Source of the DNA: Methylohalobius crimeensis 10Ki | GTDB lineage: Bacteria; Pseudomonadota; Gammaproteobacteria; Methylococcales; Methylothermaceae | Direction: 5' to 3' | Assembly: GCF_000421465.1 (NCBI RefSeq) | Contig: NZ_ATXB01000002.1 | Location: forward strand, 548,690 to 612,689 | DNA length: 64,000 nucleotides | In this document: positions 1-64,000 of the stretch, in pieces | How the letters are laid out: each line of letters starts with the position of its first letter | How positions within the stretch are numbered: position 1 is the first letter of the stretch | Position numbers and translations under genes: made by a program | The notes under the pieces: generated by a model | The model's database searches: none | What the model was told of the DNA's origin: nothing | Seen by the model: only the letters and a program-made list of their open reading frames with translations

Positions 1-19
1 GACGCGCTTCGTACAATCG

Positions 20-46
20 GCCGCATTCTTGCGTGCGGCGTTTTTT
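20..46 (+). terminator. Rho-independent terminator of a gene upstream of the window
   Basis: The six-base arms GCCGCA and TGCGGC enclose an eight-base loop and are followed by G and six T. It reads as a plus-strand terminator, so it most likely ends a gene lying left of the window. It also sits just past the 3' end of the minus-strand gene that ends at 54. Confidence 0.6.
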
Positions 47-53
47 GAGCCCG

Positions 54-557
54 CTAGCCCTCTTCGCCAATGTAGATCGCCATTTCCCTTTCATGTCGAT
101 CCGGCTGAGGATCCGAGATGGATTCAACAAGACCGATTCGCGCTACATAACTTTCGGCAAGTCCGTATTCCCTTGCCCCTGTCAGCACATGGTGTTTGTA
201 CCAATGATAGGGAAATAACGTCGAATCGATGCTGACAGCATAGTAAGTAAAGGCCTCAAGGGTTTCACCGGAAGGCGTTGCCACTTCGACCGTTTTCTCT
301 TCGTAGCTGTGACCCAGCCCTTCCACGCTATCCAAATGGGGTTTTTCCGTTTCGAAAATATCGAATACCACGCCCATCACGGCATGTGCTTCATTTCCGG
401 TTTCGTGGGCATCACATTTGCTGGAGCCGTCCTTACCTTTTTTATGGAACCTCAAATCATGTCGATCGAGGGTCGCGATCGTGACAAAATTTGCCGATGG
501 CACCCGAGCTTTGAGCCGCTTACTCGACATATTGGAACCATAGGAGAAATAAAGCAT
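54..557 (-). CDS. Gamma-glutamylcyclotransferase-like (AIG2/GGCT fold) protein
   Basis: A 167-residue protein that opens with the GGCT-fold signature YFSYGSNM, the loop that binds the gamma-glutamyl group. A later VEGLG segment (near residue 80) is the usual place of the catalytic glutamate. Family members cleave gamma-glutamyl amines or dipeptides to 5-oxoproline; the substrate cannot be told from sequence. The length is normal for stand-alone GGCT proteins and there is no signal peptide, so it is probably cytoplasmic. It lies downstream of ppk1 on the same strand with about 50 bp between them, so it could share the ppk1 transcript, though no functional link is evident. The ATG at 557 is the only sensible start because it precedes the motif by two residues. 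Confidence 0.8.
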   Translation of the reverse strand: MLYFSYGSNMSSKRLKARVPSANFVTIATLDRHDLRFHKKGKDGSSKCDAHETGNEAHAVMGVVFDIFETEKPHLDSVEGLGHSYEEKTVEVATPSGETLEAFTYYAVSIDSTLFPYHWYKHHVLTGAREYGLAESYVARIGLVESISDPQPDRHEREMAIYIGEEG

Positions 558-610
558 ATCAATATAGACCTCTCATTGCGGTAAGGTTGAACGCTACCGT
601 GGCCGGCCAC

Positions 611-2665
611 TCAATCCAAACGGTCAGCCAATAGCTGAGCCTGCGCCGAGAACGGCGTTTTATGACCGGGCTCGATTCGGGTGTAGCTGCCGTCCGGCTG
701 GAGTTCCCAGCTGCCGGTGGTGTCGCGCAGGGAATAGCGCAGGGTCTCACGAATCACTTGACGTTGGAGGCTGCGCGATTGGATGGGGAAAGCCGCTTCC
801 ACCCGGCGGTGTAGATTGCGGATCAGCCAGTCGGCGCTGGCGGCGTAAACTTCCGGCTTACCGTCGTTGCCAAAGTAATAGACCCGACTGTGCTCCAAAA
901 ACCGCCCCAATATCGAGCGCACTCGGATGTTGTCCGACATCCCCTTCACGCCCGGCCTCAGGCAGCAGATTCCACGCACGATCAAATCGATCTTGACGCC
1001 GGCCCGGGAAGCGGCATAGAGCGCTTCGATAATCTCCGGGTCTTCCAGGCCGTTCATCCGGGCAATGATGCGCCCGCGCTTCCCCTGCCTCGCCAAATCC
1101 GCTTCGCGGTGGATTTTGTCGAGGAAGAAACGGTGCAGATCGAACGGCGCTTGCACCAATTTTTGGAGTTTGAAGGCGTGACCCAGCCCGGTGAGCTGAT
1201 GAAACAAGCGCTGCACATCCTCTCCCAGAATCGGTTCGGCGCTGAGCAAGCCGATATCGGTATAGAATCCGGTGGTGATCTCATGGTAGTTGCCGGTGCT
1301 CAAATGCACATAGCGGCGCAGACCTTCCTTCTCCTGGCGTACGATCAACAACATCTTGGCGTGCGTCTTGTAGCCGACCACTCCGTACACCACATGCACC
1401 CCCGCCTCGTACAGACGCTCGGCCAGGCGGATGTTGTCGGCTTCGTCGAAGCGGGCGCGGAGCTCGATCACCGCGCTCACCTCCTTGCCGTTCTGGGCCG
1501 CCCTAACCAGGGCGTCGGCGATGGAAGATCGGGAGGCGGTCCGGTAAAGGGTTTGGCGAATGGCCAAGACTTTTTCGTCGTCGGTGGCCTGCTCCAGCAA
1601 GGCCACCACCGGCGAGAAGGCGTCGTAGGGATGATGGAGCAGCACCTCGCCGCGCCGCAAGACGCCGAAATAATCCTCCTGAGCGACACAACGCTTGGGG
1701 ATGGCCGGTTTGAACGACGAATACTTGAAATCCGGGCGCTCCACGTCGTCGTATACCGAAGCCAGCCGGTGCAGATTGACCGGACCGTTGACCTGATACA
1801 GATCATCTTCCATCACCCCCAGGCAATCGCCCAAATAGCGCGCCACTTCCGGCGGACAGTTATCGGCCACTTCCAGCCGCACCGCCTGCCCGAAACGGCG
1901 CTCCTGCTCCAATCGGCCTTGGAGTTCGCGCTTGAGGTCTTCCATTTCCTCTTCGTCGATATACAGCTCGGTATCGCGCGTCACCCGGAATTGATAGCAC
2001 CCCTCCACGGTCAAGCCGGGAAACAGCTCGCCGACGAAGGCGTGGAGGACCGAAGATAAGAAGACGAAGGCGGTGTCGGTGCCGGCCAATTCTCTCGGCA
2101 GACGCACCAACCTGGGCAGGGAGCGGGGAACCGGAAGCAGCGCGTAGCGGTGGCCGCGACCGAAAGCATCGTTGCCGTGGAGGCAGACGATAAAATGAAG
2201 GTTCTTGTTGGCGATTCGCGGGAAAGGATGGGCGGGATCGATACTCAGGGGCGTGACCACCGGCAATACCTGTTCGCGCATGTAAGTATTCAGCCAGCTG
2301 CGCTGGGCGTTATTCCAATGAGCACGCCGCAGAAAGCGGATGCCCTCTCCGGCCAATGCCGGGATCAACTGGCCATTGAGCAGCCGATACTGATCGTCCA
2401 CCATGGCGCGCACCCGCTCGTTGAGCGTTCGAAAGAGCGCACCGGTATCGGCCCGATCCACCCCGGTGCCGGTGACGCCGAGACTGATCTTTTTTTTCAG
2501 CGCCGCCACCCGGACTTCAAAAAACTCGTCCAGATTGGCGCTGGAAATACATAAAAACCTCAGCCGCTCCAACAACGGCTGAGTCTCGTCCTCCGCCATG
2601 GCCAACACCCGGCGGTGGAACGCCAACAAGCTCAATTCCCGATTCAGATAACGCTGCGAGTTCAT
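611..2665 (-). CDS. ppk1: Polyphosphate kinase 1
   Basis: A 684-residue protein, the usual size for PPK1, which reversibly makes inorganic polyphosphate from ATP. The N-terminal NRELSLLAFHRRVL segment is the family opening. YKTHAKM and LEHSRVYYFGN carry the two conserved histidines, the first being the autophosphorylated residue in known enzymes. The ATG at 2665 follows a GAGG motif and puts the conserved opening at residue 8. The upstream olsA frame runs 149 bp into this gene, so the two are probably translated from one message. PPK and ornithine lipids both relate to phosphate economy, which fits this grouping, although no Pho box was identified. Confidence 0.95.
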   Translation of the reverse strand: MNSQRYLNRELSLLAFHRRVLAMAEDETQPLLERLRFLCISSANLDEFFEVRVAALKKKISLGVTGTGVDRADTGALFRTLNERVRAMVDDQYRLLNGQLIPALAGEGIRFLRRAHWNNAQRSWLNTYMREQVLPVVTPLSIDPAHPFPRIANKNLHFIVCLHGNDAFGRGHRYALLPVPRSLPRLVRLPRELAGTDTAFVFLSSVLHAFVGELFPGLTVEGCYQFRVTRDTELYIDEEEMEDLKRELQGRLEQERRFGQAVRLEVADNCPPEVARYLGDCLGVMEDDLYQVNGPVNLHRLASVYDDVERPDFKYSSFKPAIPKRCVAQEDYFGVLRRGEVLLHHPYDAFSPVVALLEQATDDEKVLAIRQTLYRTASRSSIADALVRAAQNGKEVSAVIELRARFDEADNIRLAERLYEAGVHVVYGVVGYKTHAKMLLIVRQEKEGLRRYVHLSTGNYHEITTGFYTDIGLLSAEPILGEDVQRLFHQLTGLGHAFKLQKLVQAPFDLHRFFLDKIHREADLARQGKRGRIIARMNGLEDPEIIEALYAASRAGVKIDLIVRGICCLRPGVKGMSDNIRVRSILGRFLEHSRVYYFGNDGKPEVYAASADWLIRNLHRRVEAAFPIQSRSLQRQVIRETLRYSLRDTTGSWELQPDGSYTRIEPGHKTPFSAQAQLLADRLD

Positions 2666-3437
2666 CCATCCTCAAGCGACGCGGTTCAAGGGGGGCGTGA
2701 TTTCCATCCGCGGCGGCCAAACCGGCCAGGATATACTTTCGGGCATGCTTGGCCAATGCCTGGCGCTGCTCGGATGCGGGAAGCGGACGGCACCATACGA
2801 CGGTCGCCGGCACGATGCGAAGACTCAACACCCGCACCAGAGAACTCAGAAAATCATCCTCACCGATGAACGGGGCGCACCGCGCCGCTTTCCCCCGATA
2901 ACGCAGGCCCACCGGCTGGACGGGCACGGCGGTCTCGTGGACCGCTTGGAAAACAGCAGTACTAAAGGGTAACACAGTTTCGCCTCTAGTGGTCGTGCCC
3001 TCGGGAAAGACCACCACCTTATCGCCCGCTTGCAATCGAACGCCGACCGCCCGGACCAAGCCGGCGGTGGCGCGCAGATTGCCCCGGGTCACGAACAGCG
3101 TCCCGCTGCGCCGGGCGAGAAATCCCATCAACGGCCAGTCGGCCACCTCGTTCTTGGCGACGAAGGTGACCGGGACCTGGGTTCCAAGCACCAGCACATC
3201 CAGCCAGGAAATATGGTTGCAGGGCACCAAGGCCGGACCGGATTCGGGCTCGCCCCGAACCTCCAGGCGCAATCCCAGAATGCGCGCCATCCCCCGGAAC
3301 CACTTGAGTCGGATCGCCGGGCAGGCGGTTGGCTGCAATCGTTCCAACCAGGGAAAAACGCCGCCCAGGATAGCCGCGCCAAGGAGCAACCAGGTCAGGA
3401 AGAGCGCTCCCTTAAGACAGACTCTCGACCAGGCCAC
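2517..3437 (-). CDS. olsA: PlsC-type O-acyltransferase, probable ornithine-lipid acyltransferase
   Basis: A membrane acyltransferase of the 1-acyl-glycerol-3-phosphate acyltransferase family. The NHISWLD segment is the catalytic HX4D box and FPEGTTTRG is the acceptor-binding motif; a hydrophobic N-terminal helix (LTWLLLGAAIL) anchors it. Next to an OlsB-like gene it is best read as OlsA, which adds the second acyl chain to lyso-ornithine lipid; plain PlsC activity is possible. The open frame reaches back to 3566, but a GTG at 3437, overlapping the end of olsB, gives a normal N-terminus, so that start is preferred with moderate confidence. The last ~50 codons overlap ppk1 in another frame and have no recognisable family features. 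Confidence 0.75.
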   Translation of the reverse strand: MAWSRVCLKGALFLTWLLLGAAILGGVFPWLERLQPTACPAIRLKWFRGMARILGLRLEVRGEPESGPALVPCNHISWLDVLVLGTQVPVTFVAKNEVADWPLMGFLARRSGTLFVTRGNLRATAGLVRAVGVRLQAGDKVVVFPEGTTTRGETVLPFSTAVFQAVHETAVPVQPVGLRYRGKAARCAPFIGEDDFLSSLVRVLSLRIVPATVVWCRPLPASEQRQALAKHARKYILAGLAAADGNHAPLEPRRLRMDELAALSESGIELVGVPPPGVGHGGGRDSAVVGAAEVFMYFQRQSGRVF

Positions 3438-4188
3438 GGTCTTTGGTGCGCGTTTCCAGAAAGCGTTTCGAATAGCGACTCTGGATATTGGCCAAGGGCA
3501 ACAGGATGAACACGTCCATGCAATTGAAGTCTTCGTCCCAATAGGGGTCGCCGCACACCCAAGCACCTACCCGCAGATAGGTTTGCAGCAGGGGCGGGAC
3601 GCCGCAATCGTCACGGACGCAGTGGAGATCCGGCGGAACCGGGCGGCGCGAGGTTACCTCCAACCAATTGGGCCCCGTCTGCTCGGGCATCAGGCGGCGA
3701 TAAAACGCTTCCACCGCGAAACCGTCCGGCCCCGGCGGAATGCTGGCGCAACCCATGAGATAGGAAAATCCGCGCTCCCGGGCGTAATGGATCAGCGCCG
3801 ACCAGAGAATGGTCAGCACGATCCCGCCGCGGCTGGTGCGATCGACGCAAGTGCGCCCGACCTCCAGAAACCGCCCCGGCAGAGTACGCACCGCTCCCAG
3901 ATCGAATTCCTTCTCCGAATAGAAATGCCCCACCCGATCGGCCGCCGCGTCGCTGAGCAGGCGGGTGCAGCCGACAATCTTCCCGCTGCGGCGGTCGCGC
4001 ACCACCAAATGGTCGCAATAGGGGTCGAATTGATCCCGGTCGAGCCCATCCGAACCTTCCAGGCGCGCGCCCATTTCCTGGGCGAAGACCCGATAGCGAA
4101 GCGCATACGCCTCCCTCACCGTCGCGTCATTCATGGCCACGAAGGCCTCGTAACGGCGGTTGGAGGCGACCGAAAAATCCCGCTGCAT
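3412..4188 (-). CDS. olsB: L-ornithine N-acyltransferase (GNAT fold)
   Basis: A 258-residue GNAT-fold protein of the OlsB/'putative hemolysin' family, which transfers a 3-hydroxyacyl group from acyl-ACP to the alpha-amine of ornithine, the first step of ornithine lipid synthesis. Recognisable family blocks are LRYRVFAQEMGA near the start, the DPYCDHLVV strand, and FLEVGRTCVD in the acyl-donor region. It has no signal peptide. The ATG at 4188 is preceded by GGGAG. The gene overlaps the acyltransferase that follows, implying coupled translation and supporting the OlsB-OlsA reading. The promoter should lie in the divergent gap before pcm at 4332. Confidence 0.85.
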   Translation of the reverse strand: MQRDFSVASNRRYEAFVAMNDATVREAYALRYRVFAQEMGARLEGSDGLDRDQFDPYCDHLVVRDRRSGKIVGCTRLLSDAAADRVGHFYSEKEFDLGAVRTLPGRFLEVGRTCVDRTSRGGIVLTILWSALIHYARERGFSYLMGCASIPPGPDGFAVEAFYRRLMPEQTGPNWLEVTSRRPVPPDLHCVRDDCGVPPLLQTYLRVGAWVCGDPYWDEDFNCMDVFILLPLANIQSRYSKRFLETRTKDRGLVESLS

Positions 4189-4331
4189 GGTTCACTCCCG
4201 TGATAATTATCGATCGAGCGAGCATAAGGGCGCCCTGTGACAGGCGTGCGACAGAACCATGAACGTTTGTTGACAAAATAGTCAGGAAGTCGGCATGCTT
4301 GGCGGAAATTCGTACCTAAGCGGAACAAGCG

Positions 4332-5054
4332 ATGTTCAAAGCGATATGGTTGGCTTTCCTGCTCCCGCTGGCTGCCTCATGCTGGGCGGAAAACGAGGAC
4401 GAAGCGGCGCGGGAGCGACTTTTGAATCGCATCGAACAAGATTTTCGCGACACCGCCGCCATGACCGGCAAGCGCGCGCTCGACCCGCGGGTGAAAAAGG
4501 CGCTGCGGGAAGTACCCAGGCACCTTTTCGTCGATCCCCCCCACCGCCACCAGGCCTACAAAAACCGGCCCCTCCCCATCGGCTACGGCCAAACCATCTC
4601 CCAACCCTATATCGTCGCTTTAATGACCGCGCTGCTCGAACCCCAACCGGATCACACGGTCCTGGAAATCGGGACTGGATCGGGTTATCAGGCGGCGGTC
4701 CTGTCCCGTCTGGTGAAAAAGGTATACACCGTCGAGATCATCGAACCCTTGGCCGAACAAGCGCGGAAGCGGCTGCGGGAATTGGGCTATGCCAACGTGG
4801 AGGTGCGTCTCGGAGACGGCTATCACGGCTGGAAGGAACACGCGCCCTTCGACGGCATCGTGGTCACCGCGGCCGCCAGCCACATTCCTCAACCCTTGGT
4901 CCAACAACTCAAACCCGGCGGACGAATGATCGTTCCGGTGGGTGGGCATTTTCTCACCCAATCCCTGCTGCTGGTGGAAAAAGATCGTGGGGGGCGCGTG
5001 ATCACGCGGCAGTTGCTGCCGGTCAGGTTCGTCCCCTTGACCGGAAAGCATTGA
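4332..5054 (+). CDS. pcm: Protein-L-isoaspartate O-methyltransferase with signal peptide
   Basis: A 240-residue PCMT. EIGTGSGYQAAVLSRL is the SAM-binding motif I, preceded by the family stretch LPIGYGQTISQPYIVALM. The enzyme methylates isoaspartyl residues to start repair of damaged proteins. The first ~19 residues (LAFLLPLAASCWA) look like a signal peptide or lipobox, so this copy would act in the periplasm, unlike cytoplasmic E. coli Pcm. It would need SAM there, which makes the location puzzling. It is divergent from olsB. A possible TTGACA -35 element lies at 4270-4275 but the -10 is poor. Confidence 0.88.
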   Translation: MFKAIWLAFLLPLAASCWAENEDEAARERLLNRIEQDFRDTAAMTGKRALDPRVKKALREVPRHLFVDPPHRHQAYKNRPLPIGYGQTISQPYIVALMTALLEPQPDHTVLEIGTGSGYQAAVLSRLVKKVYTVEIIEPLAEQARKRLRELGYANVEVRLGDGYHGWKEHAPFDGIVVTAAASHIPQPLVQQLKPGGRMIVPVGGHFLTQSLLLVEKDRGGRVITRQLLPVRFVPLTGKH

Positions 5055-5128
5055 TTGGAAGGACGGGGTTCGGCGCTCCCCGAAAACCCGCCTCAACGCC
5101 AACCCGCCATAATTATCGGGATAGACGC

Positions 5129-5506
5129 TTAATCGAGGGTGTAAAGATAAGCGGCCATATCCCGCGCATCCCGCTCATTCACCCCCAGATCCGGCATCGC
5201 CGACAAGGAAGCGATCTCCTGGGGGTGCCGGAGCCATCGGATCATGTTTTCCGGCGTATTGGGCAGACTGCCCGCGATATAGACTCGCTTCGCCATCCGG
5301 TCGAGGGGCGGGCCCACCAGGCTGTTGGCGCCTACGACACCGGGAATCACGTGGCAACCGGTGCACGCATACTGTTGCAGCGCCACTTTTCCCCGTTGGG
5401 GGTCTCCCTCCATTTCCTGCATGGCAGCAGTGGAAGATTCGTGCCCATGAGCGGACAGCCCCGCCAGCATTCCCAGAAAAACGGCGATCGTTTTATCTAA
5501 TTGCAC
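5129..5506 (-). CDS. Small class I cytochrome c, twin of the one at 10314
   Basis: A 125-residue exported monohaem cytochrome c with one CTGCH haem site and a distal methionine in SAMPDLGV. The N-terminus (IAVFLGMLAGLSAHG) is a signal peptide. The start is a GTG at 5506, five bases after the stop of the cytochrome gene upstream, so the two form an operon. The segment from IPG through ENMIRWL to AAYLYTLD is closely matched in the lipoprotein cytochrome at 10314-10697, so the pair arose by duplication around the oxidase cluster. Likely role: electron carrier to the divergently encoded oxidase. This is inferred from position only. Confidence 0.85.
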   Translation of the reverse strand: MQLDKTIAVFLGMLAGLSAHGHESSTAAMQEMEGDPQRGKVALQQYACTGCHVIPGVVGANSLVGPPLDRMAKRVYIAGSLPNTPENMIRWLRHPQEIASLSAMPDLGVNERDARDMAAYLYTLD

Positions 5507-5511
5507 GGCCT

Positions 5512-6111
5512 TTATTCAAGATAGTTTGTGGATGACTGTGTTTCCCTGGAAACAGCCTCTGCGGTTTCCATTGCATTTATTGAGTACGCCATGGACCGAT
5601 AATCCTTGGGCGAAAGCGCAGGAAGGTACTTCACGAACGCCACGATCGACCAAATTTCATCGTCCCGGAATCGGTACTGCCAGGCGGGCATGCCGGTCAT
5701 TTTAATTCCGTTGCTGACCACCCAGAAGATTTCGGCCGACGTCAACTCCCGGCCGCTTTCTACTAAGTTGGTGGGCAGCGGAAGCATGCCTTTGCCGGCA
5801 TCGCCCGGAGCGATACCCGGCGCACCGTGACAGGGCACGCAGTTTTTGTGGTAACGGACGAATCCCGCTTGAATCAGGGATTTATCCTCTAAAGAAGGCG
5901 ACTCGATGTGTTTGGCACGCTGCCGGATCGATTGTCTCAAGGCGATATCCAAAACCGTATAGACCGGCAGTGTATGCTGGGCAACCGCGGCGATGTTGTA
6001 CAAGCCGAAATAAACCACCAGCGCCGCCCCCACCACGCCGGCCATCCCCATTATCGCCAGCGCCACGGCGGCGTGGAGAAGAAACTGTTTGAACGGCTTG
6101 AATGGCGACAT
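5512..6111 (-). CDS. Membrane-anchored cytochrome c
   Basis: A 199-residue protein with a long N-terminal hydrophobic segment (VALAIMGMAGVVGAALVVYFG) that probably stays as an anchor, then a cytochrome c domain with CVPCH and a methionine ligand candidate in MTGMPAW. The domain resembles the CccA/cbb3-type small cytochromes in which PLPTNL and EIFWVVSNGIKMTGMP recur. It is divergent from coxB across a 210-bp gap and precedes a second cytochrome by 5 bp. It may donate electrons to the neighbouring oxidase or belong to an alternative chain. Confidence 0.85.
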   Translation of the reverse strand: MSPFKPFKQFLLHAAVALAIMGMAGVVGAALVVYFGLYNIAAVAQHTLPVYTVLDIALRQSIRQRAKHIESPSLEDKSLIQAGFVRYHKNCVPCHGAPGIAPGDAGKGMLPLPTNLVESGRELTSAEIFWVVSNGIKMTGMPAWQYRFRDDEIWSIVAFVKYLPALSPKDYRSMAYSINAMETAEAVSRETQSSTNYLE

Positions 6112-6322
6112 AATCTTACCTAAGCGGGGTCTTTTGCCTTTACAATGCCATCAAGACAATCCCTGGTCACCTCCTCGAATCGGTAAAGGAGCGTCCTATG
6201 CACTTAACCGACAGACCGGTAAAAGGTAGCATACCTGGTTGGACAGACCGTACTTCTATAAGTGCGGCATGGGAAGCGACCGGTATGATCCGGCGACTCA
6301 ATTTTTCCGGCGGAGGTGATCC

Positions 6323-7333
6323 ATGTTCCGGAGATCCGGTCCTGCGCTGTACGGCTTAGGACTCTTTCCAGCCGATTTCCCGGAGGCGCTTCAATCGAGC
6401 CTGCATCCGCAATCAGCCGTCGCTCAGCTGATTGCGAAGATCGGCTGGGTTATGTTCGTCGGAGGGACACTAATTTTCCTGGCCGTTTTGATGCTTGCCC
6501 TTTACGCTGTATTTGCCCCCCGCGAGCGGCGTGCCGCAATCGGCCGGCGGAGCCTGATCGTTGGTGGCGGCGTCATCTTTCCCGCGGTATCGCTGTTCGC
6601 CCTCCTTCTTTATGCGCTGGTCACGGCCGATAGGATTGTCGACATCGACGAACCGGCGGATGTCCGGATCGAAGTGATCGGCGAGCAGTTCTGGTGGCGG
6701 GTGCGTTATCTCGATGCCGCCGGCGGAATCGGTGCGGTCATCGCCAACGAAATTCACATCCCAGTCGATCGCCCGGTCGATTTCATCGTCAAGAGTGCGG
6801 ACGTGATCCACAGCTTTTGGGTGCCGAGCCTGGCCGGCAAGATCGACATGATTCCGGGGCGCACCAATACGCTGCGGATCAAGGCCGACAACACGGGGAC
6901 GTGGCGGGGCCAGTGCGCCGAATATTGCGGCGCCCAGCATGGCAAGATGGCGTTCCATGTGGTGGTGGAGTCACCGGAGGCATTTGCCGCATGGTTGGCG
7001 GCTCAGCGCCGCCCCGCGGAAGCACCGGACGACTCTTTTCTACAACGCGGCAAAGCCCTGTTTCTGGCCGACGATTGCGGCCGAGAAGACTGCTGCGCGG
7101 ACTGTCATACCGTGCGGGGTACCGCGGCCGAGGGCGACCATGGACCGGATTTGACCCACGTGGGCAGCCGCCGCTGGATCGCGGCCGGAACATTGCCCAA
7201 CAACCCCGGGACCCTGGCCGGCTGGATCGCGGCCAGCCAACACCTCAAACCGGGCAACCACATGCCTTCCTTTGCCGCTTACGAGGGAGAGGAGCTGCGC
7301 GCGTTGGCGGCCTATCTGGAGAGCCTGAAATGA
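6323..7333 (+). CDS. coxB: Cytochrome c oxidase subunit II with fused cytochrome c domain
   Basis: A 336-residue subunit II. Two membrane helices (about residues 40-65 and 80-105) are followed by the CuA cupredoxin domain with EQFWWRVRY and the CuA ligand cluster CAEYCGAQHGKM, and then by a C-terminal cytochrome c domain (CADCH, distal Met in NHMPSF). The fused haem domain defines a caa3-type enzyme that takes electrons from soluble cytochromes c. A GGAGGTG ribosome site precedes the ATG at 6323. It is the first gene of an oxidase operon resembling the coxMNOP type. The mature protein resides in the inner membrane with its CuA and haem domains in the periplasm. Confidence 0.93.
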   Translation: MFRRSGPALYGLGLFPADFPEALQSSLHPQSAVAQLIAKIGWVMFVGGTLIFLAVLMLALYAVFAPRERRAAIGRRSLIVGGGVIFPAVSLFALLLYALVTADRIVDIDEPADVRIEVIGEQFWWRVRYLDAAGGIGAVIANEIHIPVDRPVDFIVKSADVIHSFWVPSLAGKIDMIPGRTNTLRIKADNTGTWRGQCAEYCGAQHGKMAFHVVVESPEAFAAWLAAQRRPAEAPDDSFLQRGKALFLADDCGREDCCADCHTVRGTAAEGDHGPDLTHVGSRRWIAAGTLPNNPGTLAGWIAASQHLKPGNHMPSFAAYEGEELRALAAYLESLK

Positions 7334-7340
7334 GGACTGC

Positions 7341-9881
7341 ATGATGGGATCCGAGCCGGAATTGCCGAACCCGCTGCCGAGACCGGAAGACGAGCTCGAG
7401 ATTCTGGAGAAGGCCTGGAGACCGCCTTCGGGCTGGAACTTCCTCACCGTGGTCAACAATACCTATATCGGTGTGTTCTATGTGGGCGCCGCCTTTTTAT
7501 TTTTTCTGCTGGCCGGCCTCCTTGCATTGGTGATGCGTACCCAGCTCGCCGTACCGGAAAACACCCTCCTCGATCCCGATACCTATAACCAAGTCTTTAC
7601 CATGCACGGAAGCATCATGATGTTCCTGTTCGCCATCCCCGCGGTGGAAGCCCTGGGCATCCTGTTGCTGCCCAACATGCAAGCGGCGCGCGACCTGCCG
7701 TTTCCGCGGCTTTCCGCTTTTGCTTTCTGGGCCTATTTCATCGGCGGGCTCTTCTTCTTCGCCAGCCTGTTTTTCGATCTGGCACCCAAGGGCGGATGGT
7801 TTATGTATCCGCCCCTGACCAGCTACGAATATTCACCCGGAGACAACGCTGATTTTTGGCTGCTGGGCATCGGCTTCATCGAAATTTCGGCCATCGCCGG
7901 CGCCATAGAAATCGTGGTAGGCGTCCTTCTCACCCGGGCCCCCGGGATGTCGCTGGATAAGATGCCGGTTTACTGCTGGACCATGCTGGTGTTCGCGGTG
8001 ATGGTGATCTTCGCCTTTCCGGCGATGATCGCCGGCACCGCGCTGCTAGAGCTGGAACGTAGCTTCCAATGGCCGTTTTTCGTCGCCGCCAAAGGTGGCG
8101 ATCCGGTGCTTTGGCAACATCTCTTCTGGTTCTTCGGCCATCCCGACGTTTACATCATCTTTTTGCCCGCGGCGGGAATGGTGTCCATGATCGTTCCCGC
8201 CATGGCGCAAAAACCCCTGGTGGGCTATCGCCTGATCGTCCTGGCCTTGATCGGCACCGGCTTTCTGAGCTTCGGCCTGTGGGTTCACCACATGTACGCC
8301 ACCGGCCTGCCTCAGCTTTCCATGAGTTTTTTCAACGCCGCCAGCATGGCGGTGTCGATCCCCAGCGGGATCCAAGTCTTCGCCTGGATCGCCACCTTCG
8401 CCGCGGCCGAGAAACTCCAACTCAAAGTCCCCACCCTATTCATCCTGGGCTTTCTCTTCGTCTTTATCTTGGGCGGCTTGACCGGGGTGATGCTGGCCGT
8501 GGTGCCCTTCGATTGGCAGGCTCACGACACCTACTTCGTCGTCGCCCATCTCCATTACGTGGTGTTCGGCGGCATGGTGTTTCCGTTGTTCGCGGCGTTT
8601 TACTATTGGATGCCTTATCTCAGCACCCGCCCGCTCTCCGAGCATCTGGGCCGCTGGGTATTCGGGCTCATTTTCATCGGCTTCAATCTCACTTTCTTCC
8701 CCATGCATCTCACCGGCCTGCTCGGTATGCCGAGGCGGGTCTACACCTATTCCGCCGGCATGGGCTGGGACGAACTCAATCTCGTCTCCACCGCAGGCGC
8801 CTATCTGATCGGCGCGGGGGTGGCGGTTTTTCTGGTGGATCTGGCTCGGAACTTCCGCCTGGCCACCGACGAGAATGCCGGTAACGTGTGGAACGCCGGG
8901 ACGCTGGAATGGCTTCCCAACGGCAACTACGCCACCCGCACCATTCCCATCGTCACCAGTCGCGAACCGATCTGGGATCAACCCAATCTCGCGGAAGACG
9001 TGGAGGCGGGCCGCTATTATCTGCCGGGGGCCCCCACCGGTTATCGCGAAACCATCATCACCAGTCCGGTTCATGCGCGTCCGCTTTATCTGCTGCAGAT
9101 GCCGGGTCCCAGTTGGCCGACGGTGCTCGCCGCCGTGGCCACCGCGGTTTTTTTTCTGATGCTCACGCTTAAATGGCTGATCCCGGCGGCGGTGGCAGGC
9201 GTTTTCGCGATCATCATGGTCCTACGCTGGCTGTGGACCACCGATCCGGGACCCACTCATCCGCCGGTGGATATCGGCGGCGGCATCAAGCTTCCGGTCT
9301 ACATCACCGGCCCCATGTCTCACTCCCGTTGGGCGATGTGGGTGGTCATCCTGGTGGCCGCCACCATATTCGCCTGCTTTGTCTTTTCCTATTTCTTCCT
9401 CTGGACGGTGTCGTCGGAGGCTTGGCCCGAAGATCCCCGGTTAATGCCGGAAAGCCATTATCCCGTTGCGGCCATGCTGCTTCTCATCCTCAGTAGTATG
9501 GTCGTCGCCTACGCCAGCCGAGCACTCAAGGGGGTCGGGAACGGCGTGGGTCATTGGCCGATACGGCTTGCCCTTCTGTTCGCTCTCTCCTTGCTCATCG
9601 GAGCGTTCGGGGCCGAGTTTTACGGGCATTGGCAGACGGGGCTTCGGGCTACGGAAAACAGCTATGGCGCCATGATCTATACCTTCATTGCCAACCAGGG
9701 TTTATACGTCACCACCCTGTTATTCATGAGTATGTACACGATCGCCCGTTCCCTTTGCGGTCTGTTGAACGCGGAACGTCGCGCCACCTTCGACAACACT
9801 ATGCTGCTTTGGCATTACACCGTCCTTCAGGGACTGGTGACGCTGGCGGTGGTCCATCTTTTCCCGAGGATGGTCGAATGA
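7341..9881 (+). CDS. coxAC: Cytochrome c oxidase subunits I and III, fused
   Basis: An 846-residue fusion. Residues 1 to ~590 are subunit I: haem and CuB ligands are seen in MHGSIMMF, FGHPDVYI, HHMYATG and VVAHLHYV. The rest is subunit III with its own helices (VILVAATIFACFVFSYFF onward). The usual proton-channel motif GHPEVY appears as GHPDVY, so an aspartate replaces the glutamate. The operon gives oxidase subunits II, I/III and one small protein. ATGs at 7341 and 7344 are both possible; the second is better spaced from TGAGGA. The gene ends in ATGA, overlapping the next start. Confidence 0.93.
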   Translation: MMGSEPELPNPLPRPEDELEILEKAWRPPSGWNFLTVVNNTYIGVFYVGAAFLFFLLAGLLALVMRTQLAVPENTLLDPDTYNQVFTMHGSIMMFLFAIPAVEALGILLLPNMQAARDLPFPRLSAFAFWAYFIGGLFFFASLFFDLAPKGGWFMYPPLTSYEYSPGDNADFWLLGIGFIEISAIAGAIEIVVGVLLTRAPGMSLDKMPVYCWTMLVFAVMVIFAFPAMIAGTALLELERSFQWPFFVAAKGGDPVLWQHLFWFFGHPDVYIIFLPAAGMVSMIVPAMAQKPLVGYRLIVLALIGTGFLSFGLWVHHMYATGLPQLSMSFFNAASMAVSIPSGIQVFAWIATFAAAEKLQLKVPTLFILGFLFVFILGGLTGVMLAVVPFDWQAHDTYFVVAHLHYVVFGGMVFPLFAAFYYWMPYLSTRPLSEHLGRWVFGLIFIGFNLTFFPMHLTGLLGMPRRVYTYSAGMGWDELNLVSTAGAYLIGAGVAVFLVDLARNFRLATDENAGNVWNAGTLEWLPNGNYATRTIPIVTSREPIWDQPNLAEDVEAGRYYLPGAPTGYRETIITSPVHARPLYLLQMPGPSWPTVLAAVATAVFFLMLTLKWLIPAAVAGVFAIIMVLRWLWTTDPGPTHPPVDIGGGIKLPVYITGPMSHSRWAMWVVILVAATIFACFVFSYFFLWTVSSEAWPEDPRLMPESHYPVAAMLLLILSSMVVAYASRALKGVGNGVGHWPIRLALLFALSLLIGAFGAEFYGHWQTGLRATENSYGAMIYTFIANQGLYVTTLLFMSMYTIARSLCGLLNAERRATFDNTMLLWHYTVLQGLVTLAVVHLFPRMVE

Positions 9882-10240
9882 ACCCCGCAGCCGTCTCATT
9901 TACACCTCTTACTCTCCGGATGCTCTCGGGGGCGCTGATCTGGGCCTCCCACTTCGGAGTCATCTATCTCTTTACCGCCCTGGCCTGCGCGCGCGGTTTC
10001 TCGGCAATGAACTGGCACGGTATCGGTGTGGTGCCTTGGGTCATCGGCGCCGCGACCTTAGCCGCGGTCTCGTCGGTGGCGGTGATCACCCTGCGGTCGA
10101 TACGCTATATCCGCAACCACACCGCCCCGGAAAATGCTTTGAGATTCATGCTCTGGATGACTGCGTCGATCGGCGGTCTGTCTTTGGTGGCGATCGTCTG
10201 GCAGGCAGTACCGGTGTTGCTGATTCCCGTTTGTGGATAA
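9878..10240 (+). CDS. Small three-helix membrane protein of the oxidase operon
   Basis: A 120-residue protein with three predicted membrane helices, roughly residues 15-38, 48-70 and 90-115. Its ATG overlaps the stop of coxAC (ATGA), so it is translationally coupled and belongs to the oxidase operon. Small helical proteins of this kind commonly close fused subunit I/III oxidase operons; a structural (subunit IV-like) or assembly role is likely but not shown by any motif I recognise. A longer open frame extends upstream inside coxAC, but the coupled ATG is the natural start. Confidence 0.8.
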   Translation: MNPAAVSFTPLTLRMLSGALIWASHFGVIYLFTALACARGFSAMNWHGIGVVPWVIGAATLAAVSSVAVITLRSIRYIRNHTAPENALRFMLWMTASIGGLSLVAIVWQAVPVLLIPVCG

Positions 10241-10313
10241 ACAATCGGCTCGAGATGGCTACCGCTTACCGGCTCACAGTTGCTCAATCCGTTCCATCTC
10301 TACCAACGCCAAT

Positions 10314-10697
10314 TTATTCGAGCGTATACAAATAGGCCGCGATATGGCGGGCATCGGATTCGGTCAGCCCCATTGCCGGCATGGCGGTGGACGGATTGAC
10401 GCGAGGCGGGTCGAGCAGCCAGCGGATCATGTTTTCGGGGGTATTGGCCAGTTTCCCGGCCACATAGGCGCGCCTCGCCATTTTGGCAAGCGGCGGACCC
10501 ACGATTCCGTTGGCGCCCGGAATGCCGGGGATGGCGTGGCAAGCGCCGCAGCCGTGGCGGCGGATCGCCGTTTTTCCTTGCCGAGGATCACCTCCCGCAA
10601 TCCGAGGGGTGTACGTCTCCGCTTGTTTCTCGCTGCAGGCGGCCAGCGCAACGAGAAAAACCGACAAGGCGCAAATGGAGCGAATTGATGCGGGCAT
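10314..10697 (-). CDS. Lipoprotein cytochrome c, twin of the one at 5129
   Basis: A 127-residue monohaem cytochrome c with CGACH and a distal Met in TAMPAMGL. The N-terminus ends in a lipobox (VALAAC), so it is probably a lipid-anchored periplasmic protein, whereas its paralogue at 5129-5506 has a plain signal peptide. The two share the core from the haem site to the C-terminal AAYLYTLE. It is convergent with the oxidase operon. Together the pair brackets the cox genes, suggesting alternative donors to one oxidase. Confidence 0.85.
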   Translation of the reverse strand: MPASIRSICALSVFLVALAACSEKQAETYTPRIAGGDPRQGKTAIRRHGCGACHAIPGIPGANGIVGPPLAKMARRAYVAGKLANTPENMIRWLLDPPRVNPSTAMPAMGLTESDARHIAAYLYTLE

Positions 10698-10772
10698 CTT
10701 GACGTCGACCGAAATCGCCTCGAATGCGGTACTGTCCTAATGGTACCTTGAAGCTTACTTGAAGGGGAAATC

Positions 10773-13211
10773 ATGATGGAAAAGACCGTTCCGCCCCTGT
10801 CCGTGCTGCTGGCAGTGGCCCTGATCTCGGTCGCCTCCCTGGCCGGGGAAATTCTGCTGATGCGGCTTTTGTCCATCATCCAATGGCATCACTTCGCCTA
10901 TATCATCATCAGCTTGGCCTTACTCGGCTACGGCGCCAGCGGCACCCTGGTCTCCTTGGCCAGAATTCGAATCAGGCGCCATTTCGCCCGCCTCTTTCCC
11001 GCCGCTTGTCTGGCGTTCGCGGCAAGTTTGGCAGGGGGCTTTCTGCTCGCGCAAAAGATCGCCTTCAATCCCCTAGAGCTGCTGTGGGATCCGCATCAAT
11101 GGCTCCGTTTGATAGCCGTCTATGTCCTGCTGCTATGGCCTTTTCTGTTCGCCGCCAGCGCCGTTTGCCTGACCCTGATCCGCTTCGAATCCCACATCGG
11201 CCGCATCTACGCTTGCGACCTGATCGGCGCCGCAACCGGCGCCTTGGGGGTCATCGCCCTGCTGGAGTATTTTTTTCCCCTCACCGTGCTCGGCTGGATT
11301 GCCGCCGTGGCCTGCCTCGCCGCGACACTGAGCTGGTTCGGCCTCGGTCTCAAGCCGAGAATCGTCGGCGTGGTCACGCTCATCATGGCCGGATTGCTGC
11401 CCGTGGGGCTTGCCCAGGGGCCGTTCCAGCTTCGCCTTTCCCCCTACAAACCGCTGAGCCAGGCGCTTTCGGTCACCGGCGCTAGAACGTTGGAGGAGCG
11501 CTCCGGCCCGTTGGGACTGTTGACCGTGGTCGCAAGCCCCGAAGTGCCGTTCCGCCACGCCCCCGGCTTGAGTCTTTCCGCTACTACGGTGGTGCCGCCG
11601 CAACTGGCGGTGTTCACCGACGGCGACGGAATGAGCGTGATCACCCGCTTCGAGGGAGATCTCGAACCCCTGGCGTTTCTCGGCCAGATGCCTTCCGCCC
11701 TGCCCTATCGGCTGCTCCCCCATCCCTCCATCCTGGTGCTGGGCGCAGGCGGCGGGATCGACGTGCTCCAGGCGCTTTACCATCATGCCGGACGGATCGA
11801 TGCGGTGGAATTGGACCCCAATCTGCTCGACCTGGTGCAAGAAGAATTCGCCGATTTTGCCGGTCATCTTTATCAGCACCCCAAGGTTCATGTCCATTCG
11901 GCCGAAGCCCGCGGATTCGTGACCACCGGACAAAAGCGCTTCGACCTGATCCAAATCGGATTGTTGGATGCCTTCAATACTGCTTCTTCCGGGCTGCACG
12001 CCCTCAACGAAACCTATCTCTACACCGTGGAAGGGATAGCCGCCTATGTGAGGCGTTTGACTCCCGGCGGCATGCTGGCCATCACCCGCTGGATCCGGAT
12101 TCCTCCCCGGGAAGAATTGAAACTGTTCGCCACCGCGGTGGCGGCTTTGAAAGCCTCGGGCATGGACAAACCCGAGCGACATCTGGCCTGGATCCGAAGC
12201 TGGAACACCATCACCCTATTGGTGAAACCCGCCCCTTTCAGCGACGAGGAGATCGAAACCGTCCGCCAGTTCTGCCAAACTAACGGATTCGATCCCGCCT
12301 ATTATCCGGGCATCCGATCGGAAGAGATCAATCGCCGCCACCGCCTGCCCCAGGCCTATTATCATCAAGCCGCAACGGCCATTCTGCGCGCCGATCGGGA
12401 TTTCTTCGACGACTACAAATTCGACATCCGTCCCGCCACCGACGATCGGCCCTATTTTTTCCATACCTTCAAATGGTCCGCACTCGAAGAGCTGTGGGCG
12501 CTGCGCGCCCACGGCGGAATCGCCCTGCTGGACAGCGCCTATCTGCTGCTGCTGGGGACGCTCGGTCAATTGATACTTCTCAGCGCGGTGCTGATCGCCG
12601 CCCCGCTCCTGCCGGGCAGCCTGCGCCGGGGAACCCTGCCGCGGGCAAAGATAATGGGTTACTTCTTCGCCATCGGAATCGGTTTTATTTTCCTGGAAGT
12701 GGCCTTCATCCAGAAATTCATTCTTTATCTCTCCCATCCGCTCTATGCCGTCGCGGTGGTATTGACCGGTATGTTGTTCTGGGCAGGGCTCGGCAGCGCT
12801 TCGCTGGCACCGCTGCAAAGGCTTCGGCCGAACTTATCCGTGTGGTGGCCGGTGCTGGGAATCTCGGCTTCGGCCTTGTTCGATTTAGGCTGCTTGCCCG
12901 GGTTGATCGAAACCACCGCTTCGGCCGCGGATTGGCTCAAAATCGTGATCAGCCAGATGCTGCTCGCTCCCCTTGCCTGGTGCATGGGGTTTCCTTTCCC
13001 CCTGGGAATGGCGCGTTTGGTGCATTCGCAATCTTCCCCAGAAACCAACCGCTCCGACTGGATCGCCTGGGCCTGGGCGGTGAACGGCTGCGCCTCGGTC
13101 ATCGGTGCGGTATTGGCTAGCCTGCTGGCAATTCATCTGGGGCTGACCGCGCTGGTGGGCCTGGGTCTGATCGCCTATCTGGCGGCAGGATTGCTGCTAT
13201 CTCGACACTAA
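10773..13211 (+). CDS. Membrane-embedded spermidine-synthase-like protein
   Basis: An 812-residue protein. The N-terminal ~200 residues form several membrane helices. A central spermidine/spermine synthase-like Rossmann domain follows, with LGAGGGIDVLQALYH and DAVELDPNLLDL as nucleotide-binding features, and a further set of helices lies at the C-terminus. Proteins of this architecture are widespread but their reaction is not established; the aminopropyl-transfer gate residues are not clear here. AAGGGG precedes the ATG at 10773. It stands alone between the oxidase cluster and the peroxidase/P450 cluster and ends about 95 bp before the latter. Confidence 0.8.
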   Translation: MMEKTVPPLSVLLAVALISVASLAGEILLMRLLSIIQWHHFAYIIISLALLGYGASGTLVSLARIRIRRHFARLFPAACLAFAASLAGGFLLAQKIAFNPLELLWDPHQWLRLIAVYVLLLWPFLFAASAVCLTLIRFESHIGRIYACDLIGAATGALGVIALLEYFFPLTVLGWIAAVACLAATLSWFGLGLKPRIVGVVTLIMAGLLPVGLAQGPFQLRLSPYKPLSQALSVTGARTLEERSGPLGLLTVVASPEVPFRHAPGLSLSATTVVPPQLAVFTDGDGMSVITRFEGDLEPLAFLGQMPSALPYRLLPHPSILVLGAGGGIDVLQALYHHAGRIDAVELDPNLLDLVQEEFADFAGHLYQHPKVHVHSAEARGFVTTGQKRFDLIQIGLLDAFNTASSGLHALNETYLYTVEGIAAYVRRLTPGGMLAITRWIRIPPREELKLFATAVAALKASGMDKPERHLAWIRSWNTITLLVKPAPFSDEEIETVRQFCQTNGFDPAYYPGIRSEEINRRHRLPQAYYHQAATAILRADRDFFDDYKFDIRPATDDRPYFFHTFKWSALEELWALRAHGGIALLDSAYLLLLGTLGQLILLSAVLIAAPLLPGSLRRGTLPRAKIMGYFFAIGIGFIFLEVAFIQKFILYLSHPLYAVAVVLTGMLFWAGLGSASLAPLQRLRPNLSVWWPVLGISASALFDLGCLPGLIETTASAADWLKIVISQMLLAPLAWCMGFPFPLGMARLVHSQSSPETNRSDWIAWAWAVNGCASVIGAVLASLLAIHLGLTALVGLGLIAYLAAGLLLSRH

Positions 13212-13306
13212 TTATCCTGTACACCGTCTCCCACCTATTGTAAACCTTCCAATTCCTACTATGGTTATTAGGATATTTCATCAATTTTAAATAGGGGGAA
13301 AGGCAT

Positions 13307-13984
13307 ATGTCCAATATCGCCGGTAAAGCTTATGCCATGAACGTGGTCACGCCCAGCAATCCCAAAATCACCTGGATCAACCGCCTGATTTTCATGGTGG
13401 CACGGGGGCTGCCGCAGACGCTGGGCGGCCTGCTGGGCCTTTCCATCATTCATTTCGCGCGCTGGATCATCGTCAAGCGCGACCAATGGCCCGACCTCGG
13501 TCAGGGAAAACAGAACCTGAAGAACGATTACATGATCTTCTGCTCCAATTTCAACGGCACCTGGGATCAATATATCGACGCCTTTTCCGACGGCATCCCC
13601 AACGGGCTGAACCTGTTCTGGTACACCGCCACCAAATATCCCGCCTCGATTCCCATCACCCCGTTCAAGAATTACATTACCTATAACCAGATTTACACCG
13701 ATTATTACTACAACGCCACGCCGGGGGCGGCTCAACGCGACATCAAGAACGGAATGCAGGTCTACGACACCTTGCGCGATCTGGCCCGACGCCATAGCGA
13801 GGAAAGCCCCGAAGAGTTCGCTCACTCCTACCGCCAGGCGTTGCTGAAAGTGCAGGACTGTATGGGCGAACCCGGCTATGCGCCGGTGGCCAGCCTCGAT
13901 ACGGAGAACGCCGATATCAACCGCAAGCCCTTCGTCAGGCGGGCGGAAAAAGAACTCTTTGCCCGCCCAAAATCCGCAGTGTAA
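13307..13984 (+). CDS. Unknown protein, first gene of the peroxidase-P450 cluster
   Basis: A 225-residue protein that I do not assign to a family. It has a moderately hydrophobic stretch near residues 40-55 (LPQTLGGLLGLSIIHFARW) that may bind membrane, then an aromatic-rich middle (FNGTWDQYIDAFSDGIP, NLFWYTATKYP). No signal peptide and no cysteine ligands beyond two isolated cysteines. GGGGGAAAGG precedes the ATG. It leads five same-strand genes (unknown, unknown, DyP peroxidase, P450, GST), with gaps of 36, 15, 153 and 21 bp, so it is probably co-transcribed with them and may handle the cluster's lipid or membrane substrate. That last point is speculation. Confidence 0.75.
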   Translation: MSNIAGKAYAMNVVTPSNPKITWINRLIFMVARGLPQTLGGLLGLSIIHFARWIIVKRDQWPDLGQGKQNLKNDYMIFCSNFNGTWDQYIDAFSDGIPNGLNLFWYTATKYPASIPITPFKNYITYNQIYTDYYYNATPGAAQRDIKNGMQVYDTLRDLARRHSEESPEEFAHSYRQALLKVQDCMGEPGYAPVASLDTENADINRKPFVRRAEKELFARPKSAV

Positions 13985-14020
13985 TTCTCAGCCCAACCCG
14001 CCCTCAGAAGGAGCATCATC

Positions 14021-15058
14021 ATGCCCAATTTCGATACCGGTCATTTGTTTCTAACCACCCTCGCGCCGATCAAAAAGGGAACCACTCTGGATGATCGCGG
14101 GGTCAAGGTTTCCCATGAGCAGAAGATACGGACGACCCTGGCGATTCTGCCCACGGCCCTGCAATCCCCCGCCACCGAAGAGATCGGAATCAACAGCCCC
14201 TTCGCCCGCAACCTCCGCACCCATTTGTGCCGATTCATGGTGCTCGACGACGTGGTCTTCAACGGTCGCGTCAAGCAGGATGCGATCGTCACCGCGCTGA
14301 GCGGAGAGGATCCGATCCATCCCCGGCCGGTCGACCAACTGACCAATTCCTTCCTGCTGTTCGTCGCCGATATCGACGCGGTGACCGAAGACGGCGCGCC
14401 GCTGCCCGCCAAGCTGAGCAAGGCCCAGCAGGATGAGGTGCGCGATGCCTATGCCCGCCGCTTGTGGGAAACCATGGAAGCGGAAATTTGCGAGATCTAC
14501 GAAAACTGCGAAGGCTTCGACACGGTGAAAGACGCCGACGGTTTCGCCGATTACCTGCGCCGGTGTCAGGTGGAGACCACCATGCCGTTCAACGATTACT
14601 GGCTCAACCCGCCCAACCTTCACCAACTGCCGGTCAAGGGAATGGCGGCGGTGGCGCTGGTTCCGCTGCTGGTCGCACTGCTGGGGGCGATCGGCTGGTT
14701 CACCGGCAGCGTGCCGCTGCTGACTTGGATCTTCGGCTGGACCCCGGGCTGGACCTTCGCCGGCGGCCTGATCGCCACCGCCCTGACGGTTTGGGGTGCC
14801 TATGCCTACACCCTCCGCAACGGCGAGAAACCCATGCCGCCGGGCGAATACGGCGACCTGCCGTCGGTGCTCAAGTCCCTTTACCTGCAACAAAAATTCG
14901 CCGATTTCGCCGTGCGCATGCAAGGCAAGAGCAATGCCGAGATTCACGCCGCCTTCGGAGACTTTATCGCGGAAACCCAGCCGGAAAACAAGATGGCGCC
15001 CACCCAGGTTCCGGGCGTGATCTCGATCCAGCGCAAGAACGCCATTTTCGAACAATAA
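14021..15058 (+). CDS. Unknown membrane protein of the peroxidase-P450 cluster
   Basis: A 345-residue protein without a family I recognise. Residues 1 to ~195 look soluble, with the early block TGHLFLTTLAPIK. Two adjacent helices follow at roughly 205-225 and 235-260 (MAAVALVPLLVALLGAIGWF and the stretch after WTPGWTFAGG), then a soluble tail. AGAAGGAG lies ahead of the ATG at 14021. Its stop is 15 bp before the DyP peroxidase start, so tight co-expression is expected. It could anchor or supply substrate to the peroxidase and P450; this is inferred from context only. Confidence 0.75.
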   Translation: MPNFDTGHLFLTTLAPIKKGTTLDDRGVKVSHEQKIRTTLAILPTALQSPATEEIGINSPFARNLRTHLCRFMVLDDVVFNGRVKQDAIVTALSGEDPIHPRPVDQLTNSFLLFVADIDAVTEDGAPLPAKLSKAQQDEVRDAYARRLWETMEAEICEIYENCEGFDTVKDADGFADYLRRCQVETTMPFNDYWLNPPNLHQLPVKGMAAVALVPLLVALLGAIGWFTGSVPLLTWIFGWTPGWTFAGGLIATALTVWGAYAYTLRNGEKPMPPGEYGDLPSVLKSLYLQQKFADFAVRMQGKSNAEIHAAFGDFIAETQPENKMAPTQVPGVISIQRKNAIFEQ

Positions 15059-15073
15059 GAGAGATCTGAGGCC

Positions 15074-16714
15074 ATGACACGACAACTCAATCTGGACGAT
15101 ATCCAGGGCAACGTCACCCGTGGATACGGTCGTTTCTCCTTCCCTTTCGCCCGCTATTTCTTCCTCCACATCGAGGACCCGGAGGCGGGGCGCAAATTCG
15201 TGGACAAAGTGCGCGGCAAGGTCACCACCGCCGCTCGCTGGACGCCGGAGACCAAACCCAAAGTCACGCTCAATATCGGCTTTACCTTCATGGGCTTGCT
15301 GCAGCTCGAATTGCCCACCCGAACCCTGCAGAGCCTGCCCGACGAATTCATCGACGGCATGAAGGCCCGCGCCCATATTCTCGGCGACCGGGACCCCACC
15401 CAAACCCACGTCGGCGATTCCGAATGGTGCCGCCACTGGGATCCGCTCTGGCGGAATAATCGAACCGGCAACGGCGAGGACGTCCATATCTGGATTTCCA
15501 TGAATGCCCAGCTCGCCGCCGAAGGCTCAGACACGCCCCATTCCGACCTGGAAAAACAGACTCAATGGCTGCGGAGCCTCTGCGACGAGCTCGATCAAAA
15601 AGTGCGTATCCTGGCCACCAACGGTCAAAGCGGAGAGGACGAATATCAGTCGGCCTCCGCGATTCTCGCCGATATCGGCGGCTACAAAGTTCCCACCGCC
15701 AAGGAGCACTTCGGCTTCACCGACGGGATCGGCGATCCGGTCTTCGAGGGACAATACCCGGACGAACAAGTACCGGACGTGGTCAAGGGCCGGGGCAAAT
15801 GGATGTCGCCCGAGCGCGGCTGGGAACCGCTGGCCACGGGCGAATTCCTGCTCGGCTATCCGGACGAAAGCCAGGAGCTTGCGCCCACCGCCGTGCCGCA
15901 AAATTTCATGCACAACGGGAGCTTCCTGGTGTACCGCAAGCTGCACGAGAATGTGGGCTCCTTCCGCGAGGTGATGGCGGCCGAAGCCGAGACCTATGCC
16001 GCCACCATGGACGTTTCCCGGGAAGAGGCGGAGGAAACTCTAAAGGCCAAAATGGTGGGGCGCTGGTCCGACGGCGTGCCGCTGGCCAAGGTTCCGACTT
16101 ACGCGGAATGGAAGGCTTTTCGAAAGGAGCGGGGCTTCGAAGATCCCAACCCCGAAAAAGCCGCCCTCGCCCTTTCCCGCTATCTCCGCTCGCCCGCCGC
16201 GTCGGATTTCCGTTTCGCCGACGACATGAAGGGTTACAAATGTCCCATGGGGTCGCATCTCCGCCGGGTCAACACCCGCGACTACCTCGACCCCCTGAAC
16301 CAAGCGGATTCGGACAACCCCGACGCCACCACCCAGCTCAACAAGCGCCGCCGGATTTTGCGCCGCGGCCTGCCCTACGGCTCCGCCACGCTTGGCACCG
16401 GCGACGACACCACCGAGCAGGGCATCGCCTTCATGGTGGTTTGCGCCAATATTTTCCGCCAGTTCGAATTCATTCAGCAGCAATGGATCCAGTACAGCCT
16501 GGATTTCAATCTCGGCAACACCACCTGTCCCTTGCTGGGGAATCACGAACATCACAAACGCCATGTGATTCCTTCCGATCCGGAATCCGGCAAGCAGCCC
16601 TATATCATGAACCGCCTCAAAACCTTCGTGGAAACGAGAGGCGGCGATTATTTCTTCCTGCCATCTATGACGGCGCTGCGAATGATGGCCATGGGCATTG
16701 TCGATCCCACCTAA
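15074..16714 (+). CDS. DyP-type haem peroxidase
   Basis: A 546-residue protein with the DyP hallmark GXXDG as FTDGIGDP; the aspartate, about residue 217, is the distal catalytic acid of the family. SHLRRVNTRD (His about 395) matches the block that carries the proximal haem histidine. The opening LNLDDIQGNV is also typical. It is longer than most bacterial DyPs (300-450 residues), resembling the larger classes. No twin-arginine or Sec signal is visible, so it is likely cytoplasmic. DyPs oxidise dyes, lignin-like phenols or lipid-type substrates with H2O2; next to a P450 with an altered I-helix, a peroxide-based pathway is plausible. Confidence 0.9.
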   Translation: MTRQLNLDDIQGNVTRGYGRFSFPFARYFFLHIEDPEAGRKFVDKVRGKVTTAARWTPETKPKVTLNIGFTFMGLLQLELPTRTLQSLPDEFIDGMKARAHILGDRDPTQTHVGDSEWCRHWDPLWRNNRTGNGEDVHIWISMNAQLAAEGSDTPHSDLEKQTQWLRSLCDELDQKVRILATNGQSGEDEYQSASAILADIGGYKVPTAKEHFGFTDGIGDPVFEGQYPDEQVPDVVKGRGKWMSPERGWEPLATGEFLLGYPDESQELAPTAVPQNFMHNGSFLVYRKLHENVGSFREVMAAEAETYAATMDVSREEAEETLKAKMVGRWSDGVPLAKVPTYAEWKAFRKERGFEDPNPEKAALALSRYLRSPAASDFRFADDMKGYKCPMGSHLRRVNTRDYLDPLNQADSDNPDATTQLNKRRRILRRGLPYGSATLGTGDDTTEQGIAFMVVCANIFRQFEFIQQQWIQYSLDFNLGNTTCPLLGNHEHHKRHVIPSDPESGKQPYIMNRLKTFVETRGGDYFFLPSMTALRMMAMGIVDPT

Positions 16715-16867
16715 AGCCTATCCCAATAGGTTCGTCGTGTGGGCGTGGGGGAAACGGCTTTCGGAAACACCCGACATCCCGAAAATCCCATCCCCTACGC
16801 CTTTAGCAAGACTGTTGAATGGGGGCAAATCCCTCATGGAGAAAACATACAACAGGAGATAAAAACA

Positions 16868-18232
16868 ATGATTGACGCGCTCAAAAACCTTTTCGTGACC
16901 CCGATGCGCATCTTGCTCGTCTGGCTGGAAGGATTCTGGAGTATTCTTCAAATAGTGGGCATGGGACTGTCCGCGCTCGTCGGTTCCGGCAGCCTGAAGG
17001 AACGGTTGGTGTCCCGACTCACCGCCGCCCCCGCCCAAAGGGCGATTTTCGCCATCCTGCGCGCCTTTCTCCCCAACCTCGCCCTGTCCCGGGTGCTGGT
17101 GAAATCCTATGAAAACACCGGCACCGCAGTGGTGACCCGAGGAAGAGACGTGCGCGAGGTGTTGTCGCGCGATGCGGATTTCGAAGTGGTCTACGGCCCC
17201 CGAATGCGCCGGCTCACCGAAGGCGAAAATTTCTTTCTGGGAATGCAGCCCGGCTGGGATTACGAACGCGACGTCTCCGATATGCGGCTGGCGGCGCGCC
17301 GCTCCGACGTGGCCGAGATCGTCCTCCCGCGCGCCCGGAAAGTGGCTGAAGCACAGGTCGCCGAAAGCGGCGGCAAATTGAATCTGCCCAAGGACTTGAC
17401 CCTTCAGGTGCCCTGGGACATGACCGCGACCTATTTCGGAACCGGCGGCCCCAGCGCCGAGGCCATGCAGGATTGGACCACCACCCTGTTCTGGTACCTG
17501 TTCGGCGATCTCGGCGCCGACCCCGAGTTGGACGAGAAATCCATGCGCTACGCGGCCGAACTTCGAGCCTACCTCGACGAAGCCATCGCCCAACGCAAAG
17601 CCTCACTCACCGAAAACGACGACGTCCTGAATCGATGCCTCGCGCTGCAGAGTGCCGGCACGCCGGGGATGAGCGATCTCGGCATCCGCAACAACCTGCT
17701 GGGCCTTCTGGTGGGCGCCATCCCCACCATCAGCAAGGCATGCTGTCTGGCCCTGGACGAGCTGCTGCGGCGGCCCGATGCCCTGGCGGGCGCGCAGGCC
17801 GCGGCCCAGGCCGACGACGACGAGCAGATGGCGCAATACCTTTGGGAGGCGCTGCGCTTCAATCCCCACAACCCGGTGATCTATCGACGCGCCACCCGCG
17901 ATACGGTGATCGCCCGATCGAACCTGCGGTCGATCCAAATCAAACAGGGACAGATGGTTTTCGCGGCCAATTTGTCGGCCATGTTCGACCGGCTGGACGT
18001 GCCCGACGCCGGCGCGTTCCGCACCGATCGCCCCTGGGAAACCTACATCCATTGGGGCTACGGCATGCACACCTGCTTCGGCGCCGCCATCAACCGAGTA
18101 GTGATCCCCGCCACCCTGAAACCCTTATTGACGCGCAACAACTTGCGGCGCGCGGCGGGCGGTGCGGGACAGATCGACACCGGCGGCACCCCCTTCCCCC
18201 AGCACTTCGTCGTCGAATTCGATCCGGCCTGA
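16868..18232 (+). CDS. Cytochrome P450 with atypical I-helix
   Basis: A 454-residue P450. The haem loop WGYGMHTCFG gives the thiolate Cys at about residue 403; the ExxR pair is E327/R330 in LWEALR. The I-helix oxygen-activation motif, normally [AG]Gx[DE]T, reads GAIPT (283-287): the acid is replaced by proline while the threonine stays. This suggests chemistry that does not need the usual proton relay, such as use of peroxides. The N-terminus has a hydrophobic segment (ILLVWLEGFWSILQIVGMG) that may bind membrane. The ATG at 16868 follows AGGAGAT; the frame is open further upstream but lacks a ribosome site. No ferredoxin or reductase is encoded nearby. Confidence 0.9.
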   Translation: MIDALKNLFVTPMRILLVWLEGFWSILQIVGMGLSALVGSGSLKERLVSRLTAAPAQRAIFAILRAFLPNLALSRVLVKSYENTGTAVVTRGRDVREVLSRDADFEVVYGPRMRRLTEGENFFLGMQPGWDYERDVSDMRLAARRSDVAEIVLPRARKVAEAQVAESGGKLNLPKDLTLQVPWDMTATYFGTGGPSAEAMQDWTTTLFWYLFGDLGADPELDEKSMRYAAELRAYLDEAIAQRKASLTENDDVLNRCLALQSAGTPGMSDLGIRNNLLGLLVGAIPTISKACCLALDELLRRPDALAGAQAAAQADDDEQMAQYLWEALRFNPHNPVIYRRATRDTVIARSNLRSIQIKQGQMVFAANLSAMFDRLDVPDAGAFRTDRPWETYIHWGYGMHTCFGAAINRVVIPATLKPLLTRNNLRRAAGGAGQIDTGGTPFPQHFVVEFDPA

Positions 18233-18253
18233 AGCGACTACAGGAGACTCATC

Positions 18254-19051
18254 ATGGCCAAAAAACCCTTTCTCGTCACTCTCTTGCCGAGCGTGGATGT
18301 GGATCTCGGCCGCTGGCTCCTCCAGCATTGGGGGATCGACTACGAGGAGCATCCCCACGCGCCGGTTTTCCATATTCTGGCGCTCAAATGGTACGGGGTG
18401 GGGAAGGATCAGTACCCCTTGTTCATCTCGGGAGGCCGGAAGTATCCGGCGATCAAGGCGATGGTGGAAGCCCTCGATCCCCTCGCCGCCCCGGAAAACC
18501 GGCTGGTTCCCGACCCGGTCGCGGAAAAGGCGCTCCACGACGAAGTCATGAAACTGCAGAACGAGGTGCGATTCGGCCTCGGAAAAGGCACGGTGGACTG
18601 GTGCTATTATCATTTCCTGCCGCGCAAAGACCTGACCTGGGCGAGCTTCACCACCGGTGTCCCGTGGTGGGAAACCTTGTTTCTGACCTTCGGCTACGGA
18701 CTCATCAAGTCGCTCATGTTCAAAGGACTCGATCTCACCCCCGAAAGCGCCCGAAAGGGCCTGGATCGGGTCCTGGCCGGCTTCGACAAGATCGATGCCC
18801 TGCTCGCCGACGGACGTCCGTTCCTGGCCGGCGACCGGCTGACCCTCGCCGATCTCGCCTTCGCCACCTCGGCGGCGCCCATGGTGCTCGCCGACGGCTA
18901 CGGCGGCCATTTGCCGACCATCGATCGGGTCCCGCCGGAAATGTTCGAGGTCATGTCCGAACTGAGGACGCGCCCGGCAGGCAAGTTCGTCCAGCACCTC
19001 TACGACGAATACCGGAAAACCCCGCCGCCGCAGACAAAAGAAGCCGCTTGA
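18254..19051 (+). CDS. Glutathione S-transferase family protein
   Basis: A 265-residue GST-fold protein. The C-terminal helical domain shows the typical LADGRPFLAGDRLTLADL block with its conserved Asp. The N-terminal thioredoxin-like half is divergent and lacks a clear catalytic Ser/Cys motif. It is 21 bp behind the P450 and is the last gene before a terminator, so it belongs to the oxidative cluster. GSTs can reduce peroxides or conjugate or isomerise reactive epoxides, any of which would suit a peroxidase/P450 product. Ribosome site CAGGAGA precedes the ATG. Confidence 0.85.
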   Translation: MAKKPFLVTLLPSVDVDLGRWLLQHWGIDYEEHPHAPVFHILALKWYGVGKDQYPLFISGGRKYPAIKAMVEALDPLAAPENRLVPDPVAEKALHDEVMKLQNEVRFGLGKGTVDWCYYHFLPRKDLTWASFTTGVPWWETLFLTFGYGLIKSLMFKGLDLTPESARKGLDRVLAGFDKIDALLADGRPFLAGDRLTLADLAFATSAAPMVLADGYGGHLPTIDRVPPEMFEVMSELRTRPAGKFVQHLYDEYRKTPPPQTKEAA

Positions 19052-19117
19052 AGCAAGGCGGCCCAGCGGCTCAGGGACGAGCCCGGGCAATTAAGAGCGG
19101 GTTTACAATTGCTGTGG

Positions 19118-19156
19118 GGGTATCGGCCTTCGGACGAACGCCCGATACCCGCCTTT
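19118..19156 (+). terminator. Terminator closing the peroxidase-P450-GST cluster
   Basis: Nine-base arms GGGTATCGG and CCGATACCC enclose a 15-base loop, followed by GCC and four T. It lies 66 bp after the GST gene and just before the convergent PGPGW gene. Confidence 0.65.
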
Positions 19157-19186
19157 TCGGATTTGCAAACAAGCGCTTTAAAACAC

Positions 19187-19474
19187 TTAGCCGTTATTGT
19201 TTCGGAGCTTCTTGATTTTATTCAAATGGTTGTTTCCGATTTCCCGGATTTTATCCAGATGATTGTTGGTTTCCTCCTTCAATCGGTGCAACCAACGCCT
19301 CGCCCAGGCGAATTCGGCTCCGAGCACCGCCAAGCCCAAGGGGATCACGATCATGGCGGGGCCGGGAAAAACGATCATCACGATTCCGATCAAGACCAAG
19401 GTGCCGCCGATCAGCGCCACTACCAGCCGCCGGGCGGTGACATAAGTTATCTTCAGTACGGATTTTCCATTCAT
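19187..19474 (-). CDS. PGPGW-family membrane protein
   Basis: A 95-residue protein with two hydrophobic segments around the motif FPGPAMIVIPLGLAVLGAEF, which matches the small transmembrane 'PGPGW' family. A basic amphipathic C-terminus (LHRLKEETNNHLDKI, repeated loosely as GNNHLNKIKKL) follows. The function of the family is unknown. Convergent with the P450 cluster; the ATG at 19474 is the only start giving the full first helix. Confidence 0.75.
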   Translation of the reverse strand: MNGKSVLKITYVTARRLVVALIGGTLVLIGIVMIVFPGPAMIVIPLGLAVLGAEFAWARRWLHRLKEETNNHLDKIREIGNNHLNKIKKLRNNNG

Positions 19475-19619
19475 TCGTCGGTATGTTCAAGATTGAGTGA
19501 CATGCGATTTCGGCGAAGTATAAACCATCCCCCCGAATTCGGTTCAATCGGGAGAGGCGTTTGAGGAAATCGCGCTTAGCAAAGGGTGGGATATTCCTTT
19601 TGTCGATAATTTACGCAAC

Positions 19620-20144
19620 TCAGCAAAGCACGACGAGCATGAGCAGGCCGGGAATGATGCCCAGTAGCAATCCGATGACGATGGCGATGACTTCCCCGGT
19701 TGAATAGTGGCATCCGTGACCGCCCACGTCCATATCGACGACACTGTCGTCGTCCAATCCGGCCAGCATCAATCCTTCCATCTCATCCGCCACGCGATCC
19801 GGGCTGTCGGCCGCAGCGATTCGGTCACGCATGTTCATGAGACGCTTCCGGGCCGATTCGAGTTCACTACTAGCCGGCATCAAAGTGCGAGCGGTATCGA
19901 GAGCGCCGAGGGCGGCGTCAGTGGGCTCCAGCGCCAGACCCCTAGCCTTCTCCACGGATTCCGCCCGACCGATAGCGTCCAGCAATTGCTCGACTTCGCT
20001 CCGACCGTCTTCATCGACGATATGGCCAGCGGCCGCAACAAAGGACCGGTCCATTTGCACGGATCCGACGGAGATGGCCGGAAAAAAAGATTGCAAGCAA
20101 AGAAGGGTAGCGAATATCAATATGAGAGGCCGACGTGAAAACAT
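19620..20144 (-). CDS. Exported protein of unknown function with C-terminal anchor
   Basis: A 174-residue protein with a signal peptide (LILIFATLLCLQSFFPAIS), a helical, acidic middle (DRSFVAAAGHIVDEDG onward) and a C-terminal membrane segment (VIAIVIGLLLGIIPGLLMLVVL). I recognise no family with confidence. Its ATG lies one base after the stop that the frame-restored upstream gene (20146-20575) would have, so the two are a designed gene pair. It would be a periplasm-facing protein held in the inner membrane by its tail. Confidence 0.65.
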   Translation of the reverse strand: MFSRRPLILIFATLLCLQSFFPAISVGSVQMDRSFVAAAGHIVDEDGRSEVEQLLDAIGRAESVEKARGLALEPTDAALGALDTARTLMPASSELESARKRLMNMRDRIAAADSPDRVADEMEGLMLAGLDDDSVVDMDVGGHGCHYSTGEVIAIVIGLLLGIIPGLLMLVVLC

Positions 20145-20145
20145 G

Positions 20146-20575
20146 TTATTCCACCACCGTTGCCGCGTCGATGCGCCATTGGAAGGTGCAGGGATTGTTA
20201 CGGCATTGCACGAACACGCTGTCCACGCGATCGCCGCAGAGGGTCCTGGTCATGCCGGACTTTACGTCCGCATAACTACTCCCCCCCCTCATAGTGGACG
20301 GTTAACTCCACATCTCCGCCTCCGAGATTCAAAATGGTCGCACATAGATCGACCCGCTGGGCATAGGGAGAACCTACAAGGTAGACCGGCTCCTCCGTCG
20401 GAGCGAGGTCCTGCATGCCGCCCGGACCTCCAATGGTACGGCCGGTGGCCGGGAGTTTGTCCAATGTAGCCGTAGCACTCTCTTCCGGCGAGGGACCTGC
20501 TAGGAGGTTTGGAATCGAGAAGGGTGCCGCCACCAAACCAAGTATTAATAAGGTGAAGCACGCGCGAGGTTTCAT
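20146..20575 (-). pseudogene. Exported unknown protein broken or phase-switched at a run of eight G
   Basis: From the ATG at 20575 the frame codes a signal peptide (LLILGLVAAPFSIPNLLAG) and a short domain, then stops after 99 residues at 20276. The stop comes right after eight G on this strand (C run, 20281-20288). With seven G, reading continues another 43 codons through LCGDRVDSVFVQCRNNPC to a stop at 20146-20148, one base before the next gene. The restored 142-residue protein has paired cysteines and normal amino-acid composition. This is either a real frameshift, a phase-variable tract or a base-calling error in a homopolymer. Confidence 0.6.
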
Positions 20576-20864
20576 AGGTCACCTCCCGGACAAATGCGAG
20601 CATTAAACGGCCTTTCCACCCTTCGCCAAAATGCTTCAAGACCGTTGCAAAGTCAATGAAGCATACCCTCCGAACTAAGTCAAGCAGATTCGTCGCTCTT
20701 CCTTCTCCGGAAGGGCTTGGTACCGACTGACGATCCGATCCTTATCGAGTGGTCGCATCAATCCGAGACATTCTTTTCCGTTAGGCGAGCAACATCCGAG
20801 AAGAATTCCGCCGTCCTCGTCCGTGTATCTAATTCAAGACGGTATATCGAGAAGGTCACCTAAA

Positions 20865-21200
20865 ATGAAATTACGCTTTGTTACGGCTGTTATGGCCGGT
20901 CTGCTTTTTCTGGGCGGGACCGCACAGGCTACCGACGTGTTCGTGAACGGCAAGGAATTACGACCGAATGAATTGCTGGTTCTGGAGCGAATGCTCGGCG
21001 CTTCTGTTGTCCCCGGCTACTATTTGTACAACCCGCGGACGGGTTGCTGGGCGAATCTAGTGAACGGCGCTTCAGGCTGTCTCAACGCCGGTTCCGGCGG
21101 AAGTCCAGCCGACCGATGGGTCAGTCCGGAAGAATTGACTCACGGCGGACTGCGCGGGGTCAGACCGGGCCCTTTGTCCACCTACGATTTCGTCCGCTGA
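20865..21200 (+). CDS. Small exported protein of unknown function
   Basis: A 111-residue protein with a clear signal peptide (FVTAVMAGLLFLGGTAQA) and a mature part beginning TDVFVNGKEL. It holds two cysteines (GCWANL, SGCLNAG) that may form a disulfide and is rich in Gly and Pro. I recognise no family. The open frame begins earlier at 20823, but the ATG at 20865 gives a normal signal peptide. Divergent from the exported gene at 20575 across about 290 bp in which I found no other gene; that gap presumably holds both promoters. Confidence 0.65.
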   Translation: MKLRFVTAVMAGLLFLGGTAQATDVFVNGKELRPNELLVLERMLGASVVPGYYLYNPRTGCWANLVNGASGCLNAGSGGSPADRWVSPEELTHGGLRGVRPGPLSTYDFVR

Positions 21201-21297
21201 TTTTTCCGCAAGAAAAGGAACGGAAACACATCTCTCCGCGACGATGCCAAGGAAGGCCTCGTCGCGTCCATGACGCCGACTGCATGAGGTGTTGAAC

Positions 21298-21936
21298 ATG
21301 GAAATATTTCTATTTCGTATTCTGGAACGAATGATCGCCGTCGCCATCGGTGGTATCGCCATTTATTTGGGCTATCGGCTTTTCTACGCCGTTGACACCA
21401 CCGGCGACGGCCGGATCGAAGTCAAGCTACCCCGCGATTTGACCGTGATGATCAGCCGGATCGGACCGGGCGTATTTTTCGCTCTGTTCGGAGCGGGAGT
21501 CGTCGGTGCATCGCTCGCCTTTCCAGTCCGCTACAGCGAGCAAAAATCGAAAATCGCGGGTGACGCGTACCGCCAACGGGAATGGTCCGGAATCGGGGCC
21601 GCCATCTCGGGCATCGGCACCCCGACCAATCACATTCCGTCCATTTCACCCGATCAGGAATTGACGTTCGATCGACTCCGGGTACAACAACATATCGCCT
21701 TCCTGAATCAACTGCCGCCCCTGCTTGATTCGAAGCTTTCGACGGCCCAGCAGCGGCATGTACGGAAAACTCTGCTAGCAACCAAACTACACCTCATGAA
21801 AAGCGTTTGGGACCGGGACTGGGGCTCATTCGAAGACTTCCTGCTTTGGGCGGAAGAAGGCGGCAAAGCGGTCGACTCGGAAGCGTTCCGCACGGCGGCG
21901 GCATTTTTCACTCACGGTAGAGAGGAACCTCGATGA
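21298..21936 (+). CDS. Membrane protein of unknown function, coupled to metalloprotease
   Basis: A 212-residue protein with two membrane segments (residues ~10-30 and ~60-82) around a short loop GDGRIEVKLPRDLTVM, then a soluble helical C-terminal half. No recognised family. GAGGT precedes the ATG at 21298. Its TGA overlaps the ATG of the HExxH metalloprotease (ATGA), so the two are translated together and probably act together at the inner membrane. Confidence 0.7.
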   Translation: MEIFLFRILERMIAVAIGGIAIYLGYRLFYAVDTTGDGRIEVKLPRDLTVMISRIGPGVFFALFGAGVVGASLAFPVRYSEQKSKIAGDAYRQREWSGIGAAISGIGTPTNHIPSISPDQELTFDRLRVQQHIAFLNQLPPLLDSKLSTAQQRHVRKTLLATKLHLMKSVWDRDWGSFEDFLLWAEEGGKAVDSEAFRTAAAFFTHGREEPR

Positions 21937-22763
21937 TCAAGATTTTGTTGCCGGCCCTGCTATTCGTTTCGCTGCAGGCATACGCCGAGGAGGTAAACGA
22001 TATGTACGCGGAGAGGGAATTGGTTCACGCTCAAGCCAGATACGAGCGACGGATCGACGAGCTCTTCTCGCAGCGTCTCTGGAGCCTGATGAAAGAAGAG
22101 GAGCGACGAGCACTCCCCGACGTCCGCATCCTGCTTCCGTTAAAGGGGAACGGTCCGCTGAACGCCTTCTCGGGTAGAATAGACGGAATTCCCACCGTAG
22201 TCCTCCCCGTATTAACCCTCAAGTTCATCGAGGACTTGAGTATGGCCTACGCCTGGCGGCACGTCTATCAATACAGCCTGGAACCCATCGATGAATATCT
22301 GGCGATGCTGAAATATCGGCGGCCTGGCGACTTTCCCGGTTCCCGCCTGCCGAACCCCCTGACGGCACTGGGCGTTCCGGCACGGATCTGGGAAAAGGAT
22401 ACACGGGTGGACGATTTGTCACTGCGCTTTCGCAACACGGCGTGGGCCTTCATTCTTGCCCACGAACTAGAGCATTTGCGACGGCGTCATCCGGGCAATG
22501 GCTCCGTGCCGGCAAAGGTTTCCCAACGCCATGAACAAGAAGCGGATGCATTTGCGGTTGAACTCTTCAGACGATCTGACGAGATCCCGATGGGAATGAT
22601 TCTCTGGTTTCAGGCAAGCGTAGGGTATTTTCCGAACCGGGCGGATTTCCGCAGCGAGGCGGAATATCGCGATTGGCTGCGAGGCAAGTTGAACCATCCC
22701 CGCTGGGGTTCGGCGACTCACCCCATGAACCCTGGCCGCGGCGATCAATCAGTCGGCGGATGA
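21933..22763 (+). CDS. Exported zinc metalloprotease-like protein (HELEH)
   Basis: A 276-residue protein with a signal peptide (ILLPALLFVSLQAYA). LAHELEHLRRRH is an HExxH zinc site and HEQEADAFAVELF supplies the downstream ExxxD of M48-type peptidases, so it is probably a periplasmic zinc peptidase. THPMNP near the C-terminus is the place where M48 proteins have a conserved TH-P motif. The frame then ends abruptly, while another frame continues with plausible coding to 22941, so the C-terminus may be cut by a frameshift. The substrate is unknown; the partner gene upstream is a coupled membrane protein. Confidence 0.75.
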   Translation: MIKILLPALLFVSLQAYAEEVNDMYAERELVHAQARYERRIDELFSQRLWSLMKEEERRALPDVRILLPLKGNGPLNAFSGRIDGIPTVVLPVLTLKFIEDLSMAYAWRHVYQYSLEPIDEYLAMLKYRRPGDFPGSRLPNPLTALGVPARIWEKDTRVDDLSLRFRNTAWAFILAHELEHLRRRHPGNGSVPAKVSQRHEQEADAFAVELFRRSDEIPMGMILWFQASVGYFPNRADFRSEAEYRDWLRGKLNHPRWGSATHPMNPGRGDQSVGG

Positions 22764-22767
22764 AAGT

Positions 22768-22941
22768 TTGAGCCGCAGCCATTCGGGGATTCTACGATTC
22801 ATCGCCGGGAAAGTCGTCGCCATCGGGGATATCTTGGCCGAACCCGACATGCAGCGCCTGATTGCCCGCTGTGCCGTACTGGGAAACCCCGACGATCTCA
22901 AACGTCTGGAACATCGCCCCTGCGATCGAAGACTGAATTAG
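22768..22941 (+). other. Possible out-of-frame C-terminal piece of the metalloprotease
   Basis: In the +1 frame relative to the metalloprotease, the sequence is open from 22717 to a TAG at 22939-22941 and codes an amphipathic helical stretch (RFIAGKVVAIGDILAEP, then DMQRLIARCAVLGNPDDLKR). It looks more like a protein tail than noise, but the reverse strand also has an open frame here (22792-23028), so the assignment is uncertain. Apart from these two frames I see nothing in the 22764-23026 gap. Confidence 0.3.
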
Positions 22942-23026
22942 GGTTCTTTCCGCTTCTCCCGGGCAAAAGGGATATGCCGGAGGCAAATGGGTGCCGGCGG
23001 CCATTAAGAAGGTATAGTAACGATCC

Positions 23027-24829
23027 ATGGAGGATAAGTCGGGAACAGCATCGCGGCCGTCCGGCGCGGCAGACCGCGGAGGCGGTCTTCGCGCCCTGAG
23101 GGGCGTTTTGCCTTTTCTTAAACCCTATGCGGGTCGTCTGGGACTCGCCCTGATTCTGCTCACCCTCGCCGCCGGTACCGCCTTGGCGCTCCCCTGGGCG
23201 ATCCGCGGCATCATCGATCTGGGACTCGGTGAAGCCCCCCTCGCCGAAATCAACCGTCATTTTCTGCTGCTCCTGGGATTGGCGGCGGCCCTTGCGCTGT
23301 TCGCATCGAGCCGTTTTTACCTGGTCATGTGGCTGGGAGAGCGCATCGTCGCCGATATTCGACGCGCAGTCTACGGCCATGTGATCCATTTGAGCCCCGC
23401 GTTTTTCGAGGAGACCCGGCCCGGCGAAGTGCTTTCCCGGCTCACCGCCGACACCACCTTGGTGCAATCGGTGGTGGGGGCGGGCATTTCCATCGCCCTG
23501 CGCAGCGCTTTCATGCTGGGGGGCAGTCTGATCATGCTGGCGGCGACCAACCCCAGGCTCACCGGATGGATTCTGGTTTTGGTGCCGCTGGCGGTGTTTC
23601 CCTTGATCGTTTTCGGTCGCAAGGTGAGACGCCTGTCCCGAGAAAGCCAGGATCGCCTGGCCGAGGCCAGCGCGGTGGCCGGGGAAACTTTGAGCGCCAT
23701 GCCCATGGTGCAGGCTTTCACCCTGGAACGCTTGCAGACCGGACGCTTCGCCGCGGTGGTGGAATCGGCCTTCGCTGCCGCTCGGCGGCGCATTCTGGCG
23801 CGTTCCCTGCTTTCGGCGTTCGCCATCCTGGTGGTGTTCGGCGCGGTCCTCCTGGTATTGTGGATCGGCGCTCTCGATGTGATCGCCGGAAATATGAGCG
23901 TGGGGGAATTGGGCCAATTCCTACTTTACGCCGCCATGGTGGCCACCGCCAGCGCCGCCCTCAGCGAGGTTTGGGGCGAGGTTCAGCGGGCCGCCGGGGC
24001 CATGGAGCGATTGCTGGAGTTGCTTCACGCCCGCACCCGCATCGAAACGTCGCCGCCGCCGACTTCCCTGCCGGACACGTCGCGCGGTCCCATCCGGTTC
24101 GAGGCGGTCACTTTTCATTACCCTTCCCGCCCCGGCCAAGCGGCGCTTCGGGATTTTTCCCTGGAGGTCGCCGCGGGCGAACGCCTGGCCCTGGTGGGCC
24201 CCTCGGGAGCCGGCAAGAGCACAGTATTTCAACTGCTGCTGCGGTTCTACGACCCCCAGGCCGGCGTCATCCGCCTGGGCGGAATTCCTTTGCGGCGGGT
24301 CGAACCGGGCGAACTACGTCGTCATATCGGCATCGTTCCCCAGGAAACCGTCATTTTCGCCGACAGCGCCCTGGAAAACATCCGCTACGGCAGACCGGGG
24401 GCAAGCGACGAAGAAGTGCATGCCGCCGCCAGGCTGGCGGCGGCGGACGGGTTCATCCGGGCGTTACCCGAAAGTTATGCGACTTTCTTGGGCGAACGTG
24501 GCATTCGCCTTTCCGGCGGCCAACGGCAGCGCATCGCCATCGCCCGCGCCATCTTGAAAAATCCGCCGGTTCTGCTTCTGGACGAAGCCACCAGCGCCCT
24601 GGATGCTGAAAGCGAGCGCCTGGTTCAATCCGCCCTGGACCGGTTGATGCGAGGCCGCACCACCCTGGTGATCGCCCATCGCCTTTCCACCGTGCTTAAG
24701 GCCGACCGTATCGTGGTGATGGATCGCGGGGAAATTATCGCCGTGGGCAAGCACCACGAGCTGATCCAACAGGGCGGCCTCTACGCCAGATTGGCGGCAA
24801 TCCAATTCGAGGAGTTGAATGCGCACTGA
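23027..24829 (+). CDS. MsbA-like ABC exporter (fused permease-ATPase)
   Basis: A 600-residue half-transporter. Six membrane helices occupy about residues 25-310, then the ATPase domain: Walker A GPSGAGKST, Q-loop in VPQETVIF, signature LSGGQRQR, Walker B LLLDEAT and the switch histidine in IAHRLSTV. It forms a homodimer that exports a lipid or amphipathic compound. The sequence type is the MsbA-related group common in proteobacteria, not the canonical lipid A flippase with lpxK beside it. No partner gene is adjacent, so the substrate is open. The ATG at 23027 lies within a palindromic CCATGG. Confidence 0.9.
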   Translation: MEDKSGTASRPSGAADRGGGLRALRGVLPFLKPYAGRLGLALILLTLAAGTALALPWAIRGIIDLGLGEAPLAEINRHFLLLLGLAAALALFASSRFYLVMWLGERIVADIRRAVYGHVIHLSPAFFEETRPGEVLSRLTADTTLVQSVVGAGISIALRSAFMLGGSLIMLAATNPRLTGWILVLVPLAVFPLIVFGRKVRRLSRESQDRLAEASAVAGETLSAMPMVQAFTLERLQTGRFAAVVESAFAAARRRILARSLLSAFAILVVFGAVLLVLWIGALDVIAGNMSVGELGQFLLYAAMVATASAALSEVWGEVQRAAGAMERLLELLHARTRIETSPPPTSLPDTSRGPIRFEAVTFHYPSRPGQAALRDFSLEVAAGERLALVGPSGAGKSTVFQLLLRFYDPQAGVIRLGGIPLRRVEPGELRRHIGIVPQETVIFADSALENIRYGRPGASDEEVHAAARLAAADGFIRALPESYATFLGERGIRLSGGQRQRIAIARAILKNPPVLLLDEATSALDAESERLVQSALDRLMRGRTTLVIAHRLSTVLKADRIVVMDRGEIIAVGKHHELIQQGGLYARLAAIQFEELNAH

Positions 24830-24922
24830 AAGCAAGGGGTACACCACAAAAAATAAACTTTCCCGAAAACCCATGTTCTTAAAGAAGGAGAGCAGCGAAT
24901 CTTGACCGCTCGGAGGTAGGAT

Positions 24923-25012
24923 ATGACGCGTTTTCTCCGGTTCCTTCTTGAAAATCAACAGCGCCTGGCTCCCGGGATACCGACGAAATATTCGGGGCAC
25001 CGGAGCGGTTAG
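24923..25012 (+). CDS. Possible 29-residue peptide
   Basis: A short ORF (MTRFLRFLLENQQRL... ending RSG) with a strong ribosome site GGAGG seven bases upstream of its ATG. It sits in the 186-bp gap between the ABC exporter and the convergent caspase-like gene. Only the ribosome site and the basic amphipathic start support it; it could be chance. The rest of the gap holds nothing I can name. Confidence 0.25.
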   Translation: MTRFLRFLLENQQRLAPGIPTKYSGHRSG

Positions 25013-25015
25013 GTT

Positions 25016-26122
25016 TCAATCTCCGCCACACGCTGGCCCCGGGTCGCTGATACGTAAATAATGCTGGGAGCGGCCTTGCTCGAGGAGCCGAATGCGATTG
25101 ACGATATCGGCGGCGCTGCTCTTGCCGATGGGACCGGCAACAATGCGATCGGTGGCCGCCGCGAGCAAGCGCACGTAGCTGTCATGGGGACCGCCGGCCA
25201 GGCTCGAATAGGCCATTGTCCCGTGGGTCTTGAAATCGGGTTCGATTTCAGGCACCTCGGTGCCGGGATTGCAGGCGCCGAAAAAGATCAAGCCGGCGGG
25301 GTCGACCAGCGACTTGAGTCCCTCCGTAAACCGATAAAACCTGTCCGCCGCCACCCGCTCTTCCGACTCGACGACGAACAGTGGCTTGCGGCAGACCGCG
25401 CGACAGAGCTCGCGACGATTCGCACGCGCCACCGGGTCCTCGATTTCATATAGGCGGGCATAGGAACAGTGAAACTCGAAACAAGCGGCGTCGACGGGCT
25501 GAACTTCCCGCTCCACCCGGGTCAGAAGTTCGCGTAATTCCACTTCGCTTTTGTCGCGCAGCCGGTCCCAATGGGACGCCATGAATTCGCTGAAAGCCGC
25601 GTTTTCACCGGCGTCGTAGCGAATGGTCAATACCTTTTCGATCCCGGGCTGCGATTCGCGGATTCGGGTGACGCTGCGGTGCGATCCCGTCATGTTCCTC
25701 TTTTCTCGAAGCGTCTCCTGGTTGAGAATGGGGCCGTCGAAGCCGCCGTGACCGATGAAGATTACCCGATCGAAGGGGGCCGATTGTTGCCGCAACCGGT
25801 CCACCTGCCGGTAATAGTCCGCCCAGATTCGCACTTCCGGCAACCAGGTCACGTCGGCCCCGAAGCGACGCCGATAAAAACGTTCGATGATCCTCGCCGG
25901 ACGTTCGGGCCAGTACTCGCTTTCCTCGGTGCCCGGCTCGGCTCGCAACAGCGGCACCAGCAGAACGCGCCGCGGCATAGGTAGATCCGAAACCTGCCGC
26001 CCCGATTCGCATGCTTCCAACGACCGGACCGCGCCCTCCCCCATCCAGACCAACAGGAAGATCACCATCGCCGCCCGGGCTAGGTCGACCACGTTTTGAC
26101 ATATCCTGCTCATGCGCATCAT
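25016..26122 (-). CDS. Membrane-anchored clan-CD (caspase/CHAT-like) peptidase candidate
   Basis: A 368-residue protein with an N-terminal membrane segment (ARAAMVIFLLVWMGEGAV). Two strand-loop motifs match the clan-CD catalytic dyad: VIFIGHGGFDG (His 125) and LIFFGACNPG (Cys 284), each a hydrophobic strand running into HG or AC as in caspases, gingipains and CHAT proteins. The 159-residue spacing is longer than in most caspases. Fold assignment is by motif only. The ATG cluster at 26122-26111 is used as start; an upstream TTG (26164) is less likely. It is divergent from the PQQ dehydrogenase with about 97 bp between starts. If active it would face the periplasm. Confidence 0.6.
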   Translation of the reverse strand: MMRMSRICQNVVDLARAAMVIFLLVWMGEGAVRSLEACESGRQVSDLPMPRRVLLVPLLRAEPGTEESEYWPERPARIIERFYRRRFGADVTWLPEVRIWADYYRQVDRLRQQSAPFDRVIFIGHGGFDGPILNQETLREKRNMTGSHRSVTRIRESQPGIEKVLTIRYDAGENAAFSEFMASHWDRLRDKSEVELRELLTRVEREVQPVDAACFEFHCSYARLYEIEDPVARANRRELCRAVCRKPLFVVESEERVAADRFYRFTEGLKSLVDPAGLIFFGACNPGTEVPEIEPDFKTHGTMAYSSLAGGPHDSYVRLLAAATDRIVAGPIGKSSAADIVNRIRLLEQGRSQHYLRISDPGPACGGD

Positions 26123-26219
26123 GGTCGCAGTATAAATCAACCGGCGAAGGGACTGCGATTTCAAGAAATTGTGTCAGAATGGCTTCCGAGTTCGGGGCCA
26201 AACACACCGGAGGGGCATC

Positions 26220-27371
26220 ATGAAAAAAGTTGCGATCACGGCGACGGGATTGATTCTGGCGGCCTTGCTGCTTTCCTTCTGCAAACCGGTGGTGCGGATG
26301 TTCATGTCCCCCGGTGAGCCGCCGGCGGGGCAGAAAGGCATGACGACCGAAACGCCGGGCATCCACGTCCAAGTGGTGGCCGAAGGCTTGGAAATTCCCT
26401 GGGAAATCCGGTTCCTGCCGGACGGCGATATGCTGGTTACCGAGCGCCCGGGACGGCTGCTGAAACTGCCGATTCCGGACCCGGACGACGCACCGGTTCA
26501 CCCCGAGGACGGCCACGCTTGGACAGTCGCTTCGATTCATCATCAAGGCGAAGGCGGCCTCATGGGTTTGGCGCTGCATCCCAATTTCGCCGCCAACCGC
26601 CTGATTTATCTCATGCACACCAGCCAAAAAGCGGGGCAAGCGGTCAATCGGGTGACGCGCTATCGGCTCACCGAACTGGGCCTGATCGACGCCAAGACGA
26701 TTCTGGATAACATCCCGGCGGCCAGCTTCCATACCGGCGGACGCCTCGCCTTCGGACCGGACGGCTACCTCTACATCACCACCGGCGACGCGACCCAATC
26801 CGAGCTGGCCCAGACGCGCAATACGCTCAACGGCAAGATTTTGCGGGTCACCGACAACGGCGAAATACCGCCGGACAACCCCTTCGATTCCTTGCTCTGG
26901 TCGTGGGGGCACCGCAATCCTCAAGGCCTGGCCTGGGACGATTCCGGACGACTGTGGAGCACCGAGCACGGCCGCTCCGGCTTGCGCAGCGGATTCGACG
27001 AGCTGAATTTGATCCAGCCGGGCGCCAACTACGGCTGGCCCGCGATCGAAGGCGACGCAACCGAATCCGGCATGCATCCGCCGGTAAAGCATTCCGGCCC
27101 CGACTACACCTGGGCGCCGGCGGATTTGGCCTGGCTCGACAAACGCTTGTTCTTCGGCGGCCTGCGCGGACAGGCCCTTTACGCAACCCGGATACAAGGG
27201 GAAAAAGTGGCCGGTTTTCACGCCCATTTCGTGGAGGAATTCGGACGCATCCGCGCCGTTGCCGTAGGGCCCGACAGCATGCTCTATTTCGCCACCAGCA
27301 ACCGCGACGGCCGCGGCCGGGTGCATACAGGCGACGACAAGATACTGCGCGTCGATCCGGCTGATCTTTAA
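26220..27371 (+). CDS. PQQ-dependent sugar dehydrogenase family protein (GdhB/YliI type)
   Basis: A 383-residue six-bladed propeller of the soluble aldose dehydrogenase/YliI family. Conserved blocks: GLEIPWEIRFLPDG, HHQGEGGLMGLALHP, the active-site HTGGRLAFGPDGYLY and WSWGHRNPQGLAWD. Members oxidise sugars with PQQ in the periplasm; the exact sugar is unknown. The N-terminus is a signal or anchor (ATGLILAALLLSFC). The ATG at 26220 follows GGAGGGG. It converges on the DUF427 gene with a 4-bp overlap of stop codons (TTAA). PQQ is expected in methylotrophs, but no pqq genes are in the window. Confidence 0.88.
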   Translation: MKKVAITATGLILAALLLSFCKPVVRMFMSPGEPPAGQKGMTTETPGIHVQVVAEGLEIPWEIRFLPDGDMLVTERPGRLLKLPIPDPDDAPVHPEDGHAWTVASIHHQGEGGLMGLALHPNFAANRLIYLMHTSQKAGQAVNRVTRYRLTELGLIDAKTILDNIPAASFHTGGRLAFGPDGYLYITTGDATQSELAQTRNTLNGKILRVTDNGEIPPDNPFDSLLWSWGHRNPQGLAWDDSGRLWSTEHGRSGLRSGFDELNLIQPGANYGWPAIEGDATESGMHPPVKHSGPDYTWAPADLAWLDKRLFFGGLRGQALYATRIQGEKVAGFHAHFVEEFGRIRAVAVGPDSMLYFATSNRDGRGRVHTGDDKILRVDPADL

Positions 27372-27736
27372 CCTGACCTGTCGCCGCCCCCTTGAATCCG
27401 AATCAGCTCGGGATCGAAAGCGAGTCGTCCTCGAATAGGGGCGACGGCTTCGAACGGCGCCTCGTAGCTCCAGGCTGCGTCCCTGATCGTCTCGCCGTCC
27501 AGCTCGATCGAATAATAAGTGGTATCGCCCTTGAAAGGGCAATGGGTGGTGGTGGCCGATCGCCGCAAGCGTGTCATCTCCACGTCCTCGCGCGGAATGT
27601 ATAGCCTGAGCGGATAACCGGTTTCGCGCAGCTCGATCGCCTTGCGCGTGTCGGCAATCAAGGTGTCACCTGCCCAGACCCGCACCCGGCCGGAATGACT
27701 TTTAAGGTCGATGCGTTCGCTCGGATCATGGCACAT
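27368..27736 (-). CDS. DUF427 domain protein
   Basis: A 122-residue protein matching DUF427: the blocks RVWAGDTLIADT, YIPREDVEMTRL, THCPFKGDTTYYS and AAWSYEAPF are typical. The biochemical role of the family is unknown. No signal peptide, so cytoplasmic. It overlaps the 3' end of the PQQ dehydrogenase on the other strand by 4 bp, leaving no room for a terminator between them. Confidence 0.85.
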   Translation of the reverse strand: MCHDPSERIDLKSHSGRVRVWAGDTLIADTRKAIELRETGYPLRLYIPREDVEMTRLRRSATTTHCPFKGDTTYYSIELDGETIRDAAWSYEAPFEAVAPIRGRLAFDPELIRIQGGGDRSG

Positions 27737-27895
27737 CCATCGACTCCCATCGAGATGATCGTGTCTTGATTACCATGAGACATCTTTCACCGGACACAGT
27801 GCCCCCCTTTCCCAGAGCAGGTTCCACTTGCCCTCTGGCCCCAGCGGGAGACGGGGTTCAGCAGATCCAGGGAAACCCAAACCGCCCCAGATTTA

Positions 27896-27924
27896 TTGAC
27901 ACTTTCCCGGTCCTGGAATACATT
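27896..27924 (+). promoter_or_regulatory. Sigma-70-type promoter of the ExeA-like gene
   Basis: TTGACA at 27896-27901 and TACATT at 27919-27924 are separated by 17 bp, close to the consensus. Transcription would start about 45 bp ahead of the ATG at 27975. The other ~150 bp of this gap show nothing definite. Confidence 0.55.
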
Positions 27925-27974
27925 GCTTGAAGCTTTACTGCTTATGTCCCTGAGGTCCTTTGGGAGAAAGATCC

Positions 27975-29834
27975 ATGCAAGAGGCACCGGGCATCTATCA
28001 GATGCTCGCCTCCTATTTCGGTTGCCGACAAGAACCCTTTCGGCGTTCTCCCGATCCGCGCCACGTCTCCCTGAGTCCTTCTCAAGCACTAGGCTATCGG
28101 CGGCTTTTGGCCCATATCCGTGCCGGCGCGAGGCACTTGCTGGTTATCGGCGAACCGGGAACCGGCAAGACATCGTTGCTACGCCGCCTATCCCAAGCAC
28201 TGGCCGAAGCGGATTACGCCGTGTCCTTTTTCTGTAATCCCGTCGCTTCGATTTCTGAATTGACCGAAACCGCCACGGCGGGCGATCCCCCCCCTTCCCC
28301 CTCAAGCGGCAGGGAGGAGGGCAAGGGCAGAGTACTGCTCCTGGACGAAGCCGACGGACTTTCGGAGGACATCCTCGGGGCGCTGATTCGAAATTCCGAG
28401 TCCGACTTTACTCACCGGGGGCGGATGCATGTCGTTCTCGCAGGCCGGCCGACCTTGTTGACCAAGCTCCGCGCCGTAGGTCTGGAAGCGGCGGCTGAAT
28501 CGCCCATCCGGCTGGCACCCCTCGAGAAAAACGAAGTGGGGCCATTCATTCGTCAGCACTTGAAAGCCGTCGGCTGCGATTCACCTCAGCTGTTTTCCGA
28601 GAAAGCCGTTCAACGGGTGGCCCGATACACGGGCGGGGTTCCCGCACGCATCCAAGTGCTCTGTTCGAACGCCATGATGGTGGCGGCGTTGGAGAACGAG
28701 CGCGTCATTACCGAGACCCTGGTGGAGCAGGTGGCCCGGGAACAATCTTTCACGGACGAAGAGGAGCCCGCCATCGCCGGGAAAGCTTCCCCCATCACGA
28801 CACCGCGGTTCGACGAACTCCCCGAGCCCGAGGAAACGGTAACGCTCCAAACGTTCACCGCCGCCAGTCTCGAATCTCCGCCCTATCGTCCTCGCCAAGG
28901 GAGACGCCTGGGCCGCCGATCACTGACGCTCCTTCTCCTGATGTGGGTGTCGATGATGCTGGGGGCTTCAATGATGTATCTGTTGGGACCCTACAAACAC
29001 ATGGATGCCTCCAGACACTTGTCGAAGCCTCTTCCGCCGCAGAGACCGGAAGCAAGACAAGCGAAACCGGGGCTACCCATCTCTCCGCTTCCTGCTACCA
29101 CGCCCATGGCACCAAGCGAGTCGGAGGCCGAAGCGGGCCGCCTCCAGGTTCCCCGGAAGATCCGGGGGTATGAAGATACCCCCATTCCCCTCGACATCCG
29201 CGTCACCCCGCAACTGGCCTCCGACCTGGCTGTGGAGCTTCACGGCTTGCCGCCGAGCGTCCATCTCTCCGCAGGCCGCAGGGAGGGGGATAGGTGGCTC
29301 CTTCCGAGCACCGGTTTGACGGGGCTCACCCTTACTCCGCCGCCGCACAGCGACCGGGATTTTTCCTTCTCCATCCAGGGATTCCACCGCACCTCCGGGC
29401 AGCGACTGGCGACCGCTTCCGTCGAGGCGAAGGTTCGAGCGGTGGCGGACATGCCGCAGCTCAAGGTGTCGGCCGCACCGGGTGACCGCTTCACCCCCAT
29501 TCCCCTGCAGATATGGTCCCGACTCGAGGACCAAGACGGATCGGAGGAACTTACCATTGATATCTGCGGCGTCCCTTACACCGTCAAACTCTCCGCCGGT
29601 CATCCCCAACGCAAGGGCTGCTGGACACTCACTCCCGCCCAACTCCGCGGGTTGATTTTGACCCCCCTGGCAAACTCTCCCCCCGAGCTCATACTGGGAG
29701 TGACCGCCAAAGCGACCGAATCAGCCAATGGAGACAGCGCCAGCACCACCGAAACCTTGCGCCTCCAGGTGTTTTCGGCCAACCCCCAAGAAAACGAATT
29801 TTTGACCGATCGTTCCCCCGCGCCCGATCGCTAA
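27975..29834 (+). CDS. ExeA/GspA-like AAA ATPase with membrane helix and Ig-like tail
   Basis: A 619-residue protein. Residues ~10-270 are an ExeA-type ATPase: YFGCRQEPFRRSPDPRH opening, Walker A GEPGTGKTS (59-67), Walker B VLLLDEADG. A membrane helix follows near 310-330 (LLLLMWVSMMLGASMMYLLG). The periplasmic part has two related repeats, about 385-480 and 490-590, each with a P.PLDI/PLQI start, LSAG, a W-L/T strand and L-GL-LTP; these look like Ig- or cadherin-like repeats of adhesins. ExeA helps assemble the type II secretin through peptidoglycan, normally with a peptidoglycan-binding tail, so the repeats are a variation. No exeB lies next door. Confidence 0.75.
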   Translation: MQEAPGIYQMLASYFGCRQEPFRRSPDPRHVSLSPSQALGYRRLLAHIRAGARHLLVIGEPGTGKTSLLRRLSQALAEADYAVSFFCNPVASISELTETATAGDPPPSPSSGREEGKGRVLLLDEADGLSEDILGALIRNSESDFTHRGRMHVVLAGRPTLLTKLRAVGLEAAAESPIRLAPLEKNEVGPFIRQHLKAVGCDSPQLFSEKAVQRVARYTGGVPARIQVLCSNAMMVAALENERVITETLVEQVAREQSFTDEEEPAIAGKASPITTPRFDELPEPEETVTLQTFTAASLESPPYRPRQGRRLGRRSLTLLLLMWVSMMLGASMMYLLGPYKHMDASRHLSKPLPPQRPEARQAKPGLPISPLPATTPMAPSESEAEAGRLQVPRKIRGYEDTPIPLDIRVTPQLASDLAVELHGLPPSVHLSAGRREGDRWLLPSTGLTGLTLTPPPHSDRDFSFSIQGFHRTSGQRLATASVEAKVRAVADMPQLKVSAAPGDRFTPIPLQIWSRLEDQDGSEELTIDICGVPYTVKLSAGHPQRKGCWTLTPAQLRGLILTPLANSPPELILGVTAKATESANGDSASTTETLRLQVFSANPQENEFLTDRSPAPDR

Positions 29835-29926
29835 GGGGGCGCACATCGGCGCCAACTTGCCCCCGGCCGGTGGAGAGCGCTAAACTCGATACTCTGTCGG
29901 TACTTTGCTAGCCAAAGGGAGGCGCC

Positions 29927-32341
29927 ATGGCGCTCGTTTCCGCCCTCATCTCCGCATTCCTGATCCTGGCTTTCACGGGCGCCGGGTTAAGGATGTGGAG
30001 CGGGGTTCTGATCGCAATCCTGACCGTGGGAACCCTGCTCCAACTTGCGGGACCTTCTGTCCTCACCGCTTTGTGGCTGTCGATCGCGATTCCCCTGACC
30101 GTCCTCAACCTGCCGCCGCTGCGCCGCCGGCTGCTCAGCGCCCCGGCGATGCGGCTGACCCGCAAACGCCTCCCTGAACTTTCCCGCACCGAGCAGGAAG
30201 CGCTGGAGGCCGGCGATGCCTGGTGGGAGGCGGAATTGCTGGGCGGCCGGCCCAACTGGCGCAAGCTCCTGGATTTCCCCCGCCAGCCGTTGACCGAGGA
30301 AGAACAGGCGTTCCTCGATGGACCGGTGGTAGAACTATGCCGGATGCTCGACGACTGGAAAATCACCCACCGCGACCGCGATTTGCCTCCCGAGGTTTGG
30401 CGCTTCATCCGCAACAACCGCTTCTTCGGCCTGATTCTGCCCCAACGTTACGGGGGGCTGGCCTTCTCCGCGCGCGCCCATTCCGAGGTGGTGGTTAAGA
30501 TCGCCAGCCGCAGTATCACCGCCGCGGTGACGGTGATGGTGCCCAATTCCCTGGGACCCGGCGAGCTAATTCTCAAATACGGCAGCCAAGAACAGAAAGA
30601 TTACTATCTACCGCGCCTGGCCAGCGGCGAAGAGATCCCCTGCTTCGCCCTCACCGGACCGGAAGCCGGCTCGGATGCCGGCGCCATGACCGATACCGGC
30701 GTGGTCTGCCGGCAGGATTTCGAAGGAAGATCGAATGTGCTCGGCATTCGCCTCAACTGGGACAAGCGCTACATCACCCTGGCGCCGGTGGCGACCTTGC
30801 TGGGACTGGCCTTCAAGCTCCAGGACCCCGACCGGCTTCTGGGCGAGGAGGCGGATCCGGGCATTACCTTGGCCCTGATTCCCACCGCCACCCCGGGGGT
30901 GGAAATCGGCGATCGTCACAACCCCATGGACATTCCCTTTCAGAACGGCCCGACCCGCGGCCAAGACGTGTTCATTCCCTTGGACTGGCTCGTCGGCGGC
31001 CGGGAAGGGGTGAACCAAGGCTGGCGGATGCTGATGGAATGCCTGGCGGAAGGGCGCGGTATCTCCCTGCCCGCCCTGGCCGCCGCCGGCGGCAAAGTGG
31101 CGAGCCGCACCACCGGCGCCTACGCCCGCATCCGGCGCCAGTTCCGCGTTCCCATCGGCGCCTTCGAGGGAATCGCCGAAGCCCTGGGAAAAATCGGCGG
31201 TCTCACCTATGTCATCGACGCGGCACGGATACTGACGGTAGACGCCATCGACCGAGGCATCCACCCCACGGTGGCCTCGGCGATCATCAAATACCATCTC
31301 ACCGAAGCCATGCGTCAACTGGTCAACGACGCCATGGACGTGCACGGCGGCAAGACCATAATCCAGGGCCCCCACAATCATCTGAGCCGGCTTTACCAAT
31401 CGATTCCCATCAGCATCACCGTGGAGGGGGCCAACATTCTCACCCGCAACATGATCATCTACGGCCAGGGGGCGATTCGCTGCCATCCCTACCTGCTCAC
31501 CGAGATGCACGCGGCGCAGGCGCTGGATTTGACCGCCTTCGATCGGGCGCTGACCGGACATCTGGGATTGGTGATTCGCAACAAGGTCCGAGCGATCCTG
31601 CTGGGCCTGTCCCACGGCCTGCTCGCCCCGGCGCCGAGCGGTTCCTATCGGCGCACCCTGCAACATTTGAACCGCTTCTCGGCGGCGTTGGCTTTCCTGA
31701 GCGATGTCAGCCTGGGCCTGCTGGGGGGCGAACTGAAGCGGCGCGAGCGCGTCTCCGCGCGGCTGGGGGATATCTTGAGTCACCTTTATTTGGCTTCGGC
31801 TCTGCTACGCCATCACCAAGCATCGAACTCGCCGCAAGACGAGGCGCCGCTGCTGGAATGGGGAATAGCGTGGTGCTTATCGCACATGGAAGGGGCGATG
31901 GTGGACCTTTTGGACAACTACCCCGCCCCCTGGCTGGGATGGATTTTGAAACGCCTGGTCCTCCCCTGGGGACGGCGATTCTCCCCGCCCGCCGACCGCC
32001 TGGATTTCGCCGTCTCTCGCCTGCTGCAATCGCAGGGCCCGGCGCGCGATCGCCTCACCGCCGGCATTTTCATGCCTTCGGAGCCGGACGAACCGGTCGC
32101 CCGCCTGGAAGCGGCCCTCGCATCGATCCTGGCCGCCGAACCCATCGAGCGGCGGATCAAAGCGGCGGTCAAGGCGGGCCGTATCCCGCCGGGTCCCGCC
32201 GTAATCGATGCGGCGCTCGGGGAAGGAGTGATCGACTCCGAGGAAGCCGAACGCTTGAGGCAAACGGAAACGCTCACCCGGCAGGTCATCGCCGTGGATG
32301 CCTTTCCCCCTCAACATTTTGAATCAGTCGAGGAAGTTTAA
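29927..32341 (+). CDS. fadE: Acyl-CoA dehydrogenase, FadE type
   Basis: An 804-residue FadE, the long gammaproteobacterial type with an N-terminal hydrophobic region (residues ~1-60), which would place it at the inner membrane. The FAD/substrate segment CFALTGPEAGSDAGAMTD and the DVHGGKTI block are recognisable. It catalyses the first, FAD-linked step of fatty acid beta-oxidation. AAGGGAGG precedes the ATG. The stop overlaps the thiolase start (TAATG), so the two are coupled, and fadB follows after a repeat-containing gap. Confidence 0.92.
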   Translation: MALVSALISAFLILAFTGAGLRMWSGVLIAILTVGTLLQLAGPSVLTALWLSIAIPLTVLNLPPLRRRLLSAPAMRLTRKRLPELSRTEQEALEAGDAWWEAELLGGRPNWRKLLDFPRQPLTEEEQAFLDGPVVELCRMLDDWKITHRDRDLPPEVWRFIRNNRFFGLILPQRYGGLAFSARAHSEVVVKIASRSITAAVTVMVPNSLGPGELILKYGSQEQKDYYLPRLASGEEIPCFALTGPEAGSDAGAMTDTGVVCRQDFEGRSNVLGIRLNWDKRYITLAPVATLLGLAFKLQDPDRLLGEEADPGITLALIPTATPGVEIGDRHNPMDIPFQNGPTRGQDVFIPLDWLVGGREGVNQGWRMLMECLAEGRGISLPALAAAGGKVASRTTGAYARIRRQFRVPIGAFEGIAEALGKIGGLTYVIDAARILTVDAIDRGIHPTVASAIIKYHLTEAMRQLVNDAMDVHGGKTIIQGPHNHLSRLYQSIPISITVEGANILTRNMIIYGQGAIRCHPYLLTEMHAAQALDLTAFDRALTGHLGLVIRNKVRAILLGLSHGLLAPAPSGSYRRTLQHLNRFSAALAFLSDVSLGLLGGELKRRERVSARLGDILSHLYLASALLRHHQASNSPQDEAPLLEWGIAWCLSHMEGAMVDLLDNYPAPWLGWILKRLVLPWGRRFSPPADRLDFAVSRLLQSQGPARDRLTAGIFMPSEPDEPVARLEAALASILAAEPIERRIKAAVKAGRIPPGPAVIDAALGEGVIDSEEAERLRQTETLTRQVIAVDAFPPQHFESVEEV

Positions 32342-33648
32342 TGGAGCACAGTCAGGATTTTCCCATGACCGGCCGCCCGGTCTACGTGGTCGACGGGAGC
32401 CGCACCCCCTGCCTGAAGGCCCGCGGCAAACCGGGCCCCTTCACCGCCGCCGACCTGGCCCTGCGCGCCGCCCAACCGCTGCTGGCACGCCAACCCTTCG
32501 AACCTCCGGTCCTGGATCAAGTGATCTTGGGCTGCGCCATTCCCGGCCCGGACGAGGCCAACATCGCCCGGGTGGTGGCCCTGCGCGCCGGCTGTGGGCG
32601 TTCGACGCCGGCCTGGTCGGTGCAGCGCAACTGCGGCTCGGGCATGCAGGCGATCGATTCCGCCGCGCGCGACATCGCCGCCGGCCGATCCAACCTGGTG
32701 CTCGCCGGCGGCGCCGAGGCCATGAGCCACGCTCCGGTGCTGTTCAACAACGCGATGGTGGCTTGGCTGGGCCAATGGCAGAAAGCCCGTACGCTCCCCG
32801 CCCGGCTGCGCCACTTTACCCGGCTGCGACCCGCTCATCTTAAGCCCATCATCGGTTTGCTTCGCGGTTTGACCGATCCCACGGTGGGCCTGAGCATGGG
32901 ACGCACCGCCGAGATTCTGGCCTGGCGATTCGATATTTCGCGGCGGGAAATGGATCTCTACGCCCACGCCAGTCACCATAGACTGGCGGCGGCCCAAGCC
33001 GAAGGGCGACTGGCGGACGAAATCGAGAGCATCTACGACGGCGAGGGGCATTTTTACGATCACGACGATGGCGTGCGCCCCGACCTCACCCTGGAGCAAT
33101 TGGCCGCTCTCAAGCCGGTTTTCGATCGTAAGTTCGGTCTGGTGACCGCCGGCAACAGTTCGCAGGTCACCGACGGCGCCGCCTGGCTGCTTCTGGCCAG
33201 CGAAGAAGCGGTCCAGCGCTACGATCTGAAAGTCATGGGACGCGTCTTGGATTGCACCTGGGCCGGTCTGGATCCGGCCCAAATGGGGTTGGGACCGGTT
33301 TACTCGAGCGCCGCCCTGCTGGGGCGCAACCGTCTCGACCTGGATCAAATCGACTACTGGGAGCTCAACGAGGCCTTCGCCGGCCAGGTGCTCGCCTGCC
33401 TCAAGGCTTTCGCCGACGAGCGCTTCTGCCGGGAAACCCTGGATCTTCCCGGGGCTCTGGGGGAAATCGACCGGGACCGACTCAATATGGACGGCGGCGC
33501 GGTGGCCGTCGGCCACCCGGTGGGCATGAGCGGCACCCGAATCGTGCTGCATCTGCTGCGCGTCATGGCCGCGCGGGGCGGCAAACGGGGGGTGGCGACC
33601 TTGTGCATCGGCGGCGGTCAAGGAGGCGCCATGTTGCTGGAAAGGTAG
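32341..33648 (+). CDS. fadI: Acetyl-CoA acyltransferase (thiolase, FadA/FadI type)
   Basis: A 435-residue thiolase. NCGSGMQAID holds the nucleophilic cysteine, GHPVGMSGTR the active-site histidine, and CIGGGQGGAM the second cysteine. It cleaves 3-ketoacyl-CoA in the last step of beta-oxidation. The length and the internal insert (HFTRLRPAHLKPIIGLLRGL) match the FadI-like class more than FadA; the symbol is tentative. Its start overlaps the end of fadE, and a palindromic repeat begins at its stop codon. Confidence 0.88.
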   Translation: MEHSQDFPMTGRPVYVVDGSRTPCLKARGKPGPFTAADLALRAAQPLLARQPFEPPVLDQVILGCAIPGPDEANIARVVALRAGCGRSTPAWSVQRNCGSGMQAIDSAARDIAAGRSNLVLAGGAEAMSHAPVLFNNAMVAWLGQWQKARTLPARLRHFTRLRPAHLKPIIGLLRGLTDPTVGLSMGRTAEILAWRFDISRREMDLYAHASHHRLAAAQAEGRLADEIESIYDGEGHFYDHDDGVRPDLTLEQLAALKPVFDRKFGLVTAGNSSQVTDGAAWLLLASEEAVQRYDLKVMGRVLDCTWAGLDPAQMGLGPVYSSAALLGRNRLDLDQIDYWELNEAFAGQVLACLKAFADERFCRETLDLPGALGEIDRDRLNMDGGAVAVGHPVGMSGTRIVLHLLRVMAARGGKRGVATLCIGGGQGGAMLLER

Positions 33649-33785
33649 GGGCGGCCCCTGCGCCTGCCCCAGCCCCGGGCAACCACGGGGTCCCCTGCCA
33701 GGGATGATTTGCCCACCATCAAAATCGTAGAGGCAGGCCCCCGTGCCTGCCCCAGGCCCGGGCAACCACGGGGGGTTGCCCCTAC
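33645..33785. repeat. Two copies of a GTAGGGGC-type palindromic repeat
   Basis: Two related ~58-bp units, 33645-33702 and 33727-33785, fill the gap before fadB. Each holds the blocks CTGCCCCAG and GGGCAACCACGGGG. The second begins GTAGAGGCAGG and ends GGTTGCCCCTAC, so it is a near-palindrome. Units of this kind are dispersed intergenic repeats in many GC-rich genomes. They may form hairpins in the fadE-fadI-fadB message. Confidence 0.65.
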
Positions 33786-33822
33786 AGAAACCGTAGATTA
33801 AGGCATTGAGAGAAGAGCAATC

Positions 33823-35856
33823 ATGGCAACACTTCGACACTTCCGCCTGAAAACCGATAACCAGGGGATCGCCTGGCTTCATTTCGATCACGCCGAATCC
33901 AACGCCAACGTCCTTTCCGCCGACGTGCTGGCGGAATTGGGCAGCGTGCTCGATCGCTTCCACAAAAATCCACCCCGCGGGTTGGTGATTCTGTCCGACA
34001 AGCCCTCGGGCTTCATCGCCGGCGCCGACGTGAAAGAATTCATCCAGCTCACCGAACGCCATCGTGCCCTGAGTCTGATTCAAGTGGCCCACAAGCGACT
34101 CCAAAGCCTGGCCACACTACCGTGCCCCACCGTAGCCCGAATCCATGGCTACTGCTTGGGCGGAGGACTGGAACTGGCCCTGGCGTGCCGCTACCGGGTG
34201 GCCCTGGACGACGCCAAGACCCGCCTGGGACTGCCCGAGGTGCTGCTCGGCATCCACCCCGGCTTCGGCGGCAGCGTGCGCCTGATCCGCCGAATCGGCG
34301 CGCCGGCGGCCTTTCAATTGATGCTTTCGGGGCGCACCGTCGACGCCGCCAAGGCCGCCCGGCTGGGCTTGGTGGATCATGCCGTTCCCGAAAGACATTG
34401 GGACCGCGCCTGTCGCCAAATACTGAAAACCCAACCCCCGCAAAAGCACCCTTCCCGCCTGGCGACCTTGGCCGATACCGCTCCGGTTCGTCCGCTGCTG
34501 GCTTTTTTTCTGAATCGGCAGGCGGCCAAACGCGCACCCGCTCAGCATTACCCCGCCCCCTATGCCTTGATCGATATTTGGCGACGTCACGGGGCCCACT
34601 CCGACAGCATGTTCCAGGCCGAAGCCGAATCGGTCGCCGATCTTCTCCTGTCCGACACTTCGCGCAACCTGGTGCGGATGTTTTTCCTGCGCGAACGACT
34701 CAAGGGCTTGGGCAAGGAATCCACTGATTTCTCCCACGTCCATGTGGTGGGCGCCGGCACCATGGGAGGCGACATCGCCGCCTGGTGCGTCTCCCGGGGA
34801 CTTACCGCCGGCCTTCAAGATCGCGAACCGAGATACATCGCACCGGCGGTGAAGCGGGCCTATCGGCTGTTCAAGCGCAGATTCAAAGCCAAGCACGAGG
34901 AAACCGCCGCCCGCGACCGGCTGATTCCCGACTCCAAGGGATTTCAAGTCGATCGCGCCGATATCGTGATCGAGGCAATCGTGGAGAATCTGAACGCCAA
35001 GCGGGCCCTCTACCGGGAAATCGAATCCAAACTCGCGCCCGACGCCCTTCTGGCCACCAACACCTCCAGCCTGCCCCTGGAGGAATTGGCCGAGGGGCTC
35101 CAACACCCGGAGAGGTTGGTGGGAATGCATTTCTTCAATCCGGTGGCGAAAATGCAGTTGGTGGAAGTGGTGCGGGGAAGTCATACCGACGAGGGCGTCG
35201 CCGACCGGGCCGCCGCTTTCGTGCGCGCCATCGACCGCCTGCCGCTACCGGTGAAAAGCGCGCCCGGCTTTCTGGTCAACCGGGTGCTGATGCCTTATCT
35301 CTTGGAAGCGGTGGTGCTGTTGGAAGAAGGCATCCCGGCCGATGCCGTCGACCGGGCGGCGACCGAATTCGGCATGCCCATGGGACCGATCCGGTTGGCC
35401 GATACGGTGGGACTGGACATCTGCCTGGCGGTGGCCGAAATCCTGACCGAGAATCTGGGGGGCGAGGTACCCCGGCTGCTTCGCGACAAAGTCGCAGCCG
35501 GCGAACTGGGGGTGAAAAGCGGGACCGGTTTTTACCGCTACAAGCGCGGCAAGCCGATCGTCTGGAGAAAATCGGCCAGCCCCCTCCCCCAGGAAACCAT
35601 CGAGGAGCGCTTGATCCTGCGGCTGCTCAACGAATGCGTGGCGGTACTCCGGGAACAGGTGGTGGAAGACGCCGACCTGGTGGACGCCGGAATGGTCTTC
35701 GGCGCCGGTTTCGCGCCCTTTCGCGGCGGTCCCATGCATTATCTGAGACAGCGCGGAATAGCGGAAACCCAACAGAAGCTGGAAGAATTTGCGTCCACCT
35801 ACGGGCCCAGATTTCAACCCGACCCTGGTTGGGATATATTGCAGATACCGGCTTGA
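33823..35856 (+). CDS. fadB: Enoyl-CoA hydratase / 3-hydroxyacyl-CoA dehydrogenase
   Basis: A 677-residue bifunctional enzyme. The N-terminal crotonase domain has SGFIAGADVKEF (oxyanion hole) and HGYCLGGGLELALAC; the C-terminal half has the NAD fold VVGAGTMGGDIA and the MHFFNPVAKMQLVE block. It does hydration and NAD-linked oxidation in beta-oxidation. It is shorter than E. coli FadB (729), and the type is nearer FadJ. It follows fadE and the thiolase in the same direction after ~170 bp of repeats. Confidence 0.92.
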   Translation: MATLRHFRLKTDNQGIAWLHFDHAESNANVLSADVLAELGSVLDRFHKNPPRGLVILSDKPSGFIAGADVKEFIQLTERHRALSLIQVAHKRLQSLATLPCPTVARIHGYCLGGGLELALACRYRVALDDAKTRLGLPEVLLGIHPGFGGSVRLIRRIGAPAAFQLMLSGRTVDAAKAARLGLVDHAVPERHWDRACRQILKTQPPQKHPSRLATLADTAPVRPLLAFFLNRQAAKRAPAQHYPAPYALIDIWRRHGAHSDSMFQAEAESVADLLLSDTSRNLVRMFFLRERLKGLGKESTDFSHVHVVGAGTMGGDIAAWCVSRGLTAGLQDREPRYIAPAVKRAYRLFKRRFKAKHEETAARDRLIPDSKGFQVDRADIVIEAIVENLNAKRALYREIESKLAPDALLATNTSSLPLEELAEGLQHPERLVGMHFFNPVAKMQLVEVVRGSHTDEGVADRAAAFVRAIDRLPLPVKSAPGFLVNRVLMPYLLEAVVLLEEGIPADAVDRAATEFGMPMGPIRLADTVGLDICLAVAEILTENLGGEVPRLLRDKVAAGELGVKSGTGFYRYKRGKPIVWRKSASPLPQETIEERLILRLLNECVAVLREQVVEDADLVDAGMVFGAGFAPFRGGPMHYLRQRGIAETQQKLEEFASTYGPRFQPDPGWDILQIPA

Positions 35857-35925
35857 AACCGGCAGACCCGATGTAGGGTAGGCAGTCGCATCGGTGGATT
35901 CAATTTTTGATTGGCGCCATTTCCC

Positions 35926-36522
35926 ATGACCACACCCACGACCGAAGACTTCATCCTCTCCGTCACGGCCAAGGACCGGCCGGGGATCGTCGCCGCCGTC
36001 ACCCGGGCGGTATTCGGGCTGGGCGGCAACGTCACCGAGTTGAGCCAGACGGTGATGGCCGGCCATTTCAGCCTGATCCTGCGCGCCACCTGCCCGACGG
36101 GGCTGGCGCCGGAGGCGGTCCGCACGGCGATCGAGCAAAGCGTGCCGGAATTTAAGCTTTCGGCCTGCGTGCGCCGCTACGATCCGGTGCCCGCCTTCGC
36201 GGCGAAAACCGATGCCCCGGTTTATTTTCTCACCGTGCAGGGACCGGACCGACCCGGCCTCATCGCCGGCATCGCCGCCGCGCTGGCGGAACGCCGAATC
36301 AATATCGAGGATCTCTATACCCGCAGCGAGGAAGAGACAATCACCATGATCTTACAGGTGCACCCCCGGGACGAAAGCGCCGCCGAAGCACTGCGTCGGG
36401 ACCATACCACCATCGGCGCCGGACTCGGGGTCGCCGTCCACCTGCTCCACCGCGACATCCTGCGCGCCACCAGCGAGGTGGGCGCGGTCCGCCGCCTGGT
36501 GCGGGGAGGCATACGCCCATGA
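35926..36522 (+). CDS. Tandem ACT-domain protein (GcvR-like)
   Basis: A 198-residue protein made of two ACT domains: residues ~7-85 (SVTAKDRPGIVAAVTRAVF) and ~95-175 (TVQGPDRPGLIAGIAAALA). ACT domains bind small ligands such as amino acids. E. coli GcvR has the same double layout and represses glycine-cleavage genes, but the link to the next gene (UPF0210) is closer to the ACT/PFL pairs seen in many bacteria. The ATG at 35926 is preferred to an upstream TTG. Its stop overlaps the next start (ATGA). Confidence 0.8.
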   Translation: MTTPTTEDFILSVTAKDRPGIVAAVTRAVFGLGGNVTELSQTVMAGHFSLILRATCPTGLAPEAVRTAIEQSVPEFKLSACVRRYDPVPAFAAKTDAPVYFLTVQGPDRPGLIAGIAAALAERRINIEDLYTRSEEETITMILQVHPRDESAAEALRRDHTTIGAGLGVAVHLLHRDILRATSEVGAVRRLVRGGIRP

Positions 36523-37910
36523 TGCGGATCGAGGACATTCTGATGACGCTGCGCATGTTCCAGGAGGAAAACTGCGATGTGCGCACCGTGACCCTGGGCA
36601 TCAATCTGATGGACTGCGCGGACTCCGACCTGGAAATCTGCTGCCGCCGGGTCAAGGAGAAGATCGCCGCCTTCGGCGGCCGACTGGTGGCGGAAGGAAA
36701 GCGCGTCTCGGAGCGTTACGGCATTCCCATCGTCAACTATCGCATCGCCGTCACCCCGGCTGCCTGGTGGGCGGGGGGACATGGCCCGGAAGGGCTGATT
36801 CGTATTGCCCAAACCCTGGATCAGGTAGCCGGAGAAATCGGCGTGGATTTCATCGGCGGTTTTTCCGCCTTGGTGGAAAAAGGCGAAACCGAGGCCGACC
36901 GGGCCCTCATTGCCGCCCTTCCCGAAGCTCTGGGGCGAACCGAGCGGGTTTGCGGTTCGGTGAACGTGGCCTCCTCGCGCGCCGGCATCGACGTGGACGC
37001 CATCCTGGCGGTCAGCCGCGCGATCCTGGCACTGGCCCGGAGAACGGCCGATGCCGACGGCTTCGGCTGCGCCAAACTGGTGGTGTTCGCCAACGTCCCC
37101 GACGACAACCCGTTCATGGCCGGAGCGTTGCACGGCGCGGGAGAACCCGAATGCGCCCTCAACATCGGCGTCTCGGGGCCGGGGGTGGTCAAGCGGGCGG
37201 TGGAGCGCCTGCGCGCGGCGGACTCGGAAAGTTCCGCCGGGAACGTGTCCGGGCTCACCTTGGGCGACATCGCCGAGGAAATCAAATGCACCGCCTTTCG
37301 GATCACCCGGATCGGTGAACTGATCGGCAACGAGGTGGCCGCTCGCTTGGGCATTCCCTTCGGGATCGTGGATCTTTCCCTGGCGCCGACGCCGCACATC
37401 GGCGATTCGGTCGGGGAAATTCTGCAAATGATGGGGATCGAAAAAATCGGTGCGGCGGGATCGACCGCGGCACTGGCGCTTTTGACCGACGCGGTCAAAA
37501 AAGGCGGCGCCTTCGCCTCTTCCTCGGTGGGGGGACTGTCCGGCGCGTTCATTCCCGTGAGCGAGGACGCCGTCTTGGCGCAAGCGGCCGAATCGGGCAG
37601 TTTGTCGCTGGAGAAATTGGAGGCGATGACCAGCATCTGTTCCGTGGGCCTCGACATGGTGACCATTCCCGGGGACACTTCGGCCGAAACCATCGCCGGC
37701 ATCATCGCCGACGAGTGCGCCATCGGGGTGATGAATCACAAGACCACCGCCTGCCGCCTGATTCCTGTGCCCGGCAAAGGGCCCGGCGAGAAAGCGGTGT
37801 TCGGCGGATTGTTCGGCGAGGCGCCGGTGATGCCGGTGCGCGCCGGCGGCGAGGGATTCATTCGTCTCGGCGGGCGAATCCCCTCGCCCATTCATGCCCT
37901 GAGGAACTAA
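36519..37910 (+). CDS. UPF0210/PFL-family protein
   Basis: A 463-residue protein of the UPF0210 (DUF711, PFL-like) family; RIEDILMTLRMFQEENCDVR at the start and GLDMVTIPGDTSAETIAG near the end are characteristic. The reaction is unknown. It overlaps the tandem-ACT gene by 4 bp, a pairing conserved widely as ACT regulator plus PFL protein, so the ACT protein probably senses a ligand for it. Its stop abuts the convergent SMP-30 gene with no intervening base. Confidence 0.85.
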   Translation: MMRIEDILMTLRMFQEENCDVRTVTLGINLMDCADSDLEICCRRVKEKIAAFGGRLVAEGKRVSERYGIPIVNYRIAVTPAAWWAGGHGPEGLIRIAQTLDQVAGEIGVDFIGGFSALVEKGETEADRALIAALPEALGRTERVCGSVNVASSRAGIDVDAILAVSRAILALARRTADADGFGCAKLVVFANVPDDNPFMAGALHGAGEPECALNIGVSGPGVVKRAVERLRAADSESSAGNVSGLTLGDIAEEIKCTAFRITRIGELIGNEVAARLGIPFGIVDLSLAPTPHIGDSVGEILQMMGIEKIGAAGSTAALALLTDAVKKGGAFASSSVGGLSGAFIPVSEDAVLAQAAESGSLSLEKLEAMTSICSVGLDMVTIPGDTSAETIAGIIADECAIGVMNHKTTACRLIPVPGKGPGEKAVFGGLFGEAPVMPVRAGGEGFIRLGGRIPSPIHALRN

Positions 37911-38783
37911 CTACCAAACCGACAAAAAATGCAGCTCGCCGGCTTTCATGTCCGGCACCAACAAATAGCGGCCGTCCGGCGCAAGGGCGATATCGGCGGC
38001 GGACTGATAATCGGTTTTCATTAACTGAGGCGGGGAACTCGGTTCCACCAACCGCCAGACCTTGCCGCCCTTCCAATCGCTGACGTAGAGATAGCCGCGG
38101 CTGTCGCGCACCAGACCGTCGGTACCGCCGAGTCCCGAGTTGAGATCGATCACCTTGCCTCGGATCAGATCCAGCCGGAACAGCTCGCCGGTGCCGAAAT
38201 CGGCCACCAACAGAGCGTTTATGCCATCCAGCAAGAGGCCGTTAGGCCGTTGGATACCGCGCTTTTCGGCGAGAATCCGGGTGACTTCGCCGTCTTGATC
38301 GATGCGGTAAATGCCGCTACCGGTACCGTCTTCCTTGCCGCTATCGGAAACGTAAACATTGCCTTCGTCATCGATTTCGATGTCGTTCAGAAATTCCGGC
38401 CGGTTGGGAAAATCCTCCGCATCGGCAAACACCGAAGTCTTCCCGTCCAGGGTGATCTTCATCACGCGCGTTTTATCGGCGACATAAAGCGTATCGTTCC
38501 ACAGGTCGATGCCCTTCGGATCGTCGAGACCGCCGGCCAGAACCTCCTTGCCGCCGTCCGGCATGATGACGGTGATCTTTCCGTCCCCATCCTTGTCGAA
38601 CTCACCGATTTCGGAAACGAAAATCCGCCCATCCAGGTGCCCCACTGCGGATTCGGGATTCCGCAAACCGGTCACTTTCTTGACTTCTTCTTTCGGAGTC
38701 TCGGCTTCCGCCGCCGCACCGGTGGAAATACCCACGGCCAGCATCGAGCCGAGGGCGATCAATAATCGAAAATTCGATTGCAT
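37911..38783 (-). CDS. Exported SMP-30/gluconolactonase-like beta-propeller
   Basis: A 290-residue protein with a signal peptide (IALGSMLAVGISTGAAA) and a propeller of the SMP-30/NHL-like group: VGHLDGRIFVSEIG, DDPKGIDLWNDTLYVAD, DIEIDDEGNVYVSDSG and GLVRDSRGYLYVSDW are successive blade repeats. The acidic loop FDKDGDGKI resembles a calcium site. Members are lactonases or ligand-binding proteins; the substrate here is unknown. The ~270-bp gap between it and rsbT holds only a weak TATAAA-like element and a 26-codon ORF at 38984 that I do not trust. Confidence 0.8.
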   Translation of the reverse strand: MQSNFRLLIALGSMLAVGISTGAAAEAETPKEEVKKVTGLRNPESAVGHLDGRIFVSEIGEFDKDGDGKITVIMPDGGKEVLAGGLDDPKGIDLWNDTLYVADKTRVMKITLDGKTSVFADAEDFPNRPEFLNDIEIDDEGNVYVSDSGKEDGTGSGIYRIDQDGEVTRILAEKRGIQRPNGLLLDGINALLVADFGTGELFRLDLIRGKVIDLNSGLGGTDGLVRDSRGYLYVSDWKGGKVWRLVEPSSPPQLMKTDYQSAADIALAPDGRYLLVPDMKAGELHFLSVW

Positions 38784-39057
38784 GGTTCATACCTCTTGCT
38801 AAGGTTCCAGAATTGAATGAGGGGACACTGCCGGGCACTTTATTGCAAGACATTGTGAAGGGCAAATCTTTAGCAGCCCTCCTGGGACAGGAAGGCCTTG
38901 GCTCGGTCTGGTAACATTTTGCAAATCCCCAAATGGCGTGTTATCAATCGATCTTACCGGTTAGATTCTGAGAATATAAATCCATGCCCAACCGACCCGA
39001 AGCGCTGTGTAGCAGAATCAGTTCCAGCGTCCCCCTTATCGATCACCGCAGGGGCCG

Positions 39058-39468
39058 ATGGTAGTGGCCGATGAAGTGCATATACCCATCGCCTCGGAGG
39101 CCGATATCCTGACCGCCCGAAGGGAGGCTCGATCGTTGGCCGCGAAACTGGGGTTTTGGTCGGTGGAGAAAATGTTCATCGCCATGGCCATCTCCGAAAT
39201 TGCGATCAACATCATTCAATACGCCGGCAAGGGCGAAATCATCCTCGGCAACGCCGTGAGGGGCGACGGCAGTCAAGGCATTTCGATCATCGCCCGCGAT
39301 GAAGGACCGGGCATCGAAAACGTCGAGCTCGCCATGCAGGAAGGCTACTCGACCAGCGGCAGGCCGGGGCTCGGCCTGGCCGGAGCCAAGCGGCTGATGG
39401 ACGAATTCGAAATCACCTCCGAACCCGGCAAAGGCACCACGGTGACCATGAAAAAATGGGTACGCTGA
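39058..39468 (+). CDS. rsbT: RsbT-type anti-sigma regulatory serine kinase
   Basis: A 136-residue GHKL kinase. The N box EIAINIIQYA, G1 box RDEGPGI and G2 box GLGLAGAKRLMDEF are clear. RsbT proteins phosphorylate STAS proteins in stressosome partner-switching and activate RsbU-type phosphatases. Neither RsbS/RsbR nor a sigma factor is encoded here. The SpoIIE-type phosphatase gene starts 58 bp downstream, a natural target. An out-of-frame short ORF overlaps the ATG, so translation could be coupled, but the ribosome site (AGGGGC) is weak. Confidence 0.85.
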   Translation: MVVADEVHIPIASEADILTARREARSLAAKLGFWSVEKMFIAMAISEIAINIIQYAGKGEIILGNAVRGDGSQGISIIARDEGPGIENVELAMQEGYSTSGRPGLGLAGAKRLMDEFEITSEPGKGTTVTMKKWVR

Positions 39469-39526
39469 AAAGCGGCGCGACTCGATAGGATCTCTAATAA
39501 TTGCCCCTCTTTTTTGGAGCCGGGCT

Positions 39527-41833
39527 GTGAATGAAAATGAAACACCCGAAGCGATGGAACAAAAGCTGACGGAGCAATATACCGAGGCTTTGCGGGACTA
39601 TCTGGCTGGCGCCGAGAAAGAAGCCTTACGGCGTGCTTATCGTATCGGGCGGCGGACGGCGGAAGAGAAAGCGACTCTCTCGCCCCTGGCGGCGGCCCAT
39701 CACGAAACCGTGGCGAAGTTTTTGTCTCCGCTCGTCAAGCCGCAACCGGACGCAAGCGCTGACATTCAAGACACCTTGCACCGGGCTTCGATCCCCTGGA
39801 AGGCGGTTTTGCAAGGTTATGAAGCAGCCGTCAAAACCTTACGTCAAGCCCACGAGGCGTTGGAAAGCCAGACTCAGAAACACGTGACCGAGCTGGCGGA
39901 GGCCAACGAGACGCTGGAAGCGGAAATCATGGAGCGCAAGCTGGCTGAAATGGCCTTGCAGGACAGCGAGGCCCGCTTTCGCGTGATCTTCGAAAGAGCG
40001 GGCATCGGCATGAGCCTGCTGGATCGGGACGGAAAAGTGCGGGAAAGCAACCAGGCCCTGGAGCGGATGTTCGGTTACAGCAAAGCGGAGCTGCATGGCA
40101 AAGTCCTGTTCGAACTCACCTATTCGGAAGACAAAGAAGTCAGCATCCGCTTATTTCAAGAATTGGTGGCGGGCAAACATAGCCATTACAAATTGGAAAA
40201 GCGCTTTATCAAACGAGACGGATCGCTGCTTTGGGCGCGCAAAATCGTTTCCGGAGTCTATGGAATCGATGGCGAACTGCAGTTCGCCATCGATATGATC
40301 GAAGACATCACCGAAAGCAAACGCGTGGAAATGGCGCTCCGGGAAAGCGAGGCTCGATTTCGCCAGATCGCCGACATGACCGGCGAATGGATCTGGGAAC
40401 AGGATGAAACCGGTCGCTATATTTACTCCAGCGCTGCGGTGGCCGAGATTCTCGGTTATCGACCGAAGGAGATCATCGGAAAATACTATTACGAATTATT
40501 CACCCCGGAAGACCGGAAACGCATCGCTGTGAGCGCTCCTGAAACAATCGCCAAAAAGGAGACCTTTCACAGCATCACCAATCGCTACCAACATAAAAAA
40601 GGCTATGAGGTCTATACCGAATCCACCGGCACGCCGATCCTGGACAGCCACGGTAAGATACTCAAATGGCGAGGGGTGGATCACGACATCACCGAGCGCA
40701 AGCGCTTCGAGGATGAGCTGCGCCTTCGGGACCGCGCCATCGAGGCCTCCAGCGTCGGCATCATCATCACCGATGCCCACCGACCGGGCAACCCCATTAT
40801 CTATGCCAATCCGGCCTTTACGGAAATCACGGGATACAGCCGGGAAGAGTTGATCGGGCGGAATCCCCGCTTCTTGCAAGGCCCGGAAACCGATCCCGAG
40901 GCGAATGAGGAGATTCGACAGGCCGTGCAGGAAGGCCGCGACTGTCATCTGACGCTAAAAAATTACCGCAAGGATGGCACCCCTTTTTGGAATGAATTGT
41001 TAATCTCGCCGGTACGGGACGAAGACGGCAAGGTGACCCATTACGTGGGCACCCAGACCGATGTCACCGAACTCAGGCGGGTGGAGGAACAGCGCCATGA
41101 AATGGAAATCGCCAAACAGATTCAATTATCCCTGCTCCCCCCGGCGCCGTTGCATAAGGACGGCATCCAGGTGGCGGGTTTTTGTCTCCCGGCCGCCCAT
41201 GTGGGCGGCGATTACTACGACTATTTCAGCATGAAAGACACCGTGGACCTGGTGATCGCCGATGTTTCCGGTCATTCGGTAGGCGCGGCGATGATCATGG
41301 CCGAAACCCGCTGCACCTTGAAAATGGAGACCCTTTGGCTCATGAAGGAGAGTACGAGTGTCGCGAACGCCGCGTCGGAAAACCTCGCCATCCTGAACGA
41401 ATTGCTCTTCGAGGATCTGAACCGGGCCGAACTCTTCATCACTATGTTCTACGCCCAATACCACATCGCCAGCCGTAAGCTCAGCTATGCCAATGCCGGC
41501 CACAACCGCCCCCTGCTCCTGCGCCGAGGCGAAAGCCTGGAATTGGATGCCGACGGGCTCATCCTGGGGGTGAGCAAAGAGGTGGCCTTCGAAGAAAAAC
41601 AGCTTACCTTGGAAGATGGAGACGTGCTGCTCCTTTATACCGACGGCATCACCGAAGCCCAGAATAAAAGCGGGGAATTTTTCGGTGAGGCGCGCTTAAA
41701 GGAACTTTCTACCGCCCATGTCCAAGCCTCGCCCCAAGACATCATCGACGCCGTCATCCGGGAATTGGAGGCTTTTTGCCAAAGCCAATCCTTTCATGAC
41801 GATATTTCCCTGCTGGTTTTGAAAGTCGCCTGA
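39527..41833 (+). CDS. PAS-PAS-LOV-like-SpoIIE phosphatase, stress regulator
   Basis: A 768-residue cytoplasmic sensor. Residues ~1-90 are helical and resemble the RsbU N-terminal domain that binds RsbT; a coiled coil follows. Then come two PAS domains (~145-265, ~275-390), a LOV-type PAS (~400-515) and a SpoIIE/PP2C domain (~525-768) whose metal aspartates are in GGDYYDY, IADVSGH, YTDGITEA and HDDIS. The LOV photoactive-cysteine motif GRNCRFLQ reads GRNPRFLQ with Pro 447. GGAG precedes the GTG start at 39527. It would dephosphorylate a STAS antagonist in response to redox, ligand or light signals. Confidence 0.85.
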   Translation: MNENETPEAMEQKLTEQYTEALRDYLAGAEKEALRRAYRIGRRTAEEKATLSPLAAAHHETVAKFLSPLVKPQPDASADIQDTLHRASIPWKAVLQGYEAAVKTLRQAHEALESQTQKHVTELAEANETLEAEIMERKLAEMALQDSEARFRVIFERAGIGMSLLDRDGKVRESNQALERMFGYSKAELHGKVLFELTYSEDKEVSIRLFQELVAGKHSHYKLEKRFIKRDGSLLWARKIVSGVYGIDGELQFAIDMIEDITESKRVEMALRESEARFRQIADMTGEWIWEQDETGRYIYSSAAVAEILGYRPKEIIGKYYYELFTPEDRKRIAVSAPETIAKKETFHSITNRYQHKKGYEVYTESTGTPILDSHGKILKWRGVDHDITERKRFEDELRLRDRAIEASSVGIIITDAHRPGNPIIYANPAFTEITGYSREELIGRNPRFLQGPETDPEANEEIRQAVQEGRDCHLTLKNYRKDGTPFWNELLISPVRDEDGKVTHYVGTQTDVTELRRVEEQRHEMEIAKQIQLSLLPPAPLHKDGIQVAGFCLPAAHVGGDYYDYFSMKDTVDLVIADVSGHSVGAAMIMAETRCTLKMETLWLMKESTSVANAASENLAILNELLFEDLNRAELFITMFYAQYHIASRKLSYANAGHNRPLLLRRGESLELDADGLILGVSKEVAFEEKQLTLEDGDVLLLYTDGITEAQNKSGEFFGEARLKELSTAHVQASPQDIIDAVIRELEAFCQSQSFHDDISLLVLKVA

Positions 41834-41908
41834 CAACCAGGATTTTTCCTTCTCCCGTTCTGTCTCAATTAGAATCGAGACTCAATTCCACCGCCTTAGA
41901 GGAATCCG

Positions 41909-42838
41909 ATGACCACGCGGCCTCAAACCGAAGTAAAAGTTACGCAAGTGGAAGAGAAACCGTTACTCCAGGTGAAAAACCTGGTTTCGGCACTCATCGG
42001 TTTTACCCTGTTTTACCTCGCGGTCCGCTGGTATCAGGAAGCTTACGGTTGGACGAAGGGCTTGGACGCCTATTCACCGGAATTCAAGCTTTATTGGATG
42101 AGCCTGATGTATGTGGAGCTGGCATTGGAAGCCGTCGCGGCCGCCGCCCTCTGGGGCTGGTTATGGAAGACCCGGGATCGCCGTTTGGAGGATTATTGGA
42201 TGCACCTCCTCAAACGGGAGATCGCGCTGGAAAGAGTCAAGGGGGCCGAACTGAAGGCATTGCTGAACAAGAAACGGGACCGCGGTTTAGCCATGCTGAC
42301 GCCGCGCGAAGAACTGCGCCGCAACATGACGCACCTGATCTGGTTAGCCGTCTATGCCTGGACTTTCTACTGGGGCGTGAGTTTTTTCACCGAGCAGGAT
42401 GCCACTTGGCATCAAACGGTGATTCGGGACACCGACTTCACCCCCAGCCACATCGTCGTTTTTTATCTGTCTTACCCCATCTTCATCATTACCGGGGGCG
42501 GCGCTTTTCTCTATGCGAAAACGCGGGTGCCCTATTTCGCCAAGGGACTGTCCATCCCCTACCTGATGCTGGTGGTTGGTCCCTTCACGATTCTACCCAA
42601 CGTGGGTTTCAATGAATGGGGACATACCTTCTGGTTCATGGAAGAAATATTCGTGGCGCCGCTGCACTGGGGCTTCGTGGTGTTTTGTTGGTTCGCTTTG
42701 TCGGTCATGGGGGTGATGCTGCAAGTATTCAGCAGTATTTTATACCTGATCGAAAATGACCTTTTATCCGAAAACCCCGAAGCGCTCCTGGTCGAAACGG
42801 GAAAACCGAAAGAACCTTCCTTTCCCTCGATTTATTAA
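41909..42838 (+). CDS. pmoC: Orphan particulate methane monooxygenase subunit C with ~35-residue insertion
   Basis: A 309-residue PmoC, a membrane subunit of the copper enzyme that oxidises methane to methanol. From memory of the Methylococcus capsulatus (Bath) protein, the copper ligands D156/H160/H173 match D164/H168/H181 here (EQDATWH, TPSH) and N227/H231/H245 match N235/H239/H253 (NEWGH, APLH). Between the KTRDR loop and LTPREELRR there are about 35 extra, highly charged residues (~91-125) absent from the Bath protein. No pmoA or pmoB is next to it. It lies 75 bp behind the phosphatase gene. AmoC of ammonia oxidisers is homologous, so the substrate is not certain from this gene alone. Confidence 0.9.
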   Translation: MTTRPQTEVKVTQVEEKPLLQVKNLVSALIGFTLFYLAVRWYQEAYGWTKGLDAYSPEFKLYWMSLMYVELALEAVAAAALWGWLWKTRDRRLEDYWMHLLKREIALERVKGAELKALLNKKRDRGLAMLTPREELRRNMTHLIWLAVYAWTFYWGVSFFTEQDATWHQTVIRDTDFTPSHIVVFYLSYPIFIITGGGAFLYAKTRVPYFAKGLSIPYLMLVVGPFTILPNVGFNEWGHTFWFMEEIFVAPLHWGFVVFCWFALSVMGVMLQVFSSILYLIENDLLSENPEALLVETGKPKEPSFPSIY

Positions 42839-42854
42839 TTGTCTCAATGACTTA

Positions 42855-42890
42855 AGCGACGCCTCTTGTCGTGGGCGTCGCTGTTTTTTT
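42855..42890 (+). terminator. Strong terminator after pmoC
   Basis: Perfect nine-base arms AGCGACGCC and GGCGTCGCT, ten-base loop, then G and seven T. It closes the rsbT-phosphatase-pmoC run. The ~220 bp that follow are AT-rich compared with the surroundings and contain no gene I can support. Confidence 0.85.
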
Positions 42891-43111
42891 GACCTCCACC
42901 ACTAGACTCTGTTGATATTGAGCCGATGCGATCCTAACCCAAAGCCAGTGAGAATCATCGGGGACACGACAATTAAGCAGTAAAAAATGAACCCAATTTT
43001 TCATATAAGAATTTTCTAAAGCCCACTTTCAATTTTTTGGACTACATTTTTATTGTGGGTTAATACCGGCTGTCGTGTGAATTTTATTGTGCCAATCAGG
43101 AGGTTGGGCCA

Positions 43112-43738
43112 GTGACTACATCGTTCAAAAAAACTTGTTTGTTTACATTCTGTTTTCTGCTGTCGGGCTACGCGAAGATGGTTTTCGCGGACACAATAGT
43201 GCTGGAATTTTCAATGGAAGAAAACTCTTTCGCTCCGCGCACGGGTACGTTTCAGGTTCTGACTAAGGACAGCGCTGTATCGCCTTACGGAGGCATCGAG
43301 TTCGACGGATTTGATACCAGTTTGTACATGCAAGCATCCTGGGACAGCATTTGCGGCAGCAATATCTCTCTCGCCGGCGGCGAGGCTTCCGGCTGGGTAC
43401 TGGGTCCGATTATCGACAGCAGCTTTCCCGATTTCGACGTCGATTTGTTACACGACCAACTGAGAGAAAGCGTCGGTTTGGATCCCGGGTCGGTGTCGAA
43501 TATGCTTTATGCGGTATTCAACGATAGCGCGATCGGCGTTCCCGGAGCCGGCTCGGCGAAGCGCATTTCATGTTCGGGAAGCTCCGAGGACGCCGCTTTT
43601 GCTCTGAGTTATGTTTTCCTGTGGGAGAACGCGACTTTCTTCGAGGGAAAAGGCTATTACATTGGCGATTTGGTTTATATGACGGAAATAGGCACCCAGC
43701 TCTATTTTTTATATAACGACCAAAAATTACTGCCTTGA
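43112..43738 (+). CDS. Exported protein of unknown function
   Basis: A 208-residue protein with a signal peptide (CLFTFCFLLSGYAKMVFA). The mature part is acidic and aromatic, with cysteines in SICGSN and ISCSGS. It has no family I know. The start is a GTG at 43112 preceded by a near-perfect AGGAGG. The upstream DNA and the first codons are AT-richer than the neighbours, a possible sign of recent acquisition. A terminator-like hairpin follows at 43753. Confidence 0.7.
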   Translation: MTTSFKKTCLFTFCFLLSGYAKMVFADTIVLEFSMEENSFAPRTGTFQVLTKDSAVSPYGGIEFDGFDTSLYMQASWDSICGSNISLAGGEASGWVLGPIIDSSFPDFDVDLLHDQLRESVGLDPGSVSNMLYAVFNDSAIGVPGAGSAKRISCSGSSEDAAFALSYVFLWENATFFEGKGYYIGDLVYMTEIGTQLYFLYNDQKLLP

Positions 43739-43752
43739 CGCGTGCCCCAGTC

Positions 43753-43784
43753 GTAACCAACGCACAAGGGATCGGTTACTTTTT
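43753..43784 (+). terminator. Terminator between convergent genes
   Basis: Arms GTAACC and GGTTAC enclose a 15-base loop and are followed by five T. It ends the exported gene at 43738 and overlaps the stop of the convergent SLATT gene by two bases. Confidence 0.45.
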
Positions 43785-44277
43785 ACTCGGCATATTGCGT
43801 ATTCGTCAACTGTTCGGAAGCCTCGGGCGGATTGCCTTCGTTCTTATTGACATTGGGCACTTCCAAATTCAATTCGTCCCAACGCTCGCGAAGCTTATCG
43901 CACCATGCCGACAGTTCCGTTTCATTATCGGGCGAGAATACCATCAGTTGATCGATGGAATGATGCAAGGACTGATAGCGAGTGCCTGCGTTCCGATGAT
44001 TTTCGGCCTGTTCGGAATATTTCAGAAAGGTTTGCAGGGAGGCGAGTATGGCACAGAGTAATAGCAGCATGCCCGCGATCATTTTGACCCAAAAATCCGG
44101 ATTGTGGTTGATGGTAAAAAAGATATAGCTGGCGACCAGCATCGCGATCAGAATGACCGGCACGCCCAGCAGATAATTCAAACGCCGGATTGCAATGGAT
44201 CGGGCGTAATGCGCTTGAAAAAGCACCCTCAACTCGTCCCGCCAGGACTGCAGTAGCGATTTTTGTTCAGCCTTCAT
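43783..44277 (-). CDS. SLATT-type two-helix membrane protein
   Basis: A 164-residue protein with the SLATT plan: a short cytoplasmic start, two adjacent membrane helices (about 35-55 and 62-82), then YSEQAENHRNAGTRYQSLHH, the characteristic post-helix segment. In anti-phage systems SLATT proteins are predicted pore-forming effectors paired with SMODS nucleotidyltransferases, SLOG sensors or other partners; none is encoded here. It may be an orphan effector or an ordinary membrane protein of the same fold. Neighbours: convergent exported unknown, and an HdeD-like gene upstream on the same strand. Confidence 0.7.
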   Translation of the reverse strand: MKAEQKSLLQSWRDELRVLFQAHYARSIAIRRLNYLLGVPVILIAMLVASYIFFTINHNPDFWVKMIAGMLLLLCAILASLQTFLKYSEQAENHRNAGTRYQSLHHSIDQLMVFSPDNETELSAWCDKLRERWDELNLEVPNVNKNEGNPPEASEQLTNTQYAE

Positions 44278-44391
44278 CGATCCTCTCCTGTAGTTTGAGC
44301 ATTGCCAAGGGTAGCGTCTCTTTTTTCTTCAGGTAATGACGAATTTAAATAAAAGCGCGTCATTTCCCCTGATTCCTATCTCGATCAAGGA

Positions 44392-44961
44392 TCAGTCGTG
44401 TGCTTCTTCTAGCTGCCCAAGGGCCGAACCGATCATGATCTGCGCCACGCCCAGGAAGACCAGATCGACGCCGATCAATATTCCGATCGCCCAAAAAGCC
44501 GAGCCGGGCAGACCCATGAACATCAATATGCCAATCGTCACCGACACCAGCGCCGACCACATCATCCAGCCCCAGCCCATGCGCGGATACAGGGAGAATG
44601 CGCTGACTATCTTCATGATGCCTCCGGCAAAGAAAAAGCCAGCCAGGATCGCAGTCAGGGTCATCACGCCCTCGAGGGGGAAGAACAGCAACACCCCGCC
44701 CGTCACCGCAGCAATCAGGCCAAAGGCGATGTTCCAGAAAATCCGCGCAAATCTGCGCAGCTGAAAACCACGGAAAATCTCGACCAGCCCGGTCGCGAGC
44801 AGCACCACGCCGAAGGCGATTTCGAAACCGATAGACGCGGCAAAGGGATAGATCAGCGCCCCGATTCCCAGTAGGATCGATAGGACTCCGGCAATCCATA
44901 GCACCCATTTCCCCCTCCCTTCCCATTCGGATGGAAGCTCGGTCATCTCGTCCCGGGTCAT
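44392..44961 (-). CDS. HdeD-family (DUF308) membrane protein
   Basis: A 189-residue protein with six membrane helices and the short repeats of the HdeD/DUF308 family (VLSILLGIGALIYPF, LLATGLVEIFRGFQL). E. coli HdeD helps acid resistance at high cell density; the molecular role is unknown. The frame is open to 45138, but the ATG at 44961 follows GGAGGCAGGA and is the natural start. It is 94 bp downstream of the methyltransferase gene on the same strand. Confidence 0.85.
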   Translation of the reverse strand: MTRDEMTELPSEWEGRGKWVLWIAGVLSILLGIGALIYPFAASIGFEIAFGVVLLATGLVEIFRGFQLRRFARIFWNIAFGLIAAVTGGVLLFFPLEGVMTLTAILAGFFFAGGIMKIVSAFSLYPRMGWGWMMWSALVSVTIGILMFMGLPGSAFWAIGILIGVDLVFLGVAQIMIGSALGQLEEAHD

Positions 44962-45055
44962 TTCCTGCCTCCTGTGAGAGGAAAACCTCTCATTGCTGAT
45001 TTCGGTACTTGGAGTATAAATACTTCCTTTCCGAAGGGTCAACAATCCAGGGGAT

Positions 45056-45940
45056 TTATACTTCGGGTTTGCGGGCGCTGATGATGCCGTAAAACCAATA
45101 ACCTTTTTGCAGGGCTTCGTATTGTCGCAAGGAACCAATCAGGTTGCCGTGCTGATAGGCATTGCGGATGCCCAAGAAATTCAGCAGATGGCCCAAGGGA
45201 GTGAAGAAGATGGAGAGACGGTATAGAACCCGCAGGGAAGGTTCGGTGTTTTTCGTCACGTCGCGGATGACAACGTCGGTGAATCCCGCCTGCCCGGCAT
45301 GATCCAGGTGCGCTTGCTTCGAATCGATCCGGTTGATAGCCCAGCCGTGCAGCCACTCGGTCAGGAGCCTTTCTCCTTCGGCATGATAGGAATCATTGCT
45401 GCGGATATATTCGGCGACGATCAAGCGGCCGCCCGGTTTCAGGATGCGGAAGGCTTCGCGGTAGAATTCTTCTTTGCGATCGGCGTGGCACAGGCTTTCA
45501 CAGGCCCAGACTACGTCGAAACTGGCGTCTTCGAAGCGGGTGCCGGTGTAATCGCCGATTTCGAATTGAACTTTGTCGCCCATCCCTTGTTTTTCCGCGT
45601 AGGCACGGGCCAGGCGAACCTGGGATTCCACCGGGGTGATTCCCACCGCTTCGACGCCCAAATTCTGCGCCAGCCAGACGCTGCTGCCACCTTGACCGCA
45701 ACCGGCATCGAGCACCCGCTCCCCCGGACCGATGTCCACCGTCCGAGCCAGCACTCGGTTCATGTTGACCAGGGCGTCGCTGTGTTTTTGGGCGGTTTCG
45801 TCGTAAAAACCGAAATGGACCGCACGCGTCTTTTTGCTGAACCAGAGTAGTTGGTAATCCCAACGAGTGTCGTCGTAATAGGAGATGATGTCCCGCATGG
45901 TTTTCCGCGTAGAAGTGCTTTGGGGGCTGGTGGTCGACAT
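45056..45940 (-). CDS. SAM-dependent small-molecule methyltransferase
   Basis: A 294-residue class I methyltransferase. Motif I is VLDAGCGQGGSSVWLA and motif IV/post region FDVVWACESLCH; the opening ISYYDDTRWDYQLLWF resembles the gamma-tocopherol and sarcosine/dimethylglycine methyltransferase group. It therefore probably acts on a small or lipid molecule, not on protein or nucleic acid; the acceptor is unknown. No signal peptide. It stands between the AlsT-type symporter and the HdeD gene on the same strand. Confidence 0.85.
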   Translation of the reverse strand: MSTTSPQSTSTRKTMRDIISYYDDTRWDYQLLWFSKKTRAVHFGFYDETAQKHSDALVNMNRVLARTVDIGPGERVLDAGCGQGGSSVWLAQNLGVEAVGITPVESQVRLARAYAEKQGMGDKVQFEIGDYTGTRFEDASFDVVWACESLCHADRKEEFYREAFRILKPGGRLIVAEYIRSNDSYHAEGERLLTEWLHGWAINRIDSKQAHLDHAGQAGFTDVVIRDVTKNTEPSLRVLYRLSIFFTPLGHLLNFLGIRNAYQHGNLIGSLRQYEALQKGYWFYGIISARKPEV

Positions 45941-46048
45941 GGCTTGAAAATAGACTCGCTCGAAAAAAGCTGAAATCTTAGCACAGATCAGGAACGGACC
46001 GATTCGCGTCCCTTTGCGCCTGCGTGGTATGAACCAACTGCCACCTCA

Positions 46049-47407
46049 TCAATGCGCTGCGGAGGCTCGATCCTTTCGAATTGCCTTTTTGCGGAAGTAA
46101 CGGTCGGTTTCTCCCTTGATGACTTTTGAAAGCAACAAGAGGCCTATTAGATTGGGAATGGCCATCATGCCGTTCATCAAGTCGGAGAAGTTCCAGACAA
46201 ATTCCAGGGGGGTGGTGGCGCCAACGATCACGGCGGCAGTAAAAAAGATTCGATAGATGCGGATCGACCGGGGCCCGAACAGGTATTCCACCGCCTTCTC
46301 GCCATAGTAGTTCCAGCCGATCAAGGTGGAATAGGCGAACAGTGCCGTGGCCACAGCGATCAAAAGTGCCCCGGTTCTGCCCAAGGTTTCCGCCATGCTG
46401 GCGCTGGTCAACTCTCCGGCACTGACGCCTTGCGTCCATGGGGTGGCGGTGAGAATCACCAACGCCGTCATGGTGCATACCGCCAGCGTGTCGATGAAGG
46501 TCTGGGTCATACTCACCAGCGCTTGCTTGACCGGATCGTCGGTGCGCGCCGCCGCTGCCGCGATGGGGGCCGAACCGAGCCCGGATTCGTTGGAAAACAC
46601 GCCGCGGGCGACGCCATAACGCATGGCGGTGGTGATCGTGGCGCCGGCGAAGCCGCCACCGGCCGCGGCCGGATTGAATGCGTGGCAGACAATCAGACTC
46701 AGGGCATGGGGGATTTCCTCGGCATTGAGTACCATAACGACCACTGCGGCGGCGATGTAGCCGACGATCATGAACGGAACCAGCAGTGAGGTGAAGCGTC
46801 CGATGGAGCGAACACCGCCCAAAATCACCAGAGCCGTCAGCACCATCAATACCAGTCCGGTGGTCAGGGGAGCAATGCGGAAGGTGCTTTCCAGTATCTT
46901 GGCGGTGGAATTGGCCTGCGTCATGTTGCCGATGCCGAAGGCGGCCAACGCGGTGAAGACGGCGAACGCGGCGCCGAGCCAAGGCAAACCGGCCCCCTTG
47001 GCCAGATAGTACATCGGTCCGCCGCGCATGCCGTGCTTGCCCTCCTCGCGGTATTTGACCGCCAGCACCGCCTCGGAATATTTGGTGGCCATACCGACCA
47101 GGCCCGTCATCCACATCCAGAACACGGCACCGGGCCCGCCAAGGCTGATGGCGGTCGCGACGCCGACGATGTTGCCGATGCCTACCGTAGCCGCCAGTGC
47201 CGTCATCAATGCCGCGAAATGACTGATGTCCCCGGCGTGCTCAAGATCCCTGTGGAAAATCAAAGCGAATGCCCGAGGCAGGGCGCGGAACTGCAGGCCG
47301 CGCAAGAGCATGGTCAAATAGAGCCCGGTCCCGACCAATAAAATAAGCATGGGCGGCCCCCATACCCAGTCTGATAACGTAGCGATCAGCGCCTCGATTT
47401 TCTGCAT
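46049..47407 (-). CDS. Sodium:alanine symporter family protein (AlsT/AgcS)
   Basis: A 452-residue amino-acid carrier of the alanine/glycine:cation symporter family. Blocks such as LMTALAATVGIGNIVGVATAI, FWMWMTGLVGMATKYSEAVL and GLGSAPIAAAAA are highly typical. It would import alanine or glycine with Na+ across the inner membrane through about 11 helices. Length is normal for the family. The ATG at 47407 is well placed. No linked catabolic gene is seen. Confidence 0.92.
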   Translation of the reverse strand: MQKIEALIATLSDWVWGPPMLILLVGTGLYLTMLLRGLQFRALPRAFALIFHRDLEHAGDISHFAALMTALAATVGIGNIVGVATAISLGGPGAVFWMWMTGLVGMATKYSEAVLAVKYREEGKHGMRGGPMYYLAKGAGLPWLGAAFAVFTALAAFGIGNMTQANSTAKILESTFRIAPLTTGLVLMVLTALVILGGVRSIGRFTSLLVPFMIVGYIAAAVVVMVLNAEEIPHALSLIVCHAFNPAAAGGGFAGATITTAMRYGVARGVFSNESGLGSAPIAAAAARTDDPVKQALVSMTQTFIDTLAVCTMTALVILTATPWTQGVSAGELTSASMAETLGRTGALLIAVATALFAYSTLIGWNYYGEKAVEYLFGPRSIRIYRIFFTAAVIVGATTPLEFVWNFSDLMNGMMAIPNLIGLLLLSKVIKGETDRYFRKKAIRKDRASAAH

Positions 47408-47497
47408 GGCTTGTCCTTATTAGGGGTAGGGGGATTATAGATAGATATGCCGTTTATACCGGCCAGGGTCCATTCGGAGGGTTCTCACATTCCAACA

Positions 47498-48035
47498 TCA
47501 CTCCCGGTTGTTCAGCTCAAATCGACGTATAGCACGGCTCACCGTCATATAATGCACACCGAAGTGCGCGCCGATTTCGGCCATGGTGTAAGCGCCGGAC
47601 AGATAGGCCCGATGGCTGCTCCAGGGCCAATCTTCCGGTTGTTCTACCAGGTGGGCTCTGAGCGGATTCAACACGACATATCGGGCCAGTTCCAGCAAGT
47701 AAGTCTCCTTCTGCACCAGGATCGCCTGGTAGCGACCTTGAATATAGATGCCCCACCAGGCCGTGGCGACGATTAAAACGCTGCGTATAGACGCCGTTCA
47801 ACTGCCGCATGCCTTGGGACAGATGGCCATCGACCGTTTCCACGATCAAGTGATAATGGTTGGTCATCTGGCAATACGCATGCACCACCCAGTTGAAGCG
47901 GGCGCAGACATGCCCCAGGATTTCCAGCCATGCCGTTCTGTCCTCATCATCCAGATAGATGTCCTCGCGCCGGTCTCCTCTCGAAGTCACATGATAGAGG
48001 GCGCCCGCAAATTCCCATCTTAAAGGTCTAGCCAT
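47498..48035 (-). pseudogene. REP-associated tyrosine transposase (RAYT), frameshifted
   Basis: The N-terminal part from the ATG at 48035 has MARPLRWEFAGALYHVTSRG and the HUH motif NHYHLIVET of Y1 transposases. After HGLVGHLY the frame is lost near 47741; a shift restores the normal continuation QGRYQAILVQKETYLLELAR, then WPWSSHRAYL and a helix-turn-helix-like tail to the stop at 47498. A single inserted base explains the break. RAYTs mobilise or maintain REP repeats, and several REP-like units occur in this window, but this copy looks dead. Confidence 0.8.
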
Positions 48036-48230
48036 GAAGCGAGTATAGCGCAGAGCGGAGTATGTTTGAATGTTAGAACTGACCCCAAGTATGCAAAAGG
48101 GGACGCAAGTCACGTTACCTTACCAATTTCGACACCATCGCATCAAAGCAGCTCCATCGATTCGATATTCGAAAATCAATTCCAGATCCCCTTGAACGGT
48201 TGAAAAGTGAAAAGGGAAACTGTCTGTTTT

Positions 48231-48557
48231 TTAATAGCGCGGCATCGTTTCGTCGATGAATCGAGCCCAGGCATCAATACCGCCGGCCAGATTCCATACG
48301 TTGTCGAATCCCTGGTTTTGCAAAAACGACGTCACCATGGCGCTGCGGATTCCATGATGGCAGAGAACCACAACCGGCCGATCGCGGAGAATTGACGCCA
48401 GGTGATGCGGCACCTCGTGCATGGGAATATTGAGGCTATCCTCAAGTCCACAGATCCCGACTTCCTGCGGTTCACGAATGTCAAGCACGAGGTGCGGCCG
48501 GCCGTTTCGACGCATGCTGGCCAAAGCGTTTACGTCGATATCCCGCTGCTGATCCAT
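48231..48557 (-). CDS. Single-domain rhodanese
   Basis: A 108-residue rhodanese domain with the active-site loop VLCHHGIRSAM carrying the catalytic cysteine. LVLDIREPQEVGICG is the usual second signature. It is a GlpE-like single-domain sulfur carrier or sulfurtransferase, without a signal peptide. Its ATG lies 8 bp after the stop of the BolA gene, and both are on the minus strand, so they form a small operon relevant to sulfur or Fe-S handling. Confidence 0.88.
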   Translation of the reverse strand: MDQQRDIDVNALASMRRNGRPHLVLDIREPQEVGICGLEDSLNIPMHEVPHHLASILRDRPVVVLCHHGIRSAMVTSFLQNQGFDNVWNLAGGIDAWARFIDETMPRY

Positions 48558-48565
48558 GGGAAGAC

Positions 48566-48832
48566 TTATCCCGTTCTTTGGGGAACCTCGGTTTCCAGGC
48601 GATCAATGGCATGAACCGGCGCGGTCTCGCCCGTCATCAAGTGAGTAATCGCCTCGTAAACGAGGCGTTGGCACTCCAGCCGACTTTTCCCATCGAATAC
48701 CGGGGAGGTGACTGAAATACTGAAGTGTCCGCCAGCACCGCTGACGCTTGCTTGCGAATCAGGAACGTGCGCTTCGATCGCTTCGCGCACGGTGTCGACG
48801 ATAGATTGTTGCGCATCAAAAGCATTGGTCAT
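48566..48832 (-). CDS. BolA/IbaG-family protein
   Basis: An 88-residue BolA-fold protein. FDGKSRLECQRLVYEAI matches the C-terminal helix-turn region and the histidine in PVHAIDRLETEVP corresponds to the conserved metal ligand that holds a Fe-S cluster with monothiol glutaredoxins. It is probably a Fe-S trafficking or sensing protein. Pairing with a rhodanese and divergence from nadA, a 4Fe-4S enzyme, fit that role. The 200-bp gap to nadA is AT-rich and should contain both promoters; I could not fix their elements. Confidence 0.85.
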   Translation of the reverse strand: MTNAFDAQQSIVDTVREAIEAHVPDSQASVSGAGGHFSISVTSPVFDGKSRLECQRLVYEAITHLMTGETAPVHAIDRLETEVPQRTG

Positions 48833-49032
48833 AATGATTTCCGTTCGGTTTTATTTAAGATTTCAATGCAATAACACCTTCATTCTTATTCGCTTATAGA
48901 TAGGAACAGCATGGTACACTAAATGTCAATAGATGTTTGGTCCCAATAGATTAAAGGGCATCTAGAAAACCCGGAGCCCTCCCGATGCCTTCTTCGGTTT
49001 TTATCTGTATAACCATTTAAAGTGATTGATCT

Positions 49033-50028
49033 ATGCCAAGCAGTTTAGAGTTTACGCCCCAGGTTAAAGCAGCGACCCAACCGATCTACGAACGCCTGCG
49101 CGATGTCATTCCCGAGATGGAATGGCCCGTCCATGCCCCTTTGATTGCACGGATCAATGAGCTCAAAAGGGAACGCAGCGCCACTCTCGTGGCTCACAAC
49201 TATCAACTGCCGGAAATTTTTCATGGAATCGCCGATTACACCGGCGACTCGCTCGGCATGGCCAAGTTTGGCGCGGAGACGGAAGCGGATGTGATTGTGG
49301 TTTGCGGCGTGCGCTTCATGGCTGAATCCGCCAAAATGCTATCGCCCGAAAAAACAGTGCTGCTGCCCGATATGGAAGCGGGGTGCTCTTTGGCCGCATC
49401 GATTACCGCGCAAGATGTGCGCCGGATGCGTGAGAAATACCCGGGTGTTCCGGTAGTGACCTACGTGAATACCTATGCCGATGTCCGCGCCGAAGCGGAT
49501 ATTTGCTGCACCTCGGTCAATGCAGTGCAAGTGGTGGAGTCGCTGGGGACGGATCGGGTGATTTTTATCCCCGACGGCTATCTCGGCCGCTACGTGGCCA
49601 CTCAAACCGATGTGGAGATCATTCTATGGGAGGGCGCCTGTGAAGTACACGAACGCTTCACCGGCGAAGAATTGCGTCATTATCGTCGTTCTTACCCCGA
49701 TATCCAGGTGATCGCCCACCCCGAATGTCCTCCGGACGTATTGGAGGAGGCGGACTTCGTGGGTTCGACGTCCGGTATGATCCGTTACATCGATGAACAC
49801 CGACCGGAACGGGTGGTGATGATCACCGAATGCACCATGAGCGATAACGTCGCTGTGGAATTTCCTCGGACCAACTTTGTGCGTCCCTGCAATCTTTGTC
49901 CGCACATGCGGCGCATCACATTGCCCAAGATCCTGCACAGCTTGGAAACCCTGCAGCCCGAAGTCCACATCAATCCGGAGACCGCCCGCCAGGCGCACCG
50001 CTCCTTGGAACGCATGCTGGCCGTTTAA
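49033..50028 (+). CDS. nadA: Quinolinate synthase
   Basis: A 331-residue NadA. It condenses iminoaspartate with dihydroxyacetone phosphate to quinolinate in NAD synthesis, using an oxygen-sensitive 4Fe-4S cluster. The three cluster cysteines are in VVCGVRFMAESA, ICCTSVNAVQ and RPCNLCPHM; the substrate-binding block VAHNYQLPEI is near the start. Length is normal. No nadB or nadC is next to it. Confidence 0.95.
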   Translation: MPSSLEFTPQVKAATQPIYERLRDVIPEMEWPVHAPLIARINELKRERSATLVAHNYQLPEIFHGIADYTGDSLGMAKFGAETEADVIVVCGVRFMAESAKMLSPEKTVLLPDMEAGCSLAASITAQDVRRMREKYPGVPVVTYVNTYADVRAEADICCTSVNAVQVVESLGTDRVIFIPDGYLGRYVATQTDVEIILWEGACEVHERFTGEELRHYRRSYPDIQVIAHPECPPDVLEEADFVGSTSGMIRYIDEHRPERVVMITECTMSDNVAVEFPRTNFVRPCNLCPHMRRITLPKILHSLETLQPEVHINPETARQAHRSLERMLAV

Positions 50029-50049
50029 CGAACCCTACTACCACTTGCG

Positions 50050-50084
50050 GAGCGGCCTTGTCGCTGCAATTCGGAAGGCCGCTC
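50050..50084 (+). terminator. Stem-loop after nadA
   Basis: Perfect ten-base arms GAGCGGCCTT and AAGGCCGCTC around a 15-base loop, 21 bp past the nadA stop. There is no T run, so it may act as an mRNA 3'-end stabiliser or a factor-assisted terminator. The rest of the ~180-bp gap shows nothing definite. Confidence 0.4.
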
Positions 50085-50208
50085 GGGGTGTCGTGTCCCG
50101 TATGACTGGCGAGTTTCGAAAGTCAGGGAACATTACGATCAGATTATCCAAGCATTGCTGGAATCCTCGGGCTGACCTGACCCTTGAGGTGCAAGCTTCC
50201 TACTTATC

Positions 50209-50739
50209 CTATCGCTCCAAACAGCAAGTCATCATATAATCATCGTAGTAGTAACCATTTCCCGCATCGCCGATTTCGGCCTTGGCGATGATGAAGCCGG
50301 CTCGCAGATAGGCGCGGACGGCCTGGCGGTTTTTCTTGAAGACGTAGAGATGGATCTCCCGCACCCCGCGCTGTTCGGCCACCGTCTTGACGTGCGTCAG
50401 CGCCCGGGCGCCGATGCCACGGCGGTGATATTCGGGCAGGAGGTAGAGTTTGCTGAGCCGCATCCGGGCTTGGTCGGGGAAGTGATGGTAGGCCAGAAAG
50501 CCGATCCGGTTTTCGGCCTGCTCGATCCATTCGTAGACCGCGCCCCGGGCCATTTCGTCAAGGATGCGGTCCCGGTTCCCGGTGCGGTGCCATAAATAAT
50601 CCATCGCATCCCGGCTCAAAACTTCCGGATAGTAGCAGCATTGCCAGATGTCCCAGCCCATCGCCGCGATGGCTTCGGCGTCGTCCGTGCGGGCGGGGAC
50701 GATACGGATCGCTTTCGGCTTCGGATCTTTTCTATCCAT
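50209..50739 (-). CDS. GNAT-family N-acetyltransferase
   Basis: A 176-residue GNAT protein. The acetyl-CoA loop is in LLPEYHRRGIGARALTHV and the C-terminal VRAYLRAGFIIAKAE strand is typical. Substrate unknown. The ATG at 50739 follows GAGGGGG; the frame is open to 50784. It is the last minus-strand gene after apbE, with ~90 bp between, and could be in the same transcript, but nothing links it to the copper/flavin genes. Confidence 0.85.
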   Translation of the reverse strand: MDRKDPKPKAIRIVPARTDDAEAIAAMGWDIWQCCYYPEVLSRDAMDYLWHRTGNRDRILDEMARGAVYEWIEQAENRIGFLAYHHFPDQARMRLSKLYLLPEYHRRGIGARALTHVKTVAEQRGVREIHLYVFKKNRQAVRAYLRAGFIIAKAEIGDAGNGYYYDDYMMTCCLER

Positions 50740-50828
50740 CGTCGTACCCCCTCTTCCAGAGGTTTTCTCGATCAGATCGAGCATTGTCGTCGGATCGGCA
50801 GATTTAAGCGGAAGAAGATTCCACTATT

Positions 50829-51737
50829 CTAAGCGGAATCCCGGGGTGCCAGCGAGCCGCCGATGTGGCCGTCGACGCGCATCCACAGGTGGGGCAAGCC
50901 CAATTGTTCGAGCCAGGCGGGGCCTTCCTTTTCCTTGAGGATGGCGATGGTGGCGGCGCTGCCCGCCACCACGCAGAAATCCCCCAGCACGCTGACCGAG
51001 GCCAGATACCGCACCGGCCAGCCGGTGCGGGGGTTGAGGATGTGACCGTAGCGCACCCCGTCCACCACTAGGCAGCGCTCGTAGTCGCCGCTGCTGGCCA
51101 AGGCGCCCTCCTTCAGGAATAAGGTCCGGAGCACCGCCTCCGGCCGCCGCGGATGGCGAATACCAACCCGCCACGGACTGCCGTCGGCGCGCGGGCCGAT
51201 GATTTTGACGTCGCCGCCCAGATTGATCACCCCGTGGCGAACCCCCGCTTCTCGCGCCAGGGTCGCCGCACGATCGACCGCGTATTCCTTGACGATGCCG
51301 CCGAAGTCGATTTCCATCCCCGGGGTGGTAAATTCGAGCACCGGCGGCGCCCAGCGGACCCGATGCCAGCCGATTTTGCCGAGCAGGCGTTCGATTTGCC
51401 CGGGCGCCGGCGCTCGTTCCCGATCGAAGCGCCAGGCTTGACGCAGCACCCCGGAGGTGATGTCGAACAGGCCGCCGCTCTGTTCGTAGCAAGCGGCGGC
51501 GTAATCGAGCAAGCCCGCGGTCTCGTCGTCCACTTCGATTTTCCCGCCTAAGGCGGCGACGCGGTTGATTTCCGACAGAAAGCTGTCGCCCCGGTAACGG
51601 GAATAACGGTTTTCCAACCGGGCCACATCGGCGACGACCGTGTCCGCCGCCCGTTTCGCCGCGGCCGGGGTGGCGGCGAAAAGCTGGATTTCGCACGTCG
51701 TTCCCATGGCCTTGAAACCATGCCGGTGATATTTCAT
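50829..51737 (-). CDS. apbE: FAD:protein FMN transferase (ApbE family)
   Basis: A 302-residue ApbE. Typical blocks: FKAMGTTCEIQLFA at the start, DFGGIVKEYAVD, GVINLGGDVKIIG and GHILNPRTGWP. The enzyme attaches FMN from FAD to Ser/Thr in exported target proteins. Most ApbEs are periplasmic lipoproteins, but this one begins at residue 1 with the fold and shows no signal peptide or lipobox, so either it stays in the cytoplasm or the true start is missed. No DGxSGAT target motif was found in its operon partners. The DUF4266/DUF3570 genes lie upstream in the same direction. Confidence 0.9.
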   Translation of the reverse strand: MKYHRHGFKAMGTTCEIQLFAATPAAAKRAADTVVADVARLENRYSRYRGDSFLSEINRVAALGGKIEVDDETAGLLDYAAACYEQSGGLFDITSGVLRQAWRFDRERAPAPGQIERLLGKIGWHRVRWAPPVLEFTTPGMEIDFGGIVKEYAVDRAATLAREAGVRHGVINLGGDVKIIGPRADGSPWRVGIRHPRRPEAVLRTLFLKEGALASSGDYERCLVVDGVRYGHILNPRTGWPVRYLASVSVLGDFCVVAGSAATIAILKEKEGPAWLEQLGLPHLWMRVDGHIGGSLAPRDSA

Positions 51738-51790
51738 GAGTGGGAATCCATCTCAGAGCAATCTCATGAATGCCTTTCATTTCAATTATA

Positions 51791-51833
51791 TCCACCCTCT
51801 TCCTAACCTTCTCCCTCCAATAGGGAGAAGGGA
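51791..51833. repeat. REP-like repeat, copy A
   Basis: TCCACCCTCTTCCTAACC is followed by the near-palindrome CTTCTCCC...GGGAGAAG. The next bases include ACTTTTGC, also present after copy B at 63177. It sits in the ~165-bp gap between apbE and the DUF3570 gene, inside the putative operon. Confidence 0.65.
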
Positions 51834-51901
51834 CCCATACTTTTGCAACACTTTCGTCAACGAGAGAGGAAATATCATCCTGATAGGAATGCTAACCGCA
51901 T

Positions 51902-54547
51902 CTAAAAAGCGTAATTCCAGGAAGCGGTCAACGCCCCTTCGCGCTTCAACTGGAAGCCGTTGACGTCGTCTTGGACCGGCTGCAGCCATTCGAATCGCAA
52001 GACGTTGCCGGCCAGCGGCCATCCCTTGGGGATCAGGGCGTTGACGCCGAAACCTACGTCCACAAAATGCCCGCCTTGATTGGAAGGAAAATCCATCGGC
52101 CCCGAGCGGCCGTTGAAGGCGTTGAAATCCCCGACGATTTTTCCTTGGGCCGTATAAACGCCTCGCACCGACAATTGCAGCCAGTCGGTCATCCCGTAGC
52201 CGCCCCAGACGGTGGACTGGAAGACGTTGCCGAGGCGGTAACCGGATTCATTTTCATCCTGCAGGCGCACGGTGCCCCTCACCTGAGCCCCCCAGGACCA
52301 GCGTTCCTGGTGACCGGTATAGGTGAGGCTGGGCAGGAAATCCCAGGTGCCGCTGCCCAGCTGCATTCCGAAGTGCACCAGACCGCCGTCCTGCTGAGCG
52401 GTGCGCCGGAATTCCAGATCCACTGAGCCGGTGGGGGCACTGATGCCGAGCCCCAGGTGCATATGGTGTCCCGGAAGGTCGAACAGGCGGATCAACGAAG
52501 CCATGATGGTGTCGCCCACGCCGCCCGTGGTATGGCCGACGATGCCCGTATGTTCGTGGACTTCCGGTACCGGCGGCGGGCGCCCTTCCAGCTCGCGCAG
52601 GTTCATTTCCATGCTCATGAATTGAGGCATCAGCATCAGATTCAGCCAATCGGTGGGCGCGTACATGATTTCCACCATGTGCATGTACCGATCCATATAG
52701 GTCGGCGCGAACCGGCAGCCGATGTCCCGGCAGCCGTCGGCGACCACGGTCCGGTCGCTCGCGGTATTCGAGCCGTGCAGCAGTTTTTTGGGACCGTCCC
52801 GCCGGCTGTAGTTGAATCGGTACCCCACCATGAAGGGGGTGGCGCTGGGCATCATGTGGGCGTACATCAAGCCGGCGGGCACCAGGTGGCTGGCATGATG
52901 ATGGTGGTGGTGCTGGGTGTGATGATCCTCAGGCATGCTGAAATCGAGTGATTCCAAATCCACCGTGAGAGCGGCGTTGGCCACGAAATAATTGAAATCG
53001 GCAAACGCGTCTTCCCCGCCGCCGCCCAGTTTCAAGGAGCCGGCATGGCTGTAATACTCGAAGCCCGCCTCCAAGGTGACTCCTGGGGTGAATGCCTTGC
53101 TCACCGTGATCCCGCCGCTGAGGGTGCCGAATCCCGATAGGCGATGGTCGCTGGAGAAATGATCGGGCAGTTGATCGCGGTCGAAGGACTGGATTTTGGG
53201 ACGGGCGTTGACCGCGTTCTCGTCCACCACGTTGCCGTCGGCGTCCACCAGATCGAAGTTTTCGTCACGGAAGAATTCTTGCCCCTGATCATCCACCCAG
53301 ATCTCCCGCCCCCGATCGTCCCTGGCGATCTCGCTGAAACGCTGGAAGGAAAACAGGAACGGGCGGTAGAAATCGGCGTCGTTTTGGGAGTAATAGCGGA
53401 TGCGGGGCGCGATCGTCCAGCCGCCGCCCAAGGGTTGCACCCAATCGGCCTCGAAGGTGTGGGCGGAAATGCCCCAGTCGTCGCGGGAGAATTGATAATC
53501 GAAATGCAGCGCCGCATCCAGGGGCTTGATATGCTGCACCCATTTGACCCCGACCGTCCCTTGATTGCGCTCGCCGGGGCGGTTTTCCAGCAGCGCGCGC
53601 ACGTCGCCCGAGAGAATGGCATTGGAAGCCTGATCAGGATCGACGAAGATGACGCTGACCGCCTTGTAGGGATTTTCCAAGTAGCCGCTGCTGTGGGTGA
53701 AGCCCAGGTTGACATCGATCAGGGAATATTTGCTCACCACCTGGGTCAAGCCCAGATTGGCGGCGAAATCGCTTCTTTCTTCCCGGAGGATTTCCGAACC
53801 CGACTTGAAGCTGATTTGGTCCTGAAAATCCACCTGGGTGATATAGGGGGCGGCGTCGGAATCGAGCACCGCGGTGATGTCGCTGTCGGTGTAGCTGACG
53901 CCGCCCTTCAAGGTGGTCAGCTTCTGGTTGAAATCCCAGCGCCCGCTGAGCCCGCCGAACGCGGATTCGTAGTCGCGCTCCACGGAGAGCCCGCCGTTGA
54001 TCGCCAACGCCGCGTTGTCCCACTCGTATTCGAGATTGAAATCCCCTTGCCGGCGCGCCTCCGGCGAGGCGGTGGCGAGCACATGGACCGAGCGTGATTC
54101 CACGCCCAGCACTTCCCCGGTAATGGAGTCCCTCTGCAGGGGGTTCAGGTCGGAATCCAAAAGCACCGGCCGGTTGAGCATGGGAGAAGCCCCCACCACC
54201 GTGTCGCCTTCGCGAATGGGGCGGTTGCTGCCCGCCGCCAGGGGCGCGGTGGCCACCGGCGTCGCCCCCGACCACACATCTTCGATGAAGTTGAAGCCGA
54301 ATCGCAGTCGGTCGGTCAGCCCGATGTCGCCGTTCAGCCGGAAGGTATCCACCTGGAGGGGATCCATGCTGTTTTTGACATTGAACAGATCCCGCTCACC
54401 TTCCTGGTAACGGCTGTATTGCACGCTGACCGAATCGGTCTCGGCGGCCAATCCCGAAGTCTCCAGCAAACCCGGCAACACCAGGGCCGCCGAAGTGAGG
54501 GCTTTGAGCGCGGAATGGGCGGAGGATTGCTTACCCGGGCTGTCCAT
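51902..54547 (-). CDS. DUF3570 outer-membrane protein fused to a second barrel by a His-rich linker
   Basis: An 881-residue exported protein. After a signal sequence (LTSAALVLPGLLETSGLAAE) residues ~30-535 are a DUF3570-type beta barrel with many alternating strands. A linker near 540-555 reads EDHHTQHHHHHHASH. Residues ~555-881 resemble a separate family of outer-membrane proteins common near copper genes: GLMYAHMMPSATPFMVGYRF, MVEIMYAPTDWLNLM, SAPTGSVD, MQLGSGTWDFLPSLTY, ending in WNYAF. Both halves normally stand alone, so this is a fusion. The ATG at 54547 overlaps the DUF4266 stop (TGATG), so it is coupled. Role inferred: metal-related outer-membrane transport or anchoring. Confidence 0.8.
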   Translation of the reverse strand: MDSPGKQSSAHSALKALTSAALVLPGLLETSGLAAETDSVSVQYSRYQEGERDLFNVKNSMDPLQVDTFRLNGDIGLTDRLRFGFNFIEDVWSGATPVATAPLAAGSNRPIREGDTVVGASPMLNRPVLLDSDLNPLQRDSITGEVLGVESRSVHVLATASPEARRQGDFNLEYEWDNAALAINGGLSVERDYESAFGGLSGRWDFNQKLTTLKGGVSYTDSDITAVLDSDAAPYITQVDFQDQISFKSGSEILREERSDFAANLGLTQVVSKYSLIDVNLGFTHSSGYLENPYKAVSVIFVDPDQASNAILSGDVRALLENRPGERNQGTVGVKWVQHIKPLDAALHFDYQFSRDDWGISAHTFEADWVQPLGGGWTIAPRIRYYSQNDADFYRPFLFSFQRFSEIARDDRGREIWVDDQGQEFFRDENFDLVDADGNVVDENAVNARPKIQSFDRDQLPDHFSSDHRLSGFGTLSGGITVSKAFTPGVTLEAGFEYYSHAGSLKLGGGGEDAFADFNYFVANAALTVDLESLDFSMPEDHHTQHHHHHHASHLVPAGLMYAHMMPSATPFMVGYRFNYSRRDGPKKLLHGSNTASDRTVVADGCRDIGCRFAPTYMDRYMHMVEIMYAPTDWLNLMLMPQFMSMEMNLRELEGRPPPVPEVHEHTGIVGHTTGGVGDTIMASLIRLFDLPGHHMHLGLGISAPTGSVDLEFRRTAQQDGGLVHFGMQLGSGTWDFLPSLTYTGHQERWSWGAQVRGTVRLQDENESGYRLGNVFQSTVWGGYGMTDWLQLSVRGVYTAQGKIVGDFNAFNGRSGPMDFPSNQGGHFVDVGFGVNALIPKGWPLAGNVLRFEWLQPVQDDVNGFQLKREGALTASWNYAF

Positions 54548-54765
54548 CAATAACAGCCGCAGCCTCCGCCGCCGCTACTGCGGGCGCTACCGCCCGCCTC
54601 GCGGCTGCCATGCACGTGCTCTCGCACCGAGTTCTGCAGCGGATAGGGATCGAGGGCCATTTGCGGCTTGGCCAGGTAGCCTCTCTCCCAAGGCGGGACC
54701 TGGGCGCAGCCGATCAAGCCCGAGGCAATGAACAAAAGTGGCATTATTTTCGTTTTTATTCTCAT
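54547..54765 (-). CDS. DUF4266 lipoprotein
   Basis: A 72-residue lipoprotein: signal IMPLLFIASGLIGC with the lipid cysteine, then the DUF4266 core VPPWERGYLAKPQMALDP and the Gly/Cys tail SGGGGCGCY. The function is unknown, but the family nearly always precedes DUF3570 genes, often with thioredoxin and ApbE genes, as here. The ATG at 54765 puts the lipobox at a normal distance; an ATG at 54783 adds six residues. The stop overlaps the DUF3570 start. Confidence 0.85.
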   Translation of the reverse strand: MRIKTKIMPLLFIASGLIGCAQVPPWERGYLAKPQMALDPYPLQNSVREHVHGSREAGGSARSSGGGGCGCY

Positions 54766-54787
54766 TGGGAAATATCCAAACATCGTG

Positions 54788-54816
54788 AGGCCCTCCCTAC
54801 AAGGGAGGGAGGGCCT
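54788..54816 (-). promoter_or_regulatory. Perfect hairpin between tlpA and the DUF4266 gene
   Basis: Eleven-base perfect arms (AGGCCCTCCCT / AGGGAGGGCCT) with a seven-base loop. No T run follows on the transcribed strand. It lies immediately ahead of the DUF4266 start, so it may be an mRNA processing or attenuation element that sets different levels for the upstream and downstream halves of the operon. Confidence 0.5.
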
Positions 54817-54841
54817 GAGTATTTATCATGCAGGGAAACAA

Positions 54842-55330
54842 TCAACCGTCCGGCGACGGCTCGGCCACCAGTTTCTCGATCGCGCGGCGCAGTTCATCCG
54901 CGTCCCCCGACCGGAAGCCCAAATGCCGATAGCGAACCTCGCCGGTGCGGTCGATTAGATAGGACGCGGGCATCCCCTGCACGCCGAAATCCTTGGCGCA
55001 TTGCGCCTCCGCATCGGCGAGCACGGTGAACCGGGGCGGGAATCGTTCCAGGAAATTTTCGGCATCGGTCCGGTTCTCGTCCAGATTCACCCCGATGACG
55101 GCAAACCCCCGGTCCTGCAGATCGCTTTCCAGGTCGTTCAAGAATTTGAAGGCATGAGCGCACGAGGTGCACCAGGAAGCCCAAAAATCCACATACAACA
55201 CCTTGCCTTGCTGGATCTCTCGCAACTGGCGGCTCTCCCCGCCGTCCAGGGAGGTCAGGGTACAGTCGGGCAAGGGGGCAGCCTGGGCGTAACCGCTCAA
55301 GCCGATCATCAAAAGCACAATCCACCGCAT
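54842..55330 (-). CDS. TlpA/ResA-type periplasmic thioredoxin
   Basis: A 162-residue exported thioredoxin-fold protein with signal VLLMIGLSGYAQA. The redox motif is WCTSC in DFWASWCTSCAHA, and a cis-proline is in GMPASYLIDR. It probably reduces or oxidises cysteines of exported partners in this operon, e.g. the two cysteine-bearing proteins upstream or the CGC tail of the DUF4266 lipoprotein. Start is one base after the stop of the upstream gene, so they are co-translated. Confidence 0.88.
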   Translation of the reverse strand: MRWIVLLMIGLSGYAQAAPLPDCTLTSLDGGESRQLREIQQGKVLYVDFWASWCTSCAHAFKFLNDLESDLQDRGFAVIGVNLDENRTDAENFLERFPPRFTVLADAEAQCAKDFGVQGMPASYLIDRTGEVRYRHLGFRSGDADELRRAIEKLVAEPSPDG

Positions 55331-55331
55331 G

Positions 55332-55802
55332 TTACTGGGGGGTATCGATCTGTCTGATGGTGATGTCGGTGCCGGTATGAATATTGTTTTCCGACATGCA
55401 ATGCCATTCCACCTCGAAGGATCGAGGCCCCAAACCGGTCTTGTCGACCAACATCGTATACGTGCCGCTCCCGCCGAACAGCTCCACCGGGGCGCTGAAT
55501 TCGCCGTCGCCGGAAAACTCGTCGGTCACGCTGATCGCCTGGCGACCTTTGATAATTTGCATGTTCACCAAGAGTCCCGCCTCGGGCGGGGACTGATCCT
55601 TAACCCGGGCGAACAGCTTCGCCGTCGGAGGTAAATTATCGCTGGAAGAACAACTGATGTCCGCCATATCGGTGGCATGGGGGTTCGCGCCACCGGGATC
55701 GAGAACCGTCCCGCCTGTATGCGCCTGGGCGGTCGCCGCAAACAAAGCGACCACCCCCGTCAACCATCGGGCAATCGGTCTGCCCGGCCATATCGTTTTC
55801 AT
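55332..55802 (-). CDS. Small exported protein with predicted N-terminal histidine
   Basis: A 156-residue protein. The signal (WLTGVVALFAATAQA) is predicted to be cut after residue 27, leaving HTGGTVLD with His as residue 1. The mature ~129 residues look all-beta, with cysteines in ISCSSSD and WHCMSEN that could pair, and histidines in NPHATD, EWHCMS and NIHTGT. I know no family. An N-terminal His plus internal His/Cys suits copper binding as in CopC- or LPMO-type His braces; this is inference. It lies between the YcnI-like gene (59-bp gap) and tlpA (1-bp gap). Confidence 0.75.
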   Translation of the reverse strand: MKTIWPGRPIARWLTGVVALFAATAQAHTGGTVLDPGGANPHATDMADISCSSSDNLPPTAKLFARVKDQSPPEAGLLVNMQIIKGRQAISVTDEFSGDGEFSAPVELFGGSGTYTMLVDKTGLGPRSFEVEWHCMSENNIHTGTDITIRQIDTPQ

Positions 55803-55861
55803 TCACTCACCTCTTCTTGGGACAAGGGGCGGGTGGAGCCCCGCTCCACCCGATGACCCGC

Positions 55862-56629
55862 TTACGGTTGCGGCCATATCCGTTGGCCGTTCATTTCAAC
55901 CGGCATGTCGCGATCGAGCTGCGTCGCCGAGGGGAATATTCTCACATCGAAGCCGTTTCCGCAGCTTTCGGGAAGCGGGCTGTTCTCCAGATCGCGCTCA
56001 ACCGTGAATGAGGCCGGATAGGACCAATCCGGCGCATCGAAGGAAGAGCCGGCATCGGGGGCGGTCCACAAATCCACGACTCCATCACCGAATCCCTCGA
56101 CGGAGCTCAACTGACACACGTTGGCGATGGCGGGAACCAAGTTCACGCTGTTGGCGCAGGATTCGTCCTGAATATCCACCGAGGAAATGCGCAGCGGTAG
56201 CTTGCCCACCCAATTGGAAGCGGGCAACTCCCCGTCCGCGGCCCAAAAACCGACCGGGTTGCCCACCGTATCGCTGATGAGACCGGACTTCGCGAACACG
56301 TCATTGCTTTTGATCAAGCGGATGAATCCGCCTGCGGCGACAAAATCCGCGGCGGTTTGGCCGCTGGTTTCAAAAGTTTCGAACCCGTCGGTCGATGTTT
56401 GCACGATCGAATCGGTCTGATCGGGCATGACGAAGACGTTGCCGATCACCGGATTGCCGTCGCAGCCGTGGGGAATCACCACGGCGGTGTCGTAAGTGCC
56501 GTGGGCGGACGTGCTTTCCTGCACCACCGGATTGTCCAGCCGGGTATGCGCCAGCGCTCCCTGGATAAAAAAGGCCGAGGCCGCCAGCACAACACCGATT
56601 TTAACGGCTCTGTAATTTTGGGTTGTCAT
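55862..56629 (-). CDS. YcnI/DUF1775-like exported protein, candidate copper binder
   Basis: A 255-residue protein. After a 27-residue signal (VVLAASAFFIQGALA) the mature protein starts HTRLDNPVV. The strand AVVIPHGCDGNPVIGNVFVMP strongly resembles the DUF1775 core of YcnI, whose N-terminal histidine binds Cu(II) in a monohistidine brace in Bacillus subtilis. It is longer than YcnI and has four cysteines (HGCDG, ESCAN, VCQLS, ESCGN). It is the first gene of the minus-strand operon and has repeated operator-like motifs ahead of it. Function as a periplasmic copper chaperone is inferred. Confidence 0.75.
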   Translation of the reverse strand: MTTQNYRAVKIGVVLAASAFFIQGALAHTRLDNPVVQESTSAHGTYDTAVVIPHGCDGNPVIGNVFVMPDQTDSIVQTSTDGFETFETSGQTAADFVAAGGFIRLIKSNDVFAKSGLISDTVGNPVGFWAADGELPASNWVGKLPLRISSVDIQDESCANSVNLVPAIANVCQLSSVEGFGDGVVDLWTAPDAGSSFDAPDWSYPASFTVERDLENSPLPESCGNGFDVRIFPSATQLDRDMPVEMNGQRIWPQP

Positions 56630-56654
56630 AGTTGATTCCTCCGGGAAATGAAAA

Positions 56655-56847
56655 GTGTGTGATATGCCGCACCTCGATTCCGAGGCGGGCCGGGCGCTTG
56701 CTTCTTATCCTTGATTATTATGAGCAAGGCAGCACAAGCTCTAAGTAGAGCTTGCAAACCAAATGCCAATCAAAAATAACAATGATTTACATTAAAAGCC
56801 GGTCAAAAAAGTGCGGCATTTCACACACTAGTGCGGCATTTCACACA
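56655..56847. promoter_or_regulatory. Three copies of a 17-bp motif upstream of the YcnI-like operon
   Basis: GTGCGGCATTTCACACA occurs at 56811-56827 and again at 56831-56847, exactly 20 bp apart (two helical turns). A third, inverted and slightly different copy (GTGTGTGATATGCCGCAC) lies at 56655-56672, 26 bp ahead of the first gene. Part of the motif, TGTGA-N6-GCACT on the minus strand, is reminiscent of a CRP/FNR-family half-palindrome. Spacing and number suggest a regulator-binding region. The 390-bp gap 56630-57020 otherwise holds AT-rich DNA and the aspC terminator and no gene. Confidence 0.6.
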
Positions 56848-56970
56848 GTTGGATTTCCGGCAAGGGAGGATTAAGTTCCGTTGACGTCACAGCGAGGGTC
56901 GACGGGCATCTTTCGGGACCAATCGCAGACCTTCGGGCCCGGCAGGATGCACTGAGGAAGGTGAAAGCAG

Positions 56971-56996
56971 GAAAACCGGCCCGGAATCGGGCCGGT
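56971..56996 (-). terminator. Terminator of aspC
   Basis: Nine-base arms ACCGGCCCG and CGGGCCGGT with a four-base loop, followed on the minus strand by a T run, 25 bp past the aspC stop. It separates aspC from the YcnI-like operon. Confidence 0.7.
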
Positions 56997-57020
56997 ATCG
57001 AGGAATGCTGGCCGAATGGT

Positions 57021-58205
57021 TCAGCCGTTTGCGGTCTTTCCGATCCGATCCACCGCGTTTTCCAGATTTTCCATGCTGGTGGCGATGGACAGACGGACAT
57101 GACCCGGGGCGCCGAAGGCGGTTCCGGGGACCAGGGCGACGCCGGCCTTTTCGATCAGGTACTCGGAAAGCGCCAAGTCGTCCTCGAGACCCAAGCGTTC
57201 GATCATTCCGGCGACCTTGGGAAACAGGTAGAACGCGCCCTCCGCCGGCAGGCAATCGATCCCGGGAATTTGGTTGAGGGCCCCGACCACGAAATCGTGG
57301 CGCTGCTTGAAGGCCTCGACCATCCTTCCGATACAGCTTTGATCCCCTTCCAGCGCGGCGACGGCGGCGGCCTGGGAGATGGAAGCGGGATTGGAGGTGC
57401 TCTGGGACTGGATCTTCTTCATCGCCCCGATGACTTCCTTGGGACCCGCCGCGTAACCGATCCGCCAACCGGTCATGGAGTAGGCCTTGGAAATGCCATT
57501 GAGAACGAAGGTACGATCGGACAGATCCGGACAGGCGTTGAGGATATTGCAGAAACTCCCCTCCTCCCAAACGATGTGTTCGTACATGTCGTCGGTGGCG
57601 ATGGCCACTCGGGGATGCTTGAGCAATACTTCCCCCAGCGCGGCGAATTCTTCCTTCGTGTAGAGCTTGCCGGTGGGGTTGGAGGGGCTGTTGATGACGA
57701 ACAGTTTGGTGCGGGCCGTGATCGCCGCCTCCAGTTGCTCGGGCGTGATCTTGAATGCCTGCGCTTGGCCCGCCTCGATGAAGACAGGGGTGGCTCCGGC
57801 CAGAAGCGCCATGTCGGGATAGGACACCCAGTAAGGCGCGGGGATGATCACTTCGTCGCCTTCGTCCAGCATGGCCTGGGCCAGATTATAGAAGCTCTGC
57901 TTGCCCCCGCAGGAAACCAGGATTTGATCGGTCTGGTATTCCAAGCCGTTGTCGCGGCGGAACTTGTCGGCCACCGCCTGTTTCAAAGAAGGAATCCCGT
58001 CCACCGGCGTGTATTTGGTCATCCCGGCACGGATGGCCTCGATGGCGGCCTGCTTGATATGCTCGGGGGTATCGAAATCCGGCTCCCCGGCGCCCAGGCC
58101 GATCACGTCGTGGCCCTCGGCGCGCATCGCCGCGGCGCGGGCGGTGATCGCCAGGGTGGGAGAAGGTTTGATGCGATTGACGCGTTGGGAAAGTGATATG
58201 GTCAT
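57021..58205 (-). CDS. aspC: Aspartate aminotransferase (class I PLP enzyme)
   Basis: A 394-residue fold-type I aminotransferase of the AatA group. The PLP lysine is in NGISKAYSMTGWRIGYAAGP; NSPSNPTGKLY and the C-terminal RLSIATSMENL are typical. It interconverts aspartate and oxaloacetate using glutamate/2-oxoglutarate. Length and start (LSQRVNRIKPSPTLAI) match the family. It has its own terminator. Confidence 0.92.
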   Translation of the reverse strand: MTISLSQRVNRIKPSPTLAITARAAAMRAEGHDVIGLGAGEPDFDTPEHIKQAAIEAIRAGMTKYTPVDGIPSLKQAVADKFRRDNGLEYQTDQILVSCGGKQSFYNLAQAMLDEGDEVIIPAPYWVSYPDMALLAGATPVFIEAGQAQAFKITPEQLEAAITARTKLFVINSPSNPTGKLYTKEEFAALGEVLLKHPRVAIATDDMYEHIVWEEGSFCNILNACPDLSDRTFVLNGISKAYSMTGWRIGYAAGPKEVIGAMKKIQSQSTSNPASISQAAAVAALEGDQSCIGRMVEAFKQRHDFVVGALNQIPGIDCLPAEGAFYLFPKVAGMIERLGLEDDLALSEYLIEKAGVALVPGTAFGAPGHVRLSIATSMENLENAVDRIGKTANG

Positions 58206-58387
58206 GGAAACTGCCTGCTGTTTAATAGATAGAAATCACGAGATAATTTTACGGACCGGTGCCCGGGCAGACGACATACTTCGCGAAAAACTTAACGCAG
58301 AGTCAGTATCCCTATGAAACATGATCGAAATAGAGAATTTTCACGCGCTTCAGCGCGCCCGCAGGATGGCGTCCAGGGAGGTACGCC

Positions 58388-60526
58388 ATGAACTCCACGG
58401 AAATCGGCTCGCGCCGTTCTCTCTACCGAAAATCCTTGGATACCGCTACCCAGGACACCAGCCATGACACCCCGAACATGATAACCGAAGGCCAAGGCCC
58501 GCTGAATCCTTCCGCGGCGAAAAAGTTCAAGATCCACAGTCCCTATCGGCCCGCCGGCGACCAGCCCGAGGCCATCCGCCGCCTGGTGGAAGGGTTGAAT
58601 CACGGCGAACTCCATCAAACCCTGCTCGGGGTCACCGGCAGCGGCAAGACCTTCACCATGGCGCACATCGTCGAGCAAATGCAGCGTCCCGCTCTGGTGC
58701 TGGCGCCCAACAAAACCCTCGCCGCCCAACTCTACGGGGAGATGAAAACCTTTTTCCCGGAAAATTCGGTGGAATACTTCGTATCCTATTACGATTACTA
58801 TCAACCGGAGGCCTATTTGCCCGCCTCCGATACCTATATCGAAAAGGACGCTTCCCTCAACGAGCACATCGAACAGATGCGCCTGTCGGCCACCAAGGCG
58901 CTGCTGGAGCGGCGCGACACCGTGATCGTGGCCACCGTCTCCTCGATTTACGGCTTGGGCGAGCCGGCCTCCTATTTCCAGATGGTGCTGCATCTGGTGC
59001 GCGGCGACCTGCTCGATCAGCGCCAGATAGTGCGGCGGCTGGTGGAGCTGCAGTATATGCGCAACGACACGGAACTCAGGCGCGGTACCTTCCGGGTGCG
59101 CGGCGACGTGATCGACATCTTCCCGGCCGAATCGGAAAAGGAAGCCCTCCGGGTGGAACTGTTCGACGACGAGATCGAACGCTTGAGCCTGTTCGATCCC
59201 CTCACCGGCGAAGTCTTCTGTCCGGTGGCGCGCTACACGGTCTATCCCAAGACCCACTACGTCACCCCCCGCGAGACGCTGCTCAAAGCGGTGGACGCGA
59301 TCCGCGAGGAACTGCGCCTGCATCTCAAGATATTGCGCGAGGAAAACAAGCTGGTGGAGGCCCAACGCCTGGAACAACGGACCCGCTTCGATCTGGAAAT
59401 GATTCTGGAGGTGGGCTACTGCTCCGGCATCGAGAACTACTCCCGCCACCTGTCCGGGCGCGGCCCCGGCGAACCGCCGCCGACCCTGTTCGATTACCTG
59501 CCGGACGACGGCATCGTGTTCGTCGACGAAAGCCACGTCACCCTCCCCCAACTGCGGGCCATGTACCGGGGCGACCGGTCGCGCAAGGAGACCCTGGTGA
59601 ACTACGGCTTCCGCCTGCCCTCGGCCCTCGACAACCGCCCCCTGACTTTCGAGGAATTCGACGCGCGCGCGCCGCAGCGGATTTACGTTTCCGCCACCCC
59701 CGCCGCCTACGAGCGCGAGCACTCCGGCGCGGTGGTGGAACAGGTGGTCCGCCCCACCGGCCTGGTGGACCCGGAAGTGGAGGTCCGCCCCGTCCTCACC
59801 CAGGTGGACGACCTGTTGTCGGAAATCAGCCTGCGCGCGGCCAAAGACGAACGGGTGCTGGTCACCACCCTGACCAAGCGGATGGCCGAGGATTTGACCG
59901 ATTATCTGATGGAACACGGGGTCCGGGTCCGTTACCTGCACTCGGACATCGACACCGTGGAGCGGGTGGAAATCATCCAGGATCTCCGGCGCGGCGAATT
60001 CGACGTACTGGTGGGCATCAACCTGCTGCGCGAAGGACTCGACATGCCGGAGGTCTCGCTGGTGGCGATCCTCGACGCCGACAAGGAAGGCTTCCTGCGC
60101 TCCACCGTCTCCCTCATCCAGACCATCGGCCGCGCCGCGCGCAATGTGCAAGGGAAAGCGATCCTGTACGCCGACACCCTGACTAAATCCATCCGCCAGG
60201 CCATCGATGAGACCGAGCGCCGCCGAGCCAAGCAGATCGAGCACAACCGGCACCACGGCATCACACCCAAAAGCACTACCCGCTCTATGACCGATATTCT
60301 GGAGTTGCCGGTCCCGGGACGCGGTCCGCAAAAGCCCAAAGCCAAGGTGGCCGAGAAAAAAGCCGCATACGCCGCCGAACTCAAGTCTCCGGTGGAGGCG
60401 GCGAAACACATCAAACGGCTGGAGGAAGAAATGTACCGGCACGCGCGCGAGCTGGAATTCGAGCAGGCGGCCAAGCTCCGCGACGAGATCGCCGCGCTGA
60501 GAGAACGCTTTACTCTGTCGGGCTAA
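58388..60526 (+). CDS. uvrB: UvrABC excinuclease subunit B
   Basis: A 712-residue UvrB, the DNA damage-verifying helicase-like subunit of nucleotide excision repair. Motifs: [11 protein letters not shown], Walker [12 protein letters not shown], the beta-hairpin [19 protein letters not shown], and the C-terminal UVR domain with [22 protein letters not shown]. Usual length is ~670-680; here ~35 extra residues precede the conserved start. The ATG at 58388 has GGAGG at ideal spacing, while an internal ATG at 58478 has none, so the extension is probably real. Confidence 0.95.
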
Positions 60527-60608
60527 GTAACACCCCAAATAACTTGTCAAATTTCCCCCGGGCGGGCATCCTAACTCCCGCCTGTTTACTTTGCCTATAC
60601 TGATACCC

Positions 60609-61250
60609 ATGGACAAACACATCCGCTGGCATCAAGCGACCGTCTCTCGACAAGACCGGGAACAGATCAACGGCCACCGAAGCTTTATCCTATGGTTTAC
60701 CGGCCTTTCAGGCGCCGGCAAATCCACCCTCGCCCATCGGGTGGAGGAACTGCTTTATCTACGCAGTTGCCGCACCTACGTTTTCGACGGCGACAATGTC
60801 CGTCACGGACTATGCTCGGACCTGGGTTTCAGCCCCGAGGAGCGCCATGAGAACATCCGCCGCATCGGCGAAATGAGCAAATTGTTCATCGACGCCGGAG
60901 TAATCGCCCTGACCGCCTTCATCTCTCCCTTCCGGCGGGATCGGGAAATGGTCCGATCGCTGGTGGATGAGGGGGATTTCATCGAGATTTACTGCGCCGC
61001 CCCACTGAAAGTATGCGAACAACGGGATGTGAAGGGTTTGTATGAAAAGGCCCGGCGGGGGGAAATCAAAAACTTCACCGGGATTTCCTCACCCTACGAG
61101 CCGCCTGAAAATCCCGAAATCATGGTCGAAAGCGGCTCGGATTCCTTGGACACATGCGCCCGCAAAATCCTAGACTATCTGGAACGGCACGACAAAATCG
61201 CATTGGTGCCGGAGTCCGAACAACGCTGGGAGAGAATCTATGAAAATTAA
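60609..61250 (+). CDS. cysC: Adenylylsulfate (APS) kinase
   Basis: A 213-residue APS kinase that makes PAPS from APS and [19 protein letters not shown] is the P-loop, [17 protein letters not shown] the APS site, [13 protein letters not shown] the mobile lid. No cysDN is beside it. It overlaps galU by 11 bp, so the two are co-expressed, possibly to make sulfated or nucleotide-sugar-derived products. The ATG at 60609 is chosen over an upstream non-ATG start. Confidence 0.92.
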
Positions 61251-62109
61251 AAAAGCCGTATTTCCCGTGGCGGGCTTGGGGACCCGCTTCCTGCCGGCGA
61301 CCAAGGCCAGCCCCAAGGAAATGCTGCCGGTGGTGGACAAACCCTTGATCCAATATGCGGTGGAGGAAGCCGCCGCCGCCGGCATCGAGTTGATGGTTTT
61401 CGTCACCGGCCGCAACAAAACCGCCATCAGCAACCATTTCGACAAAGCCTACGAACTGGAAACCGAACTGGAGCACCGCGGCAAAATCGACAAATTGGAA
61501 CTGGTGCGCAACATTCCGCCGGCGGGGGTCAATTGCGTCTATATCCGCCAGGCCGAGGCGCTCGGATTGGGCCATGCGGTGCTTTGCGCAAAGCCGATTA
61601 TCGGCAACGAGCCCTTCGCGGTCCTGCTCGCCGACGACTTGATCGAGAACAACGGCCGGGGGTGCATGGAGGAAATGGTGGAAATCTACGAATCCCACGG
61701 CCGCTCGGTGCTGGCGGTAGAGGAAATCCCGCTTGATGCCAGTGAAAGCTACGGCGTCGTGGCCGCTTCCGAGGTGGTCGACAACGTGACCCGGGTGGAA
61801 GGTATCGTGGAAAAACCCAAACCCGAGGAAGCCCCCTCCAATCTGGGCGTGGTGGGCCGGTACATTTTGACGCCGCGGATCTTCGACCTGTTGGAGACCG
61901 TGGGTCGCGGTGCCGGCGGAGAAATCCAGCTCACCGACGCCATCGCCCAACTGCTCGAACACGAACTGGTCTACGCCCACCGCTTCAGCGGCAAACGTTA
62001 CGACTGCGGCGCGAAACTGGGCTACTTGGAGGCCACCGTCGATCACGCCCTGCAGCATCCGGAACTGGCCGAAGATTTTCGGGCTTATCTCAAAAGTTTG
62101 AATCTGTAG
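61240..62109 (+). CDS. galU: UTP-glucose-1-phosphate uridylyltransferase
   Basis: A 289-residue Gal[21 protein letters not shown] is the nucleotide-binding signature, and [10 protein letters not shown] carries the metal aspartates. It makes UDP-glucose for polysaccharide and envelope synthesis. It starts inside cysC (ATG at 61240), indicating translational coupling. Length is normal for the family. The 134-bp gap after it contains no feature I can name. Confidence 0.95.
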
Positions 62110-62243
62110 GGGCGTTTCGCGAACCGCCTCTACCGGAGGCAACATTCAACGCCAGATCAGGGAAAAATCGAAATCGATCCGGCAGTCGCTTTTCAAATCA
62201 AACGGGTAGCGGTCGGACTGCTTCCCTCAAGGACCGACAGTGT

Positions 62244-63122
62244 TCATACCTCGATCAGCGAACCATGCACCCAGCCCTCGTGACCGCCGGAGGAAACCAG
62301 GAACCAACGCGCATGCTCGTCGCCGTTGCGATACCAGCCGCTGCGCAGCACCTCCACCGCCGCCCCCTTGGGAAGGACTTGGATGACGTTATCGTGATAG
62401 GAGGGCCAACGGCGCTGATTGGTATTGGCCAGCATGATTCCGTCGTTGCCGTCGTCGCTTTCTCTTCCGGTCAATTTCGCCTGCAGATGAAAAAGCGGAA
62501 ATAGCGGGTTGGTATCTACTTTACGCCCCGGACTCACTTTCCAATGGGGCCACAGCCAACGCAAATCGTACTTGGCGAACAAGCAGGCGCAGACCGCCTC
62601 CACTGCGGCCAACTGAGCGCTGCTGTAATCCATCCAGCCACCGAAGTCGTGTTTCGGAGTGCTTTTCTCGATGATGGTATATTCCCGATCGTCGTATACC
62701 TCACCGAACCAGGCCCGATAGCGACCGTTGCCCAACGGCTCCAGCCGCCCCGGATTGACGATTTCGATGCCAATGGCGAAATTGTTGACCCCATCCCGCC
62801 CATTGAGTGTGGAACGGCCGGCGTGCCACGTCTTTGCGTTGAAAGGCGCCATTTGCACCACGCCACCGTCGTGGTCAATCACCAAATGCGCCGATGCCTT
62901 GGCGGCGGGATTGAGAAACCACCTCACCGACGACTCCCCGTCCAGGCGGCCGGCGGTGTCATGCACTACGATGCCTTCCGGTTTGAGCGTAAAGCGTCGG
63001 GTGCGGTTCGGGGTCAGACGATAATCCACCTGACGATCGGCCTGGAAAAGGCGGTGATTGCGGACGGAAAAAACCATCATTCTCCCCTGACGAATGTATT
63101 TGTTCCAAGAAACCTTGGACAT
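62244..63122 (-). CDS. N-acetylmuramoyl-L-alanine amidase (Amidase_2) with SH3-like tail
   Basis: A 292-residue protein. The amidase_2 fold is seen in GIVVHDTAG (first zinc His), KTWHAGRSTLNGRDGVNN (second His region) and the later WPHWKVSPGRKVDTNPLF with the zinc-site residues. Residues ~230-292 look like a bacterial SH3 domain (VIQVLPKGAAVEVLRSGWY). It would cut the lactyl-alanine bond in peptidoglycan or muropeptides. No signal peptide is evident, as in AmpD or phage-type enzymes. The start may be 63122 or a later ATG near 63080. Confidence 0.85.
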   Translation of the reverse strand: MSKVSWNKYIRQGRMMVFSVRNHRLFQADRQVDYRLTPNRTRRFTLKPEGIVVHDTAGRLDGESSVRWFLNPAAKASAHLVIDHDGGVVQMAPFNAKTWHAGRSTLNGRDGVNNFAIGIEIVNPGRLEPLGNGRYRAWFGEVYDDREYTIIEKSTPKHDFGGWMDYSSAQLAAVEAVCACLFAKYDLRWLWPHWKVSPGRKVDTNPLFPLFHLQAKLTGRESDDGNDGIMLANTNQRRWPSYHDNVIQVLPKGAAVEVLRSGWYRNGDEHARWFLVSSGGHEGWVHGSLIEV

Positions 63123-63176
63123 GCTACAACAAATCTCAACCGCCCTTATCGAGAAAAGGATAAATGATTGTTCTTA

Positions 63177-63323
63177 TCCACCCTCAACCTCACCTTCTCC
63201 CGCCAGCGGGAGAAGGAACGAAAACTTTTGCTACCCTCTTGGTTCCCCCTTCTGTCGCCGGCAAGAGCCTCGCAAAAGCATGGATCCCTTCTCCCCTCAG
63301 GGGAGAAGGCTAGGATGAGGGGG
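63177..63323. repeat. REP-like pair (copies B and C) in inverted orientation
   Basis: Copy B begins TCCACCCTCAACC and contains the palindrome CTTCTCCCGCCAGCGGGAGAAG; copy C (from ~63272) is in the opposite orientation and ends GGAGAAGGCTAGGATGAGG. GCAAAAG-type ends occur on the inner side of both. The pair lies just downstream of the chimeric TtpC/receptor ORF and fills the gap to the amidase gene. Confidence 0.7.
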
Positions 63324-63333
63324 AATCAATCCA

Positions 63334-63897
63334 TTAGAAATCATAGGTGACAGTCGCGTATAGGTTGCGGCCGGGGTTGGGTACCCGCGTTCCCACGGGC
63401 AGATCGCGTGTGTCGCGGACCCGATTGAGACCGTTGACACGCTCCAATCGGAGGTTTGTCGTTCGTTGTTGTACACTGATGGCGGTGGCATTCTGGCTGG
63501 CCTGAGCAAAAAGCGCTTCCATGTCCCCTGCCTGCTGGTGCCATTTCCGCTCCATCTCGGCCAAACGCGCTTCGTTGGCTTCGAATTGCGCGCGCAGCTG
63601 GTCGGCCCTGGTCTGTTCCCGGCTCAACTGAGCGCTGATCTCGGCCAATAATTGGCGTTGCCGGTTGCGTTCGCGCAGGAACCGCTCCAAACGTTCCTGT
63701 TGATGCTTGCGCTCAAGCAGACCTTCCTCGCGGATGGTTTTGACCAACTGTTCCAAGCTCACCACCTCGGCCGCCCGGGATAGTTGCGTGTTGCCAATAA
63801 ATAGCCACAACAGCATCAAAAGGCTGATTACAAACTTAATCCGACCTGAGATGAAGCGGGGTTCGGCGGCCTGCCTTCCGGGACGCCGTGAACCCAT
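63334..63897 (-). pseudogene. Chimera: TtpC/ExbB-type N-terminus joined to TonB-receptor C-terminus
   Basis: A 187-residue open frame from the ATG at 63897. Residues ~21-45 are a signal or anchor (FVISLLMLLWLFIGN). Residues ~47-132 form the coiled coil of TtpC/ExbB-like channel proteins (LEQLVKTIREEGLLE, LRAQFEANEARLAEMERK, DMEALF). Residues ~148-187 look like the last strands of a TonB-dependent receptor: RVNGLNRVRDTRDLP, VPNPGRNLYATVTYDF with terminal Phe. The ExbB channel helices and the receptor body are missing. An in-frame deletion between two operon ends would produce this; function is probably lost. An upstream TTG at 63936 could extend it. Confidence 0.65.
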
Positions 63898-63938
63898 CCC
63901 CGGGGGCTCGATCGCGACCGTCCGGGAATGACTCAAGT

Positions 63939-63984
63939 AGAATCCCTTCTCCCGCCAGCGGGAGAAGGTTAGGAAGAGGCTGGA
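63939..63984. repeat. REP-like repeat, copy D
   Basis: Contains CTTCTCCCGCCAGCGGGAGAAG followed by GTTAGGAAGAGG, the same orientation as copy C. It lies just upstream of the chimeric ORF, so that ORF is flanked by this repeat family on both sides. Confidence 0.7.
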
Positions 63985-64000
63985 TCTAATTGAAATAAAA

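Follow-up and report, generated by a model that had tools for sequence, protein, structure and literature searches.

The genome of Methylohalobius crimeensis 10Ki contains a six-gene operon, common to methane- and ammonia-oxidizing bacteria, that adds two proteins with a conserved N-terminal histidine and a fused His/Met-rich domain to an already described flavinylation cluster. We give about an even chance to the reading that it encodes a cell-envelope system for metal handling and redox chemistry, the metal most likely being copper, in bacteria that make their living with copper membrane monooxygenases. Judging from the genes alone, the four-gene flavinylation core is already published, and the extension by the YcnI-like protein, the small protein that we call P2 and the second domain is apparently new: a thin literature search found this extended form nowhere in print. 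To our knowledge, how copper passes the outer membrane in Gram-negative methane and ammonia oxidizers without methanobactin is largely open, and a gene set common to both guilds, with His proteins and a flavin/thiol electron relay, is a concrete and quickly testable candidate. If the reading is true, it would supply a role for the published, so far functionless DUF3570/DUF4266 system. P2, in turn, is a protein family so far without a name that probably has a metal site.

Layout and distribution of the operon

The stretch of DNA that was analysed (the window) is 64,000 nucleotides long. A check of its open reading frames found six genes in series on the minus strand at 50829-56629, just as an earlier note on this DNA had described them: in transcription order, YcnI-like protein, P2, thioredoxin, DUF4266 protein, DUF3570 fusion protein and ApbE, separated by 59, 1, 58, -4 and 164 bp. 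The overlap of DUF4266 and DUF3570 shrinks from -4 to -1 if the latter starts at its ATG. A hairpin of 11 pairs lies at 54788-54816, in the 58-bp gap between thioredoxin and DUF4266, and an inverted repeat, possibly the REP element of the earlier note, was recognised by eye in the 164-bp gap between DUF3570 and ApbE. No Rfam family matched across 50500-57100 of the window.

Scanning one genome per species yielded 59 P2 loci, shared out among Nitrosomonas (32), methanotrophs (14) and loosely named metagenome bins (13), and all six genes were present at 26 of the 37 named P2 loci with room on the contig. The survey of neighbours that the earlier note had called for finds this set of genes, order included, again and again in genomes of Nitrosomonas and of methanotrophs, which argues that the arrangement is more than chance. 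An additional, first set held 76 loci, 20 of them chosen for the absence of P2; a P2 match was found in 57, of which 43 had room. The two sets share genomes (for example, L061/L158 and L063/L176).

At least one of pmoA/amoA and pmoC/amoC was found in 41 of the 50 P2 genomes searched, part of these 41 resting on short fragments, and in 11 of 11 isolates (genomes whose titles contain no 'MAG' and no bin name). The search covered 50 of the 53 distinct P2 genomes, the remainder (loci L186, L191 and L206) being all titled as methanotrophs. The host, a pmoC carrier according to the earlier note, has this gene in the window, at 41909-42838, and pmoA on another contig. The suggested link to copper-monooxygenase bacteria is thereby upheld, and the occurrence of P2 in both guilds, together with the 41 positive genomes, favours copper.

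Other counts speak against it. Neither pmoA nor pmoC was found in 9 of the 50 genomes, four of which are of unclear taxonomy; PF04744 matched none of these nine, but a control gave no match either. Within the window's genus, P2 occurs in 2 of 10 genomes and pmoA in 7 of 10, so the operon is not needed for the monooxygenase. The idea that P2 tracks pmoA within the order was rejected, as pmoA was present in 37 of 47 P2 carriers versus 56 of 74 others. Four loci that probably belong to the genus of M. capsulatus (G024, G027, G042 and G048) have the short core only; the main text of a paper on the copper transcriptome of M. capsulatus contains neither 'thioredoxin' nor 'ApbE'.

The YcnI-like protein

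The operon's first gene (55862-56629) encodes a predicted exported protein, whose likeness to YcnI, named in the earlier note, is supported by predicted fold but not by sequence. The window protein had no Pfam match at E<=0.1 (0 families at E<=1), and PF07987 (YcnI/DUF1775) matched a single one of 21 relatives, with E 0.14; we call it YcnI-like from its predicted structure, since a sequence profile could not show the kinship. The model aligned with Bacillus subtilis YcnI at Z 11.3 (rmsd 2.7, 127 aligned of 129 residues), and the search was headed by three YcnI entries and 3esm, a Nocardia protein (Z 10.1), the next row scoring 6.4. The first aligned pair lays model residue 28 on YcnI residue 27, His on His, and this, with the fold match itself, favours the copper reading.

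Residue 28 is the His of an AxA-His motif, and the mature protein probably starts there. After removal of 8 of 119 ORFs as identical, the alignment held 111 sequences, among which His28 and His54 are each kept in 108 and Trp188 in 105, the other six being gaps; four Cys are also conserved in the family. The published Cu(II) site of YcnI is made of His27, Glu50 and Trp137 (PMC8424229); in the YcnI-like protein, His28, His54 and Trp188 are candidate Cu(II) ligands. The two proteins are alike in fold, N-terminal His, export and the presence of a conserved Trp, as far as YcnI/DUF1775 is described in that paper; the YcnI-like protein differs in being longer, in escaping PF07987, in its conserved His54 and four Cys, and in the flavin and thiol genes that accompany its gene. 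YcnI exchanges Cu(II) with the histidine-brace domain of YcnJ, and without either protein growth is poorer under copper limitation (PMC12362106), so a relay from YcnI to a brace has precedent.

P2, a small protein without a named family

P2 (55332-55802) is a small all-beta protein, predicted to be exported, with no Pfam or NCBIfam match at E<=0.1. It too has an AxA-His motif, with the His at residue 28, which is the probable start of the mature chain, and its conserved residues are Cys51, Cys135, His28, His134 and His142. The alignment held 141 sequences, 11 of 152 ORFs having been removed as identical, and 109 of them keep the N-terminal His; for both proteins, the result is thus contrary to the lack of conservation that the earlier note had said would speak against its proposal. 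The three histidines would form the metal site, possibly for Cu(II): all are present in 103 of the 141 sequences, none in 21 and a mixture in 17. This largely all-or-none pattern favours copper, as does the fusion of P2 and the YcnI-like protein into one chain at locus L137.

Fisher tests on the triad gave p from 1e-13 to 3e-20 and were rejected as strong proof, since losses on the P2 tree are few: at least two are forced by supported branches, and the best tree has five. The pairs available for an independent-pairs test of co-loss were too few for significance, and so small a number of independent events counts against the copper reading. Tandem P2 arrays combine a complete-triad copy with a triad-less one in 15 cases out of 23.

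Among the fold matches listed for P2, the best were the C-terminal domain of a Thermococcus protease (Z 10.7), collagen-binding domains and GOLD domains; no solved copper protein was among the listed rows, which is no evidence against one. Sequence searches of the PDB with the P2 and YcnI-like families gave nothing useful, and P2 had no match in a search of plasmids. P2 resembles histidine-brace proteins, such as CopC, LPMO and PmoB, in its N-terminal His and further conserved His, its best listed folds being those just given. It can also be compared with PmoD/AmoD, a family linked to copper in methane- and ammonia-oxidizing bacteria (PMC6189053). PmoD is described there as a CuA protein that ends in a membrane helix and is often encoded in pmo or amo operons; the P2 model lacks a C-terminal membrane helix, and P2 lies in an operon of its own. 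A third likeness is to DUF4198, DUF6702 and the anglerases, exported proteins whose mature chain begins with a metal-ligand His (PMC12537917), as predicted for the YcnI-like protein and P2. According to the same paper, DUF4198 and DUF6702 are stabilised most by nickel; nickel can be the preferred metal of a site built on an N-terminal His, which weighs against copper here. The paper's main text does not mention Nitrosomonas, methanotroph or Methylo.

Flavinylation core and the fused second domain

ApbE (50829-51737; PF02424, E 7.6e-75), DUF3570 (PF12094, E 6.9e-114) and DUF4266 (PF14086, E 1.5e-19), adjacent on one strand, mark a flavinylation cluster type. Together with a thioredoxin they make up the published 'DsbD systems' (Meheust et al. 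2021, PMC8238504), in which the thioredoxin-like gene is PF13899, DUF3570 has two [S/T]GA[S/T] motifs and dsbD is optional, 316 clusters being without a neighbouring one. The present operon shares with those systems, as described, all four core proteins, at least one DUF3570 flavin motif and the CxC end of DUF4266, and differs in its YcnI-like gene, its P2 gene and the second, His/Met-rich domain that its DUF3570 carries. The words 'copper', 'Methylo' and 'Nitroso' do not occur in the paper's main text.

The TlpA/ResA-type thioredoxin-fold protein (54842-55330) has Redoxin and AhpC-TSA as its best models (PF08534, E 3e-23), PF13899 not being among its eight hits, and an N-terminus that looks signal-like by eye. 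The CxxC noticed earlier is present as CTSC and is found in 90 of 92 homologues from P2 loci. The DUF4266 protein (54547-54783) has, by eye, a lipobox-like LIGC, and it ends in GGGCGCY; of the homologues encoded at P2 loci, 100 of 102 share the GGxCGC end, as do 19 of 19 from elsewhere.

In the 882-residue fusion protein (51902-54550), the DUF3570 match spans residues 16-522, with putative flavin sites SGAT at 94, which fits the published motif, and VGAS at 119, which departs from it in the first letter. When S, T or V was allowed in first place, 66 of 100 fused DUF3570s of P2 loci had two or more motifs, 32 had one and two had none. DUF3570 is a flavin recipient and ApbE substrate, as shown for the Chlorobium luteolum protein (PMC8238504). 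From this and the two putative sites, the likeliest substrate of ApbE here is the DUF3570 protein, which corrects the earlier note, where ApbE may load FMN on a partner. ApbE apparently carries no export signal: in a simple hydrophobicity test, a hydrophobic N-terminus was missing from it and from 84 of 90 homologous proteins encoded at these loci, matches beginning after model position 25 being left out and ORFs with fewer than 11 residues ahead of the domain being counted as without signal. An enzyme of this kind fits awkwardly with an exported substrate, a point against the scheme proposed below.

A His-rich linker, real as described earlier and with as many as 9 His per 20 residues, joins DUF3570 to the His/Met-rich second domain (residues about 546-882). 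Annotations of lone relatives (transporter, outer membrane beta-barrel protein, alpha-amylase) suggest that this domain may be barrel-like. The fusion is present or absent in a ratio of 51:1 at loci with P2 and 7:11 at those without (Fisher p 1.6e-7), an association that favours the copper reading.

Proposed function and alternatives

In the scheme that we propose, the YcnI-like protein and P2 would capture Cu(II) through their N-terminal His and hand the metal on. The thiol pool of the periplasm would supply electrons, to be passed through thioredoxin and DUF4266 to the FMN of DUF3570 and there to reduce the metal, which the second domain would receive at the outer membrane. The Chlorobium flavinylation result favours such a relay, as do DsbD-like genes in the host, where DsbD_TM has three matches, none inside the operon. 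That copper is the metal, and that it is bound, carried inward and reduced, is our inference, uptake rather than efflux being the least certain step. The fullest version, a hitherto undescribed machine with which methane and ammonia oxidizers would acquire copper reductively, is a tentative one that we would sooner doubt than accept: its flavin-bearing outer-membrane protein, with the His/Met-rich second domain, would take electrons from thioredoxin and DUF4266 and Cu(II) from the YcnI-like protein and P2, the latter a new N-terminal-His family whose metal-binding and metal-free copies are often paired, to judge from the tandem arrays.

Neighbouring transport genes bear on this reading and on a rival. 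A CusA/CzcA-type RND system with adaptor and outer-membrane factor adjoins the operon at 5 of the 59 named loci, all in Nitrosomonas or bins like it, and P-type ATPase genes of one cluster lie near four. Their presence favours copper; the scores of the one member profile-scanned per cluster count against it, the ATPase exceeding the cadmium-type as well as the copper-ATPase cut-off and the adaptor scoring better as CzcB/IhpB than as CusB. The same pumps and ATPases suit metal detoxification, in which the parts would bind surplus copper, or some other metal, in the envelope, oxidise or reduce it there and pass it to efflux pumps. A lone second-domain relative near a CusA/CzcA pump in Methylocystis points the same way, as does the patchiness of the operon, which even among close relatives comes and goes like resistance genes. 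We nevertheless consider detoxification unlikely: few of the loci have such neighbours, the five RND loci appear to represent a single orthologous position, and at three of these five (L198, L202 and L203; the other two rows were removed as identical to another) P2 has Asp in place of the first His and perhaps another job.

Reductive iron assimilation, with the flavin protein and thiol relay reducing ferric iron and the His proteins binding another metal or being structural, would be in keeping with the VIT1 iron transporter of 25 published DUF3570 clusters (PMC8238504). It would also suit Methylosinus sp. C49, where a second-domain relative is flanked by PepSY and feoB genes, downstream of genes for a TonB receptor, FecR and a sigma factor. 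No iron transporter was recognised, however, among the few recurrent P2 neighbours that were scanned, and multi-His sites are better suited to copper or nickel than to ferric iron, as is the fold match to a Cu(II) protein; we hold this explanation to be quite improbable. Much the same doubt attaches to a general thiol/flavin redox system of the envelope, serving to repair or assemble proteins (the monooxygenase or c-type cytochromes, for example), to which metal proteins were added without a role in transport. The core does exist without P2: at the 20 loci chosen for its absence (L081-L100), 19 are without it, save for a weak match in L093, and 19 are without the YcnI-like gene; Ruegeria has lone second-domain relatives beside ccm/dsbE genes. 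Yet the YcnI-like protein and the His/Met-rich domain go with P2 as one set, which would be superfluous to a purely thiol-based system.

Upstream repeats

Three repeats of 18-19 nt at 56654-56847, upstream of the YcnI-like gene, are a candidate operator. They read GTGCGGCAT[T/A]TCACACA, two copies standing in tandem 20 bp apart and the third inverted. The triple arrangement was absent from all other loci fetched; L108 and L143 each contain a single exact match to the repeat, in both cases away from the operon start.

Two forms of the DUF3570 operon

The six minus-strand genes of the earlier note were found at window 50829-56629 and are tightly spaced (59, 1, 58, -4 or -1, and 164 bp). They encode a YcnI-like protein, a small exported protein (P2), a thioredoxin, a DUF4266 protein, a DUF3570 protein fused to a His/Met-rich second domain, and ApbE. 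Pfam recognises four of the six: Redoxin/AhpC-TSA, DUF4266, ApbE and DUF3570, the last spanning residues 16-522 of an 882-residue protein. The YcnI-like and P2 genes have no Pfam or NCBIfam match at E<=0.1. Since a DUF3570/DUF4266/ApbE/thioredoxin cluster is published, the last four genes are of a known kind, and this core is known already. According to passages of the paper concerned (PMC8238504), the one paper found to mention DUF3570 or DUF4266, the ApbE of Chlorobium luteolum flavinylates DUF3570 at two [S/T]GA[S/T] sites; the words 'copper', 'Methylo' and 'Nitroso' are absent from the paper's main text.

Gene content and order, read in 60 fetched loci and the window and then in 15 further loci, revealed two forms of the operon: a short one comprising thioredoxin, DUF4266, DUF3570 and ApbE, and an extended one that also has a YcnI-like gene and between one and three P2 genes, its DUF3570 being fused to the second domain. 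Among loci with both DUF4266 and DUF3570, the fusion occurs in 51 of the 52 that have P2 versus 7 of the 18 that lack it (Fisher p 1.6e-7), and the YcnI-like gene in 35 of 52 versus 1 of 18 (p 4e-6), p values that are a rough guide because the loci are related. Our literature search, to which most subscription journals and all preprints were closed, turned up neither the extended form nor its main occurrence in two copper-monooxygenase guilds, nor P2 as a family; all three are apparently new.

Neighbour conservation, a check proposed in the earlier note, was scored around P2. Enough contig was available to score 37 of the 59 P2 loci from a scan of one genome per species (named loci), and 43 of the loci fetched first. 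The complete six-gene set is present in 26/37 and 17/43, respectively. On the same strand, a YcnI-like gene lies upstream of P2 in 37/37 and 26/43; downstream are thioredoxin (34/37 and 28/43), DUF4266 and DUF3570 (each 34/37 and 37/43), the second domain (33/37 and 37/43) and ApbE (29/37 and 24/43). At one locus (L137:7699-8868), P2 and a YcnI-like domain are naturally fused in one protein. The YcnI part of this fusion is without a free N-terminal His.

Distribution of P2

P2 is rare. It occurs in 47 and DUF4266 in 73 of 121 Methylococcales genomes, the window's own included, and P2 in 4 of 369 genomes of Gammaproteobacteria, two of them outside the order; both of these outside carriers have pmoA/amoA, versus 1 of 40 other genomes tested. 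A draw across Pseudomonadota gave P2 in 2 of 398 genomes, namely the window's own and a carrier already seen. Of the 369 class genomes, 7 have a member of the YcnI-like family (E<=1e-5), and four of these lie outside the order.

By genome title, the 59 named loci divide into 32 from Nitrosomonas/Nitrosomonadaceae, 14 from methanotrophs and 13 with loose titles; the scan took genomes with a close P2 alignment and used as its pattern a single short peptide drawn from close relatives, so that more distant P2 genes escape it. Of 50 distinct P2 genomes searched, 25 have pmoA/amoA, including all 11 that are isolates by title, and among the remaining 25 a pmoC/amoC match above the cut-off was found in 16, several of these matches being short or contig-end fragments. 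Neither gene was found in nine of the 50: five have Nitrosomonas, Nitrosomonadaceae or Methylococcaceae in their titles, and the other four are unplaced (L154, L184, L185, L189). Within the order, P2 is not linked with pmoA (37/47 carriers versus 56/74 non-carriers). The window's genome has two pmoA copies, both on another contig, and, apart from these, a pmoC/amoC gene on the plus strand at window 41909-42838 (PF04896, E 2e-115), about 8 kb from the operon. A PAS/SpoIIE regulator gene (39527-41833) precedes it.

YcnI-like and P2 proteins

The model of the YcnI-like protein (mean pLDDT 83.3) has B. subtilis YcnI as its top Foldseek match (E 5e-4), and in a second aligner three YcnI entries scored Z 11.3, 11.2 and 10.9, followed by a Nocardia protein, itself uncharacterised, at 10.1 and the next match at only 6.4. 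The alignment to YcnI starts with model residue 28 on YcnI chain residue 27, the copper-ligand His in passages of the paper that reports Cu(II) on YcnI (PMC8424229). The N-terminal His, whose conservation the earlier note had made a test of its proposal, is kept as His28 in 108 of 111 family members, as are His54 (108/111) and Trp188 (105/111), the remaining rows being mostly gaps. His54 may take the place of Glu50 of YcnI. Passages of PMC8424229 describe many proteobacterial DUF1775 proteins in which the His and Trp are kept and Glu50 is not.

P2 is modelled as an all-beta protein (mean pLDDT 87.9; blocks of residues 31-150 at least 93) whose first strand begins at His28; its best fold matches are a Thermococcus protease domain (Z 10.7), collagenase binding domains and GOLD domains. 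Cys51 is kept in 140/141 sequences and Cys135 in 141/141. Residues His28, His134 and His142 are all present in 103/141; 21 sequences lack all three, and 17 are mixed, nine of these being Asp-His-His. On the P2 tree, the triad-less state requires five changes, two of them forced by well-supported branches, and with so few changes the joint loss of these His is a small sample. Tandem arrays combine a complete and a triad-less copy in 15 of 23 cases. Copies with Asp replacing the N-terminal His occur at L178, L185, L198-L203 and L145, some of them adjoining heavy-metal RND or P-type ATPase genes.

Redox components

In P2 loci, 100 of 102 DUF4266 proteins have GGxCGC and 90 of 92 thioredoxins have CxxC. 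Among 100 fused DUF3570 proteins, [S/T/V]GA[S/T] is found at least twice in 66 and once in 32, and 93 have at least five His within some 20-residue stretch; in the window's fusion, the second domain has 19 His and 18 Met in 337 residues, versus 9 and 3 in the first 520 residues. The domain of the window's ApbE (50829-51737) begins almost at the protein start, with no hydrophobic N-terminus; 84 of 90 homologues, a set with 75 members in P2 loci, lack one too. Judged by sequence, the ApbE proteins encoded here are apparently not exported, though DUF3570 is expected to be; if ApbE is cytosolic, flavin attachment may therefore precede DUF3570 export.

Proposed copper handling and its alternatives

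In the best-supported reading of the operon, to which we give roughly an even chance, an envelope system handles copper and is served by a flavin/thiol electron relay. This reading draws on the observed gene set, order, conserved residues and lineage, on the modelled YcnI-like fold, and on what passages of two papers report, flavinylation of a DUF3570 protein (PMC8238504) and Cu(II) on YcnI (PMC8424229). Within it, we infer the identity of the metal in P2, the electron path and reduction step, and the direction of transport.

Its rivals are detoxification, iron assimilation and a general redox role. Genes to be weighed for detoxification are a CusA/CzcA RND pump, adaptor and outer-membrane factor, which adjoin the operon at 5 of the 59 named loci (L198, L202-L205), and P-type ATPase genes of one cluster at four (L184, L199, L205, L206); the one ATPase scanned exceeds both the copper (578 versus 397 bits) and the cadmium-type (415 versus 313.5) cut-offs. 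Iron enters because, against the copper reading, a second-domain relative annotated as an outer membrane beta-barrel protein sits between PepSY and feoB genes on a plasmid of Methylosinus sp. C49 (L210), accompanied by a TonB/FecR/sigma set; this is perhaps an iron counterpart of the operon's system. Other second-domain relatives lie near an RND pump or near ccm genes, the latter a setting to be considered with a general redox role.

Other neighbouring features

A HEAT-repeat protein gene, not found in the window, lies near P2 in 34 fetched P2 loci (two outside the order), mostly directly upstream; one member was scanned, and the protein (for example at L112:7088-8314) is a secreted one, with an N-terminal part that is STN-like by eye. 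A MauG/MbnH-like di-haem gene (cluster of L084:4103-6358) is near DUF3570 operons at nine loci, three with P2; the scanned member scores below the NCBIfam cut-off. Upstream of the window's operon (56654-56847), three near-identical repeats of 18-19 nt, two direct and 20 bp apart and one inverted, are candidate regulator sites; there is no further match within three mismatches in the window, and the three-copy arrangement is absent from the other fetched loci. A fused MFS/spermidine synthase gene adjoins the operon at 16 of the 59 named loci (L174:4235-5839 being the one scanned), and a cluster judged by eye to be of this kind recurs in 25 of the relatives' loci.
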